Under the pieces are notes generated by a model. It searched no databases. It had not been told where the DNA came from and was given only the letters and a program-made list of their open reading frames with translations. From Nonomuraea soli (lineage in GTDB: Bacteria > Actinomycetota > Actinomycetes > Streptosporangiales > Streptosporangiaceae), in the NCBI RefSeq assembly GCF_013761175.1, contig NZ_JACDUR010000005.1, positions 530,970-594,969 of the forward strand: 64,000 nucleotides of DNA. Reading direction: 5' to 3'. Positions within the stretch are counted from its first letter, which is position 1. Every line of letters starts with the position of its first letter. This document shows, in pieces, positions 1-64,000 of the stretch. Position numbers and translations under genes: made by a program.

Positions 1-49
1 GCGCAGCCACATCCCGGTATCGGTGATCACTTGTACTCCTTCTGCCGAT

Positions 50-244
50 TCACCGTGAGGACCATGAATTCGGCGCTTCGAAGGCTCTCGGCTCGTCCCA
101 GGCGGGCAGTCGAGCTGGAGCGTCGTCGTCCTGGCCGGCCTTCGCCGCCAGGGTCCTGGCCAGCGCCGCCATGACCGCGGCGATCTCTTCCGGGGCGGGG
201 TCCCCGCCGACGAACCGCACCTTGACCTGCTCGTCGCCGGGCAT
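50..244 (-). CDS. Acyl-CoA carboxylase epsilon subunit
   Basis: A 64-residue protein with the hallmark of actinobacterial acyl-CoA carboxylase epsilon subunits: an opening with VKVRFVGGDPAPEE, a helical stretch, then a short charged linker and a C-terminal W-x-EPR element. In this family the small subunit binds the carboxyltransferase beta subunit and stimulates the holoenzyme. Its ATG overlaps the stop codon of the upstream beta-subunit gene as TGATG, so the two are translationally coupled and almost certainly form one complex. The biotin carboxylase/BCCP alpha subunit is not in the window. The 49 bases beyond its stop codon hold nothing I can identify. Confidence 0.85.
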   Translation of the reverse strand: MPGDEQVKVRFVGGDPAPEEIAAVMAALARTLAAKAGQDDDAPARLPAWDEPRAFEAPNSWSSR

Positions 245-1830
245 CACAGCGGCAGGTTCCCGTGCTTGCGGTAGGGCACCTTGGCGCTCTTGGCGCGCAG
301 CATGGCCAGCGAGCGGGCCAGGACGGACCGGGTCTCGGCGGGGTCGATGACGTCGTCCACCAGGCCGCGCTCGGCGGCGTAGTAGGCGTGCATGAGCTCC
401 TGCCGGTAGCGGCTGATCATCTCGGCGCGCATGGCCTCCGGGTCGTCGGCTGCGGCGATCTCCTTGCGGAACACGACGTTGGCCGCGCCCTCCGCGCCCA
501 TCACCGCGATCTCGTTGGTCGGCCAGGCGAAGGACAGGTCCGCGCCGATGGAGCGGGAGTCCATGACGATGTAGGCGCCGCCGTACGCCTTGCGCAGGAT
601 GACCTGGATGCGGGGGACGGTGGCGTTGCAGTAGGCGTAGAGCAGCTTGGCGCCGTGCCGGATGATGCCGGCGTGCTCCTGGTCCTTGCCGGGCAGGAAG
701 CCCGGCACGTCGACGAGGGTGACCAGCGGGATGCTGAAGGCGTCGCAGAACTGGACGAACCTGGCGGCCTTCTCGGAGGCGTCGATGTCGAGCGCGCCGG
801 CCAGGGAGGACGGCTGGTTGGCCACGACGCCGACCACGTGGCCGTCGATCCTGGCCAGGGCGCAGATGACGTTGGTGGCCCACAGGGTGTGCACCTCGAA
901 GAAGTCGCCCAGGTCGACGATCTCCCTGATCACCTCGCGGATGTCGTAGGAGCGGTTCAGCTCGACGGGCACGATGTCGAGGAGCGCGTCGCATCGGCGG
1001 TCGGCCGGGTCGCCCGCCGGGACGTACGGCGCGGCCTCGCGGTTGTTGGCCGGCAGCAGCGACAGCAGGTAGCGGACCGCGTCCAGGCAGTCCGCCTCGT
1101 CGGCGTAGACGAACCCGGCGGCTCCGGAGACCGTGCCGTGCACCTGGGCGCCGCCCAGCCCGTCGTGGCTGATCTTCTCGCCGGTCACCGCCTCGACCAC
1201 GCTCGGGCCGGTGATGTACATCTGCGAGATCCCGTCGACCATGAACGTGAAGTCGGTGAGCGCCGGGGAGTAGGTGGCGCCGCCGGCGCAGGGGCCGAGC
1301 ATCACGCTGATCTGGGGGATGACCCCTGAGGCCCGGACGTTGCGCTGGAAGATCCCGCCGTAGCCGGCCAGGGCGGTCACACCCTCCTGGATGCGCGCGC
1401 CGGCGCCGTCGCTGAGGCTGACGAGCGGGGCTCCGGTGGCCGCCGCGAGGTCCATCAGCTTGTGGATCTTCTGGGCGTGGGCCTCGCCGAGCGAGCCGCC
1501 GAAGATCCGGAAGTCGTGGGCGTAGGCGAAGACCGTACGGCCGTGCACCGTGCCCCAGCCTGCCACCACGCCGTCGCTGTACGGCCTGCGGTTCTCCAGG
1601 CCGAAGCCGCTGGCCCGGTGCCTGCGCAGCTGCTCGATCTCGGTGAAGCTACCCGGGTCGAAAAGGAGGTCCAGCCGTTCGTCGACGGTGAGTTTGCCTT
1701 TGGCTTGTTGCTGTTTCGTCGCCGATTGCAGGTCACCGCCGCGCGCCTGGTCTTTGAGCATGCCGAGCTCGGAGACTCTCTCCCGCATCGAGAGAGGCGT
1801 TTCAAGACCGCGTTCTGTAGTCAGCGTCAC
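244..1830 (-). CDS. Acyl-CoA carboxylase beta subunit (carboxyltransferase)
   Basis: A 528-residue carboxyltransferase of the PccB/AccB family, which moves the carboxyl group from biotin to an acyl-CoA to make malonyl- or methylmalonyl-CoA in the cytoplasm. The two oxyanion-forming glycine motifs are visible: GPCAGGATYSP (about 179-189) and RKAYGGAYIVM (about 413-423). At position 421 there is Ile, where S. coelicolor PccB carries Asp422; that position is known to steer acyl-CoA choice, and Ile is the state of the acetyl-CoA-accepting type, so strict propionyl-CoA specificity is not expected. The GTG start at 1830 has a GAGAGGA ribosome site about nine bases upstream; an internal Met15 is the alternative. 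It is coupled to the epsilon subunit. Confidence 0.93.
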   Translation of the reverse strand: MTLTTERGLETPLSMRERVSELGMLKDQARGGDLQSATKQQQAKGKLTVDERLDLLFDPGSFTEIEQLRRHRASGFGLENRRPYSDGVVAGWGTVHGRTVFAYAHDFRIFGGSLGEAHAQKIHKLMDLAAATGAPLVSLSDGAGARIQEGVTALAGYGGIFQRNVRASGVIPQISVMLGPCAGGATYSPALTDFTFMVDGISQMYITGPSVVEAVTGEKISHDGLGGAQVHGTVSGAAGFVYADEADCLDAVRYLLSLLPANNREAAPYVPAGDPADRRCDALLDIVPVELNRSYDIREVIREIVDLGDFFEVHTLWATNVICALARIDGHVVGVVANQPSSLAGALDIDASEKAARFVQFCDAFSIPLVTLVDVPGFLPGKDQEHAGIIRHGAKLLYAYCNATVPRIQVILRKAYGGAYIVMDSRSIGADLSFAWPTNEIAVMGAEGAANVVFRKEIAAADDPEAMRAEMISRYRQELMHAYYAAERGLVDDVIDPAETRSVLARSLAMLRAKSAKVPYRKHGNLPL

Positions 1831-2017
1831 GTCAATATTTCCTCTCGGCTAACAAGCGGGCGGATTCGAAAGCCACGTGTGCCGATGCCCCACTCAGTCA
1901 AGGCTCATTTCAACCCGGTGGGCGGCGGCGCAGCTACCGGGGACCGCCCCTTAACCTGCGGCTGAATGGCCCCTACGGGTGGCTCTCCCGCGCCGGAGAG
2001 CTGCCTATGATCAGTGC

Positions 2018-2836
2018 ATGAGCCTGCTGGCCATCAGCGATCTGCACGTGCGCCATCCGGAGAACCGGCGGTTAGTCGCGGAGCTGCGCCCGGGTTCCGG
2101 CGACGACTGGCTGCTCGTGGCCGGCGACGTGGGCGAGTTCATGGCTGATGTGCTGTGGGCGTTGCGCCTGCTCAGTGAGCGTTTCGCCAAGGTGGTGTGG
2201 GTGCCGGGCAACCACGAGTTGTGGACTCCGGCCGACGATCCGGTGCGGCTGCGTGGCGAGGCCCGTTACCGCCATCTGGTGGACCGCTGCCGCGACCTGG
2301 GCGTCGTCACTCCTGAGGACCCCTATCCGGTCTGGCGGGGCGAGGGCGGGCCGGTGACGATCGCGCCGCTGTTCCTGCTGTACGACTACAGCTTCCGCAT
2401 GCCCGGCGTCGCGACCAAGGACGAGGCGCTGGAGCAGGCCTACGAGGCCGGTGTCGTCTGCACCGACGAGTTCCTCCTGCACCCCGACCCCTACCCCACC
2501 CGTGACGCCTGGTGCGAGGCCCGGGTCGCGGAGACGGCCGCCCGGCTGGCCGCCCTGCCCGCGGACCTGCCGACGGTCCTGGTCAACCACTATCCGCTGG
2601 TGCGCGAACCCACCCGCGTGCTGAGGCATCCCGAGTTCGCGCTGTGGTGCGGCACCGAACGGACCGCTGACTGGCACGTGAGGTACGGCGCCGCCGCCAT
2701 GGTCTACGGTCACCTGCACATTCCGCGCAGCACGGTTTACGACGGGGTGCGTTTCGAGGAGGTCTCCGTCGGCTATCCGCGGGAATGGAAGCCCCGGGCC
2801 AGGGGCCCCGCGCTCCGCACCATTCTGCCTGGGTAG
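2018..2836 (+). CDS. Metallophosphoesterase
   Basis: A 272-residue calcineurin-like phosphoesterase. The N-terminus shows the metal-binding series of the family: an SDLHVRHPEN segment (D-x-H), then AGDVGEF (G-D), GNHELW (G-N-H-E) near residue 67, a later VNHYPL and a C-terminal GHLHIPRS (G-H-x-H). These bind two metal ions in a cytoplasmic phosphodiesterase. The start is the ATG immediately before SLLAISDLH; an in-frame GTG 39 bases upstream would add residues unlike the family. The substrate cannot be inferred. The gene stands alone, divergent from the carboxylase genes. Confidence 0.88.
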   Translation: MSLLAISDLHVRHPENRRLVAELRPGSGDDWLLVAGDVGEFMADVLWALRLLSERFAKVVWVPGNHELWTPADDPVRLRGEARYRHLVDRCRDLGVVTPEDPYPVWRGEGGPVTIAPLFLLYDYSFRMPGVATKDEALEQAYEAGVVCTDEFLLHPDPYPTRDAWCEARVAETAARLAALPADLPTVLVNHYPLVREPTRVLRHPEFALWCGTERTADWHVRYGAAAMVYGHLHIPRSTVYDGVRFEEVSVGYPREWKPRARGPALRTILPG

Positions 2837-2923
2837 TGGATTCTAGGGGTTACTCGCTCTCTCCGATCGGGCGAACAATGGAGCCGCTCGTCCATATTTC
2901 GAGCAGCACGTGAGGAGAGACCG

Positions 2924-3964
2924 TTGGACTTTGGCCTTTTCTATTTCGCTGACGAGGCAAGAGCCGGGACCGACCCGTACCGGCTGCTGCTGGAAGGTGC
3001 CCGTTTCGCCGACACCCACGGTTTCTCTGCGGTGTGGACGCCGGAACGGCATTTCCATGAATTCGGCGGCCGTTATCCCAATCCCGCCGTCACCGCCGCG
3101 GCCATCGCCGCCGTCACCCGCAATGTCGCGATCCGCGCCGGCAGCGTCGTGGCTCCCCTGCACCACCCGGCGCGTATCGCCGAGGAGTGGGCGGTGGTGG
3201 ACAACCTGTCGGGTGGCCGCGCCGGCATCTCCTTCGCCCCCGGCTGGCACGCGGTCGACTTCGCCCTGCGGCCCGAGAACTACGCCGACCGCCGGCAGGT
3301 GACGGCCGACACGATCGACACCGTGCGCCGCCTGTGGCGCCAGGAGTCGGTCGAGCTCGCCGACGGCACCGGCGAGGCGGTCAAGATCCGGACCCATCCG
3401 GCGCCGATCCAGCCCGAGCTGCCGACCTGGCTGACGAGTTCGGGCAGTCCCGAGACGTTCCGGCAGGCGGGCGAGCTCGGTGTGGGCATCCTGACCCACC
3501 TGCTCGGCCAGAGCCTGGACGATCTGGCGGGCAAGGTGGCCGACTATCGTGCGCGCTTCGCCGCCGGGCACGGCGGCACCGGTCATGTCGTGCTGATGCT
3601 GCACACCTTCATCGGCGAGGACCGGGCCCGCGTGCGGGAGATCGTTCACGGCCCGTTCACCGACTACCTCCGCAGCTCGATCGGGCTGGTGTTGAAGGCC
3701 GCCCAGGAGCTGATGCCGGGGCTGGACGCCGAGTCGATGGATCCCGAGGACCTGGAGTTCCTCCTGGAGGTCTCCTTCGACCGCTACTTCGACACCGGCG
3801 GCCTGTTCGGCACCGTCGAGGACGGGCTATCCGTGCTGGAGTCCCTGGAGCGTGTCGGCGTCGACGAGATCGGCTGCCTGATCGACTTCGTTCCCGACAC
3901 CGATCTCGTGCTGGACGGCCTGCGGCACCTCGACCGGCTCAAGCGTGCGTGGGAGAGCCGGTGA
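2924..3964 (+). CDS. Luciferase-like FMN-dependent monooxygenase, MupA/Atu3640 type
   Basis: A 346-residue alpha/beta-barrel bacterial-luciferase family protein. It opens with DFGLFYFADE and carries VWTPERHFHEFGG and RAGSVVAPLHHP, features of the subgroup often found inside nonribosomal peptide and polyketide clusters (the MupA-like family), where members oxidise a biosynthetic intermediate using reduced FMN. The TTG start at 2924 follows a GAGGAGAG ribosome site. Only three bases separate it from a flavin reductase gene that can supply FMNH2, so the pair looks like a complete two-component monooxygenase. No biosynthetic assembly line is in the window, so the substrate is unknown. Confidence 0.87.
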   Translation: MDFGLFYFADEARAGTDPYRLLLEGARFADTHGFSAVWTPERHFHEFGGRYPNPAVTAAAIAAVTRNVAIRAGSVVAPLHHPARIAEEWAVVDNLSGGRAGISFAPGWHAVDFALRPENYADRRQVTADTIDTVRRLWRQESVELADGTGEAVKIRTHPAPIQPELPTWLTSSGSPETFRQAGELGVGILTHLLGQSLDDLAGKVADYRARFAAGHGGTGHVVLMLHTFIGEDRARVREIVHGPFTDYLRSSIGLVLKAAQELMPGLDAESMDPEDLEFLLEVSFDRYFDTGGLFGTVEDGLSVLESLERVGVDEIGCLIDFVPDTDLVLDGLRHLDRLKRAWESR

Positions 3965-3967
3965 GAG

Positions 3968-4486
3968 ATGATCGATAACCTGACGATGCGCAGGGTGCTG
4001 GGCCACTACCCGACCGGGGTGGTCGTGATCGCCGCGATGTCGGGCGGCGAGCCGTACGGGTTCACGGTCAACTCCTTCACCTCCGTGTCCCTCGACCCGC
4101 CCATCGTGTCCTTCTGCGCCGCGCACACCTCCTCCACCTGGCCGCACATCCGCGAGGCGGGCGCCTTCACGATCAGTCTGCTGAGTGTGGGGCAGGCGGA
4201 GGTCTGCCGGTCGTTCGCCACCAAGGGCGCCGACCGTTTCGCCGGGGTCGACTGGTCGCTCAAGGCCGGCGGGCATCCCGCGATCACCGGTGCGCTGGCG
4301 TGGATCGACTGCGTCCTGGAGGCCAGCCATCTCGTCGGTGACCACGAGCTCGCCCTGGCGCGCGTCACCGCGCTGACCACCGGCGAGGGCGACTCCGGTC
4401 CCCTGGTCTTCCACCGGGGAAGCCTCCATCGTGTCTGCGCCGACGCGCTGCACGCCCCCTGCCGCACTCTGCAGCCGGTCTCCTGA
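3968..4486 (+). CDS. Flavin reductase family protein
   Basis: A 172-residue FMN-binding split-barrel protein of the flavin reductase (HpaC/DIM6-NTAB) type. Diagnostic stretches are LGHYPTGVVVIAA near the N-terminus, GFTVNSFTSVSLDPPIVSFC (flavin binding, about residues 35-55) and SFATKGADRF. Enzymes of this family reduce free FMN or FAD with NAD(P)H and hand it to a partner oxygenase. It lies three bases after the luciferase-like monooxygenase gene, so it is most likely that enzyme's reductase. A strong hairpin terminator follows, which ends this two-gene operon. Confidence 0.9.
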   Translation: MIDNLTMRRVLGHYPTGVVVIAAMSGGEPYGFTVNSFTSVSLDPPIVSFCAAHTSSTWPHIREAGAFTISLLSVGQAEVCRSFATKGADRFAGVDWSLKAGGHPAITGALAWIDCVLEASHLVGDHELALARVTALTTGEGDSGPLVFHRGSLHRVCADALHAPCRTLQPVS

Positions 4487-4504
4487 TCCTTCTTTCCCCA
4501 CCCC

Positions 4505-4549
4505 GGAAGGCCCGGGCCCACCCCCCGGGCCCGGGCCTTCCCCTTTTCC
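4505..4549 (+). terminator. Rho-independent terminator after the monooxygenase/reductase pair
   Basis: A perfect 15-bp inverted repeat (4505-4519 with 4527-4541) leaves a 7-nt loop and is followed by a short T-rich tract (4542-4549). The 19 bases before it hold the end of the flavin reductase gene. This separates the monooxygenase operon from the PadR/MoxR genes. Confidence 0.85.
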
Positions 4550-4563
4550 TGGTGGCAGGTGAC

Positions 4564-5076
4564 ATGAGCCTTCGACATGCCGTACTCGGACTCCTCGCGC
4601 GCGATCCTGGCAGCGGCTACGACCTGATGAAGTTGTTCGACACCTCGCTGCGCACCGTCTGGCCCGCCACGCGGAGCCAGCTGTACGGCGAGCTGTCCAG
4701 GCTCGCCGACGCGGGGCTCGTCCACGTCAGCGCCCCCGGCGGCCGAGGCCGCAAGGAGTACTCCATCACCGACGCCGGCCGTGCCGAGTTGCACGCCTGG
4801 CTGCTGTCCGGGCCGTCGCGCGGCGCCCGGAGCGAGATGTTGCTCCGGCTGTGCTTCCTCGGCCAGGTGGAGCCGTCCGACGCCCGCGCGTACCTGCGGC
4901 ATCAGGCCGAGCTGGCCGCCAAGGAGCTGGCCGAGCTGGAGGCCGTCGAGCGGCTCGTGCCGGAGCGCGGCCGGCTGGCCTTCGAGCTCGGCCTGCGCCA
5001 CCTGCGGGTGCAGCAGGAGTGGGCGGCATGGGCCGAGGGGCGGCTGGCCGAATCGGGGGCCACAATGACAGAATAA
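4564..5076 (+). CDS. PadR family transcriptional regulator
   Basis: A 170-residue PadR-type winged-helix regulator. The N-terminal domain MSLRHAVLGLL...SGYDL is followed by the recognition segment WPATRSQLYGELSRL and the wing VSAPGGRGRKEYSITDAG; the C-terminal half is the helical Vir_act_alpha_C-type dimerisation part. The start chosen is ATG 4564, since homologs begin directly with this motif; an in-frame GTG lies 12 bases upstream. It sits just after a terminator and 33 bases before the MoxR ATPase gene in the same direction, so it may be cotranscribed with and control that operon, though it could equally regulate the oxygenase pair upstream. Confidence 0.88.
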   Translation: MSLRHAVLGLLARDPGSGYDLMKLFDTSLRTVWPATRSQLYGELSRLADAGLVHVSAPGGRGRKEYSITDAGRAELHAWLLSGPSRGARSEMLLRLCFLGQVEPSDARAYLRHQAELAAKELAELEAVERLVPERGRLAFELGLRHLRVQQEWAAWAEGRLAESGATMTE

Positions 5077-5109
5077 GATTCGGTTTGCTACCGACCTCAA
5101 GGAGCGTGG

Positions 5110-5943
5110 ATGTTCAACTCGCCCGCCGACGTGAGCGAGCGCCTGAGCGCCGCCGGCTACCTCTCCGACGACGCGATAGCCACGAGCGTCTTCCTGGCGG
5201 CCGCCCTGGGCAAGCCGCTGCTGACGGAAGGCCCGGCGGGTGTGGGCAAGACCCAGCTGGCCAAGGCCGTGGCGCAGGCCACGGGCGCACGGCTGATCAG
5301 GCTCCAGTGCTACGAGGGCCTCGACGAGGCCAGGGCCCTGTACGAGTGGAACTACAAGAAGCAGCTCCTGCGCATCCAGGCCACCAGCGCCGACGACGAC
5401 ATCTTCACCGAGGAGTTCCTGCTCGAGAGGCCGCTGCTCAAGGCCATCAGGAGCACCGAGCCCACGGTCCTGCTCATCGACGAGACCGACAAGGCCGACG
5501 TCGAGGTGGAGGGGCTGCTGCTGGAGCTGCTGTCGGACTTCCAGGTGACGATTCCGGAGCTGGGCACGATCGAGGCGGTGCGCAGGCCGTACGTCATCCT
5601 CACCTCCAACGCGACCCGCGAGCTGTCGGAGGCGCTCAAGCGGCGCTGCCTGTACCTCCACATCGAGTACCCGACGCCGGAGCGCGAGCGCGACATCGTG
5701 CTCAGCCAGGTGCCCACGATCCGCCAGGACCTGGCCGAGCAGCTGGCCAGGACGGTGGCGACGTTGCGGGCGATGGAGCTGAAGAAGGCGCCGTCGGTGG
5801 CCGAGACGATCGACTGGGCCAGGACCCTGCTCGCGCTGGGCAAGGACGACCTCGACGAGGAGACCATCGGGCAGACGCTCGGCGTCGTGCTCAAGCACGC
5901 CTCCGACCAGGACCGGGCGATCAAGGAACTGGGGCTCAAGTGA
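5110..5943 (+). CDS. MoxR family AAA+ ATPase
   Basis: A 277-residue AAA+ ATPase of the MoxR type, a class that acts as a chaperone-like motor on a partner VWA-domain protein. Walker A is GPAGVGKT (41-48), Walker B LLIDETDK (121-128), sensor-1 is in ILTSNATR (Asn167), and the arginine-finger region RRC lies at about 178-180. The ribosome site AAGGAG is six bases before the ATG. Its TGA is part of a GTGA overlap with the VWA gene, so the two proteins are translationally coupled, as expected for a motor and its substrate adaptor. Confidence 0.93.
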   Translation: MFNSPADVSERLSAAGYLSDDAIATSVFLAAALGKPLLTEGPAGVGKTQLAKAVAQATGARLIRLQCYEGLDEARALYEWNYKKQLLRIQATSADDDIFTEEFLLERPLLKAIRSTEPTVLLIDETDKADVEVEGLLLELLSDFQVTIPELGTIEAVRRPYVILTSNATRELSEALKRRCLYLHIEYPTPERERDIVLSQVPTIRQDLAEQLARTVATLRAMELKKAPSVAETIDWARTLLALGKDDLDEETIGQTLGVVLKHASDQDRAIKELGLK

Positions 5944-7286
5944 GAGAGAGCCTGGTCGACCGGCATGTGGGATTCCTGCACGCGTTGCGTGGCGCGGGCA
6001 TCCCGGTGTCGGTGGCCGAAGGGCTCGACGCGGCGGCGGCGCTGCGCGTCATCGAGATGGGCGACCGCGACCTGCTGAAGTCCGCCTACGCGGCGACGCT
6101 GGTCAAGAAGCCGTCGTACCGGCCCGGCTTCGACGTGCTGTTCGATCTGTGGTTCCCGCCGTCGACCAGCGGGCTGTACAGCGCGCCGCGCGACGACCTG
6201 CAGGAGGCGACTCCCCAGCAGTTGCGCGACGAGCTGGCCAGGCTGCTGGCCAACGGCGGCGACGAGGAGATGCGGCAGTTCGCCAGGGCGATGGTCGAGC
6301 GCTTCGGACGCCAGCCGGCCGGTCCCGGCCGGCAGAACTGGTTCTCCTACAGCGTGATGCGCGCCCTGTCGCCCGAGACGCTCATCGCCAGGCTGCTGGA
6401 GGGGATCGAGCGCGGCACCCTGCACGAGAAGCGGGCACGCACGCACATCTCGGCCAAGATCCGGCAGTTCGAGTCGGAGGTCGCCTCCGACGTGCGACGC
6501 AGGATCGCCGAGGACTCCGGCATCGAGAAGATCGCCAAGTCGGCGGTGCGCCCCCCGCTCGACCAGATCGACTTCCTCAGGGCCACCAAGCAGGATCTCA
6601 CCGACCTGCGGCGGGAGGTCTACCCCCTGGCCAGGCGCCTGGCCACCAGGCTGGCGATCAAGCACCGCCACGACAAGCAGGGCCGCCTCGACTTCAGGCG
6701 GACCGTGCGCGCCTCCCTGCAGACCGGAGGGGTCCCGCTCACCACCCACTTCAAGCCGCCCCGCCCCCACAAGCCCGAGCTCGTCGTGCTCTGCGACACC
6801 AGCGACTCGGTCTCCAGCTTCGCCCACTTCACCCTGCTGCTCACCTACGCGCTCAAGGAGCAGTTCACCAAGGTGCGGGCGTTCGGCTTCGTCGACACGG
6901 TCGACGAGATCACCCGCTTCTTCGCACCGGGGGCCGACTTCCTCGACGCGGTCACCCGCCTGGCGAGCGAGGCCGACATGACCCGCTTCGGCAGGACCAA
7001 CTACGGCCACGCCTTCGAGCGTTTCGCGGAGAAGTACGGCGACGCGATCGGGCCCAGGACCTCGCTGCTCATCCTGGGCGACGCCCGCTCCAACTACCAG
7101 CCGCCCGCCGCCGACACGCTCAGGCGGCTGGCGGGCAAGGCGCGCCACGCCCACTGGCTCAACCCCGAGCCGCGTGCCCAGTGGGACACGGGCGACTCCG
7201 TCGCCTCCGGCTACGGCGCGATCGTGCCGATGCGGGAGTGCCGCAACGTGGCCCAGCTGGCGGAGTTCATCGAAGATCTAAACTGA
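5940..7286 (+). CDS. VWA domain-containing CoxE-like protein, MoxR partner
   Basis: A 448-residue protein of the VWA_CoxE type. The first 270 residues are helical and charged. The VWA domain has a complete metal-ion-dependent adhesion site: DTSDS (286-290), a Thr in GRTNYGHA (about 353) and the Asp in LGDARSN (about 381). In MoxR-VWA pairs the ATPase remodels the VWA protein, which in turn engages a target such as a metalloenzyme, a membrane complex or a conflict-system effector. The GTG start at 5940 overlaps the MoxR stop as GTGA. Four bases after its own stop begins the gene for a small membrane protein, which points to a three-component operon. Confidence 0.92.
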   Translation: MRESLVDRHVGFLHALRGAGIPVSVAEGLDAAAALRVIEMGDRDLLKSAYAATLVKKPSYRPGFDVLFDLWFPPSTSGLYSAPRDDLQEATPQQLRDELARLLANGGDEEMRQFARAMVERFGRQPAGPGRQNWFSYSVMRALSPETLIARLLEGIERGTLHEKRARTHISAKIRQFESEVASDVRRRIAEDSGIEKIAKSAVRPPLDQIDFLRATKQDLTDLRREVYPLARRLATRLAIKHRHDKQGRLDFRRTVRASLQTGGVPLTTHFKPPRPHKPELVVLCDTSDSVSSFAHFTLLLTYALKEQFTKVRAFGFVDTVDEITRFFAPGADFLDAVTRLASEADMTRFGRTNYGHAFERFAEKYGDAIGPRTSLLILGDARSNYQPPAADTLRRLAGKARHAHWLNPEPRAQWDTGDSVASGYGAIVPMRECRNVAQLAEFIEDLN

Positions 7287-7290
7287 TCCC

Positions 7291-7839
7291 ATGTGGTGGT
7301 TACGCCGGCCAGGACCTGATCCGGCCCAGCTCAGGCAGGCCCAGGCCGTGGCCTACGGCTCCCAGTTGCTCAGCGAGGCGCGCGAGGAGCTGAACAAGGC
7401 CGACTCCAAGGCCCAGGTGCTGCTCGGCGTGGTCGGCATCGGCCTGGGCGCGATCGCCGGTGGCCTGCTGGCGGGCAGTTGGAAGCCCCAGGACCTCTCC
7501 GACGCCGTCGAGTGGTTGTGGTGGGCCGGGGTGGTGGCCGCGCTCGCCTCGGTCGGCGTGCTGTCGGGTGCCGTCTATCCCCGCCTCGACCGGCGCAACG
7601 GCAGCGGCAGGATCATGTACTTCCACGACGTGTCGCACTTCAGGACCGTCGACGACGTGACCACCGCGCTGCGCCAGTCGGCCGAACTCGACCTCGAGCG
7701 CGTCACCCACCAGCTCCTGCGGCTCAGCCGGATCGCCACGCGAAAGTACCGGCTGATCCGCTGGGGGTTCTGGCTGGCGGTGACGGCCGCGCTGACGAGC
7801 ATCAGCGCGGTGGTCATCAACCTGCCGCTCAGTCCCTAG
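7291..7839 (+). CDS. Three-helix membrane protein resembling Pycsar effectors (PycTM/DUF5706)
   Basis: A 182-residue inner-membrane protein. A conserved helix with the signature LNKADSKAQVLLG (about 35-46) leads into transmembrane segment 1 (43-62); segment 2 is at about 75-96 and segment 3 at about 157-177, with a cytoplasmic helical region between 2 and 3. The A-D-x-K-A-x-x-L-L element just before the first helix and the overall plan match the PycTM-like effector family known from Pycsar defence, in which membrane disruption kills infected cells. No nucleotide cyclase is adjacent, so the sensor would have to be different. It starts four bases after the VWA stop. The assignment rests on motif and topology only. 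Confidence 0.7.
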   Translation: MWWLRRPGPDPAQLRQAQAVAYGSQLLSEAREELNKADSKAQVLLGVVGIGLGAIAGGLLAGSWKPQDLSDAVEWLWWAGVVAALASVGVLSGAVYPRLDRRNGSGRIMYFHDVSHFRTVDDVTTALRQSAELDLERVTHQLLRLSRIATRKYRLIRWGFWLAVTAALTSISAVVINLPLSP

Positions 7840-8603
7840 CCGACCCGCTGCAGCTCCCGTGCCGCCGTGCGGGCCAGCACCTCGATCTGCTGCGGGGTCA
7901 GCACCTGGGTGACCGTGCGGCGCACGAGGGAGGACACGCGTCCCGGCCTGGTGACCGTCACGCCCTCGGCGGCGACCAGGCCGCCGCGTGGCAGCTGACC
8001 GCAGTGCACGGCCAGGATCGGGCTGATCGCGACCTTGATCCCGGTCTCGCGGGTGAGCAGGTCGGCAAAGGCGTTGGCCGTCTCGACCAGTGGCCTGGCC
8101 ACGCTGGTGCCGTACTTCTCGCCGAAGAACAGCCGCCCGCCGTACGTGGCGATCTCGGTGTCCGGCGACCACGACTCGTTGTCGACGATCCACAGGCCGC
8201 CCGGCCCGATCACGAGGTGGTCGATGGAGGCCATCCCGCGGATGGCGCGTCCGTCGAGCACCCTGTGCCCGGTACGGCGCAGCGCGCGCCGTAGCAGTTT
8301 GCCGGTGATCGACTCTCCTCTGCGGCGGCCCCTCCACACCGCCGTGGAGCGGAAGGAGCGCCAGGACAGGTACCAGTCGACGGCCGCGACGACGCCCGCG
8401 AGGGCGAAGCCGTACAGAGCCGCCAGACCGAGGTCGAAGCGGAGCGCCAGCAGGAAGCCGGCGACGAAGCCCGCCGCCGCCTTCGCGACGCGGGCGCGCT
8501 GTCTGGTCTTGGCGTCCTCGTGCCAGTACTTCTCGTAGTACCACTGGGCTGAGGAGCCCGTGAACTTCTCGTCCCGCTGCACGTAGATCGAGCCACCGGG
8601 CAT
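7836..8603 (-). CDS. Membrane-anchored NERD (nuclease-related) domain protein
   Basis: A 255-residue protein with two hydrophobic segments (about 42-58 and 62-78) and a C-terminal NERD domain beginning at about RGESITGKLL (96-104). The core motif ASIDHLVIGPGGLWIVDNES (about 126-144) matches the nuclease-related fold, but the usual terminal Lys of the (D/E)-x-K triad is not where expected: the sequence reads DNES. Activity as a nuclease is therefore doubtful. NERD domains are thought to act on DNA or RNA, some in defence. ATG 8603 is used because the family-like sequence starts there. It converges on the membrane-protein gene with a 4-base overlap. Confidence 0.8.
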   Translation of the reverse strand: MPGGSIYVQRDEKFTGSSAQWYYEKYWHEDAKTRQRARVAKAAAGFVAGFLLALRFDLGLAALYGFALAGVVAAVDWYLSWRSFRSTAVWRGRRRGESITGKLLRRALRRTGHRVLDGRAIRGMASIDHLVIGPGGLWIVDNESWSPDTEIATYGGRLFFGEKYGTSVARPLVETANAFADLLTRETGIKVAISPILAVHCGQLPRGGLVAAEGVTVTRPGRVSSLVRRTVTQVLTPQQIEVLARTAARELQRVG

Positions 8604-8736
8604 GCCAAACTCCCCGAATGAGTAGGTAATGCCTGGATCTACCACGCCGGAGATCCCTCGCCGGTCCAAGGGGTACCCGCTCCCGGGCTCCGACGTGCAG
8701 GGGGTTACGGAAATAGCACCAACCCGATTCCATTCA

Positions 8737-8750
8737 ACCGACCAGTCGGT
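8737..8750. promoter_or_regulatory. TetR-type operator before the TetR gene
   Basis: ACCGAC-CA-GTCGGT, an inverted repeat of two 6-bp arms around a 2-bp centre, ends 13 bases before the GTG of the TetR gene. A near-identical site lies at 12661-12676 before the acyl-CoA dehydrogenase operon. This suggests autoregulation and one shared regulon. Confidence 0.75.
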
Positions 8751-8763
8751 ATGCTCGGGAGGC

Positions 8764-9345
8764 GTGAAGGAAGAACCGGTACGCCAGAGACTGCTCAGCG
8801 AGGCCACCCGCCTGTTCGCGAAGCAGGGATTCGAGAGCACCTCGGTCCAGGAGATCGTGGTCGCGGCCGGCGTCACCAAGGGCGCCATGTACCACTACTT
8901 CGATTCCAAGGACGACCTGCTGCACGAAGTCTACGCCCGCCTGCTTCGCATGCAGATGGGCAGGCTCACCCAGATCGCCGACGAGCCGGGACCCGTCGCC
9001 GAGCGCCTCCACAGAGCCGCCGCCGACGTGGTCGAGACCACCACGGAGTACCTGGACGACTCGAAGATCTTCTTCCGGTCCATGCACCTGCTCGCGCCGC
9101 AGACCCAGAAGACCGTGCGCGCCGAGCGCCGCCGCTACCACGAACGTTTCCGCGCGCTCGTGACCGAGGGGCAGCGCGAGGGCGTCTTCCGCGACGACAT
9201 CCCCGCCGAGATCGTCGTCGACTACTTCTTCGGCTCGGTGCACCACCTGGGCACGTGGTACCACGCGGACGGGCCGCTGACCGGCGCCCAGGTGGGTGCT
9301 CACTTCGCCGACCTGCTGCTCACATCTCTAGCCCCACGAGACTAG
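8764..9345 (+). CDS. TetR family regulator, probably of acyl-CoA dehydrogenase genes
   Basis: A 193-residue TetR/AcrR repressor. The helix-turn-helix is plain: LLSEATRLFAKQGFESTSVQ then EIVVAAGVTKGAMYHYFDSK (about residues 8-48). The C-terminal ligand domain includes FFRSMHLLAPQ and DYFFGSVHHLGTWY. GTG 8764 is the first in-frame start adjoining the domain; the operator at 8737-8750 would lie over the promoter. Downstream, in the opposite direction, is a three-gene acyl-CoA dehydrogenase operon with the same palindrome at its start, so an acyl-CoA or related thioester is a plausible inducer. It overlaps the end of the short dehydrogenase gene by 26 bases, tail to tail. Confidence 0.87.
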   Translation: MKEEPVRQRLLSEATRLFAKQGFESTSVQEIVVAAGVTKGAMYHYFDSKDDLLHEVYARLLRMQMGRLTQIADEPGPVAERLHRAAADVVETTTEYLDDSKIFFRSMHLLAPQTQKTVRAERRRYHERFRALVTEGQREGVFRDDIPAEIVVDYFFGSVHHLGTWYHADGPLTGAQVGAHFADLLLTSLAPRD

Positions 9346-10318
9346 CCAGCGCCTCGCGGTGGTCGCCGGGCGTGCCCAGGGCGATCTGGGTGGCCTTGGC
9401 GCGCTTGAGGTAGAGATGCACGGGGTGCTCCCAGGTCATCCCGATGCCGCCGTGCAGCTGGACCGCGTCCTCGGCCACATGCACGGCCACGTCCGCGTTC
9501 CACGCCTGCGCCGTGGCCGTCGCGATCGGCGACAGCTCCGACACCGCGTTCCTGGCCGCGGCGCGCGCCCGCACCACGTCGAGCCAGAGGTCGGCCAGCC
9601 GGTGCTTGATCGCCTGGAAGGAGCCGACCGGGCGGGCGAACTGGTAACGCGTCTTGACGTAGTCGAGCGTCGTCTGCAGGCACCACTCGGCCACGCCCAG
9701 CTGCTCGGAGGCCAGCAGCGCGGCGCCGAAACCGAGCACGCCCGGCAGGTCGACCTCGCCGAGCCTGACCTTGTCGCCCGAGCCGTACGACACGGTCCCG
9801 ACCGGCCTGGTCATGTCGAGGGACGACACGAGCTCCACGCGGGCGCCGGGCACCTGGTAGAGCACGCCGTCCTCGACCACGAGCACGATGTCGGCCACGT
9901 CCGCGCCCGCCACGTTCGCCGTGCCGGAGGGGATCCGGTACGGCGAGGCGCTGAACGGCACCGCGAGCGCCGCCGTCGCCTCGCCGCCGGCCAGCCGCTC
10001 CAGCAGCTCACCGGCGCCCACCTCCAGCAGCGCCTTGGTGGCCAGCACCGAGCTGGTGAAGAAGGGCACGGGCGCGACGAACCGGCCCAGCTCCTCCAGC
10101 ACCACGCCCGCCTCACGCGGCGTCGCGCCGGCGCCGCCGTACTCCTCGGGGATCAGCAGGCCCGCGACCCCGATCTCGCGCGAGAGCGTCTTCCACAGGT
10201 CCAGGTCGTAGGGCTGGGCCGTCTCGACACGCGCCAGGACGTCGGTGCACCGGTCCTTCAGCAGGTCACGTACGGCAGAGCGCAGGTCTTCCTCGTCCGG
10301 GCTGTAGAGCAGGGTCAT
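9320..10318 (-). CDS. Acyl-CoA dehydrogenase, short non-catalytic-type subunit
   Basis: A 332-residue acyl-CoA dehydrogenase-fold protein. The middle domain is reduced, and the C-terminal domain keeps the flavin-contact segments YVKTRYQFARPVGSFQA and AVQLHGGIGMTWEHP. I see no catalytic-base motif of the EGGTSE kind. Short members like this pair with a longer catalytic partner to make alpha2-beta2 dehydrogenases, known from actinobacterial steroid and fatty-acid side-chain oxidation (for example the FadE28/FadE29 type). Its ATG overlaps the stop of the upstream 380-residue dehydrogenase (ATGA), which fits a heteromer. Confidence 0.87.
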   Translation of the reverse strand: MTLLYSPDEEDLRSAVRDLLKDRCTDVLARVETAQPYDLDLWKTLSREIGVAGLLIPEEYGGAGATPREAGVVLEELGRFVAPVPFFTSSVLATKALLEVGAGELLERLAGGEATAALAVPFSASPYRIPSGTANVAGADVADIVLVVEDGVLYQVPGARVELVSSLDMTRPVGTVSYGSGDKVRLGEVDLPGVLGFGAALLASEQLGVAEWCLQTTLDYVKTRYQFARPVGSFQAIKHRLADLWLDVVRARAAARNAVSELSPIATATAQAWNADVAVHVAEDAVQLHGGIGMTWEHPVHLYLKRAKATQIALGTPGDHREALASLVGLEM

Positions 10319-11457
10319 CGGGGCAGGTCCTTCCACGGCACGTCCTTGTCGACACGGGGCTCGCTCGGCAGCCCGAGCACCCGCTCGGAGACGATGTTGC
10401 GCAGGATCTCCGAGGTGCCGCCCTCGATGGAGTTGCCCTTGGCGCGCAGGTAGCGGTAGCCGGGACCACGCCCGAAGAAGTCGACGCTCTCGGAACGGCG
10501 GAAGCTCCAGTCGTCGTAGCCCAGGTCGCGGTTGAGCTCGACCTCGATGCCCGACAGCTCCTGGTTCAGCTTGGCGAAGCTCAGCTTCATGCCCGAGCCC
10601 TCGGGGCCCGGTTGGCCGACCGCGAGCTGCTCGCGCAGCCGTACGCCCGACAGCCTCGTGACCTCGGCCTCCACCCAGATCTTGAGCAGGCGCTGCTGCA
10701 GGTCGTGGCTGCGGTGCTCGGGGTGCTCGCGCCAGGCGTCGAGCACGGGGCCCATCATGCCGCCGCCGCGCCGTACCGGATTGCCGCCGATCGCGACGCG
10801 CTCGTTCATCAGCGTGGTCTGCGCGACCCGCCAGCCGTCGCCGACCTGGCCCAGGCGCAGGTCGTCGCCGAGCCGCACACCGGTCAGGAAGACCTCGTTG
10901 AACTCGGCCTCGCCGGTGATCTGGCGCAGCGGGCGCACCTCGACACCGGGGGCGTGCATGTCGCACACGAAGTAGGTCAGGCCGCGGTGCTTGGGGACGT
11001 CGGGATCGGTCCTGGCGACCAGGATGGCCCAGCGAGCGTGGTGGGCGCCCGAGGTCCAGACCTTCTGGCCGTCGACGACCCACTCGTCGCCGTCCCTGAC
11101 CGCCCTGGTGGCCAGGGTGGCCAGGTCGGAGCCGGCGCCGGGCTCGCTGAACAGCTGGCACCAGATCTCCTCGCCGGTCCACAGCGGCCTGAGGAACCGG
11201 CGCTTCTGCTCCTCGGTGCCGAAGGCGAGGATCGTGGGAGCGGCCATGCCCAGGCCGATCGCCTGCACGCCGAAGTCGAGCTGCGGCGTGCCCTTGAAGG
11301 CCTCGTCGACCTCCTGCTGCAGGTCGCGCGACCAGCCCCGGCCGCCCAGCCCCTCGGGGAAGTGCACCCAGGCCAGCCCGGCGTCGAAGCGGGCGCGGAG
11401 GAACTCCAGCCGGTCGTCCGCGGGGTGATCTCTCAGGAAATCGTCGACTACATCCAC
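10315..11457 (-). CDS. Acyl-CoA dehydrogenase, catalytic subunit
   Basis: A 380-residue acyl-CoA dehydrogenase with the usual three domains. FAD/substrate motifs are visible at [20 protein letters not shown] and [13 protein letters not shown], and the C-terminus carries [20 protein letters not shown], whose Glu is the expected catalytic base. It oxidises an acyl-CoA to the enoyl-CoA using FAD in the cytoplasm. The GTG at 11457 is preferred because the protein then starts at [12 protein letters not shown]; this overlaps the upstream gene by 10 bases. The tight coupling on both sides places all three dehydrogenases in one operon behind the operator at 12661. Confidence 0.9.
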
Positions 11458-12650
11458 TTCTTCAGCTCCCGGTAGGCGAGTGACCTCTTGTGCACCTCGT
11501 CGGGCCCGTCGGCCAGGCGCAGCGTGCGCGCGTGAGCCCAGAGCCCGGCCAGCGGGAAGTCCTGGGACACGCCGCCCGCGCCGTGCACCTGGACGGCCTT
11601 GTCGAGGATCCACTCCACCGTCAGCGGAGCGGCGATCTTGATGGCCTGGATCTCGGTGTGGGCGCCGCGGTTGCCGACGGTGTCCATGAGCCAGGCGGCC
11701 TTGAGGGTGAGCAGGCGCAGCTGCTCGACCCTGACCCGGGACTCGGCGATCCAGTCCTGCACGACGCCCTGCTGGGCGACGGGCTTGCCGAACGTCGTAC
11801 GGCTCAGCGCGCGCTTGCACATCATCTCGATGGCGCGCTCGGCCATGCCGATGAGGCGCATGCAGTGGTGGATGCGGCCGGGACCGAGGCGGGCCTGGGC
11901 GATGGCGAAGCCGCCGCCTTCCTCGCCGATCAGGTTGTCGGCCGGGACCCGCACGTCCTCGAAGATCACCTCGGCGTGCCCGCCGTGGTCGCCGTCGGTG
12001 TAGCCGAAGACCGTCATGCCGCGCTTGATCGTCATCCCGGGCGTGTCGCGCGGCACCAGGATCATGCTCTGCTGCCGGTGGCTCGGGGCCTCGGGATCGG
12101 TCTTGCCCATGACGATGAAGATCTTGCAGCTGGGGTTCATGGCGCCGGAGATGAACCACTTGCGGCCGTTGATCACGTACTCGTCGCCGTCGCGGGCGAT
12201 CGAGGTGGCGATGTTGGTGGCGTCGGAGGAGGCCACGTCGGGCTCGGTCATCGCGAAGGCCGAGCGGATCTCGCCGTCGAGCAGCGGCGCGAGCCACTCC
12301 TTGCGCTGCCACTCGCTGCCGAACATGGAGAGCACCTCCATGTTGCCGGTGTCGGGCGCGGCGCAGTTGGTCGCGGCCGGGGCGATGCTCGGCGAGCGGC
12401 CCATGATCTCGGCCAGCGGCGCGTACTGCAGGTTCGTCAGGCCCGCGCCGTGGTCACCCGGCAGGAACAGGTTCCACAGGCCCCGCTTCCTCGCCTCGTC
12501 CTTGAGATCCTCCAGCAGCGGCGGCGGGCTCCACCCGCTCTCGTCCGCCTGCTCGTGGAAGGCTGCCTCGGCTGGGTAGACGCACTCGTCCATGAAGCGC
12601 AGCAGGCGCTCGCGCAGGTCCTCGGTGACGCTGTCGAAGGCGAAGTCCAT
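11448..12650 (-). CDS. Acyl-CoA dehydrogenase, ACAD10/11-like
   Basis: A 400-residue acyl-CoA dehydrogenase, first gene of its operon. Motifs: [16 protein letters not shown] (flavin and substrate pocket), [28 protein letters not shown] and [19 protein letters not shown] near the end, followed by [15 protein letters not shown], the position of the catalytic acid. The DGPDEVH ending is the ACAD10/ACAD11 pattern, a group acting on long or modified acyl chains including 4-hydroxyacyl types. The ATG lies 11 bases from a TetR-type palindrome, so the operator probably overlaps the promoter or a very short leader. Confidence 0.91.
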
Positions 12651-12660
12651 GCCGCGAGAC

Positions 12661-12676
12661 TACCGACCGGTCGGTA
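12661..12676. promoter_or_regulatory. TetR-type operator before the acyl-CoA dehydrogenase operon
   Basis: TACCGACCGGTCGGTA is a perfect 16-bp palindrome 11 bases upstream of the first dehydrogenase ATG (reverse strand). Its ACCGAC/GTCGGT arms match the site in front of the TetR gene at 8737-8750. Confidence 0.8.
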
Positions 12677-12740
12677 TGCCTGTCGACTCTGTCAAATACC
12701 GACATACATAGATAAAGGGGGGCGCCACTAGGCTCCGCGC

Positions 12741-13319
12741 ATGACCGCAACACTCCCCCGCGCCACGGTTCTCGCGGACGGTGTCGTACGACTGGAGCCG
12801 CTCTCCGAGAACCACGTGCCCGACCTCTTCGAGGCCGGTGGCGGGGACGACGAGGTGTGGCGCTGGCTCAGGCCCACACCGCACACCAAGGAAGACCTCA
12901 CCACCCTGGCCCGGCGCCTCGTCGACGGCCCCGAGTACACGCCCTTCGCCGTCGTCCACGACGGCCGCGCCATCGGCTGGACCTCGTATGTGAACGTTCC
13001 CGGATACGCGCTGAGCGTCGAGATCGGCTTCACCTGGTACGGCAGGGCCTACTGGCGCACAGCCGTCAACACCGCCTGCAAGATCCTGCTCATCGACCAC
13101 GCCTTCGACGCCCACGACTACAACCGGGTCGTCCTGAAGACCGACCACCTCAACACCCGCTCCCAGCAGGCCATCGCCCGCCTCGGAGCCGTGCACGAGG
13201 GCACTCTGCGACGCCACCGCGTCCGCCCCGACGGCACCTGGCGCGACTCGGTCTACTTCGGCATCCTGCGCGAGGAGTGGCCCGCCCACCGCGCCCGGCT
13301 TGTCGGAGGCCGCCGGTAA
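12741..13319 (+). CDS. GNAT family N-acetyltransferase (first of three paralogs)
   Basis: A 192-residue RimJ/RimL-like acetyltransferase. The N-terminal part VVRLEPLSENHVPDLFEAGG is the usual beta1/alpha1 opening; the acetyl-CoA region runs from VEIGFTWYGRAYW through YNRVVLKTDHLNTRSQQAIA, and the C-terminus ends GILREEWPAHRARL. Proteins of this group move an acetyl group to an amino terminus or small amine in the cytoplasm; the substrate is unknown. Two close paralogs (14006 and 14587) follow in the same direction. Their wording is nearly identical over the C-terminal two thirds, so they arose by local duplication. No convincing ribosome site is seen before ATG 12741. Confidence 0.9.
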   Translation: MTATLPRATVLADGVVRLEPLSENHVPDLFEAGGGDDEVWRWLRPTPHTKEDLTTLARRLVDGPEYTPFAVVHDGRAIGWTSYVNVPGYALSVEIGFTWYGRAYWRTAVNTACKILLIDHAFDAHDYNRVVLKTDHLNTRSQQAIARLGAVHEGTLRRHRVRPDGTWRDSVYFGILREEWPAHRARLVGGRR

Positions 13320-13330
13320 GGTCACGCGCC

Positions 13331-13939
13331 ATGGACTGGCAGACATGGCACGCCGACTACGACCGTCCCGGCTCCCCCCTGGCCCAGCGCCTGCACGTCG
13401 TGCAGGAGCGCATCCGCCAGACGCTCGACACCGCCCCGCCCGGCCCGCTGACGATCATCAGCCTCTGCGCCGGGCAGGGCCGCGACCTGCTGCCCGTCCT
13501 GGCCCACCACCCCCGCCGCGCCGACACCCGCGCCCGGCTCGTCGAGCTCGACCCCGCCAACGCCGACGCCGCCCGCGCCTTCGGCCTGCCCGAGGTCGAG
13601 ATCGTCACCGCCGACGCCGCCCTCACCGACCACTACCTCGACCTGGCGCCCGCCGACCTGGTGCTGCTGTGCGGCATCTTCGGCAACATCCCCGACGCCG
13701 ACGTCGAACGCACCGTCGCCTACTCCAGCCACCTGACCGCCACCGGCGGCACGGTCATCTGGACCCGCCACCGCCGCTCCCCCGACCTCGTGCCGTCGAT
13801 CCGCTCCTGGTTCGAGCAGCAGGGCTTCGAGGAGTGGTGGATGTCGCCGCCCGACGCGCCCTACGGCGTGGGCGCGCACCGCTTCACCGGCACCCCTCGC
13901 CCTCTCGCCGCTGGTGAGCGCATGTTCGCCTTCGTGTAG
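13331..13939 (+). CDS. SAM-dependent methyltransferase-fold protein
   Basis: A 202-residue class I methyltransferase-fold protein. The SAM-binding motif I is IISLCAGQGRDLLPVL (about 42-57), an acidic ribose-binding position follows in RLVELDPANAD, and motif IV is at DLVLLCGIFGNIPD. The C-terminus (GVGAHRFTGTPRPL) resembles uncharacterised actinobacterial small methyltransferases; the target is unknown. It begins 11 bases after the first acetyltransferase and is inserted between it and the second copy, so it may share their transcript. Confidence 0.83.
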   Translation: MDWQTWHADYDRPGSPLAQRLHVVQERIRQTLDTAPPGPLTIISLCAGQGRDLLPVLAHHPRRADTRARLVELDPANADAARAFGLPEVEIVTADAALTDHYLDLAPADLVLLCGIFGNIPDADVERTVAYSSHLTATGGTVIWTRHRRSPDLVPSIRSWFEQQGFEEWWMSPPDAPYGVGAHRFTGTPRPLAAGERMFAFV

Positions 13940-14005
13940 TGGTCCCTGGGAAACGACCGCTTGTGGCCATGCTCGGCAGGCCACCCCGCCACTACCCTCG
14001 TGGCC

Positions 14006-14590
14006 ATGACCGCGACCATGCCCTCACCCACCGTGCTCACCGACACGGTGGTCCGCCTCGAGCCCCTCACCGGGGACCACGTCCCCGACCTCTTCGCCGC
14101 CAGCGGCAAGGACGACGAGGTGTGGCGCTGGATGCCCGTCCCCACCCCGCAGAGCGAGGAGCAGGTCGCCCACATCGTCACCGGCCTGCTCGCCAACCCC
14201 GAGTGCGTCTCCTTCGCGGTCGTGCACGACGGGCGCGCCGTCGGCTCCACCTCCTACTGGAACGTCCCCGGATGGGACCTGAGCGTCGAGATCGGCTTCA
14301 CCTGGTACGGCAGGGCCGTGTGGCGGAGCGCCGTCAACACCTCGTGCAAGATCCTGCTCGTCGACCACGCCTTCGACGCCCACGACTACAACCGCGTGAT
14401 GTTCAAGACCGACCACCTCAACACGCGCTCCCAGCAGGCCATCGCCCGCATCGGCGGCCTGCACGAAGGCACCCTGCGCCGCCACCGTCTCCGGCCCGAC
14501 GGCACCTGGCGCGACTCGGCCTGCTTCGGCATCCTGCGCGAGGAATGGCCCGCCCACCGCGCCCGCCTCGTCGACCGGGGTCAGTCATGA
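14006..14590 (+). CDS. GNAT family N-acetyltransferase (second of three paralogs)
   Basis: A 194-residue acetyltransferase, very similar to the one at 12741: VEIGFTWYGRA, VNTSCKILLVDHAFDAHDYN and KTDHLNTRSQQAIARIGG recur almost unchanged. The start used is ATG 14006, matching the start of the first paralog; 45 bases upstream is another in-frame start that would add unrelated residues. Its stop overlaps the start of the third paralog as ATGA. Differences concentrate in the N-terminal half, where the acceptor substrate usually binds, so the copies may have diverged in specificity. Confidence 0.9.
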   Translation: MTATMPSPTVLTDTVVRLEPLTGDHVPDLFAASGKDDEVWRWMPVPTPQSEEQVAHIVTGLLANPECVSFAVVHDGRAVGSTSYWNVPGWDLSVEIGFTWYGRAVWRSAVNTSCKILLVDHAFDAHDYNRVMFKTDHLNTRSQQAIARIGGLHEGTLRRHRLRPDGTWRDSACFGILREEWPAHRARLVDRGQS

Positions 14591-15162
14591 CCCTCGCCCT
14601 GCCCACACCCGCCGTCCTCACCGACGCCGTCGTCCGGCTCGAACCTCTCACGCCCGCACACGTCGCCGACCTGTTCTTCGCCAGCGGCAAGGACGACGAG
14701 CTGTGGCAGTGGATGCCCGCCGCCACCCCTCGCACCGAGGACGACATGGCGCGCATCGTGCGCTCGCTCGTCGACAACCCCGCGCGCGTGCCGTACGCCG
14801 TGATCCACGAAGGGCGGGCCATCGGGTCGACGTCGTTCTGCGACGTGCCCGGGTTCGATCTGAGCGTCGAGATCGGGTGGACGTGGTACGGCAGGGCGTA
14901 CTGGCGGACGGCGGTGAACACGTCGTGCAAGGTGCTGCTGATCGACCACGTCTTCGGGGGGCATGAGCACAACAGGGTGCTGTTGAAGACCGATGACCGC
15001 AACACGCGGTCGCAGCGGGCGATCGCGCGGATCGGCGGGGTGCACGAGGCGACCCTGCGACGCCACCGGCCCCGGCCGGACGGCACCTGGCGCGACACGG
15101 TGTGCTTCGGCATCCTGCGCGAGGAGTGGCCCGCCCACCGCGCCCGCCTCACGGGCAGGTAG
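14587..15162 (+). CDS. GNAT family N-acetyltransferase (third of three paralogs)
   Basis: A 191-residue acetyltransferase, third tandem copy. Shared segments include VVRLEPLTPAHVADLFFASG, VEIGWTWYGRAYWRTAVNTS and GILREEWPAHRARL. The ATG overlaps the preceding stop (ATGA), so synthesis is coupled to the second copy. Relative to the other copies, IDHVFGGHEHNRVLLKTDDR replaces the HAFDAHDYNR segment, a divergence near the acetyl-CoA/acceptor interface. No terminator is evident; a stretch of short tandem repeats follows. Confidence 0.9.
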   Translation: MTLALPTPAVLTDAVVRLEPLTPAHVADLFFASGKDDELWQWMPAATPRTEDDMARIVRSLVDNPARVPYAVIHEGRAIGSTSFCDVPGFDLSVEIGWTWYGRAYWRTAVNTSCKVLLIDHVFGGHEHNRVLLKTDDRNTRSQRAIARIGGVHEATLRRHRPRPDGTWRDTVCFGILREEWPAHRARLTGR

Positions 15163-15196
15163 GAGGACGGGGGCCGGAAGCCCCAGGCTCACGGCC

Positions 15197-15266
15197 GAGG
15201 GCCGAGAGCCGAGGACCGAGAGCCGAGGACCGGGCACCGAGGACCGGGCACCGAGGACCGGGCACC
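15197..15266. repeat. Five tandem 14-bp repeats
   Basis: Three exact copies of GAGGACCGGGCACC (15225-15266) follow two variants ending GAGAGCC (15197-15224). They sit in the 203-bp gap between the third acetyltransferase and the TetR gene. The rest of the gap (15267-15365) is GC-rich, purine-biased low-complexity sequence with no gene visible. No spacers are present, so it is not a CRISPR array. Confidence 0.85.
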
Positions 15267-15365
15267 GAGGCTGAGGGCCAGGGCCGAGCCGCGGGCCGAG
15301 CCGAGCCGCGGGCCGGGGGCCGGGGGCCAGGGCCGGGGGAAGGCTCTCGACGCGGGGGCCTGGGG

Positions 15366-15917
15366 TCAGCCTTGGGCGAGCATGCCCGCGATCAGCTCCT
15401 CGATCCCGTCCCGCAGTTCCTCGAACGACGGCTCGGACCCCGCCCCCACCAGCGTGTCGAACATCAGCCCCTCCCCGAAGGCCACCAGCTGGCGTGCGTG
15501 CCGCGCCGGGTCCGCCGATCCCATCGCAGTCAGCATCACCACCCCCGGGTCCCGGAACCGCGCCCCCACCCGGTTGTAGACGGCCCGCAGTTCGGGCCGC
15601 CGGTTGGCCTCCAGTGCCAGCTCGTAGCGAGCCAGCGTGCGCCGCCGATCCCTGATCTGCACCAGCAGCGCCGCGGCCATGAGCTCCGGCAGCTCCGAGC
15701 CACCGGCACCGAGCGCCTCGGCGAGCGCCTGCTCCTCCAGCGCGGTCAGATGCTCGAGTGCGAGCTCCAGGAGCGCCGCCCGGCTGCGGGCCAGGTTGGA
15801 GGTGGAGCCGGCGGGGAGTCCCGCGGCCTCGTCGACGGCGCGGTGGGTGAGCCCGCGCATGCCGTGATCGGCCAGGACGGTGATGGCCGCGTCCGCGATG
15901 ACTTCCGAGCGCTTCAC
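15366..15917 (-). CDS. TetR family regulator of the adjacent FAD monooxygenase
   Basis: A 183-residue TetR-type repressor: ADAAITVLADHGMRGLTHRA then VDEAAGLPAGSTSNLARSRA form the helix-turn-helix (about residues 8-47). The C-terminal domain is short, with an EEQALAEALG helix and the GEGLMFDTLVGAG region. It is divergent from the FAD monooxygenase gene at 15976. Two ACTAC-N4-GTAGT palindromes lie in the 58-bp gap between them, so it most likely represses both itself and the oxygenase until a substrate or inhibitor binds. Confidence 0.88.
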   Translation of the reverse strand: MKRSEVIADAAITVLADHGMRGLTHRAVDEAAGLPAGSTSNLARSRAALLELALEHLTALEEQALAEALGAGGSELPELMAAALLVQIRDRRRTLARYELALEANRRPELRAVYNRVGARFRDPGVVMLTAMGSADPARHARQLVAFGEGLMFDTLVGAGSEPSFEELRDGIEELIAGMLAQG

Positions 15918-15925
15918 GGCGGCAT

Positions 15926-15959
15926 ACTACAGGTGTAGTCTCAAACTACAGATGTAGTT
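15926..15959. promoter_or_regulatory. Double TetR operator between the divergent genes
   Basis: Two copies of ACTAC-N4-GTAGT, at 15926-15939 and 15945-15958, lie 19 bp apart centre to centre; the second extends to a longer palindrome (15943-15960). The spacing is about two helical turns, so two dimers could bind one face of the DNA and control both promoters. Confidence 0.85.
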
Positions 15960-15975
15960 TCCCTGAGGAGCGGGC

Positions 15976-17148
15976 ATGCGTGCGGTAGTGATCGGAGCGG
16001 GCATCGGCGGTCTCACCGCCGCCATCGCGTTGCACAGGAAGGGCTGGGAGGTCGAGGTCCTCGAGCGGGCGCCGCAGCTGGAGCCGGTCGGCTCAGGGCT
16101 GGCGATCGCCGCCAACGCGCTGAAGGCCCTCGACGTGATCGGCGTCGGCGACGAGGTGCGCAAGCTCTCGGCGATCCAGGGCACCGCCGGGCTGCGCAGC
16201 TCCGACGGGAAGTGGCTGATGCGCACCACGAATGACAGGGCGGTGGCGACGTTCGGCGACTCGATCGTGCTCCTCAGGCGGGCGACGCTGACGGAGCTCC
16301 TGGTGGAACGGCTGCCCAAGGGCGCACTGCGCCTGGGGGTCGAGGCAGGCTTCGGCGCGGGGACCGAACTCGGGGCAGGTCCGGTGTCCGAGGTTGGTGT
16401 GGACGATCTCGCCGACCGCTTTGGCGCTGACCTGGTGGTCGCCGCCGACGGCATCCACTCGGCCGCCCGCAGGGCCCTCTTCCCCGGCCACCCCGCCCCG
16501 ATCTACGCGGGCGTCACGGCGTGGCGGGCGATCGTCCCCAAGCCCGAGGGCGTCGTGCAGACCCACGAGACCTGGGGCAGGGGCCTCGTCTTCGGCGTCA
16601 TGCCCCTGGCCGGCTCCGAGGTCTACGTCTACGCCACCGACGTCGTCCCCGCGGGCAGCACGTTCGCCGACGAGAGGGCCGAGCTGGTCAGACGTTTCGG
16701 CTCCTGGCACGACCCCATCCCCGAGCTGCTCCAGGGTGCGGAGAAGGTGCTCAGGAACGACGTCTACTACCTGGACAAGCCCTTGCCCGCGATGCACCGC
16801 GGCAGGGTCGCCCTGCTGGGCGACGCCGCGCACCCGATGACGCCCAATCTCGGCCAGGGTGCCTGCCAGGCGATCGAGGACGCGGTCACCCTGGCCGCGA
16901 CGGCGCCCGACCTGGAGGCCTACACGCGGGCCAGGCTGGAGCGCACCGCGATGATCGTGGCCAGGTCGGCGGCGATCAACCGGGCGGTCACCCTGACCCA
17001 TCCGCTGGCCGTACGCCTGAGGAACCTGGGCGTACGGCTGGGCGGGAAGCTCAGTCCAGATCTGCTGTTGCGGTCGCAGGCACCGGTGCTGGGATGGGAG
17101 CCGCCGGCGGCTTCTTGGAGTGGTCGGGAGCCAGGCGCCCGAGTGTGA
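15976..17148 (+). CDS. FAD-dependent monooxygenase (salicylate hydroxylase-like)
   Basis: A 390-residue group A flavoprotein monooxygenase. The N-terminal Rossmann motif GAGIGGLTAAIALHRKG (about 7-23) binds FAD; VVAADGIHSAARR contains the D-G motif that contacts both FAD and NAD(P)H; GRVALLGDAAHPMTPNLGQG is the second FAD motif. Such enzymes hydroxylate aromatic or polyketide-like substrates, and some inactivate antibiotics. Divergent control by the TetR protein at 15366 fits an inducible function. The last 98 bases overlap, tail to tail, the 3' end of the transporter gene at 17051. Confidence 0.9.
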   Translation: MRAVVIGAGIGGLTAAIALHRKGWEVEVLERAPQLEPVGSGLAIAANALKALDVIGVGDEVRKLSAIQGTAGLRSSDGKWLMRTTNDRAVATFGDSIVLLRRATLTELLVERLPKGALRLGVEAGFGAGTELGAGPVSEVGVDDLADRFGADLVVAADGIHSAARRALFPGHPAPIYAGVTAWRAIVPKPEGVVQTHETWGRGLVFGVMPLAGSEVYVYATDVVPAGSTFADERAELVRRFGSWHDPIPELLQGAEKVLRNDVYYLDKPLPAMHRGRVALLGDAAHPMTPNLGQGACQAIEDAVTLAATAPDLEAYTRARLERTAMIVARSAAINRAVTLTHPLAVRLRNLGVRLGGKLSPDLLLRSQAPVLGWEPPAASWSGREPGARV

Positions 17149-17935
17149 TCGTGCCGGCGATCGTGAGCGCGGCGGCGGCGATCGCGGGGATGGCGGTGCC
17201 GGGGCTGGTCGGCAGGGGCTCGCCGAGCATGATGGCTCCGGCGAGCACGCTGGTGATCGGGTCGACGACCTGTACGCCCGCGTAGGCGATGCCGAAGTAG
17301 CCGACCGCGTAGGAGTGCTGCAGCAGCATGACGGCGCAGATGAGCAGCACCGGAATGGCCAGCGTGAACCAGTGGAGCAGCTTGCCGAAGTCGCCGTCCA
17401 TGCCGCCGCCGACGACGCGGACGAAGGTGGAGACGCTGGCCGTCGTGGCGCCCGCGCCGATCGACAGCAGCAGCGCCTTGGCCGGGCCGCTCGCCCGCTT
17501 GGAGGCCAGGTGGGTGATGAGCACGATCGTGCCGATGACGGCGATGAACACGAGTGCGGCGGGGGTCGACAGGCTCGGCTTCACGTTGTGCTCGGGCACC
17601 AGCAGCATGAGCCAGAGCAGGCCGACGGCCACGGCGATGGAGCCGAAGATCTCCGCCTTGTACGGCTTGCGGCCGTACATGAAGGCGGCCAGGGGGACGG
17701 CGAACACCAGGGTGGCCACGCTGATGGGCTGCACCGCGACGAGCGGTGCGAAGCTGAGCGCCACCGCGTGCAGGCACGCGCCGGTGAAGCCGATGATGCC
17801 GCCGATCCACCAGCGCGGGCGCTTCATCAGCGAGAACGAAGCGCCCTCCGCCACGGCTTCGTACTGTTGCAATGCCGCGCCGAGCGCGTATCCGAGGGCC
17901 CCGAGCAGGGCGATCACCAGGCCTACCCAGGTCAT
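17051..17935 (-). CDS. DMT-superfamily (NIPA/EamA-like) membrane transporter
   Basis: A 294-residue integral membrane protein with about nine to ten hydrophobic helices: VGLVIALLGALGYALGAALQ at the start, IIGFTGACLHAVALSF, AVQPISVATLVFAVPLAAF and so on to TIAGTITLGRL. The layout is that of drug/metabolite transporters; the cargo is unknown. The C-terminal 25 residues are a Pro/Ala-rich tail (KKPPAAPIPAPVPATATA) encoded antisense to the end of the FAD monooxygenase gene. The 67-bp gap behind its start holds nothing recognised. Confidence 0.85.
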   Translation of the reverse strand: MTWVGLVIALLGALGYALGAALQQYEAVAEGASFSLMKRPRWWIGGIIGFTGACLHAVALSFAPLVAVQPISVATLVFAVPLAAFMYGRKPYKAEIFGSIAVAVGLLWLMLLVPEHNVKPSLSTPAALVFIAVIGTIVLITHLASKRASGPAKALLLSIGAGATTASVSTFVRVVGGGMDGDFGKLLHWFTLAIPVLLICAVMLLQHSYAVGYFGIAYAGVQVVDPITSVLAGAIMLGEPLPTSPGTAIPAIAAAALTIAGTITLGRLAPDHSKKPPAAPIPAPVPATATADLD

Positions 17936-18002
17936 GGGCGCCCGCAGAGGTCCAAGAGCATTGATACAGACTATTCGCCCAGCAAGGTCGTTAGATCAGA
18001 CT

Positions 18003-18362
18003 TTAGGCTGATCTCTCGGGGCAGACGCAGAAAAGGTGGCCCTGCGGGTCCTGCATCACGACCCATTTTCCCTCACCGGGCTGGAAGTCGGGCCTGGTTG
18101 CGCCCAGATCGATGAATTCCTGGACGGCCCGCTCCACGTCCGGCACCCGGAGATCGATGTGGAATTGCTTGTCCGGACTTGGCCACTCGACCGGCTTCCG
18201 GTCGGCCACCCGGCCGAAGTAGATGCTGGTCGTCCCATCGCCGATGGCCGCGTACTCCTCCTCGGCGTAGGTCACCTCCCAGCCCAGGACCTTGGCGTAG
18301 AAGTCAGCGAGCTTACTGGGCTCGGAGCAGTCGATGGTGAAGGCGAGAAGCGTTGCTGTCAT
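18003..18362 (-). CDS. VOC (glyoxalase/bleomycin resistance fold) family protein
   Basis: A 119-residue vicinal-oxygen-chelate fold protein: AFTIDCSEPSKLADFYAKVL opens the first beta-alpha-beta-beta-beta unit, and HIDLRVPDVERAVQEFIDLG opens the second, ending VMQDPQGHLFCVCPE. Members bind small ligands or metals and include dioxygenases, isomerases and drug-binding resistance proteins. ATG 18362 gives the family-typical length; in-frame ATGs at 18371 and 18383 are alternatives. It is divergent from the EamA transporter gene. Confidence 0.85.
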   Translation of the reverse strand: MTATLLAFTIDCSEPSKLADFYAKVLGWEVTYAEEEYAAIGDGTTSIYFGRVADRKPVEWPSPDKQFHIDLRVPDVERAVQEFIDLGATRPDFQPGEGKWVVMQDPQGHLFCVCPERSA

Positions 18363-18383
18363 GGATGTCATCGTGCCCGGCAT

Positions 18384-18421
18384 ACCTGTCAGCCGATGTC
18401 AGGTACGTTCCTCGCTATTCT
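18384..18421 (+). promoter_or_regulatory. Probable promoter and operator of the EamA gene
   Basis: TATTCT at 18416-18421 is a plausible -10 box that would start transcription near 18428, the G of the leader GTG. Upstream, ACCTG at 18384-18388 and CAGGT at 18400-18404 form an imperfect inverted repeat that could bind a regulator of this gene and of the divergent VOC gene. No clear -35 box was found. Confidence 0.4.
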
Positions 18422-18427
18422 GATCCG

Positions 18428-18466
18428 GTGCCGTATTACCTGATCTCTCCCCCGCCCGCCGTCTAG
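18428..18466 (+). CDS. Putative 12-residue leader peptide
   Basis: GTG CCG TAT TAC ... GTC TAG encodes MPYYLISPPPAV, with a run of three prolines, a known hard stretch for ribosomes. No ribosome site precedes it, but the -10 box at 18416 would place the 5' end of the RNA at or next to the GTG, so leaderless translation is likely. Its codons for Leu-Ile-Ser-Pro contain the strand that pairs with the EamA ribosome site, so ribosome position here could control EamA translation. This reading is inferred from sequence alone. Confidence 0.45.
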   Translation: MPYYLISPPPAV

Positions 18467-18557
18467 CGGGCGCCCCTCGTAGCGGACCTCGGGTCCGTGA
18501 GTGGTTGCCGCCTGCCTTCGTTCAGGCCCTTCTCCAACCACTCCCTTCGGAGAGATC
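18442..18557 (+). promoter_or_regulatory. Structured 5' leader that can sequester the EamA ribosome site
   Basis: GATCTCTCC (18442-18450) is perfectly complementary to GGAGAGATC (18549-18557), which contains the ribosome site of the EamA gene. This 9-bp closing stem encloses three further hairpins: 18454-18459 with 18466-18471, 18484-18488 with 18492-18496, and 18499-18507 with 18535-18543, the last holding an inner stem (18510-18514 with 18523-18527). The form suits either a translation attenuator driven by the leader peptide or a riboswitch. I could not match it to a named riboswitch class. Confidence 0.6.
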
Positions 18558-18560
18558 TCC

Positions 18561-19433
18561 TTGTCATCCCTTACCGCGCGCCGTGGCGCGCTGTTCATCT
18601 GTGTCGCCGCCGCCGCCTGGGGCACCGGCGGCGCCGCGGGAAAGCTGCTGTTCGAGCACGGCGGCCTCGACGCCGTCGGCGCCTCGTTCTGGCGTTACCT
18701 GCTGGGCGCGGGCTTCCTGCTCCTGGTCACCCGCACCACCAGGAGAAGCGGCACAGGTGCCGCTCCGGCAAGCGGCACGCTCCGGCACACCCTTGTCGTC
18801 GGCGCCGGAATGGCGATCTACCAGACGGCCTACTTCGGCGCGATCGCCGAGTCGGGCGTCGCGGTCGCCACCGTCGTCACCATGGGCGCGACCACGCTGT
18901 TCGCCGCCGCGGGCAGCCGCGTGTTCCTCGGCGAGCGCCTCGGCGGGGCGGGGCTGATCGCCCTGCCCGCCGCCCTGTCGGGGCTGGTCATGCTGACGGC
19001 CGAGCAGACCGGGTCGAGCACCCCGCTGGGCATCGCCCTGGCGTTGTTGTCGGCGGCCGGGTACGCGGCGGTCACCCTGTACACGAAGTCCGCGGGCCAT
19101 CACAACGATCCGGCCACAACCACCGCCGGCGCCTTCGCCGTCGGGGCGTTGTGCCTGGCGCCGTTCGCGACCCTGCCCCACGTCTCCCTGGAGACGGTCG
19201 CGTTGCTGCTCTACCTGGGCGCGATCCCGACGGCTCTCGCCTACGCGCTGTTCTTCAGGGCGCTGACCACCGTCAGAGCGTCGACGGCCGCGATCCTGTC
19301 CCTGGGCGAGGCGGTCGGCGCGGCCGCGCTGGGAACGCTGCTGCTGGGCGAGCCGCTGACGCTCCTGTCCGCGATGGGAGGTGCCGTGCTGCTCGCCTCC
19401 GTCGTGGTGTTGACCGTTCAGGGTCAAAGGTGA
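18561..19433 (+). CDS. EamA/RarD-like DMT family transporter
   Basis: A 290-residue membrane protein with two EamA repeats of five helices each: AALFICVAAAAWGTGGAAGK-like opening (GALFICVAAAAWGTGGAAGK), GAIAESGVAVATVVTMGATT, then the second repeat from LGIALALLSAAGYAAVTLYT to GAVLLASVVVLTV. These proteins export metabolites or drugs. The TTG start at 18561 fits the GGAGAG ribosome site six bases before it; upstream in-frame starts would run through the structured leader. The leader peptide and sequestering stem upstream suggest induction at the level of translation. A hairpin at 19440-19470 follows. Confidence 0.87.
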   Translation: MSSLTARRGALFICVAAAAWGTGGAAGKLLFEHGGLDAVGASFWRYLLGAGFLLLVTRTTRRSGTGAAPASGTLRHTLVVGAGMAIYQTAYFGAIAESGVAVATVVTMGATTLFAAAGSRVFLGERLGGAGLIALPAALSGLVMLTAEQTGSSTPLGIALALLSAAGYAAVTLYTKSAGHHNDPATTTAGAFAVGALCLAPFATLPHVSLETVALLLYLGAIPTALAYALFFRALTTVRASTAAILSLGEAVGAAALGTLLLGEPLTLLSAMGGAVLLASVVVLTVQGQR

Positions 19434-19439
19434 GCTAGT

Positions 19440-19470
19440 GTCCGGTACGGCGGCGCCTGCCGTACCGGAC
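19440..19470 (+). terminator. Stem-loop terminator after the EamA gene
   Basis: A perfect 12-bp inverted repeat (19440-19451 with 19459-19470) with a 7-nt loop, directly after the EamA stop. There is no T tract, as is common for terminators in high-GC actinobacteria. Confidence 0.7.
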
Positions 19471-19522
19471 CTGTGCCGGTCCCAAGAGGAACAGGCTCGG
19501 CGTAGTTGTCGTTGGAGGGACT

Positions 19523-21718
19523 GTGACCGGCAAAAGGGCCTTGATCTCCGGGCTATTCCGCAACCTTCTGGATCGCCCGGGAGGGGTGAACCTCTCCGCC
19601 TACAAGAAGGTCGTGCACGCGGCCGACAAGCGGGAGGTCTCACCGGACGACAAGCCCGACATGTCAGACCTGGCGGGCTTTTGTGCCATCGCCCGGGAGG
19701 CCGCCGACCGCACCCTCGGCCTCAGGCCGTACGACGTGCAGCTGATCGGCACCCTGGCCCTGCTCGACGGCCACGTCGCCGAGATGGTCACCGGCGAGGG
19801 CAAGACCCTGTCCGGCGCCATGGCCGCCGCCGGCTACGCCCTGCAGGGCAAGCGCGTCCACGTGATCTCGGTCAACGACTACCTGGCCAAGCGCGACGCC
19901 GAGTGGATGGCTCCGCTGTACGAAGCCCTCGGCGTCACGGTCGGCCACATCGACCAGAACACCCCGCACGAGGAGCGCAGGTCGGCCTACGCGTGCGACG
20001 TGCTCTACGGCTCGGTCAGCGAGATCGGCTTCGACGTCCTGCGCGACCGCCTGGCCACCGGCCCGGCCCAGATCATCGTCCCCGCGCCGGAGGTGGCGCT
20101 CGTCGACGAGGCCGACTCCGTGCTCGTCGACGAGGCCCGCGTCCCGCTCGTGCTCGCCGGCGCCGCCGACCCCGGCAGCACCATCCCCGAACTCGCCGCC
20201 CTGGTCCGCACCCTCGTACGCGGCTACCACTACGAGATCGACGAGCAGGGCCGCAACGCCTACCTGACCACCAAGGGCGCGGCCAGCGTCGAGAACATCC
20301 TCGGCATCGACCTCTACGACGAGAACGAGCCTGGCACCCTGATCGAGGTCAACCTCGCCCTGCACGCCCACGCCCTGCTCACCCGCGACGTCGACTACAT
20401 CGTCCGCGACGGCAGGGTCCAGCTGATCAACCCCTCGCGTGGCCGCGTCGCCCTGCTGCAGCGCTGGCCCGACGGGCTCCAGGCCGCGGTCGAGGCCAAG
20501 GAGGCGCTCGACCCCACCGAGAAGGGCGAGATCCTCGACCAGATCAGCGTCCAGGGGCTGATCAAGCGTTACCCGCAGGTCTGCGGCATGACGGGTACGG
20601 CTGTCGCGGTCAGCGAGCAGCTCGGCGAGTTCTACGGCCTCAAGGTCGCCGTCATCCCGCCCAACCGGCCCTGCGTCCGCGACGACTTCGCCGACCGCAT
20701 TTACCCGACCGGGCCCGACAAGATCGCCGCCCTGGTCGAGGAGATCCAGGCGGTCCACGAGAGCGGCCGCCCCATCCTCATCGGCACCCTCGACGTCGCC
20801 GAGTCCGAGCACCTGGCCCACCTGCTGCAGCGCCGCAAGCTCGAACCCGTCGTCCTCAACGCCAAGAACGACGCGGAGGAGGCCTCGATCATCGCCAGGG
20901 CGGGCGAGCGCGGTGCGATCACCGTCTCGACGCAGATGGCCGGCCGCGGCACCGACATCCGCCTCGGCGACGGCGTCGCCGAACTCGGCGGCCTCTACGT
21001 GATCGGCTCAGGACGCCACTCCTCCAGCCGCCTCGACGACCAGCTGCGCGGCCGGGCCGGCCGCCAGGGCGACCCCGGCGGCTCGGTCTTCTTCGTCAGC
21101 ATGGAAGACGAGCTGCTCACCCAGTTCGTCCCCGACGAGCGCCCGCCGGCCGCCGACCCCGACGGCCTCGTACGGCACCGCCGCGGCGCCTACCTCGTCG
21201 GCCACGCCCAGCGTGTCGCCGAAGGGGTCAACCTCGAGATCCACCGCAACACCTGGCGCTACACCCGGCTGCTGGAGCACCAGCGCGAGCTGGTGATGGA
21301 GTGGCGCGACAAGGTCCTGCACGGCGACTCGGCCTCCGTGGCCCTGTCCGAGGCCGACCCGGAGCGCTGGGCGGCCCTGCCCGAGTCCACCCGCGACGAG
21401 ACGGCCAGGCAGATCGTGCTGTACCACCTCGACCGGTGCTGGACCGAGCATCTGGCCTTCCTCACCGACCTGCGCGAGGGCATCCACCTGCGGGCGCTCG
21501 GGCGCATGAGTCCCCTGGACGAGTTCCACCGGGAGGCCGTGGCGGAGTACAAGCAGCTGATGGCGGAGATCGAGCGCCGCTCGCTCGACTCCTTCGAGGC
21601 GCCCGCGCCGGAGCTCAAGCGGCCCAGCGCCACGTGGACCTACATGATCAACGACAACCCCTTCGGGACGGAGTGGGAGCGGGCGCTCAAGCGGGTGACC
21701 TCCACCAGCAAGAGGTAG
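19523..21718 (+). CDS. secA2: Accessory preprotein translocase ATPase SecA2
   Basis: A 731-residue SecA-type motor. Walker A is MVTGEGKT (88-95), the DEAD box is VDEADSVLVDEAR (about 194-206), and the second helicase domain has VSTQMAGRGTDIRLG and DDQLRGRAGRQGDPGGS. It lacks the zinc-binding C-terminal tail of the housekeeping SecA and is shorter, both typical of actinobacterial SecA2, which exports a special subset of proteins. The start is GTG 19523 with GGAGGG upstream. No SecY2 or dedicated substrate gene is adjacent. Confidence 0.88.
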   Translation: MTGKRALISGLFRNLLDRPGGVNLSAYKKVVHAADKREVSPDDKPDMSDLAGFCAIAREAADRTLGLRPYDVQLIGTLALLDGHVAEMVTGEGKTLSGAMAAAGYALQGKRVHVISVNDYLAKRDAEWMAPLYEALGVTVGHIDQNTPHEERRSAYACDVLYGSVSEIGFDVLRDRLATGPAQIIVPAPEVALVDEADSVLVDEARVPLVLAGAADPGSTIPELAALVRTLVRGYHYEIDEQGRNAYLTTKGAASVENILGIDLYDENEPGTLIEVNLALHAHALLTRDVDYIVRDGRVQLINPSRGRVALLQRWPDGLQAAVEAKEALDPTEKGEILDQISVQGLIKRYPQVCGMTGTAVAVSEQLGEFYGLKVAVIPPNRPCVRDDFADRIYPTGPDKIAALVEEIQAVHESGRPILIGTLDVAESEHLAHLLQRRKLEPVVLNAKNDAEEASIIARAGERGAITVSTQMAGRGTDIRLGDGVAELGGLYVIGSGRHSSSRLDDQLRGRAGRQGDPGGSVFFVSMEDELLTQFVPDERPPAADPDGLVRHRRGAYLVGHAQRVAEGVNLEIHRNTWRYTRLLEHQRELVMEWRDKVLHGDSASVALSEADPERWAALPESTRDETARQIVLYHLDRCWTEHLAFLTDLREGIHLRALGRMSPLDEFHREAVAEYKQLMAEIERRSLDSFEAPAPELKRPSATWTYMINDNPFGTEWERALKRVTSTSKR

Positions 21719-21721
21719 CCC

Positions 21722-22846
21722 TCAGCTCAGGGGAAACTCCGCGGCGACCACGAAACCGCCGTGGGTGTGCGGCCGGGCGGTGAGCGATCCGCGCAGGCGT
21801 TGCACGCGGTCGGCCAGATGCGTGAGGCCGCGCTGGCCGGACGGCAGCGCGATCGGCGCGCGGCGGGCCGGGCCGTTGTCCACCGCCACCGTGAGCCGCT
21901 CCGCCGTGCCGTCCAGGGTGACGGTCACGGGGGCGCCGGGGGCGTACTTGACGGCGTTGGTGAGGCTCTCCTGGATGACCCGGTAGGCGAGCCGCCCCAC
22001 CTCCGGCGGCAGCACGACGTCCGCGTCCAGCCGGTCGTCGAGCCGGACCGGTGTCCCGGTGGTGTCCTCGACGCGGGCGATCAGCGCCGGCAGTGTCCGG
22101 AGGCTGAACAGTTCCCCCGCCTGCCCGGACGCCTCGTCGCCGAGGATGGCGACGATCTGCCGGAGCTCGGCAAGGCCGTTGCGGGCCAGCGACGCGATCT
22201 GGTCGGCCGTACGCTGGTCTCCGCCCGTCAGCGGCAGCGTCGCCGACAGGACCGCGATGAGGCTCAGCTCGTGGCCGATCGCGTCGTGCAGTTCCTCCGA
22301 CAGGCGCGCCCTGTCCTCCACGCGGGCGCGGGCCTCGCGCTCCTTGTGCTCGCGCACCATGAGGCGCCTGCGTGACCGCATGGCCCGCTGCAGGAACCCG
22401 AACGAGCTGACCGCCGCGGCCAGCATCACGCAATACAGCGTGCGGTAGACCGGATCCACGGCGTACCACTCCAGGTCCCACGGCTGGGCATAGCTGATCA
22501 CCACTGCCGCCAGGGCCACCCACAACAGCGGGCCGATCCGCCGGCGTGAGGTCAGCGCGGGCACCACGAACACGTAGGCCACGGTCTGCGCGGTCAGCGG
22601 ATCACCCACCCGGGTGTAGAACAGGGTGGCGCTCAGGAGGAACGCGGCGAACACCGGGTTCGCCCGCCGCACCGCGACCGCCGCCACGCACAGCAGGTTG
22701 ACGGTCCTGACCTGCCACGTGATGTCCCCTGGCAGGAGCACCGTCCAGATCGTCAACGACAGAACCAGCGCGACCTCGAAGCCCGGCCTCAGCCATCGGC
22801 TGTCGACCTGGCGGCCGCTCCGTGCTCCTGTCCTCACCCTGACCAT
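21722..22846 (-). CDS. Orphan NarL-type sensor histidine kinase
   Basis: A 374-residue membrane kinase. Five to six hydrophobic helices occupy about residues 22-150, and a coiled linker follows. The HisKA_3 phosphoacceptor is LSEELHDAIGHELSLI (His187), and the ATPase has the N-box ESLTNAVKYAPGAP and a G-box in GQRGLTHLADRVQRLRG. ATG 22846 is used; GTG 22882 is an in-frame alternative. Kinases of this type nearly always sit beside a NarL-type response regulator, but none is present: the convergent neighbour is secA2, four bases away, and the divergent one is a HAD phosphatase. Confidence 0.9.
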   Translation of the reverse strand: MVRVRTGARSGRQVDSRWLRPGFEVALVLSLTIWTVLLPGDITWQVRTVNLLCVAAVAVRRANPVFAAFLLSATLFYTRVGDPLTAQTVAYVFVVPALTSRRRIGPLLWVALAAVVISYAQPWDLEWYAVDPVYRTLYCVMLAAAVSSFGFLQRAMRSRRRLMVREHKEREARARVEDRARLSEELHDAIGHELSLIAVLSATLPLTGGDQRTADQIASLARNGLAELRQIVAILGDEASGQAGELFSLRTLPALIARVEDTTGTPVRLDDRLDADVVLPPEVGRLAYRVIQESLTNAVKYAPGAPVTVTLDGTAERLTVAVDNGPARRAPIALPSGQRGLTHLADRVQRLRGSLTARPHTHGGFVVAAEFPLS

Positions 22847-22940
22847 GATCAGCCCGGAGGCGGCGTATCCCCCGCCCGCCACGCCCGCGCATCCGGCGCC
22901 TCAGGGAGGTCGCCGGCGAGGTCCGCGAGATGATCCTCTC

Positions 22941-23699
22941 ATGACGGACGTGATCTTCTTCGATCTTGACGGCACCCTCGTCGACCATCGCGGCGCGGTC
23001 TGGGAGACGATCGCCCAGATCATCCGGACCGCCCCCGGCCCCGCAGCCTCCCCTGACGAGCTGGCGACGGCGTGGTGGGCGCTGGAGGCGCGCCACATGC
23101 GCGAATACCTGGCCGGCGAGTGCTCCTTCGCCGAGCACCACCGGCGCAGGGCGCGCTCCTTCCTGCCGATGCTGGGCGAGCCTGTCCCCGAAGGTCCCGA
23201 GCTGCTCGACGCCTGGATCGCCGAGCGTTACCTCGCCGCGTTCGAGCAGGCCTGGCAGTGCTATCCCGACGTACGGCCCTGCCTCGAAGACCTGAGGGAC
23301 CGTGGAGTACGGCTGGCCGTCCTCACCAACGGCGACCCCGGGCAGCAGCGTGCCAAGCTCGCCCGCTTCGACCTGCTCGGCCACTTCGAGGCGGTCCTGA
23401 CCCCGACCGAGCTCGGCGCCGCCAAGCCCGCCGCGTACACCGCCGCCTGCCGCTGGATGGGGACCGACCCCTCGCGGGCGGTCAACGTGGGCGACATGCT
23501 GGAGAGCGATGTGAACGCGGCCTCCCGCGCCGGGCTCACGGGTGTCTGGCTGGACCGCGGCATCGATTTCGTCACCGGCGGGCCCTCCCCGGCGGCCGAC
23601 GACACGGTGATCCGCATCGAACGCCTCACCGACCTGCCCGGCCGCCTGCTCGCCGAGCTCGGCGGAAGCGACGATCGATCGGGCCTCAGCCGTACCTGA
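22941..23699 (+). CDS. HAD family hydrolase
   Basis: A 252-residue haloacid dehalogenase-superfamily phosphatase. Motif I is FFDLDGTLVD (nucleophile Asp at about 8), motif II is VLTNGDP, motif III the Lys in GAAKPAAYTAAC, and motif IV NVGDMLESDVNAA. A helical cap lies between motifs I and II (C1 type). The likely role is dephosphorylation of a small phosphorylated metabolite. The start is ATG 22941, directly before the motif I strand. Its last 14 bases overlap the end of a convergent MFS gene. Confidence 0.9.
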   Translation: MTDVIFFDLDGTLVDHRGAVWETIAQIIRTAPGPAASPDELATAWWALEARHMREYLAGECSFAEHHRRRARSFLPMLGEPVPEGPELLDAWIAERYLAAFEQAWQCYPDVRPCLEDLRDRGVRLAVLTNGDPGQQRAKLARFDLLGHFEAVLTPTELGAAKPAAYTAACRWMGTDPSRAVNVGDMLESDVNAASRAGLTGVWLDRGIDFVTGGPSPAADDTVIRIERLTDLPGRLLAELGGSDDRSGLSRT

Positions 23700-24921
23700 G
23701 CAGTTCCGGAACCCGCGCCGCGAGCACGACCAAGGCGGCGACCAGCACCAGGCCGGCGCTCAGCGTCGTGATCCCCACGCCCACCGCGTGCGCGGCGGCG
23801 CCGAGGGCGAGGGCGGCCAGGGGCATGACGCCGATCGCGAGTTCCTGCGCCCCCAGCGCCCGCCCGTGCAGGGCGGGCTCGGTGGTCATGAGCAGCAGCG
23901 TGGTCTGCAGCACGCCGAAGCACGCGCTGGCCAGCCCGATCACGGCCATGAGCACGTACGCGACCGTGGTGGTGTGGGTAAGCGAGAACGCCGCCCACAA
24001 CGCCCCGAGTGCGGCGGTGCCGCCGACGAACAGGGCGCCCTTGAAGCGGAAGTCGCCCAGTCCGGCGATGATCAGCGAGCCGGTGAGGCCACCGGCTCCG
24101 CAGCACGTGAGCAGGATGCCGAGTCCCGCCGCGTCGAGGCCGAGAGACTCCCGGGCGAAGACCGGCATGAACGACTGGTAGATGGGCCAGATCAGGATGT
24201 TGGCCGCGAGCGTGACGAGGAGGACGGCGACCGCCAGGCGGTTGCGTCCGATGGCGCGGAAGCCGCTGGCGATCATCGCGAACACCGGTTCCGTGACCGT
24301 GCGCTCGACCTTGCCCCGGCCGCGCAACGGCAGCAGCAGGAACAGCGAGAAGGCGAACCAGCTGGTCGAGATCCAGAGCGCGGCGGGCGCTCCGACGGCG
24401 GCGATCAGGGCGCCTCCGGCGGCGGGGCCGACCACCTGGGTGACGTTCATGGCCATGGAGTTCAGGGCGTTGGCGTTGCTGAGGTTCTCGCGTCCGACGA
24501 GTTCGAGCACCATCGAGGCTCGGGCGGGCTGCGCGGGCGACTGGGCGAGCCCGAGCGCGAAGCCGCCCGCCACGATCGCCCAGTACGGCAGCAGGCCCAC
24601 GGCGGCGAGCACGGCGACCGCGGCGGTGACGGCGAACGCCCAGGTGGAGGCAAGGATGAGGAGCCTGGAGCGGTCGTATCGGTCGGCGATGGCGCCGGCG
24701 ATCGGCCCGAACAGGAGCGGGGACAGGCGGATCGCCGTGTAGGCGGCGACGAGGAACTCCGACCGCGTCGTCTCGTAGACCAGCCAGCCCATGACGAGGG
24801 TCTGGTTCCAGACGCCGCCGAAGAAGAACAGGTTCGAGAGCCAGAGCAGGGCGAAGCGGGGGTTCCTGAGCGAGGCCAGGGCCGCACCCGGGCCGCGTCG
24901 GGGTGGTTTCTGACGCAGCAC
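23686..24921 (-). CDS. MFS transporter (efflux type)
   Basis: A 411-residue major facilitator protein with twelve predicted helices. ADRYDRSRLLI at the loop between helices 2 and 3 matches the MFS signature region (D-R-x-x-R-R-like), and the order of helices from LLWLSNLFFFGGVWNQTLVM to VLVAALVVLAARVPELL is that of the Bcr/EntS-like drug exporters. The substrate is unknown. It lies in the same direction as the second MFS gene, whose stop is about 50 bases upstream, and overlaps the HAD gene by 14 bases at the 3' end. Confidence 0.88.
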   Translation of the reverse strand: MLRQKPPRRGPGAALASLRNPRFALLWLSNLFFFGGVWNQTLVMGWLVYETTRSEFLVAAYTAIRLSPLLFGPIAGAIADRYDRSRLLILASTWAFAVTAAVAVLAAVGLLPYWAIVAGGFALGLAQSPAQPARASMVLELVGRENLSNANALNSMAMNVTQVVGPAAGGALIAAVGAPAALWISTSWFAFSLFLLLPLRGRGKVERTVTEPVFAMIASGFRAIGRNRLAVAVLLVTLAANILIWPIYQSFMPVFARESLGLDAAGLGILLTCCGAGGLTGSLIIAGLGDFRFKGALFVGGTAALGALWAAFSLTHTTTVAYVLMAVIGLASACFGVLQTTLLLMTTEPALHGRALGAQELAIGVMPLAALALGAAAHAVGVGITTLSAGLVLVAALVVLAARVPELLRYG

Positions 24922-24972
24922 CGGGGCTCCTTCTGGGGTACGGGACAGCGTTCGCGCCGTACCGGTATACCA

Positions 24973-26226
24973 CTAATTGCCCCTCGGGCGTCGCCCGTGC
25001 CCGGGTGGGCGGGAGGTGGCGGAGATCGCCGCGGCCGCGGCGCACAGGATCGCGGTCCAGGCCAGGGTGGCCTCGGTCGAGGTGACGTCGGCCAGGACGC
25101 CCGCCAGCCACGGGCCCGCGGTCTGGCCCGCGGCGAACAGCACGGTGAACGCGGACAGGGTGGCGGTCCACGCCGTCGGCGGGGTGGTGGTCCTGATGAG
25201 GGTGGTGACGGCGGCGGGGACGCCCATGAACGTCGCACCGTAGATGATCGCCGAGGCGAGGATGATCGGCGGGGCGGGAGCGAGCAGGGCCAGGGCCGCG
25301 CCGGCGGCGAGGGTGGCGAGCAGCGCGGTCAGGGCGCGGGTGCCGGGCCAGCGGGCGGTGGGGCGGTTCCAGAGGAGAGGGGCCGCGATGACGGCCAGGC
25401 CCAGGGCCGTCCAGGTGAGGGCGACCTGGGCGAGCGGGGCACGCTGGTCGGCGAGGTAGGCGGAGAGGAAGGTGATGTAGGTGATGTAGCCGGTGGCGAA
25501 GAGCAGGTAGGCGGCGGTGACGCCGGCCAGCGGGCGCAGACGGGCGCGGCCGTGGCCGGAGGGCGCCGGGGCGGGGTCAGGGCGGGCGGGAGGCGTCTCG
25601 TGGGCAATGGCGATGGGCGGCGTCTCGTGGGCGATGGCGGTAGGAGGCGTCTCGTGGGCGATAGCGATAGGAGGCGTCTCGTGGGCGGCGGTCCAGGCGG
25701 CCAGGGCGGATGCGGCGGCGGCCAGGCCGAGGATCGCCCACGCGAGGCGCCATTGCGCCGCCATCGCCGGGAGGGCCGCGCCGGCGGCGACGATGCCCAG
25801 CCCGGCGCCGGCGAAGTACACCGTGATGGGCGCACCGGAGGCCGTACGGGTGGCGATGCGCGAGGCGATCACCCCTCCCGCGATGAACACGGCCGCCCCC
25901 GCCGCCCCGGCCGCCGCCCGTAAGGCCAGCAGGACCAGGTAGTCGCCCGTCGTCGCCGTCGCGGCCAGCGCCCCGGCCACCAGGACCATGCCCCAGCGGA
26001 AGGTCGCCGTGGCGCTCACCCGGCGCGTGACGACGGCGGTGGCCAGCGCTCCGAGCAGGTATCCGAGCCCGTTGGCGGTGTTCATGGCGCCCGCCTCCGC
26101 CAGGGTCCAGCGGAGGTCGTCACGCATGGCGGGCAGGAGCAGGCCGTAGGCGAAGCGTGCCAGGCCGAGGGCCGAGGCGGTGCCGAGCGCCAGCCGTACG
26201 GCCTGCCAGTGCGGCGGGTCGAGCAC
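24973..26226 (-). CDS. YbfB/YjiJ family MFS transporter with a HETPP repeat loop
   Basis: A 417-residue transporter of the YbfB/YjiJ-like MFS group: LALGTASALGLARFAYGLLL at the start and GYITYITFLSAYLADQRAPL later are typical. The GTG start at 26226 is preceded by a good GGAGGTG ribosome site. Between helices 6 and 7 the cytoplasmic loop contains three and a half copies of a 9-residue unit, HETPP(I/T)AIA, encoded by 27-bp DNA repeats (25592-25690); such a loop is absent from most relatives I know. The substrate is unknown. Confidence 0.85.
   Translation of the reverse strand: MLDPPHWQAVRLALGTASALGLARFAYGLLLPAMRDDLRWTLAEAGAMNTANGLGYLLGALATAVVTRRVSATATFRWGMVLVAGALAATATTGDYLVLLALRAAAGAAGAAVFIAGGVIASRIATRTASGAPITVYFAGAGLGIVAAGAALPAMAAQWRLAWAILGLAAAASALAAWTAAHETPPIAIAHETPPTAIAHETPPIAIAHETPPARPDPAPAPSGHGRARLRPLAGVTAAYLLFATGYITYITFLSAYLADQRAPLAQVALTWTALGLAVIAAPLLWNRPTARWPGTRALTALLATLAAGAALALLAPAPPIILASAIIYGATFMGVPAAVTTLIRTTTPPTAWTATLSAFTVLFAAGQTAGPWLAGVLADVTSTEATLAWTAILCAAAAAISATSRPPGHGRRPRGN
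25592..25690. repeat. 27-bp in-frame tandem repeats inside the MFS gene
   Basis: Copies start at 25592, 25619, 25646 and 25673 (last partial), each opening GGCGTCTCGTGGG. They encode the HETPP(I/T)AIA units of the central loop. The near-identity of the copies and the preserved frame suggest recent slippage-type expansion. Confidence 0.9.
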
Positions 26227-26345
26227 GGCACCTCCAGAGATAGAACCGAACGGTACGATCTCGGATGCTAGCAGGAGCCGGGCCGGAGGGCCGCGAGGCG
26301 GATAACCCGTCGCCGTCCGGGCGTCCGTCACCTAGGGTGCCGGGC

Positions 26346-26816
26346 ATGACGGACAGCACCTGCGACTGCGGCGCCCCCGCCGGCGAGCTCGGCACGTGCG
26401 AGGACTACTACCACGGGATCCTCGCCGAGGAGCAGTCCGATCCGGAGATGTACCGGTGGCACGCGGTCGTGGTCACGGCGTACTTGCTGCAGCATCCGGC
26501 GAGAGGCCACGGCAAGTACCTTGACGGCCAGTTCCGCCTCCTGCAGTTCTACGTGGATCAAGGGCTCGACGCCCTGACGCGGCTGACGGCCCGCCGGGTG
26601 GCACGCAACAACCATCGGGCGCGGCAGGCCTTCGAGCCGGACCCCCTGACCGCGTACGCCCCGCTCCCCCAGGACGGGCCGCCCGCCCGCTTCGCCGCGT
26701 CCTTCAGCACGCTGCCGGTCCGCGACGGGAGCTTCGTGTTCGACGGACCCCTGCCGTACGGCGACCGCATCAAGGCCATCGCCGAGGCGACGATCGCGGG
26801 CTGGAGAGCCGTGTGA
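26346..26816 (+). CDS. DUF5946 family protein
   Basis: A 156-residue protein of the DUF5946 type: CDCGAPAGELGTCEDYYHGI supplies clustered cysteines (C-x-C near residue 6 and one at about 18), followed by WHAVVVTAYLLQHPARGHGK with the conserved His and Q-H-P. The cysteines and histidines suggest a bound metal, but no function is established for the family. The start is ATG 26346, immediately before the cysteine motif. The gene is alone, divergent from the MFS transporter and upstream of the ArsR pair. Confidence 0.8.
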   Translation: MTDSTCDCGAPAGELGTCEDYYHGILAEEQSDPEMYRWHAVVVTAYLLQHPARGHGKYLDGQFRLLQFYVDQGLDALTRLTARRVARNNHRARQAFEPDPLTAYAPLPQDGPPARFAASFSTLPVRDGSFVFDGPLPYGDRIKAIAEATIAGWRAV

Positions 26817-26857
26817 GTTGACCCGCCCGCTGGACATCCCCCCAGGTGCGAGCTAAC

Positions 26858-26877
26858 GTACAACCAAATGGTTGTAC
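26858..26877. promoter_or_regulatory. Operator over the start codon of the ArsR gene
   Basis: GTACAACCA-AA-TGGTTGTAC, a perfect 9-bp inverted repeat with a 2-bp centre. The ATG at 26868 lies within it. Such CAACCA-type sites overlapping the start are common for ArsR regulators paired with SRPBCC proteins, and imply autorepression and probably a leaderless transcript. Confidence 0.8.
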
Positions 26878-27233
26878 ATGAGGAGGCCGTGGACCAGTTG
26901 TTCCACGCCCTGGCCGACGCGACACGCCGCGACATCCTGCGTCGCTGCGGAAGGGGCGAGCTGTCGGTGTCACGCCTGGCCGAGGCCTACCCGATGAGCT
27001 TCGCCGCTGTGCAGAAGCACGTGGCGGTGCTCGAACGTGCCGGTCTGGTCAGCAAGGAGCGTCGCGGAAGGGAGCAACTCGTGCGTACCGATCCCGACGC
27101 CGTGAGCAGGGCCCGCGCCGCCCTCGACGAGCTCGAGGCGACCTGGCGCGGACGGGTGGACCGCATGGCCCGCCTGCTCGCCCTGGATTCCGGCCAGGAG
27201 ACCGACAACCCGACGAGAGGACCAGCCAGATGA
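26868..27233 (+). CDS. ArsR family regulator paired with an SRPBCC protein
   Basis: A 121-residue winged-helix regulator: LFHALADATRRDILRRCG, then the recognition helix AYPMSFAAVQKHVAVLERAG and the wing SKERRGREQLVRT. No metal-binding cysteine pair is present, as is normal for this subgroup. The ATG 26868 is inside the operator; GTG 26889, after AGGAGG but only two bases from it, is an alternative start. Its stop overlaps the SRPBCC gene start (ATGA). The pair is a common autoregulated unit. Confidence 0.9.
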   Translation: MVVHEEAVDQLFHALADATRRDILRRCGRGELSVSRLAEAYPMSFAAVQKHVAVLERAGLVSKERRGREQLVRTDPDAVSRARAALDELEATWRGRVDRMARLLALDSGQETDNPTRGPAR

Positions 27234-27712
27234 GCGTCACGAGCATCGACAAGGACTTCGAGAACCTGACCCTCACCCTGATCGCCGACTTCGACGCGCC
27301 GGTCGAGCGGGTGTGGCAGTTGTGGGCCGACCCCCGGCAACTGGAGCGCTGGTGGGGCCCGCCGGCCTACCCGGCGACGGTCGAGGAGCACGACCTGACG
27401 CCCGGGGGGAGCGTCACGTACTTCATGACCAGCCCCGAGGGCGAGAGGTACCGCGGCTGGTGGCGGATCTCGGCGGTCAACCCGCCGAAGTCGCTGGAGT
27501 TCGTCGACGGGTTCGCCGACCAGGACGGCACGCCCTCGGACATGCCGACCACGACGGCTCACATGCAGCTGTTCACGCACGACGGCGGCACCCGGATGGA
27601 GCTGCGCTCGGTCTTCGACTCGCGCGAGCAGATGGAGCAGCTCGCGGACATGGGCATGACCGAGGGGCTCAGGCTGGCGGTCGGGCAGATGGACGCGCTG
27701 CTGACCGACTGA
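27230..27712 (+). CDS. SRPBCC (AHSA1-like) family protein
   Basis: A 160-residue START-fold protein of the AHSA1 type: TLIADFDAPVERVWQLWADP, LERWWGPPAYPATV and YRGWWRISAVNPPKSLEFVD are the family signatures. These form a hydrophobic cavity that binds a lipid-like or aromatic ligand; no catalysis is proven. It is coupled to the ArsR gene by a 4-base overlap, so the ligand may be what the regulator responds to. After the stop come GACCGGCC-type short repeats (27718-27772) and a hairpin terminator. Confidence 0.9.
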   Translation: MSVTSIDKDFENLTLTLIADFDAPVERVWQLWADPRQLERWWGPPAYPATVEEHDLTPGGSVTYFMTSPEGERYRGWWRISAVNPPKSLEFVDGFADQDGTPSDMPTTTAHMQLFTHDGGTRMELRSVFDSREQMEQLADMGMTEGLRLAVGQMDALLTD

Positions 27713-27779
27713 ACCACGACCGGCCGACCGACCGCGACCGGCCGACCGAAAACCGGCCGACCGCGACCGGCCGCAGGAC

Positions 27780-27826
27780 GGCACCGGACACGGGTGGACA
27801 CCCCGGGTCCGGTGCCTTCACGTTTT
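27780..27826. terminator. Bidirectional terminator between convergent genes
   Basis: GGCACCGGAC (27780-27789) pairs perfectly with GTCCGGTGCC (27807-27816); TTCACGTTTT follows. It lies between the SRPBCC gene and the convergent methyltransferase gene, so it can serve both. Short GACCGGCC-like repeats at 27718-27772 precede it. Confidence 0.75.
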
Positions 27827-27834
27827 CGCCCGGC

Positions 27835-28650
27835 TCACGGCTTGCGCGCGACTCCTCCCAGGAGCACCTCTTCCCACGTCGCCAGCCCCCCGTCCCGGTG
27901 CTCGTCGGGCCGCCACTCGGCCAGGTTCACCACGCCCGGCTCCACCAGCTCCAACCCCTCGAAGTATCGTTCCACCGCCGCCCGCGACCTGAAGAACCCG
28001 GTCCCCATGGTGGCGTGCAGCATCGCCTCCAGCGCCTTGGCCTGCGGGTGCTGGGCGGTGTGGAAGTTGGTCGCCGCAAGGTAGCTCCCCGGCGGCACCG
28101 CCCCCATGTAGTCGGCGACCAGCCGCCACGGATCCTCGCTGTCGGGGAACAGGTGCAGCAGCCCGACCATCATGATCGCCACAGGCCGGGAGAAGTCGAT
28201 GTGCCGCAGCAGCTCGGGATGGCCGAGCACCGCGTCGACGTCGCGCGCGTCGGCGGTGATCGCCGTCGCCCCGCCGTTCTCGCGCAGGATGGAGCGCGCG
28301 TGCGGCTCCACCATGGGGTCGTTGTCGACGTAGACGACCCGCACCGCCGGGTCGGCGAACTGGGCGACCTCGTGGGTGTTCTCGATGGTCGGCAGCCCGG
28401 CCCCGACGTCGATGATCTGGGTGACCCCGGCCTCGCGCACCAGGAAGTCGGTGACGCGGCCGATGAAGGCGCGGTTGCACCAGACCAGGTCCACGACCTC
28501 CGGCACGGCGGTCTTCAGCTTGGTGGCGACCGCCCGGTCGACGGCGAAGTTCTCCGTTCCGCCGAGGAGCGCGTCGTGGACCCTGGCGACACTGGGCGCT
28601 GACGCGTCGACACCGGGCGGCGACCACTCGTGACCTGCTTCGAGCGCCAT
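27835..28650 (-). CDS. DUF574-type SAM-dependent methyltransferase
   Basis: A 271-residue actinobacterial S-adenosylmethionine methyltransferase (PF04672-like). Signatures are ARVHDALLGGTENFAVDRAV in the N-terminus, IIDVGAGLPTIENTHEVAQ (motif I, about 95) and VVYVDNDPMVEPHAR (motif II). ATG 28650 has GGAGTGGCC before it; upstream in-frame starts lie in non-coding-looking sequence. This family is highly expanded in actinomycetes, mostly with unknown substrates. It is divergent from the beta-galactosidase gene. Confidence 0.88.
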   Translation of the reverse strand: MALEAGHEWSPPGVDASAPSVARVHDALLGGTENFAVDRAVATKLKTAVPEVVDLVWCNRAFIGRVTDFLVREAGVTQIIDVGAGLPTIENTHEVAQFADPAVRVVYVDNDPMVEPHARSILRENGGATAITADARDVDAVLGHPELLRHIDFSRPVAIMMVGLLHLFPDSEDPWRLVADYMGAVPPGSYLAATNFHTAQHPQAKALEAMLHATMGTGFFRSRAAVERYFEGLELVEPGVVNLAEWRPDEHRDGGLATWEEVLLGGVARKP

Positions 28651-28911
28651 GGCCACTCCGTAACTGCCGAAATGAGGGGACGAGTGGCTGGATCGTATCC
28701 CTGCACGGGACGGTAAGTCACACAGTGTGTGTAAGTCATGCAGCAGGTCGGACACGCCTCAGCGTTATTGAAACGTTCTTCATCGACTTACACGCCCAGG
28801 ACCTGCGGAAAGTTCCAAAGAGGCAACGAGGTCTTGTGCAACATGGAGAAGAACGTTTTAATCCCCCGTAACACCGATGTAGCGAAGTGTGTCGACGAGA
28901 GGAGACTGGGC
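28651..28911. other. Divergent intergenic region before the pectin operon
   Basis: This 261-bp region is less GC-rich than its surroundings. It contains two GTAAGTCA copies 18 bp apart (28713-28720 and 28731-28738) flanking a CACA/TGTG stretch, AACGTT at 28772-28777, and the LacI-like element at 28848-28863. I expect the promoters of the methyltransferase and of the GH42-led operon here. An in-frame ATG at 28843 could extend the GH42 protein, but the better ribosome site is further on. Confidence 0.5.
28848..28863. promoter_or_regulatory. LacI-like operator before the GH42-led operon
   Basis: GAAGAAC-GTTTTAATC, an imperfect palindrome centred on CG as in LacI-family sites. On the reverse strand it reads GATTAAAACGTTC; the first eleven bases recur exactly at 51383-51393 before the arabinofuranosidase gene. 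It lies 49-64 bases before the GH42 start. One regulator controlling both ends of the locus is the simplest reading. Confidence 0.5.
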
Positions 28912-30843
28912 GTGCTTGCCTACGGCGGCGACTGGAACCCCGAGCAGTGGCCCGAGGAGATCTGGTCGCAGGACGTCCGGCTGATGCGCGAGGCCGGCGT
29001 CAACCGCGTCAGCCTGGGCATCTTCGCCTGGTCGAAGCTGGAGCCGGCCGAGGGCGTCTACGACTTCGCCTGGTTCGACCGCTGCATGGACCTGCTCGCC
29101 GAGAACGGCATCCGGGCCAACCTGGCCACGCCGACCGCCGCTCCCCCGCCGTGGTTCGCCGCGACCTACCCGCAGGCGCTGCCGGTGGACGCCGACGGCA
29201 GGGTGCTCAGCCACGGCAGCCGTCAGGCGTTCTGCCCCAGCTCGCCGATCTATCGCGAGAAGGCGCTGAACATCGCGGAGAAGGTCGCCAGGCGTTATGC
29301 CGGGCACGAGGCGCTCGCGCTCTGGCACATCCACAACGAATACGGCTGCCACAACTCCCGCTGTTTCTGTGACACTTCCGCGGAAGCGTTCCGTAGTTGG
29401 CTCTGTGAACGTTACCAGAGCGTTGACCAGGTAAATCAGGCCTGGGGATCGGCTTTCTGGTCACAGCTTTACAGCGACTGGAGCCAGATCCTGCCGCCCC
29501 GCGCCACCCCCACGTTCACCAATCCCGCGCAGCAGCTCGACTTCCGCCGTTTCAGCTCCGACGCGCTGATCGAGCTCTACCGCGCCGAGCGCGACCTGCT
29601 CGCGAGCATCACCCCCGGCGTCCCGTTCAGCACCAACCTGATGCCCGGCATGCACTGGGAGATGGACCAGTTCGCGTTCGCCAGGGAGCTCGACGTCGTC
29701 TCCGCCGACCACTACCTGGTCGTCACCGACCCGGAGCCGCACATCCACCTGGCCTTCTCCGCCGACCTGGCCCGCTCGCTGAACGGCGGCCGCCCGTGGC
29801 TGTTGATGGAGCACTCCACCAGCGGCGTGAACTGGCAGGGCCACAACCGCTCCAAGCAGCCGGGCGAGATGATCCGCAACTCCGTGCAGCACCTGGCGCG
29901 CGGAGCCGACGGCATCATGTTCTTCCAGTGGCGCGCCTCGGCCTCCGGCGCCGAGAAGTGGCACTCGGCGATGGTGCCGCACGCCGGCACCGAGACCAAG
30001 ATCTGGCGCGAGGTGGTCGAGCTCGGCGGCCTGCTCCACGACAACGCCGCCGTCGAGGGCAGCACGGTCGCCGCCGACGTCGCGATCCTCATGGACTACG
30101 CCAGCATCTGGGCGCAGGAGCACCCCGCGCAGCCTACGACCAAGCACAAGCCGATCGACGTGATCCGCGAGTGGTACGGCCAGTTGTGGAAGCTGGGCGT
30201 CACCGCCGACGTCGTGCACCCGTCGGCCGATCTCACGGGCTACAAGGCCGTCATCGTCCCAGCTCTGTACTCTGTGAACGATCACAGTCAGGCCAACCTG
30301 GAGCGCTTCGTCGAGCAGGGCGGTGTCACGCTCGTCGGGCCGTACTCCGGGATCGTCGACGAGCACGACCGCGTGCGCCTCGGCGGCTACCCGGGCGCCT
30401 GGCGCGACTTGCTGGGCATCACGGTCGAGGAGTTCTTCCCGCTCGACGGCGACATCCTGCTCGCGAGCGGCGCCACCGGCACGGTCTGGTCGCAGCTCAC
30501 CCACCCGAGGGGCGCCAAGGTCCTCGACAGCTACGCCACCGGCGAGCCCGCGTGGACCCGCAACGTGTACGGCGAGGGCGTCGCCCACAGCCTCACCACG
30601 CTGCTCACGGGCGACGACCTCAAGCACGTGATCGCCGAGGTCTGCGCCGACGCGGGCGTCGCGACGAGTGACCACCCGGGTGTGGAGATCGTCCGGCGCG
30701 GTCACTCGGACGGCGGCGTCCACGTCTTCGCGATCAATCACACCGCCGAGGACGCCACGGTCCAGGGGGTGGGCACGGTCCCCGCAGGACGCGTTGTCAT
30801 CGCCCATCAGGCAAGCGCTTTCCTCCAGGAGGTGGCGCCATGA
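28912..30843 (+). CDS. GH42 beta-galactosidase (YesZ-like)
   Basis: A 643-residue cytoplasmic glycosidase of family GH42; no signal peptide. The acid/base Glu143 is in HIHNEYG and the nucleophile Glu300 in WLLMEHSTSG. Cysteines at about 108, 146, 151 and 153 match the zinc site of GH42 trimers. The GTG at 28912 has AGGAG seven bases upstream and gives the family-typical MLAYGGDWNPEQW start. In B. subtilis the equivalent YesZ removes galactose side chains from rhamnogalacturonan fragments. It overlaps the DUF1961 gene start (ATGA) and heads the operon. Codons around 29340-29475 are unusually AT-rich for this genome. Confidence 0.92.
   Translation: MLAYGGDWNPEQWPEEIWSQDVRLMREAGVNRVSLGIFAWSKLEPAEGVYDFAWFDRCMDLLAENGIRANLATPTAAPPPWFAATYPQALPVDADGRVLSHGSRQAFCPSSPIYREKALNIAEKVARRYAGHEALALWHIHNEYGCHNSRCFCDTSAEAFRSWLCERYQSVDQVNQAWGSAFWSQLYSDWSQILPPRATPTFTNPAQQLDFRRFSSDALIELYRAERDLLASITPGVPFSTNLMPGMHWEMDQFAFARELDVVSADHYLVVTDPEPHIHLAFSADLARSLNGGRPWLLMEHSTSGVNWQGHNRSKQPGEMIRNSVQHLARGADGIMFFQWRASASGAEKWHSAMVPHAGTETKIWREVVELGGLLHDNAAVEGSTVAADVAILMDYASIWAQEHPAQPTTKHKPIDVIREWYGQLWKLGVTADVVHPSADLTGYKAVIVPALYSVNDHSQANLERFVEQGGVTLVGPYSGIVDEHDRVRLGGYPGAWRDLLGITVEEFFPLDGDILLASGATGTVWSQLTHPRGAKVLDSYATGEPAWTRNVYGEGVAHSLTTLLTGDDLKHVIAEVCADAGVATSDHPGVEIVRRGHSDGGVHVFAINHTAEDATVQGVGTVPAGRVVIAHQASAFLQEVAP
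30810..30823. promoter_or_regulatory. LacI-type palindrome inside the end of the GH42 gene
   Basis: GGCAAGCGCTTTCC is palindromic except for one symmetric pair, with the AAGCGCTT core usual for LacI-family operators. It lies in the last codons of the GH42 gene, 17-30 bases before the DUF1961 start, where a bound repressor could affect an internal promoter or block elongation. Confidence 0.45.
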
Positions 30844-31499
30844 GCACCCACGACGCCGCGACCCCCGCCGTGCCGTACGCCAACCCGCTGGCGGCCCCCG
30901 ACGACGTCAAGGGCTTCGTGCTGGAGGGCGACGGCGCGATCACCTTCCCCCGCGGCCGGATGCGCCTGGAGAGCCTGCGCCCGCCCGAGGACGGCCAGGA
31001 CGCCAACATCGTGCTCTGGTCACCCCACGATTTCCCCGCGGACGTGACGATCGAGTGGAACTTCTGGCCGGTCAACGAGCCCGGCCTGGCGATCCTGTTC
31101 TTCCACGCCCGCGGCAGGAACGGCGAGGACCTGTTCGACCTGGCTCCCCGCACCGGCCCCTACGAGCAGTACCACCACGGCGACCTGGACGCCTACCACG
31201 TGTCCTACTACCGTCGCATGTGGCCCTCCGAGCGCAGGCTGCACACCTGCAACCTGCGCAAGAGCCACGGCTTCCACCTCGTCGCCCAGGGTCCCGACCC
31301 GCTCCCGGCGGCGCTGGACGCGCAGGGCCCCTACGCGATGCGCCTGACCGTCAAGGACGGCGAGGTCGCCTTCTCGATCGACGGCCTGGAGAGCTTCCGC
31401 TGGAAGGACGACCGCCCCCTGCGGGGCGGGAAGATCGGTTTCCGCCAGATGGCTCCCCTGATCGGCGAGTACGCGGATCTGCGGGTGACGCCGTGCTGA
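30840..31499 (+). CDS. DUF1961 family protein (YesU-like)
   Basis: A 219-residue beta-sandwich protein of the DUF1961 family, represented by B. subtilis YesU in the rhamnogalacturonan locus. Recognisable stretches: WSPHDFPADVTIEWNFWPV, ILFFHARGRNGEDLFDLA and YHVSYYRRMWPSE. No signal peptide, so it acts in the cytoplasm, perhaps on imported unsaturated disaccharides; its activity is not established. The ATG overlaps the GH42 stop and its own stop is overlapped by the DUF624 gene start. Confidence 0.85.
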   Translation: MSTHDAATPAVPYANPLAAPDDVKGFVLEGDGAITFPRGRMRLESLRPPEDGQDANIVLWSPHDFPADVTIEWNFWPVNEPGLAILFFHARGRNGEDLFDLAPRTGPYEQYHHGDLDAYHVSYYRRMWPSERRLHTCNLRKSHGFHLVAQGPDPLPAALDAQGPYAMRLTVKDGEVAFSIDGLESFRWKDDRPLRGGKIGFRQMAPLIGEYADLRVTPC

Positions 31500-32080
31500 A
31501 GCTCTACCGGGCCTTCGACGAGGTCTTCTGGACGGCCCGCCTGAACCTGCTGTGGCTGGTCTTCACCCTCATGGGCGGCATCGTGCTGGGCATCGGCCCG
31601 GCCACGGTCGCCGCCTACGGCCTGGCCAGGCGGCACATCCAGGGCAAGTCGACCACGGTCGGCGACTTCGCCGCCCTCTTCCGCAAGGAGTTCAGGCCGG
31701 GCTCCGTCCTGGTCCTGCCGATCGTCGTGGTCGTCACGCTGCTGATCGGCTACTACGAGTACTTCACCGGCCCGATGCGAACGCTCACCGGCATCGGCCT
31801 GCTCCTGGTGGCCGCCACGGCGTCCTACCTGCTGCCCATGTACGTCCACTACGACCTGAGGCCACGCGCCTACGTTCCCACGGCATCGCTGTTCGCGCTC
31901 ACAAGGCCCGCGGCCACGATCCTGCTGCTGTTCATCCTCACGGCGGTGGTCTTCGCGACCGCATCGCTCCCCCTCCTGGCACCCCTGTTCACCGTGGGCG
32001 CCTGGATTCACCTCAACACCTGGCTCTGCCTGCGCTTCTTCGCCGAGAACGAAGCGCGCCTGCTTGCGAAAGGCATCTGA
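31493..32080 (+). CDS. DUF624 (YesL/YesV-like) membrane protein
   Basis: A 195-residue membrane protein with five hydrophobic segments, starting RLNLLWLVFTLMGGIVLGIG and ending WIHLNTWLCLRFFAENEARL. This is the DUF624 family, which is regularly found next to Lpl/YtcQ-type sugar ABC importers; a role in assembly or control of the importer has been suggested. GTG 31493 overlaps the DUF1961 gene by 7 bases. The stop shares a base with the next ATG (TGATG), so it is coupled to the binding-protein gene. Confidence 0.85.
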   Translation: MLKLYRAFDEVFWTARLNLLWLVFTLMGGIVLGIGPATVAAYGLARRHIQGKSTTVGDFAALFRKEFRPGSVLVLPIVVVVTLLIGYYEYFTGPMRTLTGIGLLLVAATASYLLPMYVHYDLRPRAYVPTASLFALTRPAATILLLFILTAVVFATASLPLLAPLFTVGAWIHLNTWLCLRFFAENEARLLAKGI

Positions 32081-33636
32081 TGAACCACTCCCCCCGCCGG
32101 CTGCTGGCCGGAATGTTGGCGCTCACAACCGTGCTCACCGCCGCCGCCTGTGGCAGCGAGGGCGAGGGCGGCGGCGAGGCCGCGAGCAACTCGCTGACCA
32201 TGATGGTCCCCCTGTTCGGCACGGCGCCGAGCCCGCAGGGCGAGATCCACCAGGCGGTCGAGAAGCTCACCGGCAAGAAGCTCCAGATCACCTGGGTGCC
32301 GAACGCCGAGTACCCGGACAAGACCAACGTCACGCTGGCGTCGGGCAACATCCCGGACGTCATGGTCATCCAGGACAACAAGGGTGCCCAGTTCGTCAAG
32401 ACCGCCGAGGCAGGCGCCTTCTGGGACCTGACCGACAAGCTGGACAAGTACCCGAACCTGAAGCCCAAGACCGAGCAGGGCCGGATCAACTCCCAGACCA
32501 ACGGCAAGAACTACGGCGTCTACCGCGTGCGCCCGCTGCTGCGCTCCGCCGTCATGATCCGCAAGGACTGGCTGGAGAAGCTCGGCCTGCAGCCGCCGAA
32601 GACCACCGAGGACCTGTACACCATCGCCAAGGCCTTCACCGAGAAGGACCCCGACGGCAACGGCAAGAAGGACACCTACGGCCTGATCCTGCCGAAGTGG
32701 CCCTCCCCCAGCTTCTCCGCCTCCAGCCCGTACAACGCGATCGACGTCTGGTTCGGCGCCCCGAACAACTACGGCATGCGTGACGGCAAGCTGATCACCG
32801 AGTTCGACGCCCCCGAGTTCTGGGAGGCGCAGAAGTACATCAAGCGCTTCATCGACGAGGGCCTGGTCAACCCGGACTGGGCGACCCTCGACACGGCCAA
32901 GTGGAACGACCCGTTCGTGCAGGGCAAGGGCGGCATCTCGATCGACGTCAACGTCCGCACCGGCCAGCTCTACGACCTGTTCAAGGAGGTCGACCCGCAG
33001 GGCTACCAGAACAAGGTCACCATGGTCGGCAACCTGGCCCGCCCCGACGGCCAGAAGACCTCCCTGCCCTTCACCGGCTTCAACGGCATCATCACCGTCT
33101 CCAAGGCGCGCATCAAGACCGAGCAGCAGCTCGACGACGTCCTGAAGTTCCTGGACAAGCTCGCCTCCAAGGAGGGCTCGGTCCTGCTGACCAACGGCAT
33201 CGAGGGCCGCAACTTCAAGGTCGAGAACGGCTTCGCCGTCAAGATCGACGACCAGAAGCCCGAGATGAAGACCATCAAGAACGACGTCGAGTCGGCCTTC
33301 ATCCAGCTCGGTATGACCTCCAGCGTCGGTGTCGCGGGCGGGGCCTACGAGTGGATGCGTCCCACTCCCGAGGAGCAGGCCTGGCAGAAGGAGCGCGACG
33401 TGATCGCCGAGGAGGACCTGAAGACCGCGGTGCACGACCCGTCGCTGCCGCACATCTCCAAGACCGCCGTGGAGAAGGGCGCCACGCTCAACCCGATCCC
33501 GACCGACGCCCGGATCAAGCACCTCGCGGGCCAGCTCACCGACGACGAGCTCAAGGCCGAGTTCCAGCGCTGGCACACCTCCGGCGGCGACCAGATCATC
33601 GCCGAGCTCACCGAACTGATCGGCAAGACCAGCTGA
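32080..33636 (+). CDS. Sugar ABC transporter binding lipoprotein (LplA-like)
   Basis: A 518-residue extracellular solute-binding protein. The signal peptide ends in a lipobox LTAAAC, with Cys24 as the lipid-modified residue; a Gly/Glu-rich linker follows. The length and motifs such as YGVYRVRPLLRSAVMIRKDW are those of the long LplA/YtcQ/YesO group, which bind oligosaccharides from pectin and similar polymers. The neighbouring LplB- and LplC-like permeases complete the importer; the ATPase is not encoded here and is probably a shared MsmX/MsiK-type protein. Confidence 0.92.
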   Translation: MNHSPRRLLAGMLALTTVLTAAACGSEGEGGGEAASNSLTMMVPLFGTAPSPQGEIHQAVEKLTGKKLQITWVPNAEYPDKTNVTLASGNIPDVMVIQDNKGAQFVKTAEAGAFWDLTDKLDKYPNLKPKTEQGRINSQTNGKNYGVYRVRPLLRSAVMIRKDWLEKLGLQPPKTTEDLYTIAKAFTEKDPDGNGKKDTYGLILPKWPSPSFSASSPYNAIDVWFGAPNNYGMRDGKLITEFDAPEFWEAQKYIKRFIDEGLVNPDWATLDTAKWNDPFVQGKGGISIDVNVRTGQLYDLFKEVDPQGYQNKVTMVGNLARPDGQKTSLPFTGFNGIITVSKARIKTEQQLDDVLKFLDKLASKEGSVLLTNGIEGRNFKVENGFAVKIDDQKPEMKTIKNDVESAFIQLGMTSSVGVAGGAYEWMRPTPEEQAWQKERDVIAEEDLKTAVHDPSLPHISKTAVEKGATLNPIPTDARIKHLAGQLTDDELKAEFQRWHTSGGDQIIAELTELIGKTS

Positions 33637-33651
33637 CGTCCCCGACGTGAG

Positions 33652-33676
33652 GGGGCCCGGACGCGTTCCGGGCCCC
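33652..33676 (+). other. Intercistronic stem-loop
   Basis: A perfect 10-bp stem (33652-33661 with 33667-33676) and 5-nt loop lie between the binding-protein stop and the first permease gene. No T tract follows, so it more likely protects the upstream transcript or reduces downstream expression, giving more binding protein than permease, than acts as a full terminator. Confidence 0.65.
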
Positions 33677-33696
33677 TCCCCCGAAAGGAGGCCGCT

Positions 33697-34671
33697 ATGG
33701 CCACCGACCTGGCGCCGCCTCCGACCGAGGCGTCACGCAAGGCCAAGAAGCAGAAGGCGCCCAGGGTGCCGCTGGGAGCGGCGATCCTCCGCTACCGCTG
33801 GCTCTACCTGATGCTGCTGCCCGGCCTGGCGTACTTCGTGATCTTCAAGTACCTGCCGATGTACGGGCTCACCATCGCCTTCCAGGACTTCGTGCCGTTC
33901 CTGGGCTACTCCGGCAGCGAGTGGGTGGGGCTCAAGCACTTCGAGACGCTGTTCGCCGGCGGCGACTTCGGCATGCTGTTCAGCAACACGATGATCCTGG
34001 CGATGCTGATCTTCCTGATCGCCTTCCCCATGCCGATCATCGTCGCGCTCATGCTCAACGAGCTGCGCATCAACGTCGTCAAGCGTTCCGTCCAGTCGCT
34101 GATCTACATCCCGCACTTCCTGAGCTGGACCATCGTCGCCGGGCTCACCTACATCCTGTTCTCCGTCGACTTCGGGGTGATCGCCAACTGGATCCACTCG
34201 GTCGTCGGCGGCGGCAAGGTCGACTACGTCGCCCAGGCGGACTGGTTCCGGCCGATCATCATCCTGCAGACGGTCTGGAAGGGCACCGGCTGGGGCACGA
34301 TCATCTACCTGGCCGCTCTGGCCAGCGTCAACACCGAGCTCTACGAGGCCGCCCGCATGGACGGCGCGGGACGCTGGCGGCAGTTCTGGCACGTCACGCT
34401 GCCCGCCATCCGCCCGACGATCGTGCTCATGGCGATCCTGCACTCCGGCCATCTGCTGGACCAGAGCTTCGAGCAGCTGTGGCTGCTGACCAACTCGCTC
34501 AACCGCGAGGTCGCCAACGTCTTCGACACCTACACGTACTACGTCGGCATCACCCAGGGCGGCTACAGCTACGCCACCGCGGTCGGCCTCTTCAAGGGCA
34601 CCGTCGGCGTACTTCTGATCTTCGGATGCAACTGGCTGGCCAAGCGCCTCGGGCAGAGAGGGCTCTTCTAG
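33697..34671 (+). CDS. Sugar ABC transporter permease (LplB-like)
   Basis: A 324-residue permease with six predicted transmembrane helices after a Lys-rich N-terminal tail. The EAA loop that docks the ATPase is YEAARMDGAGRWRQFWHVTL (about residues 216-235). FQDFVPFLGYSGSEWVGLKH near the start is the typical LplB/YtcP periplasmic stretch. It forms the channel with the LplC-like protein encoded three bases downstream, taking up pectin-derived oligosaccharides. Confidence 0.92.
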   Translation: MATDLAPPPTEASRKAKKQKAPRVPLGAAILRYRWLYLMLLPGLAYFVIFKYLPMYGLTIAFQDFVPFLGYSGSEWVGLKHFETLFAGGDFGMLFSNTMILAMLIFLIAFPMPIIVALMLNELRINVVKRSVQSLIYIPHFLSWTIVAGLTYILFSVDFGVIANWIHSVVGGGKVDYVAQADWFRPIIILQTVWKGTGWGTIIYLAALASVNTELYEAARMDGAGRWRQFWHVTLPAIRPTIVLMAILHSGHLLDQSFEQLWLLTNSLNREVANVFDTYTYYVGITQGGYSYATAVGLFKGTVGVLLIFGCNWLAKRLGQRGLF

Positions 34672-34673
34672 CC

Positions 34674-35540
34674 ATGAAGCAAACGTTCGGCAGCCGCGTC
34701 TTCGACGTCGTCAACACCGCCCTGCTCGTCGGCATGGGCCTCATCACCGTGCTGCCCCTGCTCTACGTGCTGGCGGGTTCCTTCGCCACCGAGTCGGAGA
34801 TCGCGACCCGGCCCTTCTTCCTGTGGCCGGAACGTTTCACCACCGGCGTCTACGAGTACATCTTCGCCACGCCGACCTTCGTCAGGGCGCTGATCACCAC
34901 CATCTTCGTGACCGCCGTCGGCACGCTGGTGCAGCTGGCGCTCACCCTGGTCATGGCCTATCCGCTGGCCAAGAAGGGCCTGCCGGGCCGCGGGGTCGTA
35001 CTGAACATGATCATCTTCGCGATGGTCTTCAGCGGCGGCATGATCCCCACCTACCTGGTGGTGCGCGACCTGGGCCTGCTGGACAGCTACTGGGCGCTGA
35101 TCCTGCCGCTCGCGATCAACCCCTTCTACCTGATCATCGTCAAGAGCTTCTTCCAGGAGCTGCCCGAGGCGCTGGAGGAGGCCGCCCGCATCGACGGCGC
35201 CAGCGAGCTCATGGTCTTCTGGCGGATCGTGCTCCCGCTGTCGAAGCCGGTCATCGCGACCTTCGCGCTCTTCTACGCGGTGGCCATCTGGAACGACTAC
35301 ATGTCGCCCCTGCTCTACATCACCGACAACACCAAGTGGACCCTGCAGGTCCTGGTCCGCCAGCTGACCAGCCCGGAGGCGGCCAACGCGCTGGCGACGG
35401 TGGACTCGGCCAACTTCTTCCCCGTCGAGGGCATCAAGTTCGCGGTCGTCGTGATCGCCACCGTGCCCATCCTGTGCTTCTACCCGTTCCTGCAGAAGCA
35501 CTTCGCCAAGGGCGTCATGATCGGGTCGGTGAAGGAGTGA
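34674..35540 (+). CDS. Sugar ABC transporter permease (LplC-like)
   Basis: A 288-residue permease with six helices. The EAA motif is LEEAARIDGASELMVFWRIV (about residues 164-183). It starts with ATG 34674, two bases after the LplB-like stop. The C-terminus KHFAKGVMIGSVKE is the classical ending of the LplC/YtcP group. With the LplB-like protein it forms the inner-membrane channel. Its stop TGA is overlapped by a GTG that opens a very small reading frame leading into the next gene. Confidence 0.92.
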   Translation: MKQTFGSRVFDVVNTALLVGMGLITVLPLLYVLAGSFATESEIATRPFFLWPERFTTGVYEYIFATPTFVRALITTIFVTAVGTLVQLALTLVMAYPLAKKGLPGRGVVLNMIIFAMVFSGGMIPTYLVVRDLGLLDSYWALILPLAINPFYLIIVKSFFQELPEALEEAARIDGASELMVFWRIVLPLSKPVIATFALFYAVAIWNDYMSPLLYITDNTKWTLQVLVRQLTSPEAANALATVDSANFFPVEGIKFAVVVIATVPILCFYPFLQKHFAKGVMIGSVKE

Positions 35541-35611
35541 CCGAGCTTGTCGAGGTCGCCAATAAGCACAGTGGCCTTGTCGTTATGGGCCTGACGAAGG
35601 AAGGCACATGA
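35537..35611 (+). CDS. Possible 24-residue coupling ORF
   Basis: A tiny frame from GTG 35537 to TGA 35611 encodes MTELVEVANKHSGLVVMGLT-KEGT. Its start overlaps the permease stop (GTGA) and its stop overlaps the start of the lyase gene (ATGA), so it bridges the 67-bp gap exactly, with GAAGGA just before the GTG. It may carry reinitiating ribosomes across the gap. Against a true gene: codon third positions are less GC-rich than neighbouring genes, and no family is recognised. Confidence 0.35.
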   Translation: MTELVEVANKHSGLVVMGLTKEGT

Positions 35612-38016
35612 CGACTGTTCTTCACTGGCTGGACGGCTCGCGTGGCCAGGGCACCTCCTGGGGTGTGCCCTGGCCGCGCGGGGCCCACCACCCCGGCACG
35701 CCGTTCTCCCTCGGCGAGGTCCCCGTGCAGAGCTGGGTCACCGCGACCTGGCCCGACGGGTCGATCAAGTGGTCGGGCCACGCCATCGGCCCGCAGGACG
35801 AGCCGGCCGAGACCTACGCGCTGGCGCCCGGCGAACCCGCCCTGCCCGAGCACCCGGTCACCGTCGACGGCCTGACCGTCCGCAGCGGCCCGGTCACCTG
35901 GCGGCTGTCCCGCGACACGCTGATCGAGTCGATCACGTACGGCTCCCGCGAGATCGTCCGCGACGTGCGCCTGGTCAGCGTCAAGGACGAGGAGACGGTC
36001 GCCACGGTCGAGCGGGTGACGGTCGAGCAGGACGGCCCGGTCCGCGCCGTGGTCAGGGTCGAGGGGCGTCACGGCGACTGGCTGCCGTTCTCCGTGCGGC
36101 TGTACTTCTACGCCGGCGCCCGCGACGTGCGCATCGTGCACACCTTCGTCTGGGACGGCGACCCCGAGCGCGACTTCCTCAGGGGCCTGGGGCTCAAGGC
36201 CGACGTGGTGATGCGCGACGAGCTGCACGACCGCCACATCCGCCTGGCGGGGCCGTCGGGCTTCCTCACCGAGTCCGTGCGCGGCCTCACGGGCCTGCGC
36301 CGCGACCCCGGCCAGGCCGTACGGCAGGCGCAGCTGACCGGTCGCCCGGCCGGCGAGATCCCCAACCCCGAGGTGGCCGGCAGGCTGCACCTGATCCCCG
36401 CCTGGAACGACTACACGCTCGACCAGAACAGCGCCGACGGCTTCCTGCTGCGCAAGCGCACCACGCGGGGCCGCGGCTGGGTGACGATCCCGGCCGGCAC
36501 CCGCTCCCAGGGCTACGGCTACGTGGGCGGCGTCAGCGGCGGGCTCGGCTTCGGGCTGCGCGACTTCTGGAAGCTGCACCCCACCAGGCTCGACATCCGC
36601 AACGCCGCCACCGAGCTGGCGACGGCGGCGGTCTGGCTCCACTCGCCCAGCGCCCCGCCGCTCGACGTGCGGTTCTGGCACGACGGCATGGGCCAGGACA
36701 CGCATGCCGAGCAGCTCGAAGGCCTGGAGATCACCTACGAGGACCACGAGCCGGGCTTCGGCGACGCCCACGGCATCGCCCGCACCCACGAGCTGTCCTT
36801 GCGGGTCTTCGAGGGCACGCCGCGGGAGCTCCCGCTGGAGCTCGCCCCGAGCCTGCTGGTCTGCACGCCCGAGCGCTACCACGAGGCAGGCGTCTTCGGC
36901 TCCTGGGCGCCCAGGGGCGACGACCCGGCGGAGGAGCGCCTGGACTTCCTCTTCGACTTCTACCGCGACCAGCAGGAACAGCGCCGCTGGTACGGGTTCT
37001 GGGACTACGGCGACGTCATGCACGCCTACGACGCCGACCGCCACACCTGGCGTTACGACGTCGGCGGCTACGCCTGGGACAACTCGGAACTGTCGCCTGA
37101 CCTGTGGCTGTGGTACCAGTTTTTGCGTACCGGTCGGGAAAGCGTTTTCCGTTTTGCTGAGGCGATGACCCGCCACACCGGCGAGGTCGACGTCTACCAC
37201 CTGGGCCGATGGAAGGGCCTGGGCTCCCGGCACAACGTGCAGCACTGGGGCTGCTCCTGCAAGCAGCTGCGCATCTCCAGCGCGATCTACCGGCGCTTCT
37301 TCTACTACCTGACCACCGACGAGCGCACCGGCGACCTGATGGACGAGCTGAGCGAGGACGCGGTGGCCGTCCTTGACCCTCTCCGGAAATATCGCGACAT
37401 CGAGGAGCCCAGGATCGGGCTCGGCACCGACTGGGGCGCGCTGGCGGCCATGTGGCTGACCCGGTGGGAGCGCCACGGCGACACCGAGGCCCGCGACAGG
37501 CTGCTCGGCACGATGGCCGACATCGCCGGCATCGGCTTCCTGGTCGGCGAGGCCGCGCTGAAGGACGGCCGCCTTCACCAGACCACGGACGAGATCTCCG
37601 TCTCCCACCTGTCGGCGGTCTTCGGCCTGCCCGAGGTCTGCGCCGAGCTGATCGACCTGGAGCTCGGCGTGCCCGGCTTCGAGCAGGCCTGGCTCGACTA
37701 CTGCCGCCTCTACCTGACCGCCGGGTTCGAGACCGTCTCGCTGATCCAGGCCCACAGCCGCCTGGCCGCCTACTACGCCCACCGCACCGGCGACCGGGAA
37801 CTGGCCGACGTGGCCTGGCGCGCCTTCGAGGTCGGCGACGGCGACCGGCTCAACACCAACCCGCTCCAGGCCGAAGCCGACTGGAAACGCACCCGCGTCG
37901 ACGGCGCGAACGTGCTCATGCCGGTCGACGAGGCCCCGTACATCTCCACCAACGACGCCGCCCAGTACTCCCTGGCGGCGATCCAACTCCTCGCCCTCAT
38001 CCCCCGGAGGCCTTGA
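35608..38016 (+). CDS. YetA/PL26-like exo-rhamnogalacturonan lyase, no signal peptide
   Basis: An 802-residue protein of the PcRGLX/YetA-like (PL26) group. It opens with the N-terminal RIFT-barrel part (TSWGVPWPRG, TATWPDGSIKWSGHA) and has the central signatures WYGFWDYGDVMHAYDADRHT, GYAWDNSELSPDLWLWY and FAEAMTRHTGEVDVYHLG, ending in the helical part. Such enzymes release unsaturated units from the end of rhamnogalacturonan I chains. No signal peptide, so it should act in the cytoplasm on imported oligomers. The next gene is a paralog with a Tat signal. Codons near 37115-37165 are unusually T-rich and include a palindrome. Confidence 0.85.
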   Translation: MTTVLHWLDGSRGQGTSWGVPWPRGAHHPGTPFSLGEVPVQSWVTATWPDGSIKWSGHAIGPQDEPAETYALAPGEPALPEHPVTVDGLTVRSGPVTWRLSRDTLIESITYGSREIVRDVRLVSVKDEETVATVERVTVEQDGPVRAVVRVEGRHGDWLPFSVRLYFYAGARDVRIVHTFVWDGDPERDFLRGLGLKADVVMRDELHDRHIRLAGPSGFLTESVRGLTGLRRDPGQAVRQAQLTGRPAGEIPNPEVAGRLHLIPAWNDYTLDQNSADGFLLRKRTTRGRGWVTIPAGTRSQGYGYVGGVSGGLGFGLRDFWKLHPTRLDIRNAATELATAAVWLHSPSAPPLDVRFWHDGMGQDTHAEQLEGLEITYEDHEPGFGDAHGIARTHELSLRVFEGTPRELPLELAPSLLVCTPERYHEAGVFGSWAPRGDDPAEERLDFLFDFYRDQQEQRRWYGFWDYGDVMHAYDADRHTWRYDVGGYAWDNSELSPDLWLWYQFLRTGRESVFRFAEAMTRHTGEVDVYHLGRWKGLGSRHNVQHWGCSCKQLRISSAIYRRFFYYLTTDERTGDLMDELSEDAVAVLDPLRKYRDIEEPRIGLGTDWGALAAMWLTRWERHGDTEARDRLLGTMADIAGIGFLVGEAALKDGRLHQTTDEISVSHLSAVFGLPEVCAELIDLELGVPGFEQAWLDYCRLYLTAGFETVSLIQAHSRLAAYYAHRTGDRELADVAWRAFEVGDGDRLNTNPLQAEADWKRTRVDGANVLMPVDEAPYISTNDAAQYSLAAIQLLALIPRRP
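37137..37150. promoter_or_regulatory. LacI-type palindrome inside the YetA-like gene
   Basis: GGAAAGCGTTTTCC, palindromic except one central pair, lies in a patch where codons are unlike those of the paralog at the same place (39764-39777). It resembles the site at 30810-30823. Function is unproven; a roadblock or auxiliary operator is possible. Confidence 0.4.
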
Positions 38017-40700
38017 TGGAAGTTTCCCGCCGCCAGGTGTTAGCCGGTATGGCAGCGACGCCCTTGATCTCGGTGGTCGGCAACACGCAGTCCGCGCAGG
38101 CGGCAGCCGTACCGGAAGTGAACCTGACCTGGCTGGAGGGCAAGCCGGGCACGGCGGCCGTCTCCACCTGGGGCACGCCGTGGCCCAAGGCCACGGTCAC
38201 CAAGGAGCAGACCTTCGCCCTGTCCGACGGCACGCCGGTGCAGAGCTGGCCGATCGCCTACTGGCCCGACGGCTCGGTGAAATGGACCGCGCACGCGATC
38301 GCGCCCACCACGCCCGCCGAGTCCTACACCCTGGTCGCGGGCGCGGCCGCCGCGCCGGCGACGCCGGTGACGGTCAAGGACGAGAAGAACCACGTCGACG
38401 TCGACACCGGCGTCATCCGGGCCCGCATCCGCAAGAGCGGCTCCGAGCTGGTCAGCCAGGTCTGGCGCGGCGACGTGGAGATCGCGCGCAAGGGCCAGCT
38501 GGTCAACATCAAGCAGAACAAGATCGAGCACGACACGGTCGAGCGCGACGAGTTCCTGAGCAACGTCCAGAAGGTCGTGGTCGAGCAGTCGGGCCCGATC
38601 CGCGCCGTCGTCCGCGTCGAGGGCAAGCACCAGGACAAGAAGGGCAAGGCCTGGCTGCCCTTCACGGTCCGGCTGTACTTCTACGCGGGCGCGGAGAACT
38701 TCCGCATGGCGCACACCTTCGTCTACGACCGCGACGGGCAGGAGGACTTCATCGCCGGGCTCGGCGTGCGCTTCCGCGTGCCGATGCGCGATGCCTCCTA
38801 CGACCGTCACGTGCGCTTCGTCGGCGACGGCCACGGCATGCTCTCCGAGGCGATCAAGGGCGTCACCGGCCTGCGCCGCGACCCCGGCGCCGCCGTACGG
38901 GCAGCCCAGATCGCCGGGCAGAAGCTGCCCGACCCCGCCACCTGGGACCAGCGGGTCACCACCCGCCTGCAGTACATCCCCGAATGGGGCGACTACACCC
39001 TCAGCCAGCTCTCCTCCGAGGGCTTCACGATCAGGAAGCGCACCAAGAAGGGCCAGGGCTGGATCTCCGTCGACCAGGGCAAGCGCGCCTCCGGCTTCGG
39101 CTACGTCGGCGGCGTCACCGGAGGACTCGGTTTCGGGCTCAACGACTTCTGGCAGCGCCACCCGGCCCAGCTCGACGTCAAGAACGCGCACACCGAGGAG
39201 GCCGAGGTCACCGTCTGGTTGTGGTCGCCCGAGGCCCAGCCGATGGACCTGCGCTTCTACCACGACGGCATGGGCCAGGACACCTACGAGGAGCAGTACA
39301 AGGGCGGCCTGGAGATCACCTACGAGGACTACGAGCCGGGCTTCGGCACGCCGTACGGCATCGCCAGGACCAACGACCTGACCTTCTGGGCCCTGGCCGC
39401 CACGCCGTCGGCCCAGGTGCTGGGAGCGATGGCCGACCAGGTCCGCACCCGCCCGCAGGTGATCAACTCGGTCGAGCACCTGGTGTCGGCGAAGGTCTTC
39501 GGCGGGCTGTTCTCGCCGGTCGACCGCGCCCACCCGGTCAAGAAGGTCATCGAGGACCACCTGGACTTCCAGTTCGACTTCTACCGCAAGCAGGTGGAGG
39601 AGCGGCACTGGTACGGGTTCTGGGACTACGGCGACATCATGCACACCTTCGACGAGGACCGTAAGGTCTGGCGCTACGACATCGGCGGCTACGCCTGGGA
39701 CAACTCCGAGCTCTCCCCCGACCTGTGGCTCTGGTACGCGTTCCTGCGCAGCGGCCGGGCCGACATCTTCCGCTTCGCCGAGGCCATGACCCGCCACACC
39801 GGCGAGGTCGACGTCTACCACCTCGGCCCGTGGGCGGGCCTGGGCACCCGGCACGGCGTGCAGCACTGGGCCGACAGCGCCAAGCAGCAGCGCATCTCGA
39901 CGGCGAGCTACCGGCGCTTCTACTACTTCCTCACCGCCGACGAGCGCACCGGCGACCTGCTGTCGGAACTGGCCGAGTCGGAGAAGACCTTCCTGGTGCT
40001 CGACCCGATCCGCAAGATCCGCACCGAGCCGTACACGCCGAACCCCAACGCGCTGTCGATCGGCTTCGGCACCGACTGGTCGGGCCTGGCCGCCGCCTGG
40101 CTCGCCGAGTGGGAACGCCAGGGGCCCAAGGCCGAGGCCTGCCACACCAAGCTGCGCGGCACCATGGAGACCATCGGCGGCCAGCCGAACGGTTTCGTCC
40201 AGGGCAGCGGCCTGTACGACCTCGACACCGGCAGGTTCGCCATCGCCCCGGCGCCCGCCGTGAGCGTCTCGCACCTGTCGGCCATGTTCGGCCTGGTGGA
40301 GATGTGCGCCGAGCTCATCGACCTGATCGACGTGCCCGCGTTCAAGTCGGCCTGGCTCGACTACTGCAAGTACTACAACGGCACCAGGGCCGAGCAGACC
40401 GCCAGGTACGGCGCGCACTTCGGCAACGTCAGCCTCAAGCAGGGCCATGCCAGGCTCGACGCCTACGCGGCGGTCCACCTCAAGGACGACGCCCTGGCCG
40501 CGCGCGCCTGGCAGAAGTTCATGACGGTCGACAACGTCTGGGAGTACGCCCACAACGGCAACTGGACGACCACGAAGGTGGACAGCACACTCAACCCGTC
40601 CACGAGCGCGCCGTGGATCTCCACCAACTCCACCGCGCTGTTCGGCCTGTCGGCCATCCAGAACCTGGCCCTCGTCGGGGACAAGATCCCCAGCGCATGA
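38016..40700 (+). CDS. Secreted (Tat) YetA/PL26-like exo-rhamnogalacturonan lyase
   Basis: An 894-residue paralog of the preceding protein with a twin-arginine signal: SRRQVLAGMAATPLISVVGN, cleavage near QSAQAAA (about residue 31). The same core motifs recur (TPVQSWPIAYWPDGSVKWTA, RHWYGFWDYGDIMHTFDEDR, FAEAMTRHTGEVDVYHLGPW). It should act outside the cell on polymer or long oligomers, possibly folded with a cofactor before export. The start shares one base with the previous stop (TGATG) and the stop overlaps the acetylesterase start (ATGA). Confidence 0.87.
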   Translation: MEVSRRQVLAGMAATPLISVVGNTQSAQAAAVPEVNLTWLEGKPGTAAVSTWGTPWPKATVTKEQTFALSDGTPVQSWPIAYWPDGSVKWTAHAIAPTTPAESYTLVAGAAAAPATPVTVKDEKNHVDVDTGVIRARIRKSGSELVSQVWRGDVEIARKGQLVNIKQNKIEHDTVERDEFLSNVQKVVVEQSGPIRAVVRVEGKHQDKKGKAWLPFTVRLYFYAGAENFRMAHTFVYDRDGQEDFIAGLGVRFRVPMRDASYDRHVRFVGDGHGMLSEAIKGVTGLRRDPGAAVRAAQIAGQKLPDPATWDQRVTTRLQYIPEWGDYTLSQLSSEGFTIRKRTKKGQGWISVDQGKRASGFGYVGGVTGGLGFGLNDFWQRHPAQLDVKNAHTEEAEVTVWLWSPEAQPMDLRFYHDGMGQDTYEEQYKGGLEITYEDYEPGFGTPYGIARTNDLTFWALAATPSAQVLGAMADQVRTRPQVINSVEHLVSAKVFGGLFSPVDRAHPVKKVIEDHLDFQFDFYRKQVEERHWYGFWDYGDIMHTFDEDRKVWRYDIGGYAWDNSELSPDLWLWYAFLRSGRADIFRFAEAMTRHTGEVDVYHLGPWAGLGTRHGVQHWADSAKQQRISTASYRRFYYFLTADERTGDLLSELAESEKTFLVLDPIRKIRTEPYTPNPNALSIGFGTDWSGLAAAWLAEWERQGPKAEACHTKLRGTMETIGGQPNGFVQGSGLYDLDTGRFAIAPAPAVSVSHLSAMFGLVEMCAELIDLIDVPAFKSAWLDYCKYYNGTRAEQTARYGAHFGNVSLKQGHARLDAYAAVHLKDDALAARAWQKFMTVDNVWEYAHNGNWTTTKVDSTLNPSTSAPWISTNSTALFGLSAIQNLALVGDKIPSA

Positions 40701-41575
40701 TCACCCGCTCGTTCGACCTGCCGCCCGGCCACTACGACGTCACCGTACGGCTGGGCGGCGGGTCGGCCGTCTTCGCCCAGGCCCGCCGCCTCATGGTCGC
40801 CCCGTGCCACGAGGCGGGCACGCACGCCTTCACGGTCAACGTGCGACATCCGGAGGGCCAGCAGAACGCCTTCCACGGGTACGGCAGGCACGGGTTGCAC
40901 CTGGCCTTCAGCGGCTCCTTCTCGGAGCTGGAGGTCGCTCCGGCCGCCGAGCACGTGCGGCTGTTCCTGGCCGGCGACTCCACCGTCACCGACCAGGAGC
41001 ACGCGCCCTTCACCGGCTGGGGCCAGCGCCTGACCCGCCACTTCGGCCGGGGCGTGTCGGTGGTCAACCACTCGGGCTCCGGCGAGAACGCGGCGAGCTT
41101 CCTGGCCAAGCCCGAACTGTGGGCGGCGATGGAGCCCCAGCTGCGGCCGGGCGACGTCGTGCTGGTGCAGTTCGGCCACAACGACAAGCGCACGACCGCC
41201 CAGAGCTTCCGCGCGAGCCTCACCGAGATCGTGCGGAACGTCCGGGACCGCGGCGCCACCCCGGTCCTAATCACCCCGATGGTCCGCCGCGGGCTGGGCC
41301 CCGCCGGCCTGCACGTCAACGAGGCCGGCGCCGACCTGCCCGCGGTCACGCGGGACGTCGGGGAACGCCTGATCGACCTCACCCGGCTCAGCCGCGAGCT
41401 GGTCGAGGAGCTCGGGCCCGACAAGTCTCAGGACCTGTATCTCACCCGAGAGGAGGCAGACGACACGCACACCTCCGACTACGGCGCGACGGTCTTCGCG
41501 GACCTGGTCGCGGCCGAGTTGCGCTCGCTCGACCTGATGGAAACCCCCCACTGGAAGGTCTCGCCTTGCGATTAG
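40697..41575 (+). CDS. Rhamnogalacturonan acetylesterase (YesT/RhgT-like SGNH hydrolase)
   Basis: A 292-residue SGNH esterase. Block I is RLFLAGDST (Ser95), block III QFGHND (Asn162), and the Asp/His pair is in DDTHTSDYGA (Asp255 or 256, His258). The first 85 residues form a small beta domain as in the B. subtilis YesT/RhgT group. It removes acetyl groups from rhamnogalacturonan so that lyases can cut. No signal peptide is seen, so it should deacetylate imported oligomers in the cytoplasm. It overlaps both neighbours (4 and 10 bases). Confidence 0.9.
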   Translation: MITRSFDLPPGHYDVTVRLGGGSAVFAQARRLMVAPCHEAGTHAFTVNVRHPEGQQNAFHGYGRHGLHLAFSGSFSELEVAPAAEHVRLFLAGDSTVTDQEHAPFTGWGQRLTRHFGRGVSVVNHSGSGENAASFLAKPELWAAMEPQLRPGDVVLVQFGHNDKRTTAQSFRASLTEIVRNVRDRGATPVLITPMVRRGLGPAGLHVNEAGADLPAVTRDVGERLIDLTRLSRELVEELGPDKSQDLYLTREEADDTHTSDYGATVFADLVAAELRSLDLMETPHWKVSPCD

Positions 41576-43767
41576 CAGCAGCTCTCATCCTGACCCTGGC
41601 CCTGGTGGCCGCACCCGCCTCGGCGGCCACCACCCGATACGAAGCCGAACAGGCCGCCTGCGACGGCACCATCGACTCCAACCACGCGGGCTTCTCCGGC
41701 ACCGGCTTCTGCAACGCCGCCAACGCCGTCGGCTCCGGCGTGACGTTCACGGTGAACGCCGCCTCGGCCGGCGCCGCGACCCTCACCTTCCGCCACGCCA
41801 ACGGCGGCACCGCCGGCCGCCCGGCCGACATCGTCGTCAACGGCTCCACCACGCAGGCGGCCGGCGCCTTCGACCCCACCGGCGCCTGGACCACCTGGGT
41901 CTCCAAGTCGGTGACCGCCAACCTCAACGCGGGCTCCAACACCGTCAGGCTCAGCCCCACCACCGCCAACGGCCTGGCCAACATCGACTACCTGGAGGTC
42001 ACCGACGGCGGCTCGCCGCAGACCGGCCGCCAGGCGGAGGACCTCAACCGGGGCCTGGTCAGCGTGCGCTCGGGCAGCGCCAACCTGGTCTCCTGGCGCC
42101 TGCTCGGCACCGACCCGGTGGGCGTCACCTTCAACCTCTACCGGGGCTCCACCTTCGTCGCGGGCGTCTCCGGCTCGACCAACTACCTGGACTCGGGCGC
42201 CGCGTCCGACGCCTCCTACACCGTGCGCCCGGTGGTCAACGGGTCGGAGCAGGCCGCCTCCGAGTCCTCGCTGCGCTTCACCGGCGGCTCCTACCTGGAC
42301 GTGCCGATCCAGGTGCCGTCAGGGGGCACCACCCCCGACGGCGTCGCCTACACCTACAGCGCCAACGACGCCAGCGTCGGCGACCTCGACGGCGACGGCC
42401 AGCTGGAGATCGTGCTGAAGTGGGATCCGTCCAACGCCAAGGACAACTCCCAGGCCGGCTACACCGGCAACGTCTACGTCGACGCCTACCGGCTCAACGG
42501 CACCCGCCTGTGGCGCATCGACCTGGGGCGCAACATCCGGGCGGGCGCGCACTACACCCAGTTCCAGGTCTACGACTACGACGGCGACGGCCGCGCCGAG
42601 GTGGCCATGAAGACCGCCGACGCCACCGTCTCCGGCACCGGTCAGGTCATCGGCAGCTCGTCGGCCGACCACCGCAACTCCTCCGGCTACGTCCTGGCCG
42701 GTCCCGAGTACCTGACCATGTTCAACGGCCTGACCGGCGCGGTCCTGTCGACGGTGAACTACGACCCGCCGCGCGGCACCGTCTCCTCCTGGGGCGACAA
42801 CTACGGCAACCGCGTCGACCGTTTCCTGGCCGGGACCGCCTACCTCGACGGCGAGCGCCCGTCGCTGATCATGTCCCGCGGCTACTACACCCGCACCGTG
42901 ATCGCCGCCTGGGACTTCCGCAACGGGACGCTGACCAAGCGCTGGACCTTCGACTCCAACTCCGCGGGCAGCGCCTACACCGGGCAGGGCGCCCACTCCC
43001 TGTCCATCGCCGACCTCGACCAGGACGGCAGGGACGAGATCGCCTTCGGCGCCATGGCCGTCAACGACAACGGCTCGGCGTTGTGGAACACCGGCAACGG
43101 CCACGGCGACGCCCTCCACGTCGGCGACTTCAACCCCGGCCGCTCCGGCCTGGAGTACTTCATGACGTCGGAGAACACCTCGGGCGTCGACTCCTGGATG
43201 GCCGACGCCCGCACCGGCTCGATCCTGTGGTCGGTCAGCGGCTGCGCCTGCGACAACGGCCGCGGCGTGGCGGGCGATGTCTGGGCGGGCAGCGCGGGCG
43301 GCGAGGCCTGGTCGGCGTCCGACACGGTGCTGCGCAGCGCCACCGGCGGCTCGCTCGGCCGCGAACCGTCGTCGATCAACTTCCTCGCCTGGTGGGACGG
43401 CGACCCGGTGCGCGAGCTCGTCGACCAGACCAGGATCGACAAGTACGGCACCGGCTCCGACGCCAGGCTCCTGACCGCCTCGGGGGTGCACTCCAACAAC
43501 GGCACCAAGGCGACGCCGTCGTTGTCGGGCGACATCCTGGGCGACTGGCGCGAGGAGGTCGTGTGGCCGCTGAGCGACAACACGGCGTTGCGGATCCACG
43601 CGACGACGAACGTCACCGACCGCGCCATCCACACCCTGCTCCACGACACCCAGTACCGGGTTGCCCTGGCCTGGCAGAACACCGCCTACAACCAGCCGCC
43701 GCACCCGAGCTTCTTCCTGGGTGACGGCATGTCGGCCCCGCCGAGGCCCGCGATCTACGTGCGCTAG
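41566..43767 (+). CDS. Secreted PL11 rhamnogalacturonan lyase with CBM35-like domain
   Basis: A 733-residue secreted enzyme. The signal peptide LAAALILTLALVAAPASA is cut after about residue 20; residues about 24-145 form a carbohydrate-binding module of the CBM35 type (TTRYEAEQAACDG ... ANIDYLEV). The rest is the eight-bladed propeller of family PL11 with calcium-type D-x-D-x-D-G loops: VGDLDGDGQLEIVLKWDPSN, YDYDGDGRAEVAMK and IADLDQDGRDEIAFG. It cuts the rhamnogalacturonan I backbone by beta-elimination, like YesW/YesX. TTG 41566 follows GGAAGG by seven bases. Confidence 0.92.
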   Translation: MRLAAALILTLALVAAPASAATTRYEAEQAACDGTIDSNHAGFSGTGFCNAANAVGSGVTFTVNAASAGAATLTFRHANGGTAGRPADIVVNGSTTQAAGAFDPTGAWTTWVSKSVTANLNAGSNTVRLSPTTANGLANIDYLEVTDGGSPQTGRQAEDLNRGLVSVRSGSANLVSWRLLGTDPVGVTFNLYRGSTFVAGVSGSTNYLDSGAASDASYTVRPVVNGSEQAASESSLRFTGGSYLDVPIQVPSGGTTPDGVAYTYSANDASVGDLDGDGQLEIVLKWDPSNAKDNSQAGYTGNVYVDAYRLNGTRLWRIDLGRNIRAGAHYTQFQVYDYDGDGRAEVAMKTADATVSGTGQVIGSSSADHRNSSGYVLAGPEYLTMFNGLTGAVLSTVNYDPPRGTVSSWGDNYGNRVDRFLAGTAYLDGERPSLIMSRGYYTRTVIAAWDFRNGTLTKRWTFDSNSAGSAYTGQGAHSLSIADLDQDGRDEIAFGAMAVNDNGSALWNTGNGHGDALHVGDFNPGRSGLEYFMTSENTSGVDSWMADARTGSILWSVSGCACDNGRGVAGDVWAGSAGGEAWSASDTVLRSATGGSLGREPSSINFLAWWDGDPVRELVDQTRIDKYGTGSDARLLTASGVHSNNGTKATPSLSGDILGDWREEVVWPLSDNTALRIHATTNVTDRAIHTLLHDTQYRVALAWQNTAYNQPPHPSFFLGDGMSAPPRPAIYVR

Positions 43768-45113
43768 AGCTCCTTGGCGGCCAGGCGGATCTCGTCGAGC
43801 AGGATGGCGAGGTCCGCCTCGGTCGTCTCCGGGTGCAGGATGCACGCCCGCAGCGCCGCCAGCCCGCCCAGCCGGGTGCCGGTGATGAACGCCCGGCCCC
43901 TGCGCTGCACGGCGGCGGGAAGTCCTGGCAGGTCGGCCGGGGTGTAGCGGAAGGCGACGATGGAAGTCGTCACGGGGGCCATCAGCTCGAAGTCGCCGGA
44001 CTCCTCGACCATCCCGGCCAGGGTCCTGGCCAGGCCGGTGGTGCGGCGCACCAGCTCGACCACGCCGGCGCGGCCGCGGTGGGCGATCGTGGCCCACACG
44101 CGCAGGGCCCTGAACGGGCGGGTCTGCTCGATGCCGTACTCCGAGAACCAGCCCAGCGGGTCGCCCTCGTCGTCGCGCAGGTACGGCGGGACGAGGCTGA
44201 AGGTGTCACGCACCAAGGCGGGGTCGCGGAAGAGCACGCAGCCGCAGTCGACCGGGACGCCGAGCCACTTGTGCGGGTCGAGGGCCAGGGAGTCGGCCTC
44301 GGCCATGCCCTCGAAGACCGGGTCGCCGGTCACGGCCGCCAGCGCTCCGTAGGCGCCGTCGACGTGGAACCACAGGCCGTGCTCGCGGGCGACGGCGGCG
44401 ATCTCGGCGAGGGGGTCGACGGCGCCGGTGTTGACCGTGCCGGCGCTGGCCGCCACCAGGAAGGGACGGGCTCCGTCCGCCAGGTCGCGCTCGATCCGGG
44501 CGCGCAGGGCCGCCGGGTCCATGCGGTAGGCGGCGTCGACGGGGACCACGTGGAGGTTGGCGCTTCCCAGGCCCAGCAGCTCGGCGGCCTTGCGCAGGCA
44601 GCTGTGGCCCTCCTCCGACAGGTACATCACCAGGGGCGCCCGGCCGTACAGCCCGTTCTCGCGCACGTCCGGCAGGGCGCGGCGGCGGGCGGCGGACAGC
44701 GCGACGATGGTCGCCATGGACGCACCGCTGGTCAGCAGCCCTCCGCCGGGCGGGTGCGGGAAGCCGACGAGCTCGGCCAGCCAGCGTACGGCGGTGCGTT
44801 CCAGCAGCACGCCCGCCTGGTCACCACCGGCGGTGCTGGGGTTGAAGGCGGCGGCGAGGGGAGCCACGGCGACCCCGGCCTGGGAAGGCGGGGAGTTGAC
44901 CCAGCCGAAGAAGCGGGGATGGCCGTTGCCCATGGGGTGCGGCAGCACGAACTCGCCGATGTCGTCGAGCAGGCGGGCCAGGGGCCGGCCGCGGTCGGGC
45001 ATCTCCTGCTCGGTCAGCCAGGTGCGGTCGGGCACGGGCCGCCACACGGGCCGGTCGGGCACCCGCTCCAGGTAGGCCGAGGCCATGCGGGCCGCGCGCT
45101 CGAACTCATCCAT
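43764..45113 (-). CDS. PLP-dependent aromatic-L-amino-acid decarboxylase-like enzyme
   Basis: A 449-residue group II decarboxylase. The PLP lysine is in LALDPHKWLGVPVDCG; FHVDGAYGALAA supplies the cofactor Asp, and GLLTSGASMATIVALSAARR the phosphate-binding part. It would decarboxylate an amino acid (aromatic or glutamate-like) to the amine. Its position between pectin genes is unexpected. It is coupled by an 8-base overlap to the upstream XRE-cupin regulator, which points to amine or amino-acid control. The tail overlaps the PL11 gene by 4 bases. Confidence 0.88.
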   Translation of the reverse strand: MDEFERAARMASAYLERVPDRPVWRPVPDRTWLTEQEMPDRGRPLARLLDDIGEFVLPHPMGNGHPRFFGWVNSPPSQAGVAVAPLAAAFNPSTAGGDQAGVLLERTAVRWLAELVGFPHPPGGGLLTSGASMATIVALSAARRRALPDVRENGLYGRAPLVMYLSEEGHSCLRKAAELLGLGSANLHVVPVDAAYRMDPAALRARIERDLADGARPFLVAASAGTVNTGAVDPLAEIAAVAREHGLWFHVDGAYGALAAVTGDPVFEGMAEADSLALDPHKWLGVPVDCGCVLFRDPALVRDTFSLVPPYLRDDEGDPLGWFSEYGIEQTRPFRALRVWATIAHRGRAGVVELVRRTTGLARTLAGMVEESGDFELMAPVTTSIVAFRYTPADLPGLPAAVQRRGRAFITGTRLGGLAALRACILHPETTEADLAILLDEIRLAAKEL

Positions 45114-45699
45114 CGTGTCGCACTCCCAGTTCCATGGCCAGGTAGAAGACGCAGTCGCCGGTCTCCAGGTCGTTGGCGAAGGCGTGCAGCCGGTCGCCCG
45201 GGAAGTAGGCGGCGTCGCCTTCCTCCAGCACGTGGGGGCGGCCGGCGTCGAGGGTCAGGCGCAGGCGGCCCCGCTCGACGGCGACGTACTCGCGCGAACC
45301 CGGGGCGTGCGGGTCGAACGTCCCGGCGTCGACGCCCGGTCCGAGGGTGGTGCGCATGAACTCGAACTCGACGCCGGGCAGCACGGGCGACAGGATGCGC
45401 CGCTCCCAGCCCGAGGGGTCGCGCACCACCCGCTGGCTGTCGCGGGTGAGCAGGACCACCTCGGGACGGGCGGGGTCGTCCAGCAGCCTGGCGATGGAGG
45501 TGCCGAGGGCGGTGGCCAGCCGGTCGAGCACGAGGACGCTCGGCGTCTTGGCTCCGCGCTCGATGTCGGAGACCATGCTCCGGCTGACGCCGCTCAGCTC
45601 GGCCAGCCGTTCGAGCGCCAGGCCGCGGGCCCGGCGCTCGGCACGGACCCGCGCTCCCAGCTCGGCCATTGACAGGCCGCTGGACAGGACGTTTTCCAC
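45106..45699 (-). CDS. XRE-cupin transcriptional regulator
   Basis: A 197-residue regulator: the XRE helix-turn-helix (LAELSGVSRSMVSDIERGAK, about 32-51) is followed by a C-terminal cupin barrel (PHAPGSREYVAVERGRLRL, AAYFPGDRLHAFAN) that would bind a small ligand. Regulators of this type often control amine or amino-acid metabolism, and here the next gene is a PLP decarboxylase with an 8-base overlap. A perfect 9-bp inverted repeat lies 10 bases upstream, so autoregulation is likely. Confidence 0.9.
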   Translation of the reverse strand: MENVLSSGLSMAELGARVRAERRARGLALERLAELSGVSRSMVSDIERGAKTPSVLVLDRLATALGTSIARLLDDPARPEVVLLTRDSQRVVRDPSGWERRILSPVLPGVEFEFMRTTLGPGVDAGTFDPHAPGSREYVAVERGRLRLTLDAGRPHVLEEGDAAYFPGDRLHAFANDLETGDCVFYLAMELGVRHDG

Positions 45700-45708
45700 A
45701 AAAGTCCA

Positions 45709-45734
45709 CTATAGCGGCGCTGATTCCGCTATAG
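45709..45734. promoter_or_regulatory. Operator of the XRE-cupin/decarboxylase operon
   Basis: CTATAGCGG (45709-45717) and CCGCTATAG (45726-45734) form a perfect inverted repeat around an 8-bp spacer. It fills most of the 37-bp gap between the regulator start and the end of the large lyase gene, so the promoter must overlap it or the 3' end of the lyase gene. Confidence 0.8.
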
Positions 45735-45736
45735 CG

Positions 45737-48700
45737 TCACCGGGTGTATTCGATCCGGGGCCCGGCCGGGGCGCTCATCCCCTCTCCGATGAAGAACCCG
45801 GTGTGCGGCGGCTGGTTGTAGCCCACGTTCTGCCACGCCACCCCGAGCCGGTAGACCGGGTCGTGCATCAGTGTGTGGATCCGCGTCGCGGTCGGGTCGA
45901 CGGTGGTGAACAGCCGCAGGAAGGTGCTGTCGGCCCCGCGCCAGACGATCTCCTCGCGCCAGTCGCCGAACAGGTCGGCCTGGAGGGCGGGCGTGCCCTT
46001 GGTGCCGTTGTTCGACAGCGTGCCCTCCGCCCTGACCAGCGGCGTGGCCGTACCGGTGAGGTGGTCCCACTTGCTGATCGTGCCCACGCCCTTGGCGCCG
46101 TCCCAGTCGTGGTCGACGATCTCGCGCAGCGGGTCGCCGTCCCACCAGGCCAGGAAGTTGGCCGCCGGGATGGCGCTGCCGATGAGCTCGCCCGCGGCCG
46201 AGCGGAGCTGGCCTTCGCGGGAGTTCCACTCGCCGGTGGTGACGACCGCCCAGCCCTCGGCCCCCGCGTGGCGGGGGTCGATGTCGCCGGAGGCGGCGCG
46301 GCCGGTGTCCTTCGTCGCGGGCAGCGACCAGAGCACCTCGCCGGTCGCGGCGTCGCGGAAGGTGGCGCCGCGGTTGCCGCTGGAGCCCATGTCCTCGTGG
46401 GCGGCGAAGACCTCGAGGCCGGGACGTGCCGGGTCGAGGTCGCCGGCGTGGAGCGCGTCGCCATGGCCCAGCCCGGTGGTGTACAGGCCCTCGCCGTCGT
46501 CGTCGACGGTCATCGAGCCGAATACGATCTCGTCCTTCTGGTCGCCGTCCACGTCGGCCACCGAGAGGTTGTGGTTGCCCTGGCCCGCGTAACCGGGGAC
46601 GTCGCTGGAGTCGAAGACCCATCGCCGCTTCAGCTCGGAGCCGTCGAAGTCCCAGGCGCCCAGGACCGTGCGGGTGTAGTAGCCGCGGCTGAAGATCGCC
46701 GTGGGGTGCTCGCCGTCGAGGTAGGCGACCCCGGCCAGGAAGCGGTCCACGCGGTTGCCGTAGGCGTCGCCCCAGGCCGCGACGTCGCCGCGGGCGGGCA
46801 CGTAGTCGACGGTGTCGAGCACCTTGCCGGTCGTGCCCTCGAAGACGCTCAGGTGTTCGGGGCCGGACAGCACGTAGCCGGAGGAGTTGCGGTGGTCGCG
46901 GCTGGGGTTGCCGATGACCGTGCCCGCGCCGTCGACGGTGCCGTCGGCGGTCTTCAGCATGACCTCGGCCCGGCCGTCGCTGTTCAGGTCGTAGACGACG
47001 AGCTGGGTGTAGTGGGCGCCGGCCCTGATGTTCTTGCCCATCGAGATGCGCCACAGCCGCTCGCCGGTCAGCCGGTAGGCGTCGACGAAGACGTTGCCGG
47101 TATAGCCGGCCTGGGAGTTGTCCTTGGCGTTGGACGGGTCCCACTTCAGGATCAGCTCGTAGACGCCGTCGCCGTCGAGGTCGCCCACCGAGGCGTCGCC
47201 GGCCACGTAGGTGTGGGGCTGGCCGTCGCGGGTGTAGTCGTCGGCGGGTTTGTCGAGCGGGATGTCGAGATACGGGTGGCTCCAGACGCCGAACTCGCGC
47301 CCGTCGCCGATCCGGTACTTCGAGGCGGCCGTTCCCAGCGGGTCGACGTAGTTGGTGGCCCCGCGCACCTCGGCGACGCGCCGCCCGTCGCGGTAGATCG
47401 CGAACGTCTCGTCCTCGTCGTCCCTGCCGAGCAGCCGCCAGCCGAGGTAGACGCCCTGCGCGGTCCGGACGGCGACCGGGGCCCGGTCGAGGCGCTCCAT
47501 CTGCCGCCTCAGGGTGGTCCGCGCCGGACTGGCCACGACGGCCGAGGCCGCCGACTCGCCGCCCCGGTTGACCGCGGCGACCTTGTAGTGGAAGGGCACC
47601 GTGGTCAGCACGCCGGAGTCGGTGAGCTCGGGCCCGGTCACCGACGCGATCTTCTCGTACGGCCCCGCCTGCTTCTCGGCGCGGAAGACGCGGTACAGCA
47701 GCGCGCCCTCCACCGGCCGCCAGCGCAGGTCGACGCTGGTCTTGGCGACCCTGCCCACTCTCACCCGCTCAGGAGTGGCAGGCGGCGTGACGGCCGGGTC
47801 GACGGCCGAGACGTTCACCGCGGGCGAGGGCACCGACTCGGCCCCGGTGGGGTCGACGCCGGTGACGGTGTAGGAGTAGACGGCGCCGATCTCGGCCTTG
47901 TCGTCGGTGTAGGAGGTCTGGGCGGTGCTGCCGACCTTCTCGCCGTCGCGGTAGACCGTGTAGGTCGCGGCGCCCTCGGTCGCGCTCCAGGACAGCGGCA
48001 CCGTGACCGAGGTGCCGTCGAAGGTGAGCTCCCCGGCCGCCAGGCCCGCCGGCGCCGTAAGCACCGGGGTGATCTCCAGGCCGTTGAGGTGGCCGGTCTG
48101 GCCGGTGATGACCACGTTGAGCTGGCCGTCGAGCACCCTGACGCCGGTGAACGACCGGGTGGCGACGGCCCTGCTCGCGTTCACCGCGACGGCCGCGGCC
48201 CCCTCGACCGAGACGTTGGTGCGCGAGCTGCCGATCAGGTCGCCCGCGTGGACCTTCACCCCGTACAGGCCGTTGGGCAGGTCCTGGCGGAACTCGTAGG
48301 TGCCGCCGAAGTAGGCCACGAAGTCGCGGCCCAGGTCGTCGAGGCCGGCGCCGCGGTCACGGTCGATCATGTTGGCCGAGTCGACCAGGCCGTAGCCGAG
48401 CTCCTTGGTGTAGATCGTGGCCCTGGTCACCTGGGTGTAGCCCGCCATGACGGGGGCGGTGGCGGGGCCGAAGTCGTAGCGGTGCAGCGCCCTGCGCGTG
48501 GTGATCGCGAGCGGGTCCGAGGCCGCCGAGTCGCCCCTGCCGTTCACCGCGACGACGGTGAGCTGGTAGGTCGTGCCCTCCGCCAGGCCCGACAGCTCGG
48601 CCTGGGCGATGGTGGAGGTGGTGGCCAGGGCGCCGTCACGGTAGACCTTGTAGATGTCGGCGCCCTCGACGGCGGTCCACTTGAGCAGGGCTCCGGCGTT

Positions 48701-49888
48701 GGAGATGCCGCCCGCGACCAGTCCGGCGGGCTTGGCCGGCACCTCGGCGGGCACCTCGATCTCCTTGACCAGGGCCGACAGGCCGAGGCCGAGCTCCTTG
48801 ACCCCGGTGGCGACCAGGCGGGCCATCTGGATGGCGCCGTACTCCTGGAAGTGGGTGTTGTCGGCCGCGCCGCCCCACCAGGCCGGATAGACGCCCGCCG
48901 GGACGTGCAGGAAGACGGACCTGGCCGTGTCGGGGCCGATGGAGTTCAGGTAGTCGCGGCTGCGCTTGGACAGGTCGACGAGGGCGACGTTCTCCTCGGC
49001 GGCCAGTTCCTTCATCTTGGCGACGTATTCGGGGAACGACTCGTTGAAGACCGTTCCCGTCACGTCCAGCCGGTTGACCGGGGTGACCAGGATCGGGGTC
49101 GCGCCGCGCTGGCGGGCTCCGTCGACGTAGAGGCGCAGGTACTCCTTGTAGTCGGCGGGAGAGGCGTAGCGGTCGGGCACGCCGGCCGTCGCGTCGTTGT
49201 GGCCGAACTGGACCATGAAGTAGTCGCCCGGCCTGATGGCGCGCAGGATCTCGTCCAGGCGGCCCTGGGTGAGGAAGTTCTTGGAGCTGCGCCCGCCGAT
49301 CGCCCGGTTGTCGAAGGCGACGGCCGTGCCGAAGAAGCCGTCGATCATCTGGCCCCAGCCGGCCTCCGGCGCCCAGTACGGGTCGTAGGTCTGCACGGTG
49401 GAGTCGCCCGCGATGTAGACGGTCGGCAGGGTCCCGGCGGTGCGGGCGGGCTGCCTGGTGACGACCAGCGAGTCGATCTTGGGGGCGGTGCCGGAGAAGG
49501 CGAAGTCCATGCGGCCGTCGACGAGCGCGACGGAGAACGACATCTCCAGGAACTCTCCCGCGCCCTTGGCGGTCTGCTGGACCTTGGCCACGGACTCGAC
49601 GCCGACCGCGATGTCGGTCGCGCCCGCCGCGTCGCCCGCCTTGAGGTCGACGGTGTAGTCGCCGTCGGGAAGCTCCAGGCTGAAGGTGGCGCCGGCGGCG
49701 TTGACGAAAGCCGAGCCCTCAGGGGTCGCCTCCGTCGGCAGGACGGTGAAGCCCACGCCGTCGGCGAAGGCGGTCGTGGGGGTGATCCGGCCGGTGGAGC
49801 CGAAGTCGTAGGTCTGGCCGTCGGCCTGGGCCGGAGCGGCGACCAGCGCTGTTAGCGTTAACAGCAGAGCGGCGAGTGCTCGTTTCAC
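45737..49888 (-). CDS. Secreted acetylesterase - PL11 rhamnogalacturonan lyase fusion
   Basis: A 1383-residue multidomain secreted enzyme. Signal peptide to about residue 22; a beta-sandwich (about 24-145); an SGNH esterase with AGDST (Ser163), QFGHND (about 227-232) and DNTHF (Asp343, His346); a fibronectin-III-like domain (about 384-465); a second beta-sandwich beginning HRYDFGPATAPV (about 470-610); two more FnIII-like domains (about 612-790); and a PL11 propeller to the end with VGDLDGDGVYELILKWDPSN and VADVDGDQKDEIVFG. It should both deacetylate and cleave rhamnogalacturonan. The GTG start has GAAGGT seven bases upstream. It follows the GH51 gene by 12 bases in one operon. Confidence 0.9.
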   Translation of the reverse strand: MKRALAALLLTLTALVAAPAQADGQTYDFGSTGRITPTTAFADGVGFTVLPTEATPEGSAFVNAAGATFSLELPDGDYTVDLKAGDAAGATDIAVGVESVAKVQQTAKGAGEFLEMSFSVALVDGRMDFAFSGTAPKIDSLVVTRQPARTAGTLPTVYIAGDSTVQTYDPYWAPEAGWGQMIDGFFGTAVAFDNRAIGGRSSKNFLTQGRLDEILRAIRPGDYFMVQFGHNDATAGVPDRYASPADYKEYLRLYVDGARQRGATPILVTPVNRLDVTGTVFNESFPEYVAKMKELAAEENVALVDLSKRSRDYLNSIGPDTARSVFLHVPAGVYPAWWGGAADNTHFQEYGAIQMARLVATGVKELGLGLSALVKEIEVPAEVPAKPAGLVAGGISNAGALLKWTAVEGADIYKVYRDGALATTSTIAQAELSGLAEGTTYQLTVVAVNGRGDSAASDPLAITTRRALHRYDFGPATAPVMAGYTQVTRATIYTKELGYGLVDSANMIDRDRGAGLDDLGRDFVAYFGGTYEFRQDLPNGLYGVKVHAGDLIGSSRTNVSVEGAAAVAVNASRAVATRSFTGVRVLDGQLNVVITGQTGHLNGLEITPVLTAPAGLAAGELTFDGTSVTVPLSWSATEGAATYTVYRDGEKVGSTAQTSYTDDKAEIGAVYSYTVTGVDPTGAESVPSPAVNVSAVDPAVTPPATPERVRVGRVAKTSVDLRWRPVEGALLYRVFRAEKQAGPYEKIASVTGPELTDSGVLTTVPFHYKVAAVNRGGESAASAVVASPARTTLRRQMERLDRAPVAVRTAQGVYLGWRLLGRDDEDETFAIYRDGRRVAEVRGATNYVDPLGTAASKYRIGDGREFGVWSHPYLDIPLDKPADDYTRDGQPHTYVAGDASVGDLDGDGVYELILKWDPSNAKDNSQAGYTGNVFVDAYRLTGERLWRISMGKNIRAGAHYTQLVVYDLNSDGRAEVMLKTADGTVDGAGTVIGNPSRDHRNSSGYVLSGPEHLSVFEGTTGKVLDTVDYVPARGDVAAWGDAYGNRVDRFLAGVAYLDGEHPTAIFSRGYYTRTVLGAWDFDGSELKRRWVFDSSDVPGYAGQGNHNLSVADVDGDQKDEIVFGSMTVDDDGEGLYTTGLGHGDALHAGDLDPARPGLEVFAAHEDMGSSGNRGATFRDAATGEVLWSLPATKDTGRAASGDIDPRHAGAEGWAVVTTGEWNSREGQLRSAAGELIGSAIPAANFLAWWDGDPLREIVDHDWDGAKGVGTISKWDHLTGTATPLVRAEGTLSNNGTKGTPALQADLFGDWREEIVWRGADSTFLRLFTTVDPTATRIHTLMHDPVYRLGVAWQNVGYNQPPHTGFFIGEGMSAPAGPRIEYTR
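49848..49865. promoter_or_regulatory. LacI-type palindrome in the signal-peptide region of the fusion gene
   Basis: GCTGTTA-GCGT-TAACAGC, a perfect 7-bp inverted repeat, lies 23-40 bases inside the gene. Its core TGTTAGCGTTAACA is one base from the TGTTAGCGCTAACA form common for LacI-family arabinose or xylose regulators in actinobacteria. It also uses rare TTA and CTA codons. Confidence 0.5.
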
Positions 49889-49900
49889 GGGGGTTACCTT

Positions 49901-51376
49901 CTAGGACAGGTGCAGGACGTTCCAGGACAGCGGGGGCAGCACGGCGGTCAGCCTGCCGCCGTCGATCGCCGCGCCGGTCACCTCGTAGGGACGGACGCGG
50001 TCGGGGTGCTCGCGGGTGTTGGTGGCGAACCGGTCGGCGTCGGCCAGCACCTCGTGGCTCACGACGCGGGCGGCCTCGATACCGCGCACGTCGATCTGGA
50101 GCTCCATCGGCTCGGTGAGCGAGCGGTTGACGGCGAACACGGTGGTGCGCTCGTCGTTACGGACGGCGGTGGCGTGGAGCAACGCCGCCTCGCCGTACCC
50201 CTTGGTCTCCGCGACGGGGCTGACCGGCTCCACGCGCAGCACCTCGCCGTGGCCGTACCTGGCGGCCTGGGCGAAGGGGTGGAAGATGGTCTGGCGCCAG
50301 GCGGGGCCGCCCGGCTCGGTGAAGATCGGGGCGATCACGTTGACGAGCTGCGCCTGGCTGGCGGCGCGCACCCGGTCGCTCTGGCGCAGCAGGCCGATCA
50401 GCATGCTGCCGACGGCCACCGCGTCGGTGACGTTGTAGACGTTCTCCAGGATGCGCGGCGCCTTCTCCCAGGTGTCGTTGCCGGGGCCGGCGTACCAGAC
50501 GTTCCACTCGTCAAACGACAACATGATCCGCTTGCGGGCCTTGCGCCTGGCGCGCACGTGGTCGGCGGTGGCCACGACGTCCTGGACGAAGTCCTCCATG
50601 GCGCTGCCGGCGGCCAGGAAGGTCGCCGGGTCGCCGTGCTCCTCGCGGTAGTAGGCGTGCAGCGAGATGTAGTCGACCTCGTCGTAGGCCGCCTCCAGCA
50701 CGGTCGACTCCCAGGCCGCGAACGTCGGCATCTCGTGGTTGGAACTGCCGCACAGCACGAGTTCGAGATTCGGGTCGATCATGCGCATCGCGTGCGCGGT
50801 CTGCTGCGCCAGCGATCCGTACTCCGCCGCGCTCTTGTGGCCGGTCTGCCACGGGCCGTCCATCTCGTTGCCCAGGCACCACATGCGGATGCCGTACGGC
50901 TCGGCGTCGCCGTGCTCGATCCGCAGGTCGCTCAGGGCGGTGCCGCCGGGGTGGTTGGCGTACTCCAGCAGGTCGCACGCCTCCTGGACCCCGCGGGTGC
51001 CGAGGTTGACGGCCATCATCGGCTCGACGCCCGCCTTTGTGGCCCAGGCGGCGAACTCGCCCAGGCCGAAGGCGTTGGTCTCGATGGAGCGCCAGGCGGG
51101 GTCCAGCCGGGCCGGCCGGTGCGGGCCCACCCCGTCCTCCCAGCGGTAACCGGAGACGAAGTTGCCGCCGGGATAGCGGACCGTCGTCACCCCCAGCTCG
51201 CGGGTCAGCTCCAGCACGTCGGTCCTGAAGCCGCGCGCGTCGGCCCGCGGGTGACCGGGCTCGTAGATGCCCGAGTAGACGCACCTGCCCAGGTGCTCGA
51301 CGAACGAGCCGAACAGGCGGCGGTCGAGTTCCCCGATGGAGAAGGCGGGATCGAGGGTGAACGAGGCGCGCAGCAT
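49901..51376 (-). CDS. GH51 alpha-L-arabinofuranosidase
   Basis: A 491-residue intracellular glycosidase of family GH51; no signal peptide. The acid/base is Glu171 in WCLGNEMDGPW and the nucleophile Glu290 in IMLSFDEWNVWY. The opening FGSFVEHLGRCVYSGIYEPG is characteristic. It removes arabinose from side chains of pectin fragments (arabinan or arabinogalactan branches) after import. It is the first gene of the reverse-strand part of the locus, 12 bases before the large fusion gene, with a LacI-like site just ahead of its ATG. Confidence 0.93.
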   Translation of the reverse strand: MLRASFTLDPAFSIGELDRRLFGSFVEHLGRCVYSGIYEPGHPRADARGFRTDVLELTRELGVTTVRYPGGNFVSGYRWEDGVGPHRPARLDPAWRSIETNAFGLGEFAAWATKAGVEPMMAVNLGTRGVQEACDLLEYANHPGGTALSDLRIEHGDAEPYGIRMWCLGNEMDGPWQTGHKSAAEYGSLAQQTAHAMRMIDPNLELVLCGSSNHEMPTFAAWESTVLEAAYDEVDYISLHAYYREEHGDPATFLAAGSAMEDFVQDVVATADHVRARRKARKRIMLSFDEWNVWYAGPGNDTWEKAPRILENVYNVTDAVAVGSMLIGLLRQSDRVRAASQAQLVNVIAPIFTEPGGPAWRQTIFHPFAQAARYGHGEVLRVEPVSPVAETKGYGEAALLHATAVRNDERTTVFAVNRSLTEPMELQIDVRGIEAARVVSHEVLADADRFATNTREHPDRVRPYEVTGAAIDGGRLTAVLPPLSWNVLHLS

Positions 51377-51382
51377 GCGGAT

Positions 51383-51400
51383 GATTAAAACGTGTCAATC
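51383..51400. promoter_or_regulatory. LacI-like operator before the arabinofuranosidase gene
   Basis: GATTAAAAC-GTGTCAATC: the two 9-bp halves match at 7 of 9 positions. It lies 7 bases before the ATG of the GH51 gene. GATTAAAACGT recurs exactly, reversed, at 28853-28863 before the GH42-led operon. TTAAAACG also appears at 51441, but there it is the stop codon region of the next gene. Confidence 0.5.
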
Positions 51401-51440
51401 AAGGGTTCCGCTAGACCTATGTTTATGCCGCGTGACGTTG

Positions 51441-52526
51441 TTAAAACGATTTGGAGATTTGGGCGGGGATGACTCCAACCGCCGGCCGTGAGGGCGCGGG
51501 TCGCGACAGGGCACGCTTGAGGCGGGAGGCCAGGGGCTTCTCGACGAACCTGTGCATGCCGTACGCGGAAACCAGCATGAGCGTGGTGATCCCGGCGAGC
51601 AGGACGTAGGCGTTGACGTAGGCGTCGAACAGGTTGAACAGGATGAACCCGATGTGCGCGTGCAGCAGGTAGAGCGGGTAGGTCAGCGCGCCCGCCGTCG
51701 CCATGCCGGGACGGCCCAGCGGCTTGGTCACCCGCATGGCGACCAGCAGCATGATCACGAAGATCAGCACCACGACGGCGACGATCACGGCCTCGGAGTA
51801 ACCGACCTGGTAGCGGCGGCCCACGGCCTCGGCGAAGCCCACGGCACGGAAGACCGCATTGCCCAGGCAGATCGGGACGATCAGCGCGATCTGCCGGCTC
51901 ATACCGAACCGGTAGAGCATGAACATGGCCATGCCGGCGATGAAGTAGTGCGAGTACTCCGACTGCACCAGCAGGTCCAGCAGCCGCGGCGCCAGCCCCG
52001 CCTGCACGGCGAACGTCAGCGCCAGCCAGCCCCACAGCACCGCCATCATGCGGTTCTTCGTCATACCCACCAGGGTCAGGGCGAAGATGACGGCATAGAA
52101 CCGCATCTCCGTCCACAACGTCCAGTAGACGACGTCCACGTTGGGGACGTCCGCGACCGACTGGAACATGGTCAGGTTGGCCAGGAACTGCACCGGCGTC
52201 ACCTCGAACACGCCCGCGCCGAGGGTGGCGACGACCACGGCCGTCACCACGAGGCCGACCCAGTACGCCGGATACAGGCGCACGAAGCGCGAGACCACGA
52301 AGTCGCGCGGCGACCTGCCCCAGGCGCTCATCAGCACCACGAAGCCGCTGATCAGGAAGAAGAGATCGACGCCGAGGTAGCCGTACTTGCTGACCACGCT
52401 CTCGGCGGCGAAGACCACCGCGGTCTCCCCCTTGGCCCAGCCGGAGAAGGTGTAGTGGAAGAGCACCACGCACAACGCCGCGATCAGCCGCAACGCGTCC
52501 ATCTCGTACAGTCTGTCTCTCTCCAT
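51441..52526 (-). CDS. Acyltransferase family 3 membrane protein
   Basis: A 361-residue integral membrane O-acyltransferase (OatA/NodX-like acyltransferase 3 family) with about ten helices. It begins MDALRLIAALCVVLFHYTFS; the conserved His in the first helix and the R-x-x-R-like FVVSRFVRLYPAYWVGLV are the family marks. Such enzymes acylate surface polysaccharides, antibiotics or other glycans. ATG 52526 is chosen since homologs start with this segment; no ribosome site is obvious. Whether it acts with the pectin genes is unclear; it ends 40 bases before the GH51 operator region. Confidence 0.87.
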   Translation of the reverse strand: MERDRLYEMDALRLIAALCVVLFHYTFSGWAKGETAVVFAAESVVSKYGYLGVDLFFLISGFVVLMSAWGRSPRDFVVSRFVRLYPAYWVGLVVTAVVVATLGAGVFEVTPVQFLANLTMFQSVADVPNVDVVYWTLWTEMRFYAVIFALTLVGMTKNRMMAVLWGWLALTFAVQAGLAPRLLDLLVQSEYSHYFIAGMAMFMLYRFGMSRQIALIVPICLGNAVFRAVGFAEAVGRRYQVGYSEAVIVAVVVLIFVIMLLVAMRVTKPLGRPGMATAGALTYPLYLLHAHIGFILFNLFDAYVNAYVLLAGITTLMLVSAYGMHRFVEKPLASRLKRALSRPAPSRPAVGVIPAQISKSF

Positions 52527-52603
52527 GTCTGGAGGGTGAACCCGACCTCTTGACGGGCGGTTGCCACATACCTGGCATCGACCAGCCATTCGCTTGAATC
52601 CGC

Positions 52604-52627
52604 GTTTAGGTACCTCTGACCGGGTAG
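52604..52627 (+). promoter_or_regulatory. Stress-sigma-type promoter of the PRC-barrel gene
   Basis: GTTT (52604-52607), a 14-bp spacer, then GGGTAG (52622-52627). This matches the GTTT-N14-16-GGGTA(T) form used by SigB/SigF/SigH-like general stress sigma factors of actinobacteria. It lies about 43 bases before the ATG. Confidence 0.6.
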
Positions 52628-52669
52628 CCGGGGATCTACCGAGAAAGTCGGACGAAAGGAGCACTCCCG

Positions 52670-53038
52670 ATGGAGCTCTGGGAGTATCGCGCTGACGTCT
52701 ACGATCGAGGCAAGAGTCTCGACCTGGTCGGATACCACGTCCAGGCCACCGACGGCAAGATCGGTTCGGTGGACGAGGCCACCTACGAGGTCGGCGAGAG
52801 CTACATCATCGTCGACACCGGCCCGTGGATCTTCGGTAAGAAGGTCCTGCTTCCTGCTTCGGTCATCACGCAGATCGACCCGCAGGAACGCAATGTCCAC
52901 GTCTCCCGCACCAAGGCGGAGATCAAGGCAGCGCCGGAGTTCGACGAGGCGACCTTCAAGGAGCCCGAGTACCGCAACCGGGTCGGCGACTACTACCGCC
53001 AGTTCCCGAGCGGTCCCGGTGCGGGCACCACGTTCTGA
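52670..53038 (+). CDS. PRC-barrel domain protein
   Basis: A 122-residue cytoplasmic protein with a PRC-barrel: DLVGYHVQATDGKIGSVDEA and YIIVDTGPWIFGKKVLLPAS (about residues 18-65), then a charged tail. PRC-barrel proteins bind RNA, membrane complexes or other partners; in actinomycetes, stand-alone ones are often part of the general stress response, which agrees with the promoter upstream. AAAGGAG precedes ATG 52670. A strong terminator follows. Confidence 0.88.
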   Translation: MELWEYRADVYDRGKSLDLVGYHVQATDGKIGSVDEATYEVGESYIIVDTGPWIFGKKVLLPASVITQIDPQERNVHVSRTKAEIKAAPEFDEATFKEPEYRNRVGDYYRQFPSGPGAGTTF

Positions 53039-53054
53039 CCCAATCGGGAACACA

Positions 53055-53095
53055 GGGGCCGCGTCCTTTCGGGGACGCGGCCCCGCCCGTCTTTT
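53055..53095. terminator. Bidirectional terminator
   Basis: A perfect 12-bp inverted repeat (53055-53066 with 53073-53084) with a 6-nt loop, followed by a TTTT run at 53092-53095. It sits between the PRC-barrel gene and the convergent nucleotidyltransferase-like gene. Confidence 0.88.
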
Positions 53096-53690
53096 AAGGC
53101 CACTTCGAGTCGCCGTCGGGGTTCACCGGGTGGGAGATCACCCCCAGCCGCTCCAGCAGCGTCAGGAACGTGAACGCGTACGGCGAATCCTGCGTGACCG
53201 CCGCCACCCGATCCCAGTCGACCTGCTCCCTCAGCGCCCTGACCTGCGGCAGCATGCTCCCGTAATCGCAGGCGTGCTCCGACATCGGGATCAGCCACGA
53301 GATGACCAGATCGGTCGCCTCCAGCACCGGCAGCCGCACCGCGGAAGCCGTCATCTGCTCCGCCCGATCCAGCAACGCCTCGGTGACGTCGTTGTCGGCG
53401 ATCCTGAAGATCAGATCGACCAGCCTGTCCTCGTCGAACGCCTTCACCAGCCACCCCTCCGGCGGCGTCACCGTGCGGAAGCCCTGCTCACGCAGGGCCT
53501 CCAGGGCCACCGGAGCATCCTTCTCCGTGAGCACGAAATCCACGTCGTGCAAGGACGGCGCCGCCCCTCTGGCATAGGCCGCACACCCTCCCGCCAGCGC
53601 GAACTTCAGGCCCGCATCCTTCAACGCGTAACTCGCGCGCTTGAGCGTCTCAAGAATCGCGTCCGTAACCTCATGACTGTGACTCCCCAT
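53094..53690 (-). CDS. Nucleotidyltransferase-fold protein
   Basis: A 198-residue protein with the minimal nucleotidyltransferase pattern: KFALAGGCAAYARG, then SLHDVDFVL, whose D-x-D would bind metal, and DLIFRI as the third strand acidic position. It resembles uncharacterised actinobacterial members that may transfer nucleotides to small molecules or proteins; no HEPN partner gene is adjacent. The stop overlaps the 3' edge of the terminator region. Confidence 0.72.
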   Translation of the reverse strand: MGSHSHEVTDAILETLKRASYALKDAGLKFALAGGCAAYARGAAPSLHDVDFVLTEKDAPVALEALREQGFRTVTPPEGWLVKAFDEDRLVDLIFRIADNDVTEALLDRAEQMTASAVRLPVLEATDLVISWLIPMSEHACDYGSMLPQVRALREQVDWDRVAAVTQDSPYAFTFLTLLERLGVISHPVNPDGDSKWP

Positions 53691-53751
53691 GGAGTGACGG
53701 CTACCCTCACGATCGACGACTAGACGCGCTGAACAGGGGTAGCGCCCAGGG

Positions 53752-54219
53752 ATGCTCGAGGAAACCGAACGCGAATACCAACACGGCCCGCTCGCCCCCT
53801 ACCTGCGGATCCTGGCGGTGTACGGCGGAGCGGTCGCGGCCACCGCGGCCATCGCGGCCCTGACCCGGCGTCGCCCGCCCGACCGCCTCGGCCTCCTCGA
53901 CCTGGCCGTCATGGGCGTGTGCACGCACAAGGTCTCCCGGCTGATCGCCAAGGACCCCGTCACCAGCCCCCTGCGCGCCCCCTTCACCCGCTTCAAAGGC
54001 GTCAGCGGCCCCGCCGAGCTGAAGGAAGAACCGCGCAGCCCCGTCGGCGAACTGCTCGCCTGCCCGTTCTGCCTGGCCCAGTGGACCGCCACCGGCTACG
54101 CGGCCGGGCTCGTCTTCGCCCCCCGCATCACCCGCCTCGTCGGATCCACCATGACCGCCGTGGCCATGTCCGACTGGCTGCAGCTGGCCTACGCCAAGCT
54201 GATGAAGGAGGCTTCGTGA
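53752..54219 (+). CDS. DUF1360 family membrane protein
   Basis: A 155-residue protein of the DUF1360 family: LAVMGVCTHKVSRLIAKDPV, then LRAPFTRFKGVSGPAE and GELLACPFCLAQWTATGYAA, with a C-x-x-C-x-x-x-W element, plus two or three hydrophobic helices. It is a family first noted from spore or sporulation genes in Gram-positives; its function is unknown. The gene ends in GTGA, overlapping the next small membrane protein gene, so the two are coupled. Confidence 0.85.
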   Translation: MLEETEREYQHGPLAPYLRILAVYGGAVAATAAIAALTRRRPPDRLGLLDLAVMGVCTHKVSRLIAKDPVTSPLRAPFTRFKGVSGPAELKEEPRSPVGELLACPFCLAQWTATGYAAGLVFAPRITRLVGSTMTAVAMSDWLQLAYAKLMKEAS

Positions 54220-54707
54220 CGACCGAATCCAGAGCGGTCAGCGAACCCGGCGAACCGGGCGAGAGCCACAAGGAACGCGTCGACCGCGAGCTGCAGGAAC
54301 TGCTCCAGGGCCTGCGCGTGGCGGTCACCGGCGTCCAGGTGCTCTTCGCCTTCCTCCTCACCGTGCCCTTCCAGCAGGGATTCACCAAGATCGACCAGGC
54401 GGGGTTGTGGTTGTTCTTCATCGCCCTGCTCGCCTCGGCGCTGGCCTCCGTCTGCTTCATCACCCCCGCCGCCCAGCACCGGCTCATCTTCCGCACCGGG
54501 CTCAAGGAACGCATGATCCACCGCGCCAACCGGCTGGGGATCGCGGGGGCGATCTTCCTGCTCATCGCCATGACGTCGGCCGTAGCACTCGTGGCCGAAG
54601 TCGTGCTGAACAACTGGCCCGCGGCCATCTTCGGCGGCATCGTGGCGCTCACCGGAACCTGGTTCTGGCTGCTTGAGCCGATCGTGGACCTGCGCCGCGA
54701 ACGCTGA
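54216..54707 (+). CDS. DUF6328 family membrane protein
   Basis: A 163-residue membrane protein. A charged N-terminus (about 1-30) leads to ELLQGLRVAVTGVQVLFAFL, and four hydrophobic helices follow, ending FGGIVALTGTWFWLLEPIVD. The layout is that of DUF6328, an actinobacterial family without a known function. GTG 54216 overlaps the DUF1360 stop. The last 30 bases of the gene are repeated, with decay, two and a half times downstream. Confidence 0.82.
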   Translation: MTTESRAVSEPGEPGESHKERVDRELQELLQGLRVAVTGVQVLFAFLLTVPFQQGFTKIDQAGLWLFFIALLASALASVCFITPAAQHRLIFRTGLKERMIHRANRLGIAGAIFLLIAMTSAVALVAEVVLNNWPAAIFGGIVALTGTWFWLLEPIVDLRRER

Positions 54708-54800
54708 CGTGCTGGCCGCTCGAGCCGATCGCGGACCTGCGCCTGCTGGCCCGCTTGAACCGACCGCGGACCTGCGCCTGCTGGCCCCCTTGAACCGACG
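54665..54800. repeat. Tandem copies of the 3' end of the DUF6328 gene
   Basis: A unit opening CTGGC and containing GAGCCGAT-CG-GGACCTGCGC occurs at 54665-54695 (in the gene), 54712-54745, 54746-54780 and partly 54781-54800. The copies outside the gene have diverged and have no open frame. This is a local 34- to 47-bp slippage array that fills the gap up to the next gene. Confidence 0.75.
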
Positions 54801-54815
54801 ACTAATGTCGTCCCC

Positions 54816-55760
54816 ATGATGAGATGCGCCATCCTGGACGACTACCAGGGCGTCGCCCTGGACCTCGCCGACTGGTCCAGGGTCGACGCCCGTTCGTTCA
54901 CCCGCCACTTCACCTCGGCCGACGACCTGGTGGCGGCCATCGGCGACTACGAGATCGTCGTCATCATGCGGGAACGCACCCCCTTCCCCGCCTCCCTCTT
55001 CCCCCGCCTGCCCAACCTGCGCCTCCTCATCACCACCGGCATGCGCAACGCCTCCATCGACCTGGCCGCAGCGGCGGCCCACGGCGTCACCGTGTGCGGC
55101 ACCGGCAGCCGCTCCACCCCACCCGCCGAACTCACCTGGGCCCTCATCCTCGGCCTCACCCGCCACCTCCTCCCCGAGGCCACCAACCTCCGCGAAGCAG
55201 GACCCTGGCAGTCCACCCTCGGTCTCGACCTCCACGGAGCCACCCTCGGCCTCCTCGGCCTCGGCAAGATCGGCACCCAGGTCGCCTGGGTCGCGCACGC
55301 CTTCGGCATGAACGTCGTCGCGTGGTCGCAGAACCTCACCCAGGAGCGCGCCACCGAAGCGGGCGCCACCCTCGCGCCCTCCCTCGACGCCCTGCTCGGG
55401 CAGTCGGACATCGTCTCCGTCCACCTCGTCCTCAGCGACCGCACCCGCCACCTCATCGGCGCCAGGGAACTCGCCCTCCTGCGGCCGACGGCGTACGTAG
55501 TCAACACCTCACGGGCGGCCATCATCGACCAGGACGCCCTGGTGGACGCGCTGCGCGCCGGCGCCATCGCGGGCGCGGGGCTCGACGTCTTCGACCAGGA
55601 ACCGCTTCCTGCGAGCCACCCGTTGCGGTCCCTGCCCAACGTCCTCGCGACGCCTCACCTGGGGTATGTGACGTCGGGGAACTACCGGACGTACTTCACC
55701 GAGGCGGTGGAGGACATTCACGCCTTCCTCGCGGGCTCCCCCCTCCGCCGCCTCCACTGA
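54816..55760 (+). CDS. D-2-hydroxyacid dehydrogenase family protein
   Basis: A 314-residue NAD-dependent dehydrogenase. The NAD-binding motif is LGLLGLGKIGTQVAWVAHAF (about 143-162). The catalytic Arg-Glu-His set is represented by VVNTSRAAIIDQDAL (Arg near 228), a Glu in DVFDQEPLP (about 257) and a His in TPHLGYVTS (about 278). These enzymes reduce 2-oxo acids or oxidise D-2-hydroxy acids such as glycerate. Two adjacent ATGs (54816 and 54819) could be used. It is monocistronic as far as visible. Confidence 0.9.
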   Translation: MMRCAILDDYQGVALDLADWSRVDARSFTRHFTSADDLVAAIGDYEIVVIMRERTPFPASLFPRLPNLRLLITTGMRNASIDLAAAAAHGVTVCGTGSRSTPPAELTWALILGLTRHLLPEATNLREAGPWQSTLGLDLHGATLGLLGLGKIGTQVAWVAHAFGMNVVAWSQNLTQERATEAGATLAPSLDALLGQSDIVSVHLVLSDRTRHLIGARELALLRPTAYVVNTSRAAIIDQDALVDALRAGAIAGAGLDVFDQEPLPASHPLRSLPNVLATPHLGYVTSGNYRTYFTEAVEDIHAFLAGSPLRRLH

Positions 55761-55847
55761 CCAGCACCATCGGTCTGGGCCTCGCTCGTCGCCCGCCTCC
55801 GGCATGGGCCTCGCGGGTCAAGCGCCTTCGCCGCGAGGCAGACTCGG

Positions 55848-55943
55848 GTGGCCACACCCATTCCTGAACCCAGCGATCAACTGGCCACCCGCGCCCGTCG
55901 AGGTCACCGCCGCTGCGGCTTCAACCGCGACGTCTACAAGCGC
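55848..55943 (+). pseudogene. Relic of an IS5-type transposase C-terminus
   Basis: Translation from 55848 contains IPEPSDQLATRARRGHRRCG followed by FNRDVYKR. This parallels the I-P-E-P-x-D-Q ... RRG ... G-F-(D/N)-R-x-x-Y-K-x-R stretch of IS5-family transposases, after which the expected R-N-x-V-E-R sequence is lost. No inverted repeats or remaining ORF are seen. The rest of 55761-56171 (411 bp without a sure gene) is less GC-rich and shows no other feature. Confidence 0.45.
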
Positions 55944-56171
55944 ACGCCCGCCTTGCGATCGATCGCAACAGCTCCGCCTTCCGTTCGCGAAGCCCTCACC
56001 CACCAGACCGGATATGGCGCCTGCCACCGAGCCTCGACAGGCGGGAGGTGAGCGGTGGTCGTCCGACATCACTGCGATACTCCGCGATGCGAACCTCAAC
56101 TGGCAGCACGCCTCAGCGTCACTGATGACCTTGCCCTTGACGCTCCTTTCTGGGCTCGGCAGCATGCCCGC

Positions 56172-56546
56172 ATGAGTGTCGGACTGATCATCTCGATGTC
56201 TCAGCGCCAGTGGGGGCTCATCGACGCGTCCATGGACAATGACGCCAGCGTCGAGACCGTGGGCGGCGATCTCCAGCGAGCCGATCTCGCACGCAGCATC
56301 CGCAGGGCCGGTTGGGATCAGATCGGCCGCTGGACGCCAGGGGTTCCAGGCTCCGGCTCGTGGCCGCCACCGGACGAGATCGTGAAACCCGAACTCACCA
56401 TCGCCCAGTGGCTGCTTACGGTCGATGTCCTCCAACGCTGGGCCGCGACCGCCGATCACCTCGGGCATCACGAAGTCGCCACCCAGGATCTCGAACTGCG
56501 GGAGCTGATTCTCTCCCGGCTTCATGCGCACGGCGTCCACGTCTAA
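56172..56546 (+). CDS. Hypothetical protein
   Basis: A 124-residue reading frame starting ATG 56172 with SVGLIISMSQRQWGLIDASM and ending LELRELILSRLHAHGVHV. It has no signal peptide or membrane segment; WTPGVPGSGSWPPPDEIVKP in the middle is Pro-rich, with a helical C-terminal half. Codon use is less GC-biased than in its neighbours, and a transposase relic lies just upstream, so it may be transferred DNA. No ribosome site is visible. It overlaps the end of the epoxide hydrolase gene by 4 bases. I do not recognise a family. Confidence 0.5.
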   Translation: MSVGLIISMSQRQWGLIDASMDNDASVETVGGDLQRADLARSIRRAGWDQIGRWTPGVPGSGSWPPPDEIVKPELTIAQWLLTVDVLQRWAATADHLGHHEVATQDLELRELILSRLHAHGVHV

Positions 56547-58357
56547 CTGCGTCCGAGCCCCCGGAAGAAGGTGCTGATGTCCGCCGCGAGTGGGGCCGGG
56601 GCGGCCATGGCGAGCATGTGGCTGGCGTGGTGGAGGTCGTTCCAGTGGACGATGCGGTTCTTGGGCTCGGCGATGCGGCGGAAGGCGGCGGGGCCGCCGT
56701 GGGAGACGCCGGTGGGCACGCGGTCCTGGTCGATGGGCATGCCGGCGGCTCCCTCGTAGTACGTCCACGACGAGGAGCCGCCGGTGTCGGTCAGCCAGTA
56801 GAGGCTAGCGTTGGTGAGGATGAGGTCGCGTGAGATCGGCTCGGCGCCGGAACCCCAGCCGTCGAACTCCTTGAAGCGCTCGACCAGGTAGGCCAGTTGC
56901 GCCACCGGCGAGTCGGACCAGCCGTAGCTGAGCGTCTGGGGCCGGGCGGCGAGATACGGGGCGTACGCGCTGCCGCCCGCTCCGCTGAGCATTTCGGTGA
57001 CCCAGGCGATGCCCTGGCGCTCCTCCTCCGACAGGTCTTCCATGTCCTCGGGGCCGGTGGGGATGCCGAGGCCGCCGGTGATGTGCACGCCGACCACGTG
57101 CTCGGGGAACAGGGCGCCGAGCTGCGGGGAGACCAGCGCTCCCGCGTCGTTGCCGTGCGCGCCGTACCGCTCGTAGCCGAGGCGGCTCATCAGCTCGGCC
57201 CAGGTGCGCGCGACGCGTTCGATGCTCCATGGCCGTTCGTCGGCCGGGTTGAACGGCGAGAAGCCGAAGCCGGGCAGCGACGGCGCGACGACGTGGAAGT
57301 CCTCCGACAGGGGGCCCAGAAGGCCGGTGAACTCGGCGATCGAGTTGGGCCAGCTGTGGGTGATGATCAACGGCAGCGCGTTCGGGTTGGTGGAGCGCAC
57401 GTGGAAGAAGTGGATGGGCTGGCCGTCGATCTCGGTGGTGAACTGCGGGAAGAGGTTGATCTTCGCTTCCCAGGCCCGCCAGTCGTAGCCGTCGGCCCAG
57501 TAGGCGGTCAGGTCGCGCAGGTAGCCGACCGGGACGCCGCGGCTCCAATCGGCCCCGGGAAGCCTGGCGGGCCAGCGGGTGCGAGCCAGACGCTCGCGGA
57601 GGTCGTCAAGGTCGGCCTGCGGGACATCGATGGCGAACGGCTTCATCATGTCTTCAGCGTAGGAGGCAATGCGGAAGGTTTCGTTCCGCATTTCGCCAGG
57701 TCGGGTCAGGTGCTGGTCGGGGCCCTGCACGGTGAGGAACACGCCGTGGGCGCGGACGCCGTTGGGTTGGTCCCAGGCGCCGGTCACCTGCCCGATCGCC
57801 TTCGAGGGGAGTGGCGGATTCGTTGCGGGGGTGAGGGGCCGGTTCAGGTGGATCGTTGCGCCCTCCGGGGTGGTGAGACTTGTGCCTTCGGCGTCGTCTG
57901 CGGCACTCGCCGTTGATGACAGCGCTTCGCCCGTATACGAGCGCGTGACCTCGTGATCGGGGGCGTCGCTGACGCTTTGCTGCTGGGCCTGGGCCCGGCC
58001 CTCGATGAGGGCGAGCAGCTGCTCGACCAGCACCGGGTCGTGGCATCCGTCGTAGGCCCAGCGGCGGCCCAGGACGCCGTGCTCCATCGTGCCGATGAGG
58101 GCGTGGTCGGCGCCTTCGAGGGGGGCGCCGCGGTAGGTGAGGGGGATGAGGTAGGAGACCGGGGTGGGGGCTGAGGAGTCGGCGACGACCATGAACTCGA
58201 TGCCGACCTCGCCTGCCGGGTCGTCCAGGCGGAAGCCGCCCGCCTTGGTGAGACGGGGTTCGTCTGAGGTGCCGGGATACCACGGGCGGGTGGGGAGCCA
58301 GGCGGTAAGGAGCTCCAGTTTGGTCGGCTTGAGGGTGGTGTTGTGGACGACGGCCAT
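56543..58357 (-). CDS. Maltokinase-cap-like domain fused to an epoxide hydrolase
   Basis: A 604-residue frame with two parts. Residues about 1-215 (TLKPTKLELLTAWLPTRPWY ... TMEHGVLGRRWAYDGCHDPV) match the maltokinase N-terminal cap-like proteins of actinobacteria, normally stand-alone and about 200 residues. Residues about 237-604 are an epoxide hydrolase: the EHN lid MMKPFAIDVPQADLDDLRER, the oxyanion HSWPNS, the nucleophile in GNDAGALVS (Asp) and the late HASHMLAM His. The join coincides with a promoter-like palindrome (57668-57692), and ATG 57649 would give a normal 368-residue hydrolase, so two genes may have merged by stop loss, or both forms may be made. Confidence 0.75.
   Translation of the reverse strand: MAVVHNTTLKPTKLELLTAWLPTRPWYPGTSDEPRLTKAGGFRLDDPAGEVGIEFMVVADSSAPTPVSYLIPLTYRGAPLEGADHALIGTMEHGVLGRRWAYDGCHDPVLVEQLLALIEGRAQAQQQSVSDAPDHEVTRSYTGEALSSTASAADDAEGTSLTTPEGATIHLNRPLTPATNPPLPSKAIGQVTGAWDQPNGVRAHGVFLTVQGPDQHLTRPGEMRNETFRIASYAEDMMKPFAIDVPQADLDDLRERLARTRWPARLPGADWSRGVPVGYLRDLTAYWADGYDWRAWEAKINLFPQFTTEIDGQPIHFFHVRSTNPNALPLIITHSWPNSIAEFTGLLGPLSEDFHVVAPSLPGFGFSPFNPADERPWSIERVARTWAELMSRLGYERYGAHGNDAGALVSPQLGALFPEHVVGVHITGGLGIPTGPEDMEDLSEEERQGIAWVTEMLSGAGGSAYAPYLAARPQTLSYGWSDSPVAQLAYLVERFKEFDGWGSGAEPISRDLILTNASLYWLTDTGGSSSWTYYEGAAGMPIDQDRVPTGVSHGGPAAFRRIAEPKNRIVHWNDLHHASHMLAMAAPAPLAADISTFFRGLGRS
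57668..57692. promoter_or_regulatory. Operator-like palindrome within the fused gene
   Basis: AATGCGGAA-N7-TTCCGCATT is a perfect 9-bp inverted repeat, 19 bases upstream of the internal ATG that would begin a stand-alone epoxide hydrolase. The surrounding bases are less GC-rich than true coding sequence here. It looks like a TetR-type operator left between two once separate genes. Confidence 0.65.
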
Positions 58358-58539
58358 GCTGGGCTCGCTCTCTTTGCGCGGCGTACGGCGGGGCGGCGGG
58401 GCGGCGGGGTGGCGGGGGTGACCTTGGTCATCGTGTCAAAGGCCGCCGGGCCGCCGTGCGCCGGGAGGGCTGGGTTGACCTGAAGTCCGGTTGAGGTTGC
58501 AGCATGGGTTCCCCAACGCGGGCAGCGGCAGGAGTGAGT

Positions 58540-59535
58540 ATGCGAGTGGTTCAGGTGGCGCGGTTCGGAGGTCCCGAGGTGCTGGTGCCTGGGGAGGCGC
58601 CGGATCCGGTGGCTGGGGCGGGGCAGGTGGTGGTCGAGGTGGCGGTCGCGGGGATCACGTTCGTCGAGACGCAGATCCGGCGCGGCGTTGACGAGTGGCA
58701 TGCCAGGCCGCCGCTTCCCCACGTGCCGGGTGGGCTGGTGGCGGGACGGGTGGGGGCTGTCGGTCCTGGGGTGGATCCGGCTTGGCTCGGGCGGCGGGTC
58801 ATCGCCGACCTCGGGGAGAGTGGCGGTTTCGCCGAGCTGGCGGTGGCCGGCGTGGAGGAATTGTTCCCCGTGCCGGACGGGCTGGGGCTGCCGGAGGCGG
58901 TCGCACTGCACAGCGACGGCAGTACGGCGCAGGGCCTGGTGGAGACGGTGAAGGTGGGTCCCGGCGATCAGGTTCTGGTCGAGGCGGCCGCTGGTGGGGT
59001 GGGGAGTCTGCTGGTGCAGCTCGCTCGGGCGGCGGGGGCGAGGGTCGTGGGGGCGGCTCGTGGGGCGCGGAAGCTGGGCGTGATCCGGGAGCTGGGAGCG
59101 GACGCGGCGGTCGACTACTCCGAGCCGGGGTGGACCGAGCGGGTGCTGGAGGCGACCGGCGGGGTGGGGGCGACCGTGGTGTTCGACGGTGTGGGTGGGC
59201 GGATCGGGCGGGAGGCGTTCGAGGTGACGGCTCGCGGGGGGCGGTTCTCCGTACATGGTGCGTCCAGCGGGGAGGTCACCGGCATCGATCCCGGACATGC
59301 CAGTGCCAAGGGTGTGGAGGTGATCGGGATCGAGCAGCTCTTCGGGTTCGGGCCGCATCTGGGGCGGTGGGCGGAGCAGGTCATGTCCCAGGCTGTGGCG
59401 GGGGTGGTGCGTCCGGTCATTGGGCAGACGTTTCCGCTGGAGCGCGCCGCGGAGGCGCACGCGGCGATCGAGAACCGCACGGCTGTGGGCAAGACGCTGT
59501 TGGTGGTGGGGCCGCCGCCGACGACCTGGGGCTAG
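58540..59535 (+). CDS. Zinc-free quinone oxidoreductase-like MDR dehydrogenase
   Basis: A 331-residue medium-chain dehydrogenase/reductase of the quinone oxidoreductase type. The GroES-like half opens VVQVARFGGPEVLVPGEAPD; the NADPH-binding motif is VLVEAAAGGVGSLLVQLARA (about 147-166), then GADAAVDYSEPGW. The structural and catalytic zinc cysteines are missing, as in NADPH:quinone reductases. The ATG 58540 has AGGAG five bases before it. It is divergent from the fused hydrolase across 182 bp that shows nothing else recognisable. Confidence 0.9.
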   Translation: MRVVQVARFGGPEVLVPGEAPDPVAGAGQVVVEVAVAGITFVETQIRRGVDEWHARPPLPHVPGGLVAGRVGAVGPGVDPAWLGRRVIADLGESGGFAELAVAGVEELFPVPDGLGLPEAVALHSDGSTAQGLVETVKVGPGDQVLVEAAAGGVGSLLVQLARAAGARVVGAARGARKLGVIRELGADAAVDYSEPGWTERVLEATGGVGATVVFDGVGGRIGREAFEVTARGGRFSVHGASSGEVTGIDPGHASAKGVEVIGIEQLFGFGPHLGRWAEQVMSQAVAGVVRPVIGQTFPLERAAEAHAAIENRTAVGKTLLVVGPPPTTWG

Positions 59536-59572
59536 GGGTACTGCGCCAACGCACCAGGCGGCGCCGGGCCTC

Positions 59573-59911
59573 TCAGGCCAGGGCCATGGCCACGACCACC
59601 GGGGCCAGGTAGAGGAGCGGGAAGGGGACGTGCTTGTACGACCGGGCGCGGAGCACCGTCGCCACGGCGCCCGTGAAGTACACCACCAGCCCGATCCCCG
59701 CCGCGAGGCCGATGGCGGGGACGAACAAGCCGGCCACCAGGCCGAGGGCGCCCGCCGTCTTGGCGGCGCCCAGCCAGGGCCACAACGCCTGCGGCACGCC
59801 GTACTCGGCGAGGGGTTCGACGACCCACGCGGCGCGGGCGAAGACCGAGACGGCCGAGAAGGCCACCCAGGCGGCCGCGAGGACGGTGACGACGACATGT
59901 GCGGTGAACAT
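59573..59911 (-). CDS. DoxX family membrane protein
   Basis: A 112-residue protein with four hydrophobic helices: VVVTVLAAAWVAFSAVSVFA, WPWLGAAKTAGALGLVAGLF, AIGLAAGIGLVVYFTGAVAT and PLLYLAPVVVAMALA. The lysine-bearing G-A-A-K-T-A-G-A segment is typical of DoxX-like proteins, whose roles include redox or oxidative-stress functions. ATG 59911 has AGGAGAG six bases ahead. It converges on the oxidoreductase gene. Confidence 0.85.
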   Translation of the reverse strand: MFTAHVVVTVLAAAWVAFSAVSVFARAAWVVEPLAEYGVPQALWPWLGAAKTAGALGLVAGLFVPAIGLAAGIGLVVYFTGAVATVLRARSYKHVPFPLLYLAPVVVAMALA

Positions 59912-60073
59912 CTGAACTCTCCTGTCATGGGGCTTGCGAGGTGAGTTCAGCTTGGCGGGGGAGGTTGATACGTCCGCGATGGAGCGGCGATGCGCGGGAC
60001 CGAAGCCGTTCGAACCTCTTGGGGTCATTTGTCATCCAATGAGCGACGGAAAAGGATCTCCTCGGGAGGATCG

Positions 60074-60442
60074 ATGAAGAAGACTCTCGCCATACTCGTC
60101 GCCGGCGGCGCCGTCGCCACGATGGCGCTCGTGGCCGCCCCCGCGGCTCAGGCCGCCGCCCCGCCGCAGTGCCAGGCACCCAAGGTGGCCGACAGGGACA
60201 AGGGCAGGGCCACGATGCGCGGCACGTTCAACCTCAAGGCCGGGCCGTACGCCGGGCCGCGGTGTTCGACCGTCGGGAAGGCCAGGAAGGGGCAGGTGCT
60301 GGAGTTCTTCTGCTGGGTGACGAACGACTACGGCACCCACTGGGTGTTCGCGCACGTCAAGGGGACGAAGAAGTACGGCTGGATGTCGATCGACAACCTG
60401 AGGACGTTCCGCGACACCAACAACGTCCGGGAGGGGTGCTAG
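60074..60442 (+). CDS. Secreted SH3-like domain protein
   Basis: A 122-residue exported protein. The signal peptide KKTLAILVAGGAVATMALVA ends near PAAQA (about residue 27), and the mature part is a small bacterial SH3-type beta barrel: FNLKAGPYAGPRCSTVGKA, GQVLEFFCWVTNDYGTHWVF and KYGWMSIDNLRTF. Four cysteines in the mature protein could form disulfides. Such proteins bind peptidoglycan or cell-wall polymers. GGGAGG is four bases before the ATG. Confidence 0.82.
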   Translation: MKKTLAILVAGGAVATMALVAAPAAQAAAPPQCQAPKVADRDKGRATMRGTFNLKAGPYAGPRCSTVGKARKGQVLEFFCWVTNDYGTHWVFAHVKGTKKYGWMSIDNLRTFRDTNNVREGC

Positions 60443-60518
60443 CCCCTGGCCGGGGCGGCCCGCGCTCGGCTACTCTCGGCGCCGTTAAGATCCACTGCGC
60501 GATTCGGAGTTGACCGCC

Positions 60519-61586
60519 ATGACGATGTTGCCGCCCGAAACAGCTGTCCGGATCGGTGCCCTGGTGCCGTTGTCCCGGCCCGGATGGGTCGAGGCGGGAC
60601 GGCATCTGCTCGCCGGGCTCGAACTGGCCGTGGACGAGGTCAACGACGCGGGCGGGATCGGCGGCAGGCCGCTTGAGCTGGTGGTCAGGGACACGGCGGC
60701 GGATCCGCTGAAGGCCGCCGCGGCCGTGGACGAGCTGGCCGAGCTGGGGGTCGCGGCGCTGGCGGGTGAGTATCACAGCGTCGTGGCCCGGGCCGTGGCC
60801 GCGCGGGCCGATGCCCTCGGCCTGCCGTACCTCTGCTCGTCGGCGGTGCTCGACGCGCTCACCGAGAAGCCGGCCGAGTGGGTGGCGCGCATCGCGCCCG
60901 CGCAGTCGCACGGGTGGCGGATCTATGCGGACTTCCTGCTCGGCGCGGGGCACGAGCGCGTCGTGGTGGCGGCGCAGGCGAGCGTCTACTGGGCGTCCGG
61001 GATCCGGATCCTGCGGGAGGCTCTGGGGGCGCGTGGCGGGTCGGTGGTCGAGGTCGACATGGGGGCGGTCGATCCCGCGAAGCTCTGCGACGAGATCGTC
61101 GGCCATCAGGCGACGGCTCTGCTGCTGCTCGTCGGGCATCCGGAACCGGCGCTGCCCATCGTCGAGGCGGTCCGGGGTGATCAGCGGCTGGCCGGGGTCA
61201 TGATCGGCGCTCCGGCCGGGCAGCCGGAGTTCGCCGAGTGGGCGGCGTTGCCGGACGGCGAGGGGGCGGGGATCCCGTTCCTGCGGTATCTGCCCGAGCG
61301 GCTCGGACCGCTGGGCGAGCGGGTCGAGGGGGCCCTGCGGGAGCGGTTGGGGGTGGCGCCCTCGTTCGTGGCGTTCGAGGGGTATGACACGGTCGCCGTG
61401 CTGGCGGAGCTGCTGCGGTCGCCGGATCGGACCTGGGCGGGGGTGTCGGTCGAGGGCACGAGAGGGGTGATCGGGTTCTCGCGGGCGCCGGGGATCGGGG
61501 TGTGGCAGTGGGTGTGGGCGCCGGTTCAGGTGGCGGAGAGGGATCCGGCCGCTCCTGACCGGATCCGTATCCTGCACACCGAGTGA
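60519..61586 (+). CDS. Periplasmic-binding-type protein without a signal peptide
   Basis: A 355-residue protein of the Peripla_BP_6 (Leu/Ile/Val-binding, AmiC-like) fold: RIGALVPLSRPGWVEAGRHL at the start, LAVDEVNDAGGIGGRPLELV, then CSSAVLDAL and FVAFEGYDTVAVLAELL. The protein starts directly with the first beta strand and has no signal or lipobox, so unless a start lies elsewhere it stays in the cytoplasm, as AmiC-type ligand sensors do. No ABC genes are adjacent. ATG 60519 fits the CGGAG at 60505. Confidence 0.83.
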   Translation: MTMLPPETAVRIGALVPLSRPGWVEAGRHLLAGLELAVDEVNDAGGIGGRPLELVVRDTAADPLKAAAAVDELAELGVAALAGEYHSVVARAVAARADALGLPYLCSSAVLDALTEKPAEWVARIAPAQSHGWRIYADFLLGAGHERVVVAAQASVYWASGIRILREALGARGGSVVEVDMGAVDPAKLCDEIVGHQATALLLLVGHPEPALPIVEAVRGDQRLAGVMIGAPAGQPEFAEWAALPDGEGAGIPFLRYLPERLGPLGERVEGALRERLGVAPSFVAFEGYDTVAVLAELLRSPDRTWAGVSVEGTRGVIGFSRAPGIGVWQWVWAPVQVAERDPAAPDRIRILHTE

Positions 61587-61597
61587 GAGGCCCCGGC

Positions 61598-62542
61598 TCA
61601 CCTCAGGCGGGGCAGGACCTCGCGGCCGTAGAAGTCGAAGAACGCGTCCTGCTCCGTCCCGATCTGGCTGATGAACACCTCGTCGAACCCGGCCTCGACG
61701 TACTTCCCCACCGCCTCCACGTGTACCTCCGGGTCGGGCCCGCAGGCGCTCTTGCCCGAGGCGTCCTCCTCCGACACCATCTCCGCCAGTTGCTCGAAGT
61801 GCCGGGGCAGCGGCAGCAGCTGCGACGCCTCCCCCTTGATCCCCTGCGTCGGCCACAGCCGGTGGACGGTCTTGCGTGCCTCGCCCTCGTCGGCGGCGTA
61901 ACATACCTTGATCCCGCCCTGGGTGCGCTTGCCCTCCTTGGTAAACACCTGCACCTTCTCGGCGTCGGGCCCGGTGGAGATGAAGCCGTCGGCGATGCGC
62001 AGGGCCAGCTCGACCGACTTGTCCCCGAAGGCGGACATGTACACGGGCGGCGGCTCGTCGGGCAGGGTGTAGAGGCGGGCGGTGTCCACGCTGTAGTGCT
62101 TGCCCCGGTGGGTGACGAGTTCGCCGGACCACAGGGCGCGCATGACCTCGATCGCCTCCTCCAGCATCTCCAGCCGTTCGGCGGCCGGGGGCCAGCGGGA
62201 GTCGAGGATGTGCTCGTTGAGCGCCTCGCCGGTTCCGACGCCGAGCTGGAACTTCCCGCCCGTGAGCACGGCGCTGGTGGCCGCGGCCTGGGCGATGATC
62301 GCCGGGTGGATGCGGACGAGGGGGCAGGTGACCGCGGTGGTGATGGGAAGCGAGGTCGCCTGCGCGATGGCTCCGATGGTCGACCAGACGAAGGGGCTCT
62401 GGCCCTGCTCGTCGAGCCACGGGTGGAAGTGATCGGAGATCCACAACGCCTCGAAGCCGGCGCGCTCGGCCAGGACGGCCTGCCGTACCAGCTCGTCGGG
62501 ACGGTGTTCTTCGCTGCTCAGGAAGTATCCGAAGGTAGCCAT
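61598..62542 (-). CDS. F420-dependent LLM class oxidoreductase
   Basis: A 314-residue luciferase-like alpha/beta barrel of the F420-dependent group related to glucose-6-phosphate dehydrogenase (FGD). Motifs: TFGYFLSSEEHRPDELVRQA, SDHFHPWLDEQGQSPFVWS (the His/Trp pair contacting F420), GTGEALNEHILDSRWPP and GFDEVFISQIG. It would transfer hydride to or from coenzyme F420 on an unknown substrate. ATG 62542 is chosen; ATG 62551 adds three residues. It converges on the binding-protein gene with a 12-base gap. Confidence 0.9.
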   Translation of the reverse strand: MATFGYFLSSEEHRPDELVRQAVLAERAGFEALWISDHFHPWLDEQGQSPFVWSTIGAIAQATSLPITTAVTCPLVRIHPAIIAQAAATSAVLTGGKFQLGVGTGEALNEHILDSRWPPAAERLEMLEEAIEVMRALWSGELVTHRGKHYSVDTARLYTLPDEPPPVYMSAFGDKSVELALRIADGFISTGPDAEKVQVFTKEGKRTQGGIKVCYAADEGEARKTVHRLWPTQGIKGEASQLLPLPRHFEQLAEMVSEEDASGKSACGPDPEVHVEAVGKYVEAGFDEVFISQIGTEQDAFFDFYGREVLPRLR

Positions 62543-62611
62543 GAGACCCATCTGCCCGGATGAAAGAACGAAATGCGTTAAGTCATCTCATCTGGGGGCA
62601 GTAGCGGTGTC

Positions 62612-62761
62612 ATGGCTACCTTGCTTTGGATCATCGCAGTAATCCTCGTCATCGCTGGGATCTACGTGATCCTGGCTCGTCGGGACATCCTCTGGGGGAT
62701 CGTCCTCATCGTCCTCGGATTCCTGGTCGGACCGGGTGGCGTCAGTATTTTCAACGTATAG
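62612..62761 (+). CDS. Small 49-residue membrane protein
   Basis: A short frame from ATG 62612 to TAG 62761. Two hydrophobic segments (LLWIIAVILVIAGIYVILA and ILWGIVLIVLGFLVG) flank an RRD turn, and the C-terminus GPGGVSIFN is a pattern I recall from small actinobacterial membrane proteins. Codon use is somewhat less GC-biased, and the ribosome site is weak. Its end overlaps the M19-like gene by 11 bases. The function is unknown. Confidence 0.6.
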   Translation: MATLLWIIAVILVIAGIYVILARRDILWGIVLIVLGFLVGPGGVSIFNV

Positions 62762-64000
62762 CGCGGTTCATGGCGGCCTGCCAGGTCTGTAGGTAGGACT
62801 CGGCTCCGGCTGCCATGTCCCGCATGAAATCGTCACCGGCGATCGCCCGCATGTCCTCGATCCAGTCAGGAACGAGGCCGACGTGGGCGACGCCGTCGAC
62901 GTTGTAGTCCCACGTGCGCTGGCCCGTGCTCGCGCGGTCCTGGCCTGTCGGAAGCGGATAGGTCACGGCACTGCCCGGGCGCGGCGCCGGTAGCACGTGC
63001 AAGCCGTTGGCGTCGAGGCCGTAGCCGTATCCGGTCTTGCCGAACTCGTCGCGCAGCGTCTTGGACGAGCGCCAGCTGTCGACGAAGTCGTCTGCGTCGT
63101 GGCTGATCGACGTGATCATGCCGCCGAGCTGGTAGATGCGACGGAAGTAGTTCGGGTCTGTCCAGCTGTGCGAGGAGATCACGCCTGGATACCCGCGTGC
63201 CTCCAGCAGGTCGAGGGTCTGGTCGGCGGCCTTGACGCTCATGTGGTCGATCTCGACCATCATGCCGCGTGAGATCATGCCTTCCAGCATGTAGCGGCCC
63301 AGAGAGGTCAGGCCCTTGGTGTTGCAGTGCGGCGCCGGCGGGTAGACCGGCAGGCCCACGCCCGGCGGCAGCAGGTCGTTGAGGACCGGCGGGAGCACGC
63401 CGTCCGGCGAGATGGTGTTGTCGCGCTCGGGCCCCGTACAGCGTTCGACGCGCCAGAAGCTGCCCGAGGAGAGCAGGTTGCCCAGGTTGACGATCGCGCC
63501 CTGGGCTCCGGAGTCGAAGCGCACGCCGCACAACGCGTTGTCGTACTTGTGGCACAGGAACATGCTGCGCACGCCGAGCGCGTGCATCTCGTTGAGCCCG
63601 CGGTCGATCTGCGCCCTGGTGCAGTGCGGGATGCCCAGCGTGGTGCGGCATCCGAACGGCTCGGAGGTCTCGATGCCCAGGACGACGGCGAGCTTGCCCG
63701 CCGCGATGACCTGACGGGCCTCGTCGGGGCTCTTGACGATGCGGAAGAAGCCGGTGCCGGGGCCGCCCGACTGGGAGTCGATGTGGTTCTGCAGGTCGTA
63801 GGTGCGCTGAGCTTCCAGCCTGATGGCCGTCATCTCGTCGCAGGAGCGGTTCTTCAGCGGGTAGATCTCGCAGAGCTGCCGGTTGGTCACCAGGTCGTTG
63901 ACCATGATGCGCAGGCCGCCGCGCCAGGCTCGCTCGATCCACTCGTAGTAGTTCTGCTGGTGGGTCATCGAGTCGTTGGCGGGCCAGTCCTTGAAGGTCG
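62751..64000 (-). CDS. M19-like (membrane dipeptidase type) hydrolase, partial
   Basis: The frame is open to the window edge (it reads TFKDWPANDS before the first Met), so only the C-terminal 416 residues are visible. MMVEIDHMSVKAADQTLDLL and YPGVISSHSWTD match the metal-binding strands of renal-dipeptidase-like metal-dependent hydrolases (peptidase M19), with VVLGIETSEPFGC earlier. Several cysteines in the visible part suggest export and disulfides; a signal peptide would be outside the window. The exact substrate is unknown. Confidence 0.78.
   Translation of the reverse strand, partial: TFKDWPANDSMTHQQNYYEWIERAWRGGLRIMVNDLVTNRQLCEIYPLKNRSCDEMTAIRLEAQRTYDLQNHIDSQSGGPGTGFFRIVKSPDEARQVIAAGKLAVVLGIETSEPFGCRTTLGIPHCTRAQIDRGLNEMHALGVRSMFLCHKYDNALCGVRFDSGAQGAIVNLGNLLSSGSFWRVERCTGPERDNTISPDGVLPPVLNDLLPPGVGLPVYPPAPHCNTKGLTSLGRYMLEGMISRGMMVEIDHMSVKAADQTLDLLEARGYPGVISSHSWTDPNYFRRIYQLGGMITSISHDADDFVDSWRSSKTLRDEFGKTGYGYGLDANGLHVLPAPRPGSAVTYPLPTGQDRASTGQRTWDYNVDGVAHVGLVPDWIEDMRAIAGDDFMRDMAAGAESYLQTWQAAMNRAIR

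Follow-up and report, generated by a model that had tools for sequence, protein, structure and literature searches.

The window, a stretch of 64,000 nucleotides from the genome of Nonomuraea soli, contains an EamA-family transporter gene preceded by a compact leader that holds a short upstream open reading frame (uORF) and a series of predicted RNA helices. The features of the locus, each with the evidence on which its assignment rests, are as follows.

18416-18421, forward strand: -10 box TATTCT (pattern TANNNT), 6 nt upstream of the uORF GTG; candidate leaderless promoter (sequence)
GTG at 18428 to TAG at 18464-18466, forward strand: leader peptide uORF of 12 codons, MPYYLISPPPAV followed by the stop (sequence)
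18442-18450, forward strand: anti-ribosome-site strand GATCTCTCC inside the uORF codons; segment 1, or the 5' arm of P0 (fold and recoding test)
18453-18472, forward strand: hairpin P1, formed by the Pro-Ala codons of the uORF and the sequence that begins at the final base of the stop codon (fold)
18466-18474, forward strand: segment 2, beginning at the final stop-codon base; its partner is the P1 5' arm or segment 3 (2:3 pairing comparison)
18482-18498, forward strand: hairpin P2 (pairing comparison across leaders)
18499-18543, forward strand: hairpin P3 (segments 3 and 4), 18499-18507 with 18535-18543 (pairing comparison across leaders)
18507-18515, forward strand: core of segment 3 with the consensus GCTGCCCGC; second possible partner of segment 2 (2:3 pairing comparison)
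18549-18557, forward strand: EamA ribosome-binding site GGAGAGATC; 3' arm of the closing stem P0 (sequence and fold)
18561-19433, forward strand: EamA-family transporter gene, TTG start at 18561, 290 amino acids (Pfam PF00892, E = 2.8e-28)

The two strands of the closing stem, the TTG start, the 12-codon frame, and the -10 box all lie in the sequence exactly where the original prediction had placed them. When the leader (18428 to 18563) was folded, its minimum free energy was -58.6 kcal/mol; 200 dinucleotide shuffles gave -39.9 +/- 3.4 kcal/mol (z = -5.5), and not one of them reached the stability of the native sequence. The closing stem with three hairpins inside it, the arrangement that had been proposed, was recovered both as the minimum free energy structure and as the centroid. 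In the computed fold, and in agreement with the recoding test described below, the ribosome site of EamA is masked by a structure that includes codons of the leader frame. A simple scan of positions 18300 to 18600 found no intrinsic terminator and no consensus sigma-70 promoter, and the -10 box was assessed by the TANNNT pattern instead. A comparison of the EamA protein with solved structures gave no sequence match at E values up to 10.

Relatives of the EamA protein were found in 53 of 54 genomes of the genus and 101 of 298 genomes of the family at an E value of 1e-40 and in 58 of 384 genomes of the class at 1e-30. Upstream stretches were retrieved for 40 loci outside the family and 60 within it, in addition to the loci that came from the searches themselves; this collection comprised 152 loci, five of which (L064, L065, L066, L068, and L104) had less than 200 nt for inspection. 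Among 147 upstream stretches (143 distinct and four duplicating another), 141 carried a short open reading frame that ended in Pro-Pro plus one to three residues upstream of EamA, compared with 4 of 147 reverse-strand controls, 0 of 52 and 2 of 52 controls taken further upstream, and 0 of 55 controls from inside EamA. With the added requirement of a TANNNT box 6 to 8 nt upstream of the frame, 139 of the 147 stretches remained and the controls fell to 0, 0, 1, and 0. The six misses were L013, L015, L117, L108, L166, and L167. The frame of L013 sits further upstream and L015 was first read from a misplaced gene start, and both carry the uORF. The retrieved coordinates of L117 miss the gene, and without this locus the corrected tally is a uORF upstream of 143 EamA relatives in 146 usable loci, those lacking it being L108 and, in family f8, L166 and L167. 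The uORF is present in L095 and L106, which lack a box in the 6- to 8-nt interval. Conservation of the small Pro-Pro frame of the original prediction is thus borne out with near-zero controls, and a chance origin of the leader was ruled out by the fold statistics together with these controls. Named records carrying the uORF include Nonomuraea, Streptomyces, Dactylosporangium, Blastococcus, and Geodermatophilus.

The leader is also close to unique within the genomes that carry it. A strict leader pattern matched exactly once in 46 of the 54 genus genomes and not at all in the remaining 8, and its reversed form, used as a control, gave 0 matches in the genus genomes. For 45 of the 46 genomes with a strict match an EamA position was available; the match ended 92 to 111 nt upstream of EamA in 42 of them, and in the other 3 the EamA alignment begins late. 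The genome of the window is among the 8 with no strict match, and its segment 2 departs from the pattern; a looser pattern had the window site as its sole match in this 10-Mb genome. Two EamA paralogues of the same genome had no such uORF in the stretch that was searched. A covariance-model scan of 396 genomes of the phylum, which had little sensitivity, as it scored just 8 of up to approximately 16,000 first-look candidates per genome, returned six positives: that of the window, one (G419) directly upstream of its EamA gene, and four weak matches.

Several other genes surround EamA. A SecA2-type gene (TIGR04221; 19523-21718, forward strand) follows it on the same strand and is the same-strand downstream neighbor in 46 of 56 long EamA loci, all of them genus-type and one of them (L119) the window's own locus again; in the 44 that were measured, it begins 93 to 317 nt past the end of the EamA alignment. 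It was not found in the other ten of the 56, which include the Streptomyces loci L010, L012, and L013, so that the link of the leader is to EamA. On the other side, a DMT-type transporter gene (NCBIfam DMT_1; 17051-17935, reverse strand) lies near EamA, with a glyoxalase-like gene (18003-18383, reverse strand) between the two; among 69 long loci, relatives of the DMT_1 transporter were present in 9 and of the glyoxalase-like gene in 13. In L108, a member of the family without a uORF, a LysR-type regulator gene (Pfam HTH_1, E = 2e-22) lies upstream of EamA on the opposite strand, which suggests that the control system has been swapped there.

The leader table comprised 143 leaders, or 110 once dereplicated, with L015 (gene start unplaced) and L106 (start unclear) excluded. 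The uORF is 11 to 13 codons long in 100 of the 110 and starts with ATG in 68 and GTG in 42. Its peptide core is mostly [S/L]-P-P-x-A, the most frequent endings being LPPPAA (23 leaders) and SPPPAR (21 leaders). The invariance of the two prolines is partly by construction, because the frame finder required Pro-Pro; the Ala two residues beyond them, kept in 103 of 110 leaders, and the control counts are not built in by this requirement. The original prediction had taken Pro-Pro-Pro as the signal, and in that exact form the idea did not hold: the residue after Pro-Pro may be P, A, T, V, or R, with the third proline replaced by A, T, or V in 28 leaders and by R in 1 more, and it is the Ala following this variable position that is kept. 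One residue follows PPxA in 97 leaders and none in 12, and the stop is near-fixed. The proline codons differ only at the third position (first proline, CCG in 85, CCT in 13, and CCC in 12; second proline, CCG in 58, CCC in 34, and CCT in 18). This drift, together with the kept Ala, counts in favor of selection on the uORF at the level of the peptide.

A peptide end dominated by Pro and Ala invites comparison with classical amino acid attenuation, in which scarce prolyl- or alanyl-tRNA would slow the ribosome and EamA would follow the supply of proline or alanine. Leaderless leuL and trpL of Streptomyces lividans with runs of the regulated residue, described in PMC8079986, lend this reading some precedent. 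However, only two prolines are kept, and 29 of 110 leaders have A, T, V, or R at the third position; the proline codons drift at position 3, unlike the Leu and Trp runs in PMC8079986; and an exporter would be an odd target for a starvation response. The combination of a run of regulated codons with a related biosynthetic gene was not found at this locus, and we regard attenuation of this kind as unlikely. A second reading based on the prolines is that the leader acts as a gauge of EF-P activity or of translation stress, such that the ribosome would stall at Pro-Pro when EF-P activity is low and EamA would be switched on along with the stall. Consecutive prolines are EF-P-dependent stall sites. 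A gauge of this type, however, would need neither the kept Ala two residues past Pro-Pro nor the near-fixed stop, and we know of no link between EamA and EF-P. C-terminal polyproline motifs do occur among selected bacterial stalling sequences in PMC13410324, and with both sides weighed an EF-P gauge appears improbable.

The position of the uORF relative to its promoter points to a leaderless start. A TANNNT box ends 6 to 8 nt upstream of the start codon in 105 of 110 leaders, a figure somewhat inflated because the box helped to decide between in-frame starts, compared with 30 of 18,530 background positions upstream. A Shine-Dalgarno-like motif precedes the uORF in 3 of 110 leaders. The original assignment of a -10 box placed for a leaderless transcript is therefore shared by the relatives. 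Each of positions -24 and -23 relative to the box is a T in 50 of 105 leaders, which hints at a weak -35 element.

Pairing between the uORF codons and the EamA ribosome site was compared with that in 60 synonymous recodings of each leader, drawn from downstream codon usage and scored without regard to register. The observed mean exceeded the recoded mean in the genus (14.9 versus 11.6; z = 7.8), the rest of the family (16.6 versus 10.6; z = 8.1), and the other leaders (14.8 versus 10.6; z = 6.9), these statistics ignoring the kinship of the sequences. Taken by itself the window is weak evidence for the pairing, because 6.7% of its 60 recodings pair equally well. Over the three groups the longest contiguous pairing averages 5.9 to 6.8 bp, and so the closing stem of the original prediction stands as a pairing common to the relatives and stronger than in their recodings, whereas its perfect 9 bp belong to the window, which has a strong version of a shorter common element. 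The absence of a conserved stem or frame in relatives had been named beforehand as fatal to the prediction, and both are present. The ribosome site contains GGAG in 99 of 110 leaders. The Ser codon TCT, rare in the downstream genes (40 of their 888 Ser codons), stands immediately upstream of Pro-Pro in 32 of 109 leaders. That the uORF pairs with the ribosome site more strongly than its peptide demands counts in favor of a further layer of selection on the uORF, at the level of the RNA. A second pyrimidine box (TCTCC or CTCTC) that could mask the ribosome site was also observed 8 to 40 nt past the uORF stop: 16 of the 36 leaders from the genus have it, as do 21 of the 33 from elsewhere in the family and 3 of the 41 remaining ones, with 2, 0, and 0 in a control stretch.

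The hairpins within the closing stem were assessed in two alignments, one (A1) of 58 of 63 dereplicated leaders, with L011, L068, L087, L094, and L099 excluded and L100 and L107 missing because they have no recognized ribosome site, and one (A2) of 35 selected leaders enriched for divergent ones. The P0 register in A1 joins columns 12 to 15 with columns 149 to 152, and its counts are valid for that register alone because the window pairs two bases further on. In P1, 91.4% of cells were paired in the 58 leaders and 88.2% in the 35; its 5' arm is coding, and neither set contained both-sided changes or covariation. P2 was paired in 97.5% of cells and covaries, with UA changed to CG at one pair in 15 of 57 cells. 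P3 was paired in 92.0% of cells, with both-sided changes at 4 of its 8 pairs, and it is rebuilt in L099, L100, and L107, where it overlaps segment 3 (TCGTTGTC:GACAACGA in L100 and L107). RNAalifold alone gave a poor consensus, in our view because MAFFT shifts the arms of P3.

An element beyond the account given by the original prediction is a competing helix between segments 2 and 3. This 2:3 helix was paired in 97.1% of cells in the 58 leaders and 95.9% in the 35 divergent leaders, 3 of which (L011, L099, and L107) have a double change from G-C to A-U at one pair. The observed values were reached by 19 of 500 shuffles for cells paired, 84 for pairs with both-sided changes, 3 for cells with both-sided changes, 58 for pair types, and 4 for the covariation score; a slide of -3 gave a slightly higher covariation score than that observed (0.179 versus 0.157), yet with only 70.5% paired. 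The covariation of the 2:3 helix is modest. Against dinucleotide shuffles the group means of its score were 26.1 versus 16.9, 22.5 versus 17.7, and 22.9 versus 19.2, and the score of a leader topped all 20 of its own shuffles in 26 of 36, 6 of 33, and 7 of 41 cases. The segment 2 consensus is GCGGGCGGC; the window has GCGGGCGCC and a weaker 2:3 helix. Segment 2 is common to P1 and the 2:3 helix, and these two pairings are mutually exclusive. With segment 2 open to either partner and segment 3 also part of P3, competition among the pairings 1:2, 2:3, and 3:4 is possible, as it is in attenuators. L099 and L107, which combine a rebuilt P3 with the 2:3 double change, are good natural test cases for a switch.

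The effect of a ribosome on the uORF was modeled by masking a footprint of 30 nt in the 36 genus leaders, the 33 from the rest of the family, and the 41 others. In the window, the cost of opening GGAG dropped from 10.9 to between 4.8 and 5.0 kcal/mol with the P site at any of the last six uORF codons, and the openness of the site rose from 0.001 to between 0.009 and 0.034. The window is extreme in this respect, because leaders of the genus gain on average just 0.9 kcal/mol or so. When the stop codon occupied the A site, the mean changes in opening cost were -0.9, -2.8, and -1.4 kcal/mol in the three groups. Opening was then eased by over 0.5 kcal/mol in 13, 28, and 24 leaders of the respective groups and made harder in 2, 0, and 3, and the mean openness was 0.18, 0.10, and 0.29 versus 0.14, 0.03, and 0.18 in the free leader. 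A single-stranded ribosome site, the expected outcome, was not obtained in the masked-ribosome models; the site was still mostly paired, and in the window a local hairpin was one of the structures that kept it so. The 2:3 helix seldom prevailed: when the P site was at the fifth uORF codon from the end, its probability was above 0.5 in 14 of 36, 6 of 33, and 12 of 41 leaders (approximately 0.003 in the window). Forcing it had a mixed effect relative to a masked segment 2. Opening became easier by over 0.5 kcal/mol in 11, 25, and 28 leaders of the three groups and was hindered in 20, 4, and 7, and also in the window. These models are consistent with some relief of the ribosome site by a uORF-bound ribosome, and their energies cannot single out a best stall codon.

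The small computed gain from a stalled ribosome in many genus leaders is what would be expected if the uORF and stem were an uninduced dampener, holding EamA at a low constant level coupled to translation and responding to no signal. Conservation of the peptide C terminus over several families and of competing helices would nevertheless exceed the needs of a constant brake, and we consider a dampener quite improbable. The window had 0 matches to Rfam at gathering score, a search of seven loci at E values up to 1 gave one chance-level match elsewhere in L001, and a known RNA family as the identity of the leader was thereby ruled out. A riboswitch or protein-binding leader with an incidental small frame would account for the conserved, covarying structure but is very improbable, since the codon pattern, start, stop, and promoter box all suit a translated frame and Rfam has no match.

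The best explanation, to which we assign a probability of roughly 0.6, is that the leader peptide arrests its ribosome and thereby unmasks the ribosome site of an exporter. The transcript would begin at or beside the uORF start codon, as the position of the -10 box suggests, and the first ribosome would load on a leaderless mRNA. If it did not stall, the ribosome would complete the short peptide and depart, and the uORF codons would refold onto the EamA ribosome site; the pairing comes from sequence comparison, and the refolded leader would presumably keep the exporter off. Under inducing conditions, a nascent chain ending in Pro-Pro-x-Ala may be held at the peptidyl transferase center by a small molecule, by slow proline chemistry, or at termination. 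The parked ribosome would cover the anti-site strand, mainly segment 1 if it were held at the prolines and segments 1 and 2 together if the P site were at the Ala or the last residue. The site would then open (a computed change of about -6 kcal/mol in the window) and EamA would be made, and through competition among 1:2, 2:3, and 3:4 the outcome could depend on the position of the ribosome. Our guess is that the trigger is either a compound exported by EamA or an inhibitor of the peptidyl transferase center.

The conserved leader and its fold-back suggest an undescribed switch that turns an exporter on upon a stall at a tiny gene. More tentatively, and at somewhat less than even odds, [S/L]PPxA(x)-stop may be a new class of ligand-dependent arrest peptide, spread over several families of actinomycetes with Streptomyces among its carriers, that detects either a native metabolite or a ribosome-targeting antibiotic and switches on an EamA exporter from a leaderless mRNA via a three-way RNA switch. 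The leader is a short and testable candidate for an arrest peptide, carried by Nonomuraea, Streptomyces, and other actinomycetes. Its inducer might be an antibiotic or a metabolite native to these bacteria, which would also indicate the substrate of an uncharacterized EamA transporter, and should the peptide respond to a compound, the EamA leader fused to a reporter would make a ready biosensor. No paper was recognized as describing this EamA leader in a survey of the literature made mostly at the level of search listings. The table of eight S. lividans leader peptides in PMC8079986 does not contain the peptide of the window, and EamA is not mentioned in the main text of PMC11109978, a survey of novel motifs, nor are "EamA," "DMT," "PPP," and "leaderless" in the main text of PMC12421871.

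Known systems offer partial parallels. Leaders of the erm and cat type mediate drug-inducible translation attenuation, and they resemble the EamA leader in a short leader frame, a fold that masks a ribosome site, and, as proposed for EamA, a stalled ribosome that would unmask the gene; the downstream product could likewise be protective. In contrast to them, the EamA uORF is apparently leaderless and the anti-site strand lies within its codons. Arrest peptides of the TnaC and SpeFL type, which control catabolic genes, resemble it in that arrest is suspected at or just upstream of the stop codon and near a proline, whereas the EamA uORF ends in PPxA(x)-stop and has an EamA-family transporter as its target. 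The S. lividans leuL, trpL, and ilvL attenuators of 12 to 18 codons, covered in PMC8079986, are similarly actinomycete, leaderless, short, and equipped with competing hairpins. Unlike these, the EamA leader has no run of one regulated amino acid, precedes neither a biosynthetic nor a tRNA-ligase gene, and folds so as to mask a ribosome site, with no terminator in a simple scan. A further parallel is provided by the antibiotic-sensing uORFs of actinomycete ABC-F genes, for which PMC12421871 describes a Streptomyces uORF that senses stalled ribosomes upstream of a resistance-type gene; in contrast to the EamA leader, those uORFs have their stall at the start codon and work through attenuation of transcription. 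Leader-peptide attenuation is already known as a kind of control, and the [S/L]PPxA family before EamA appears to be a new member of it.
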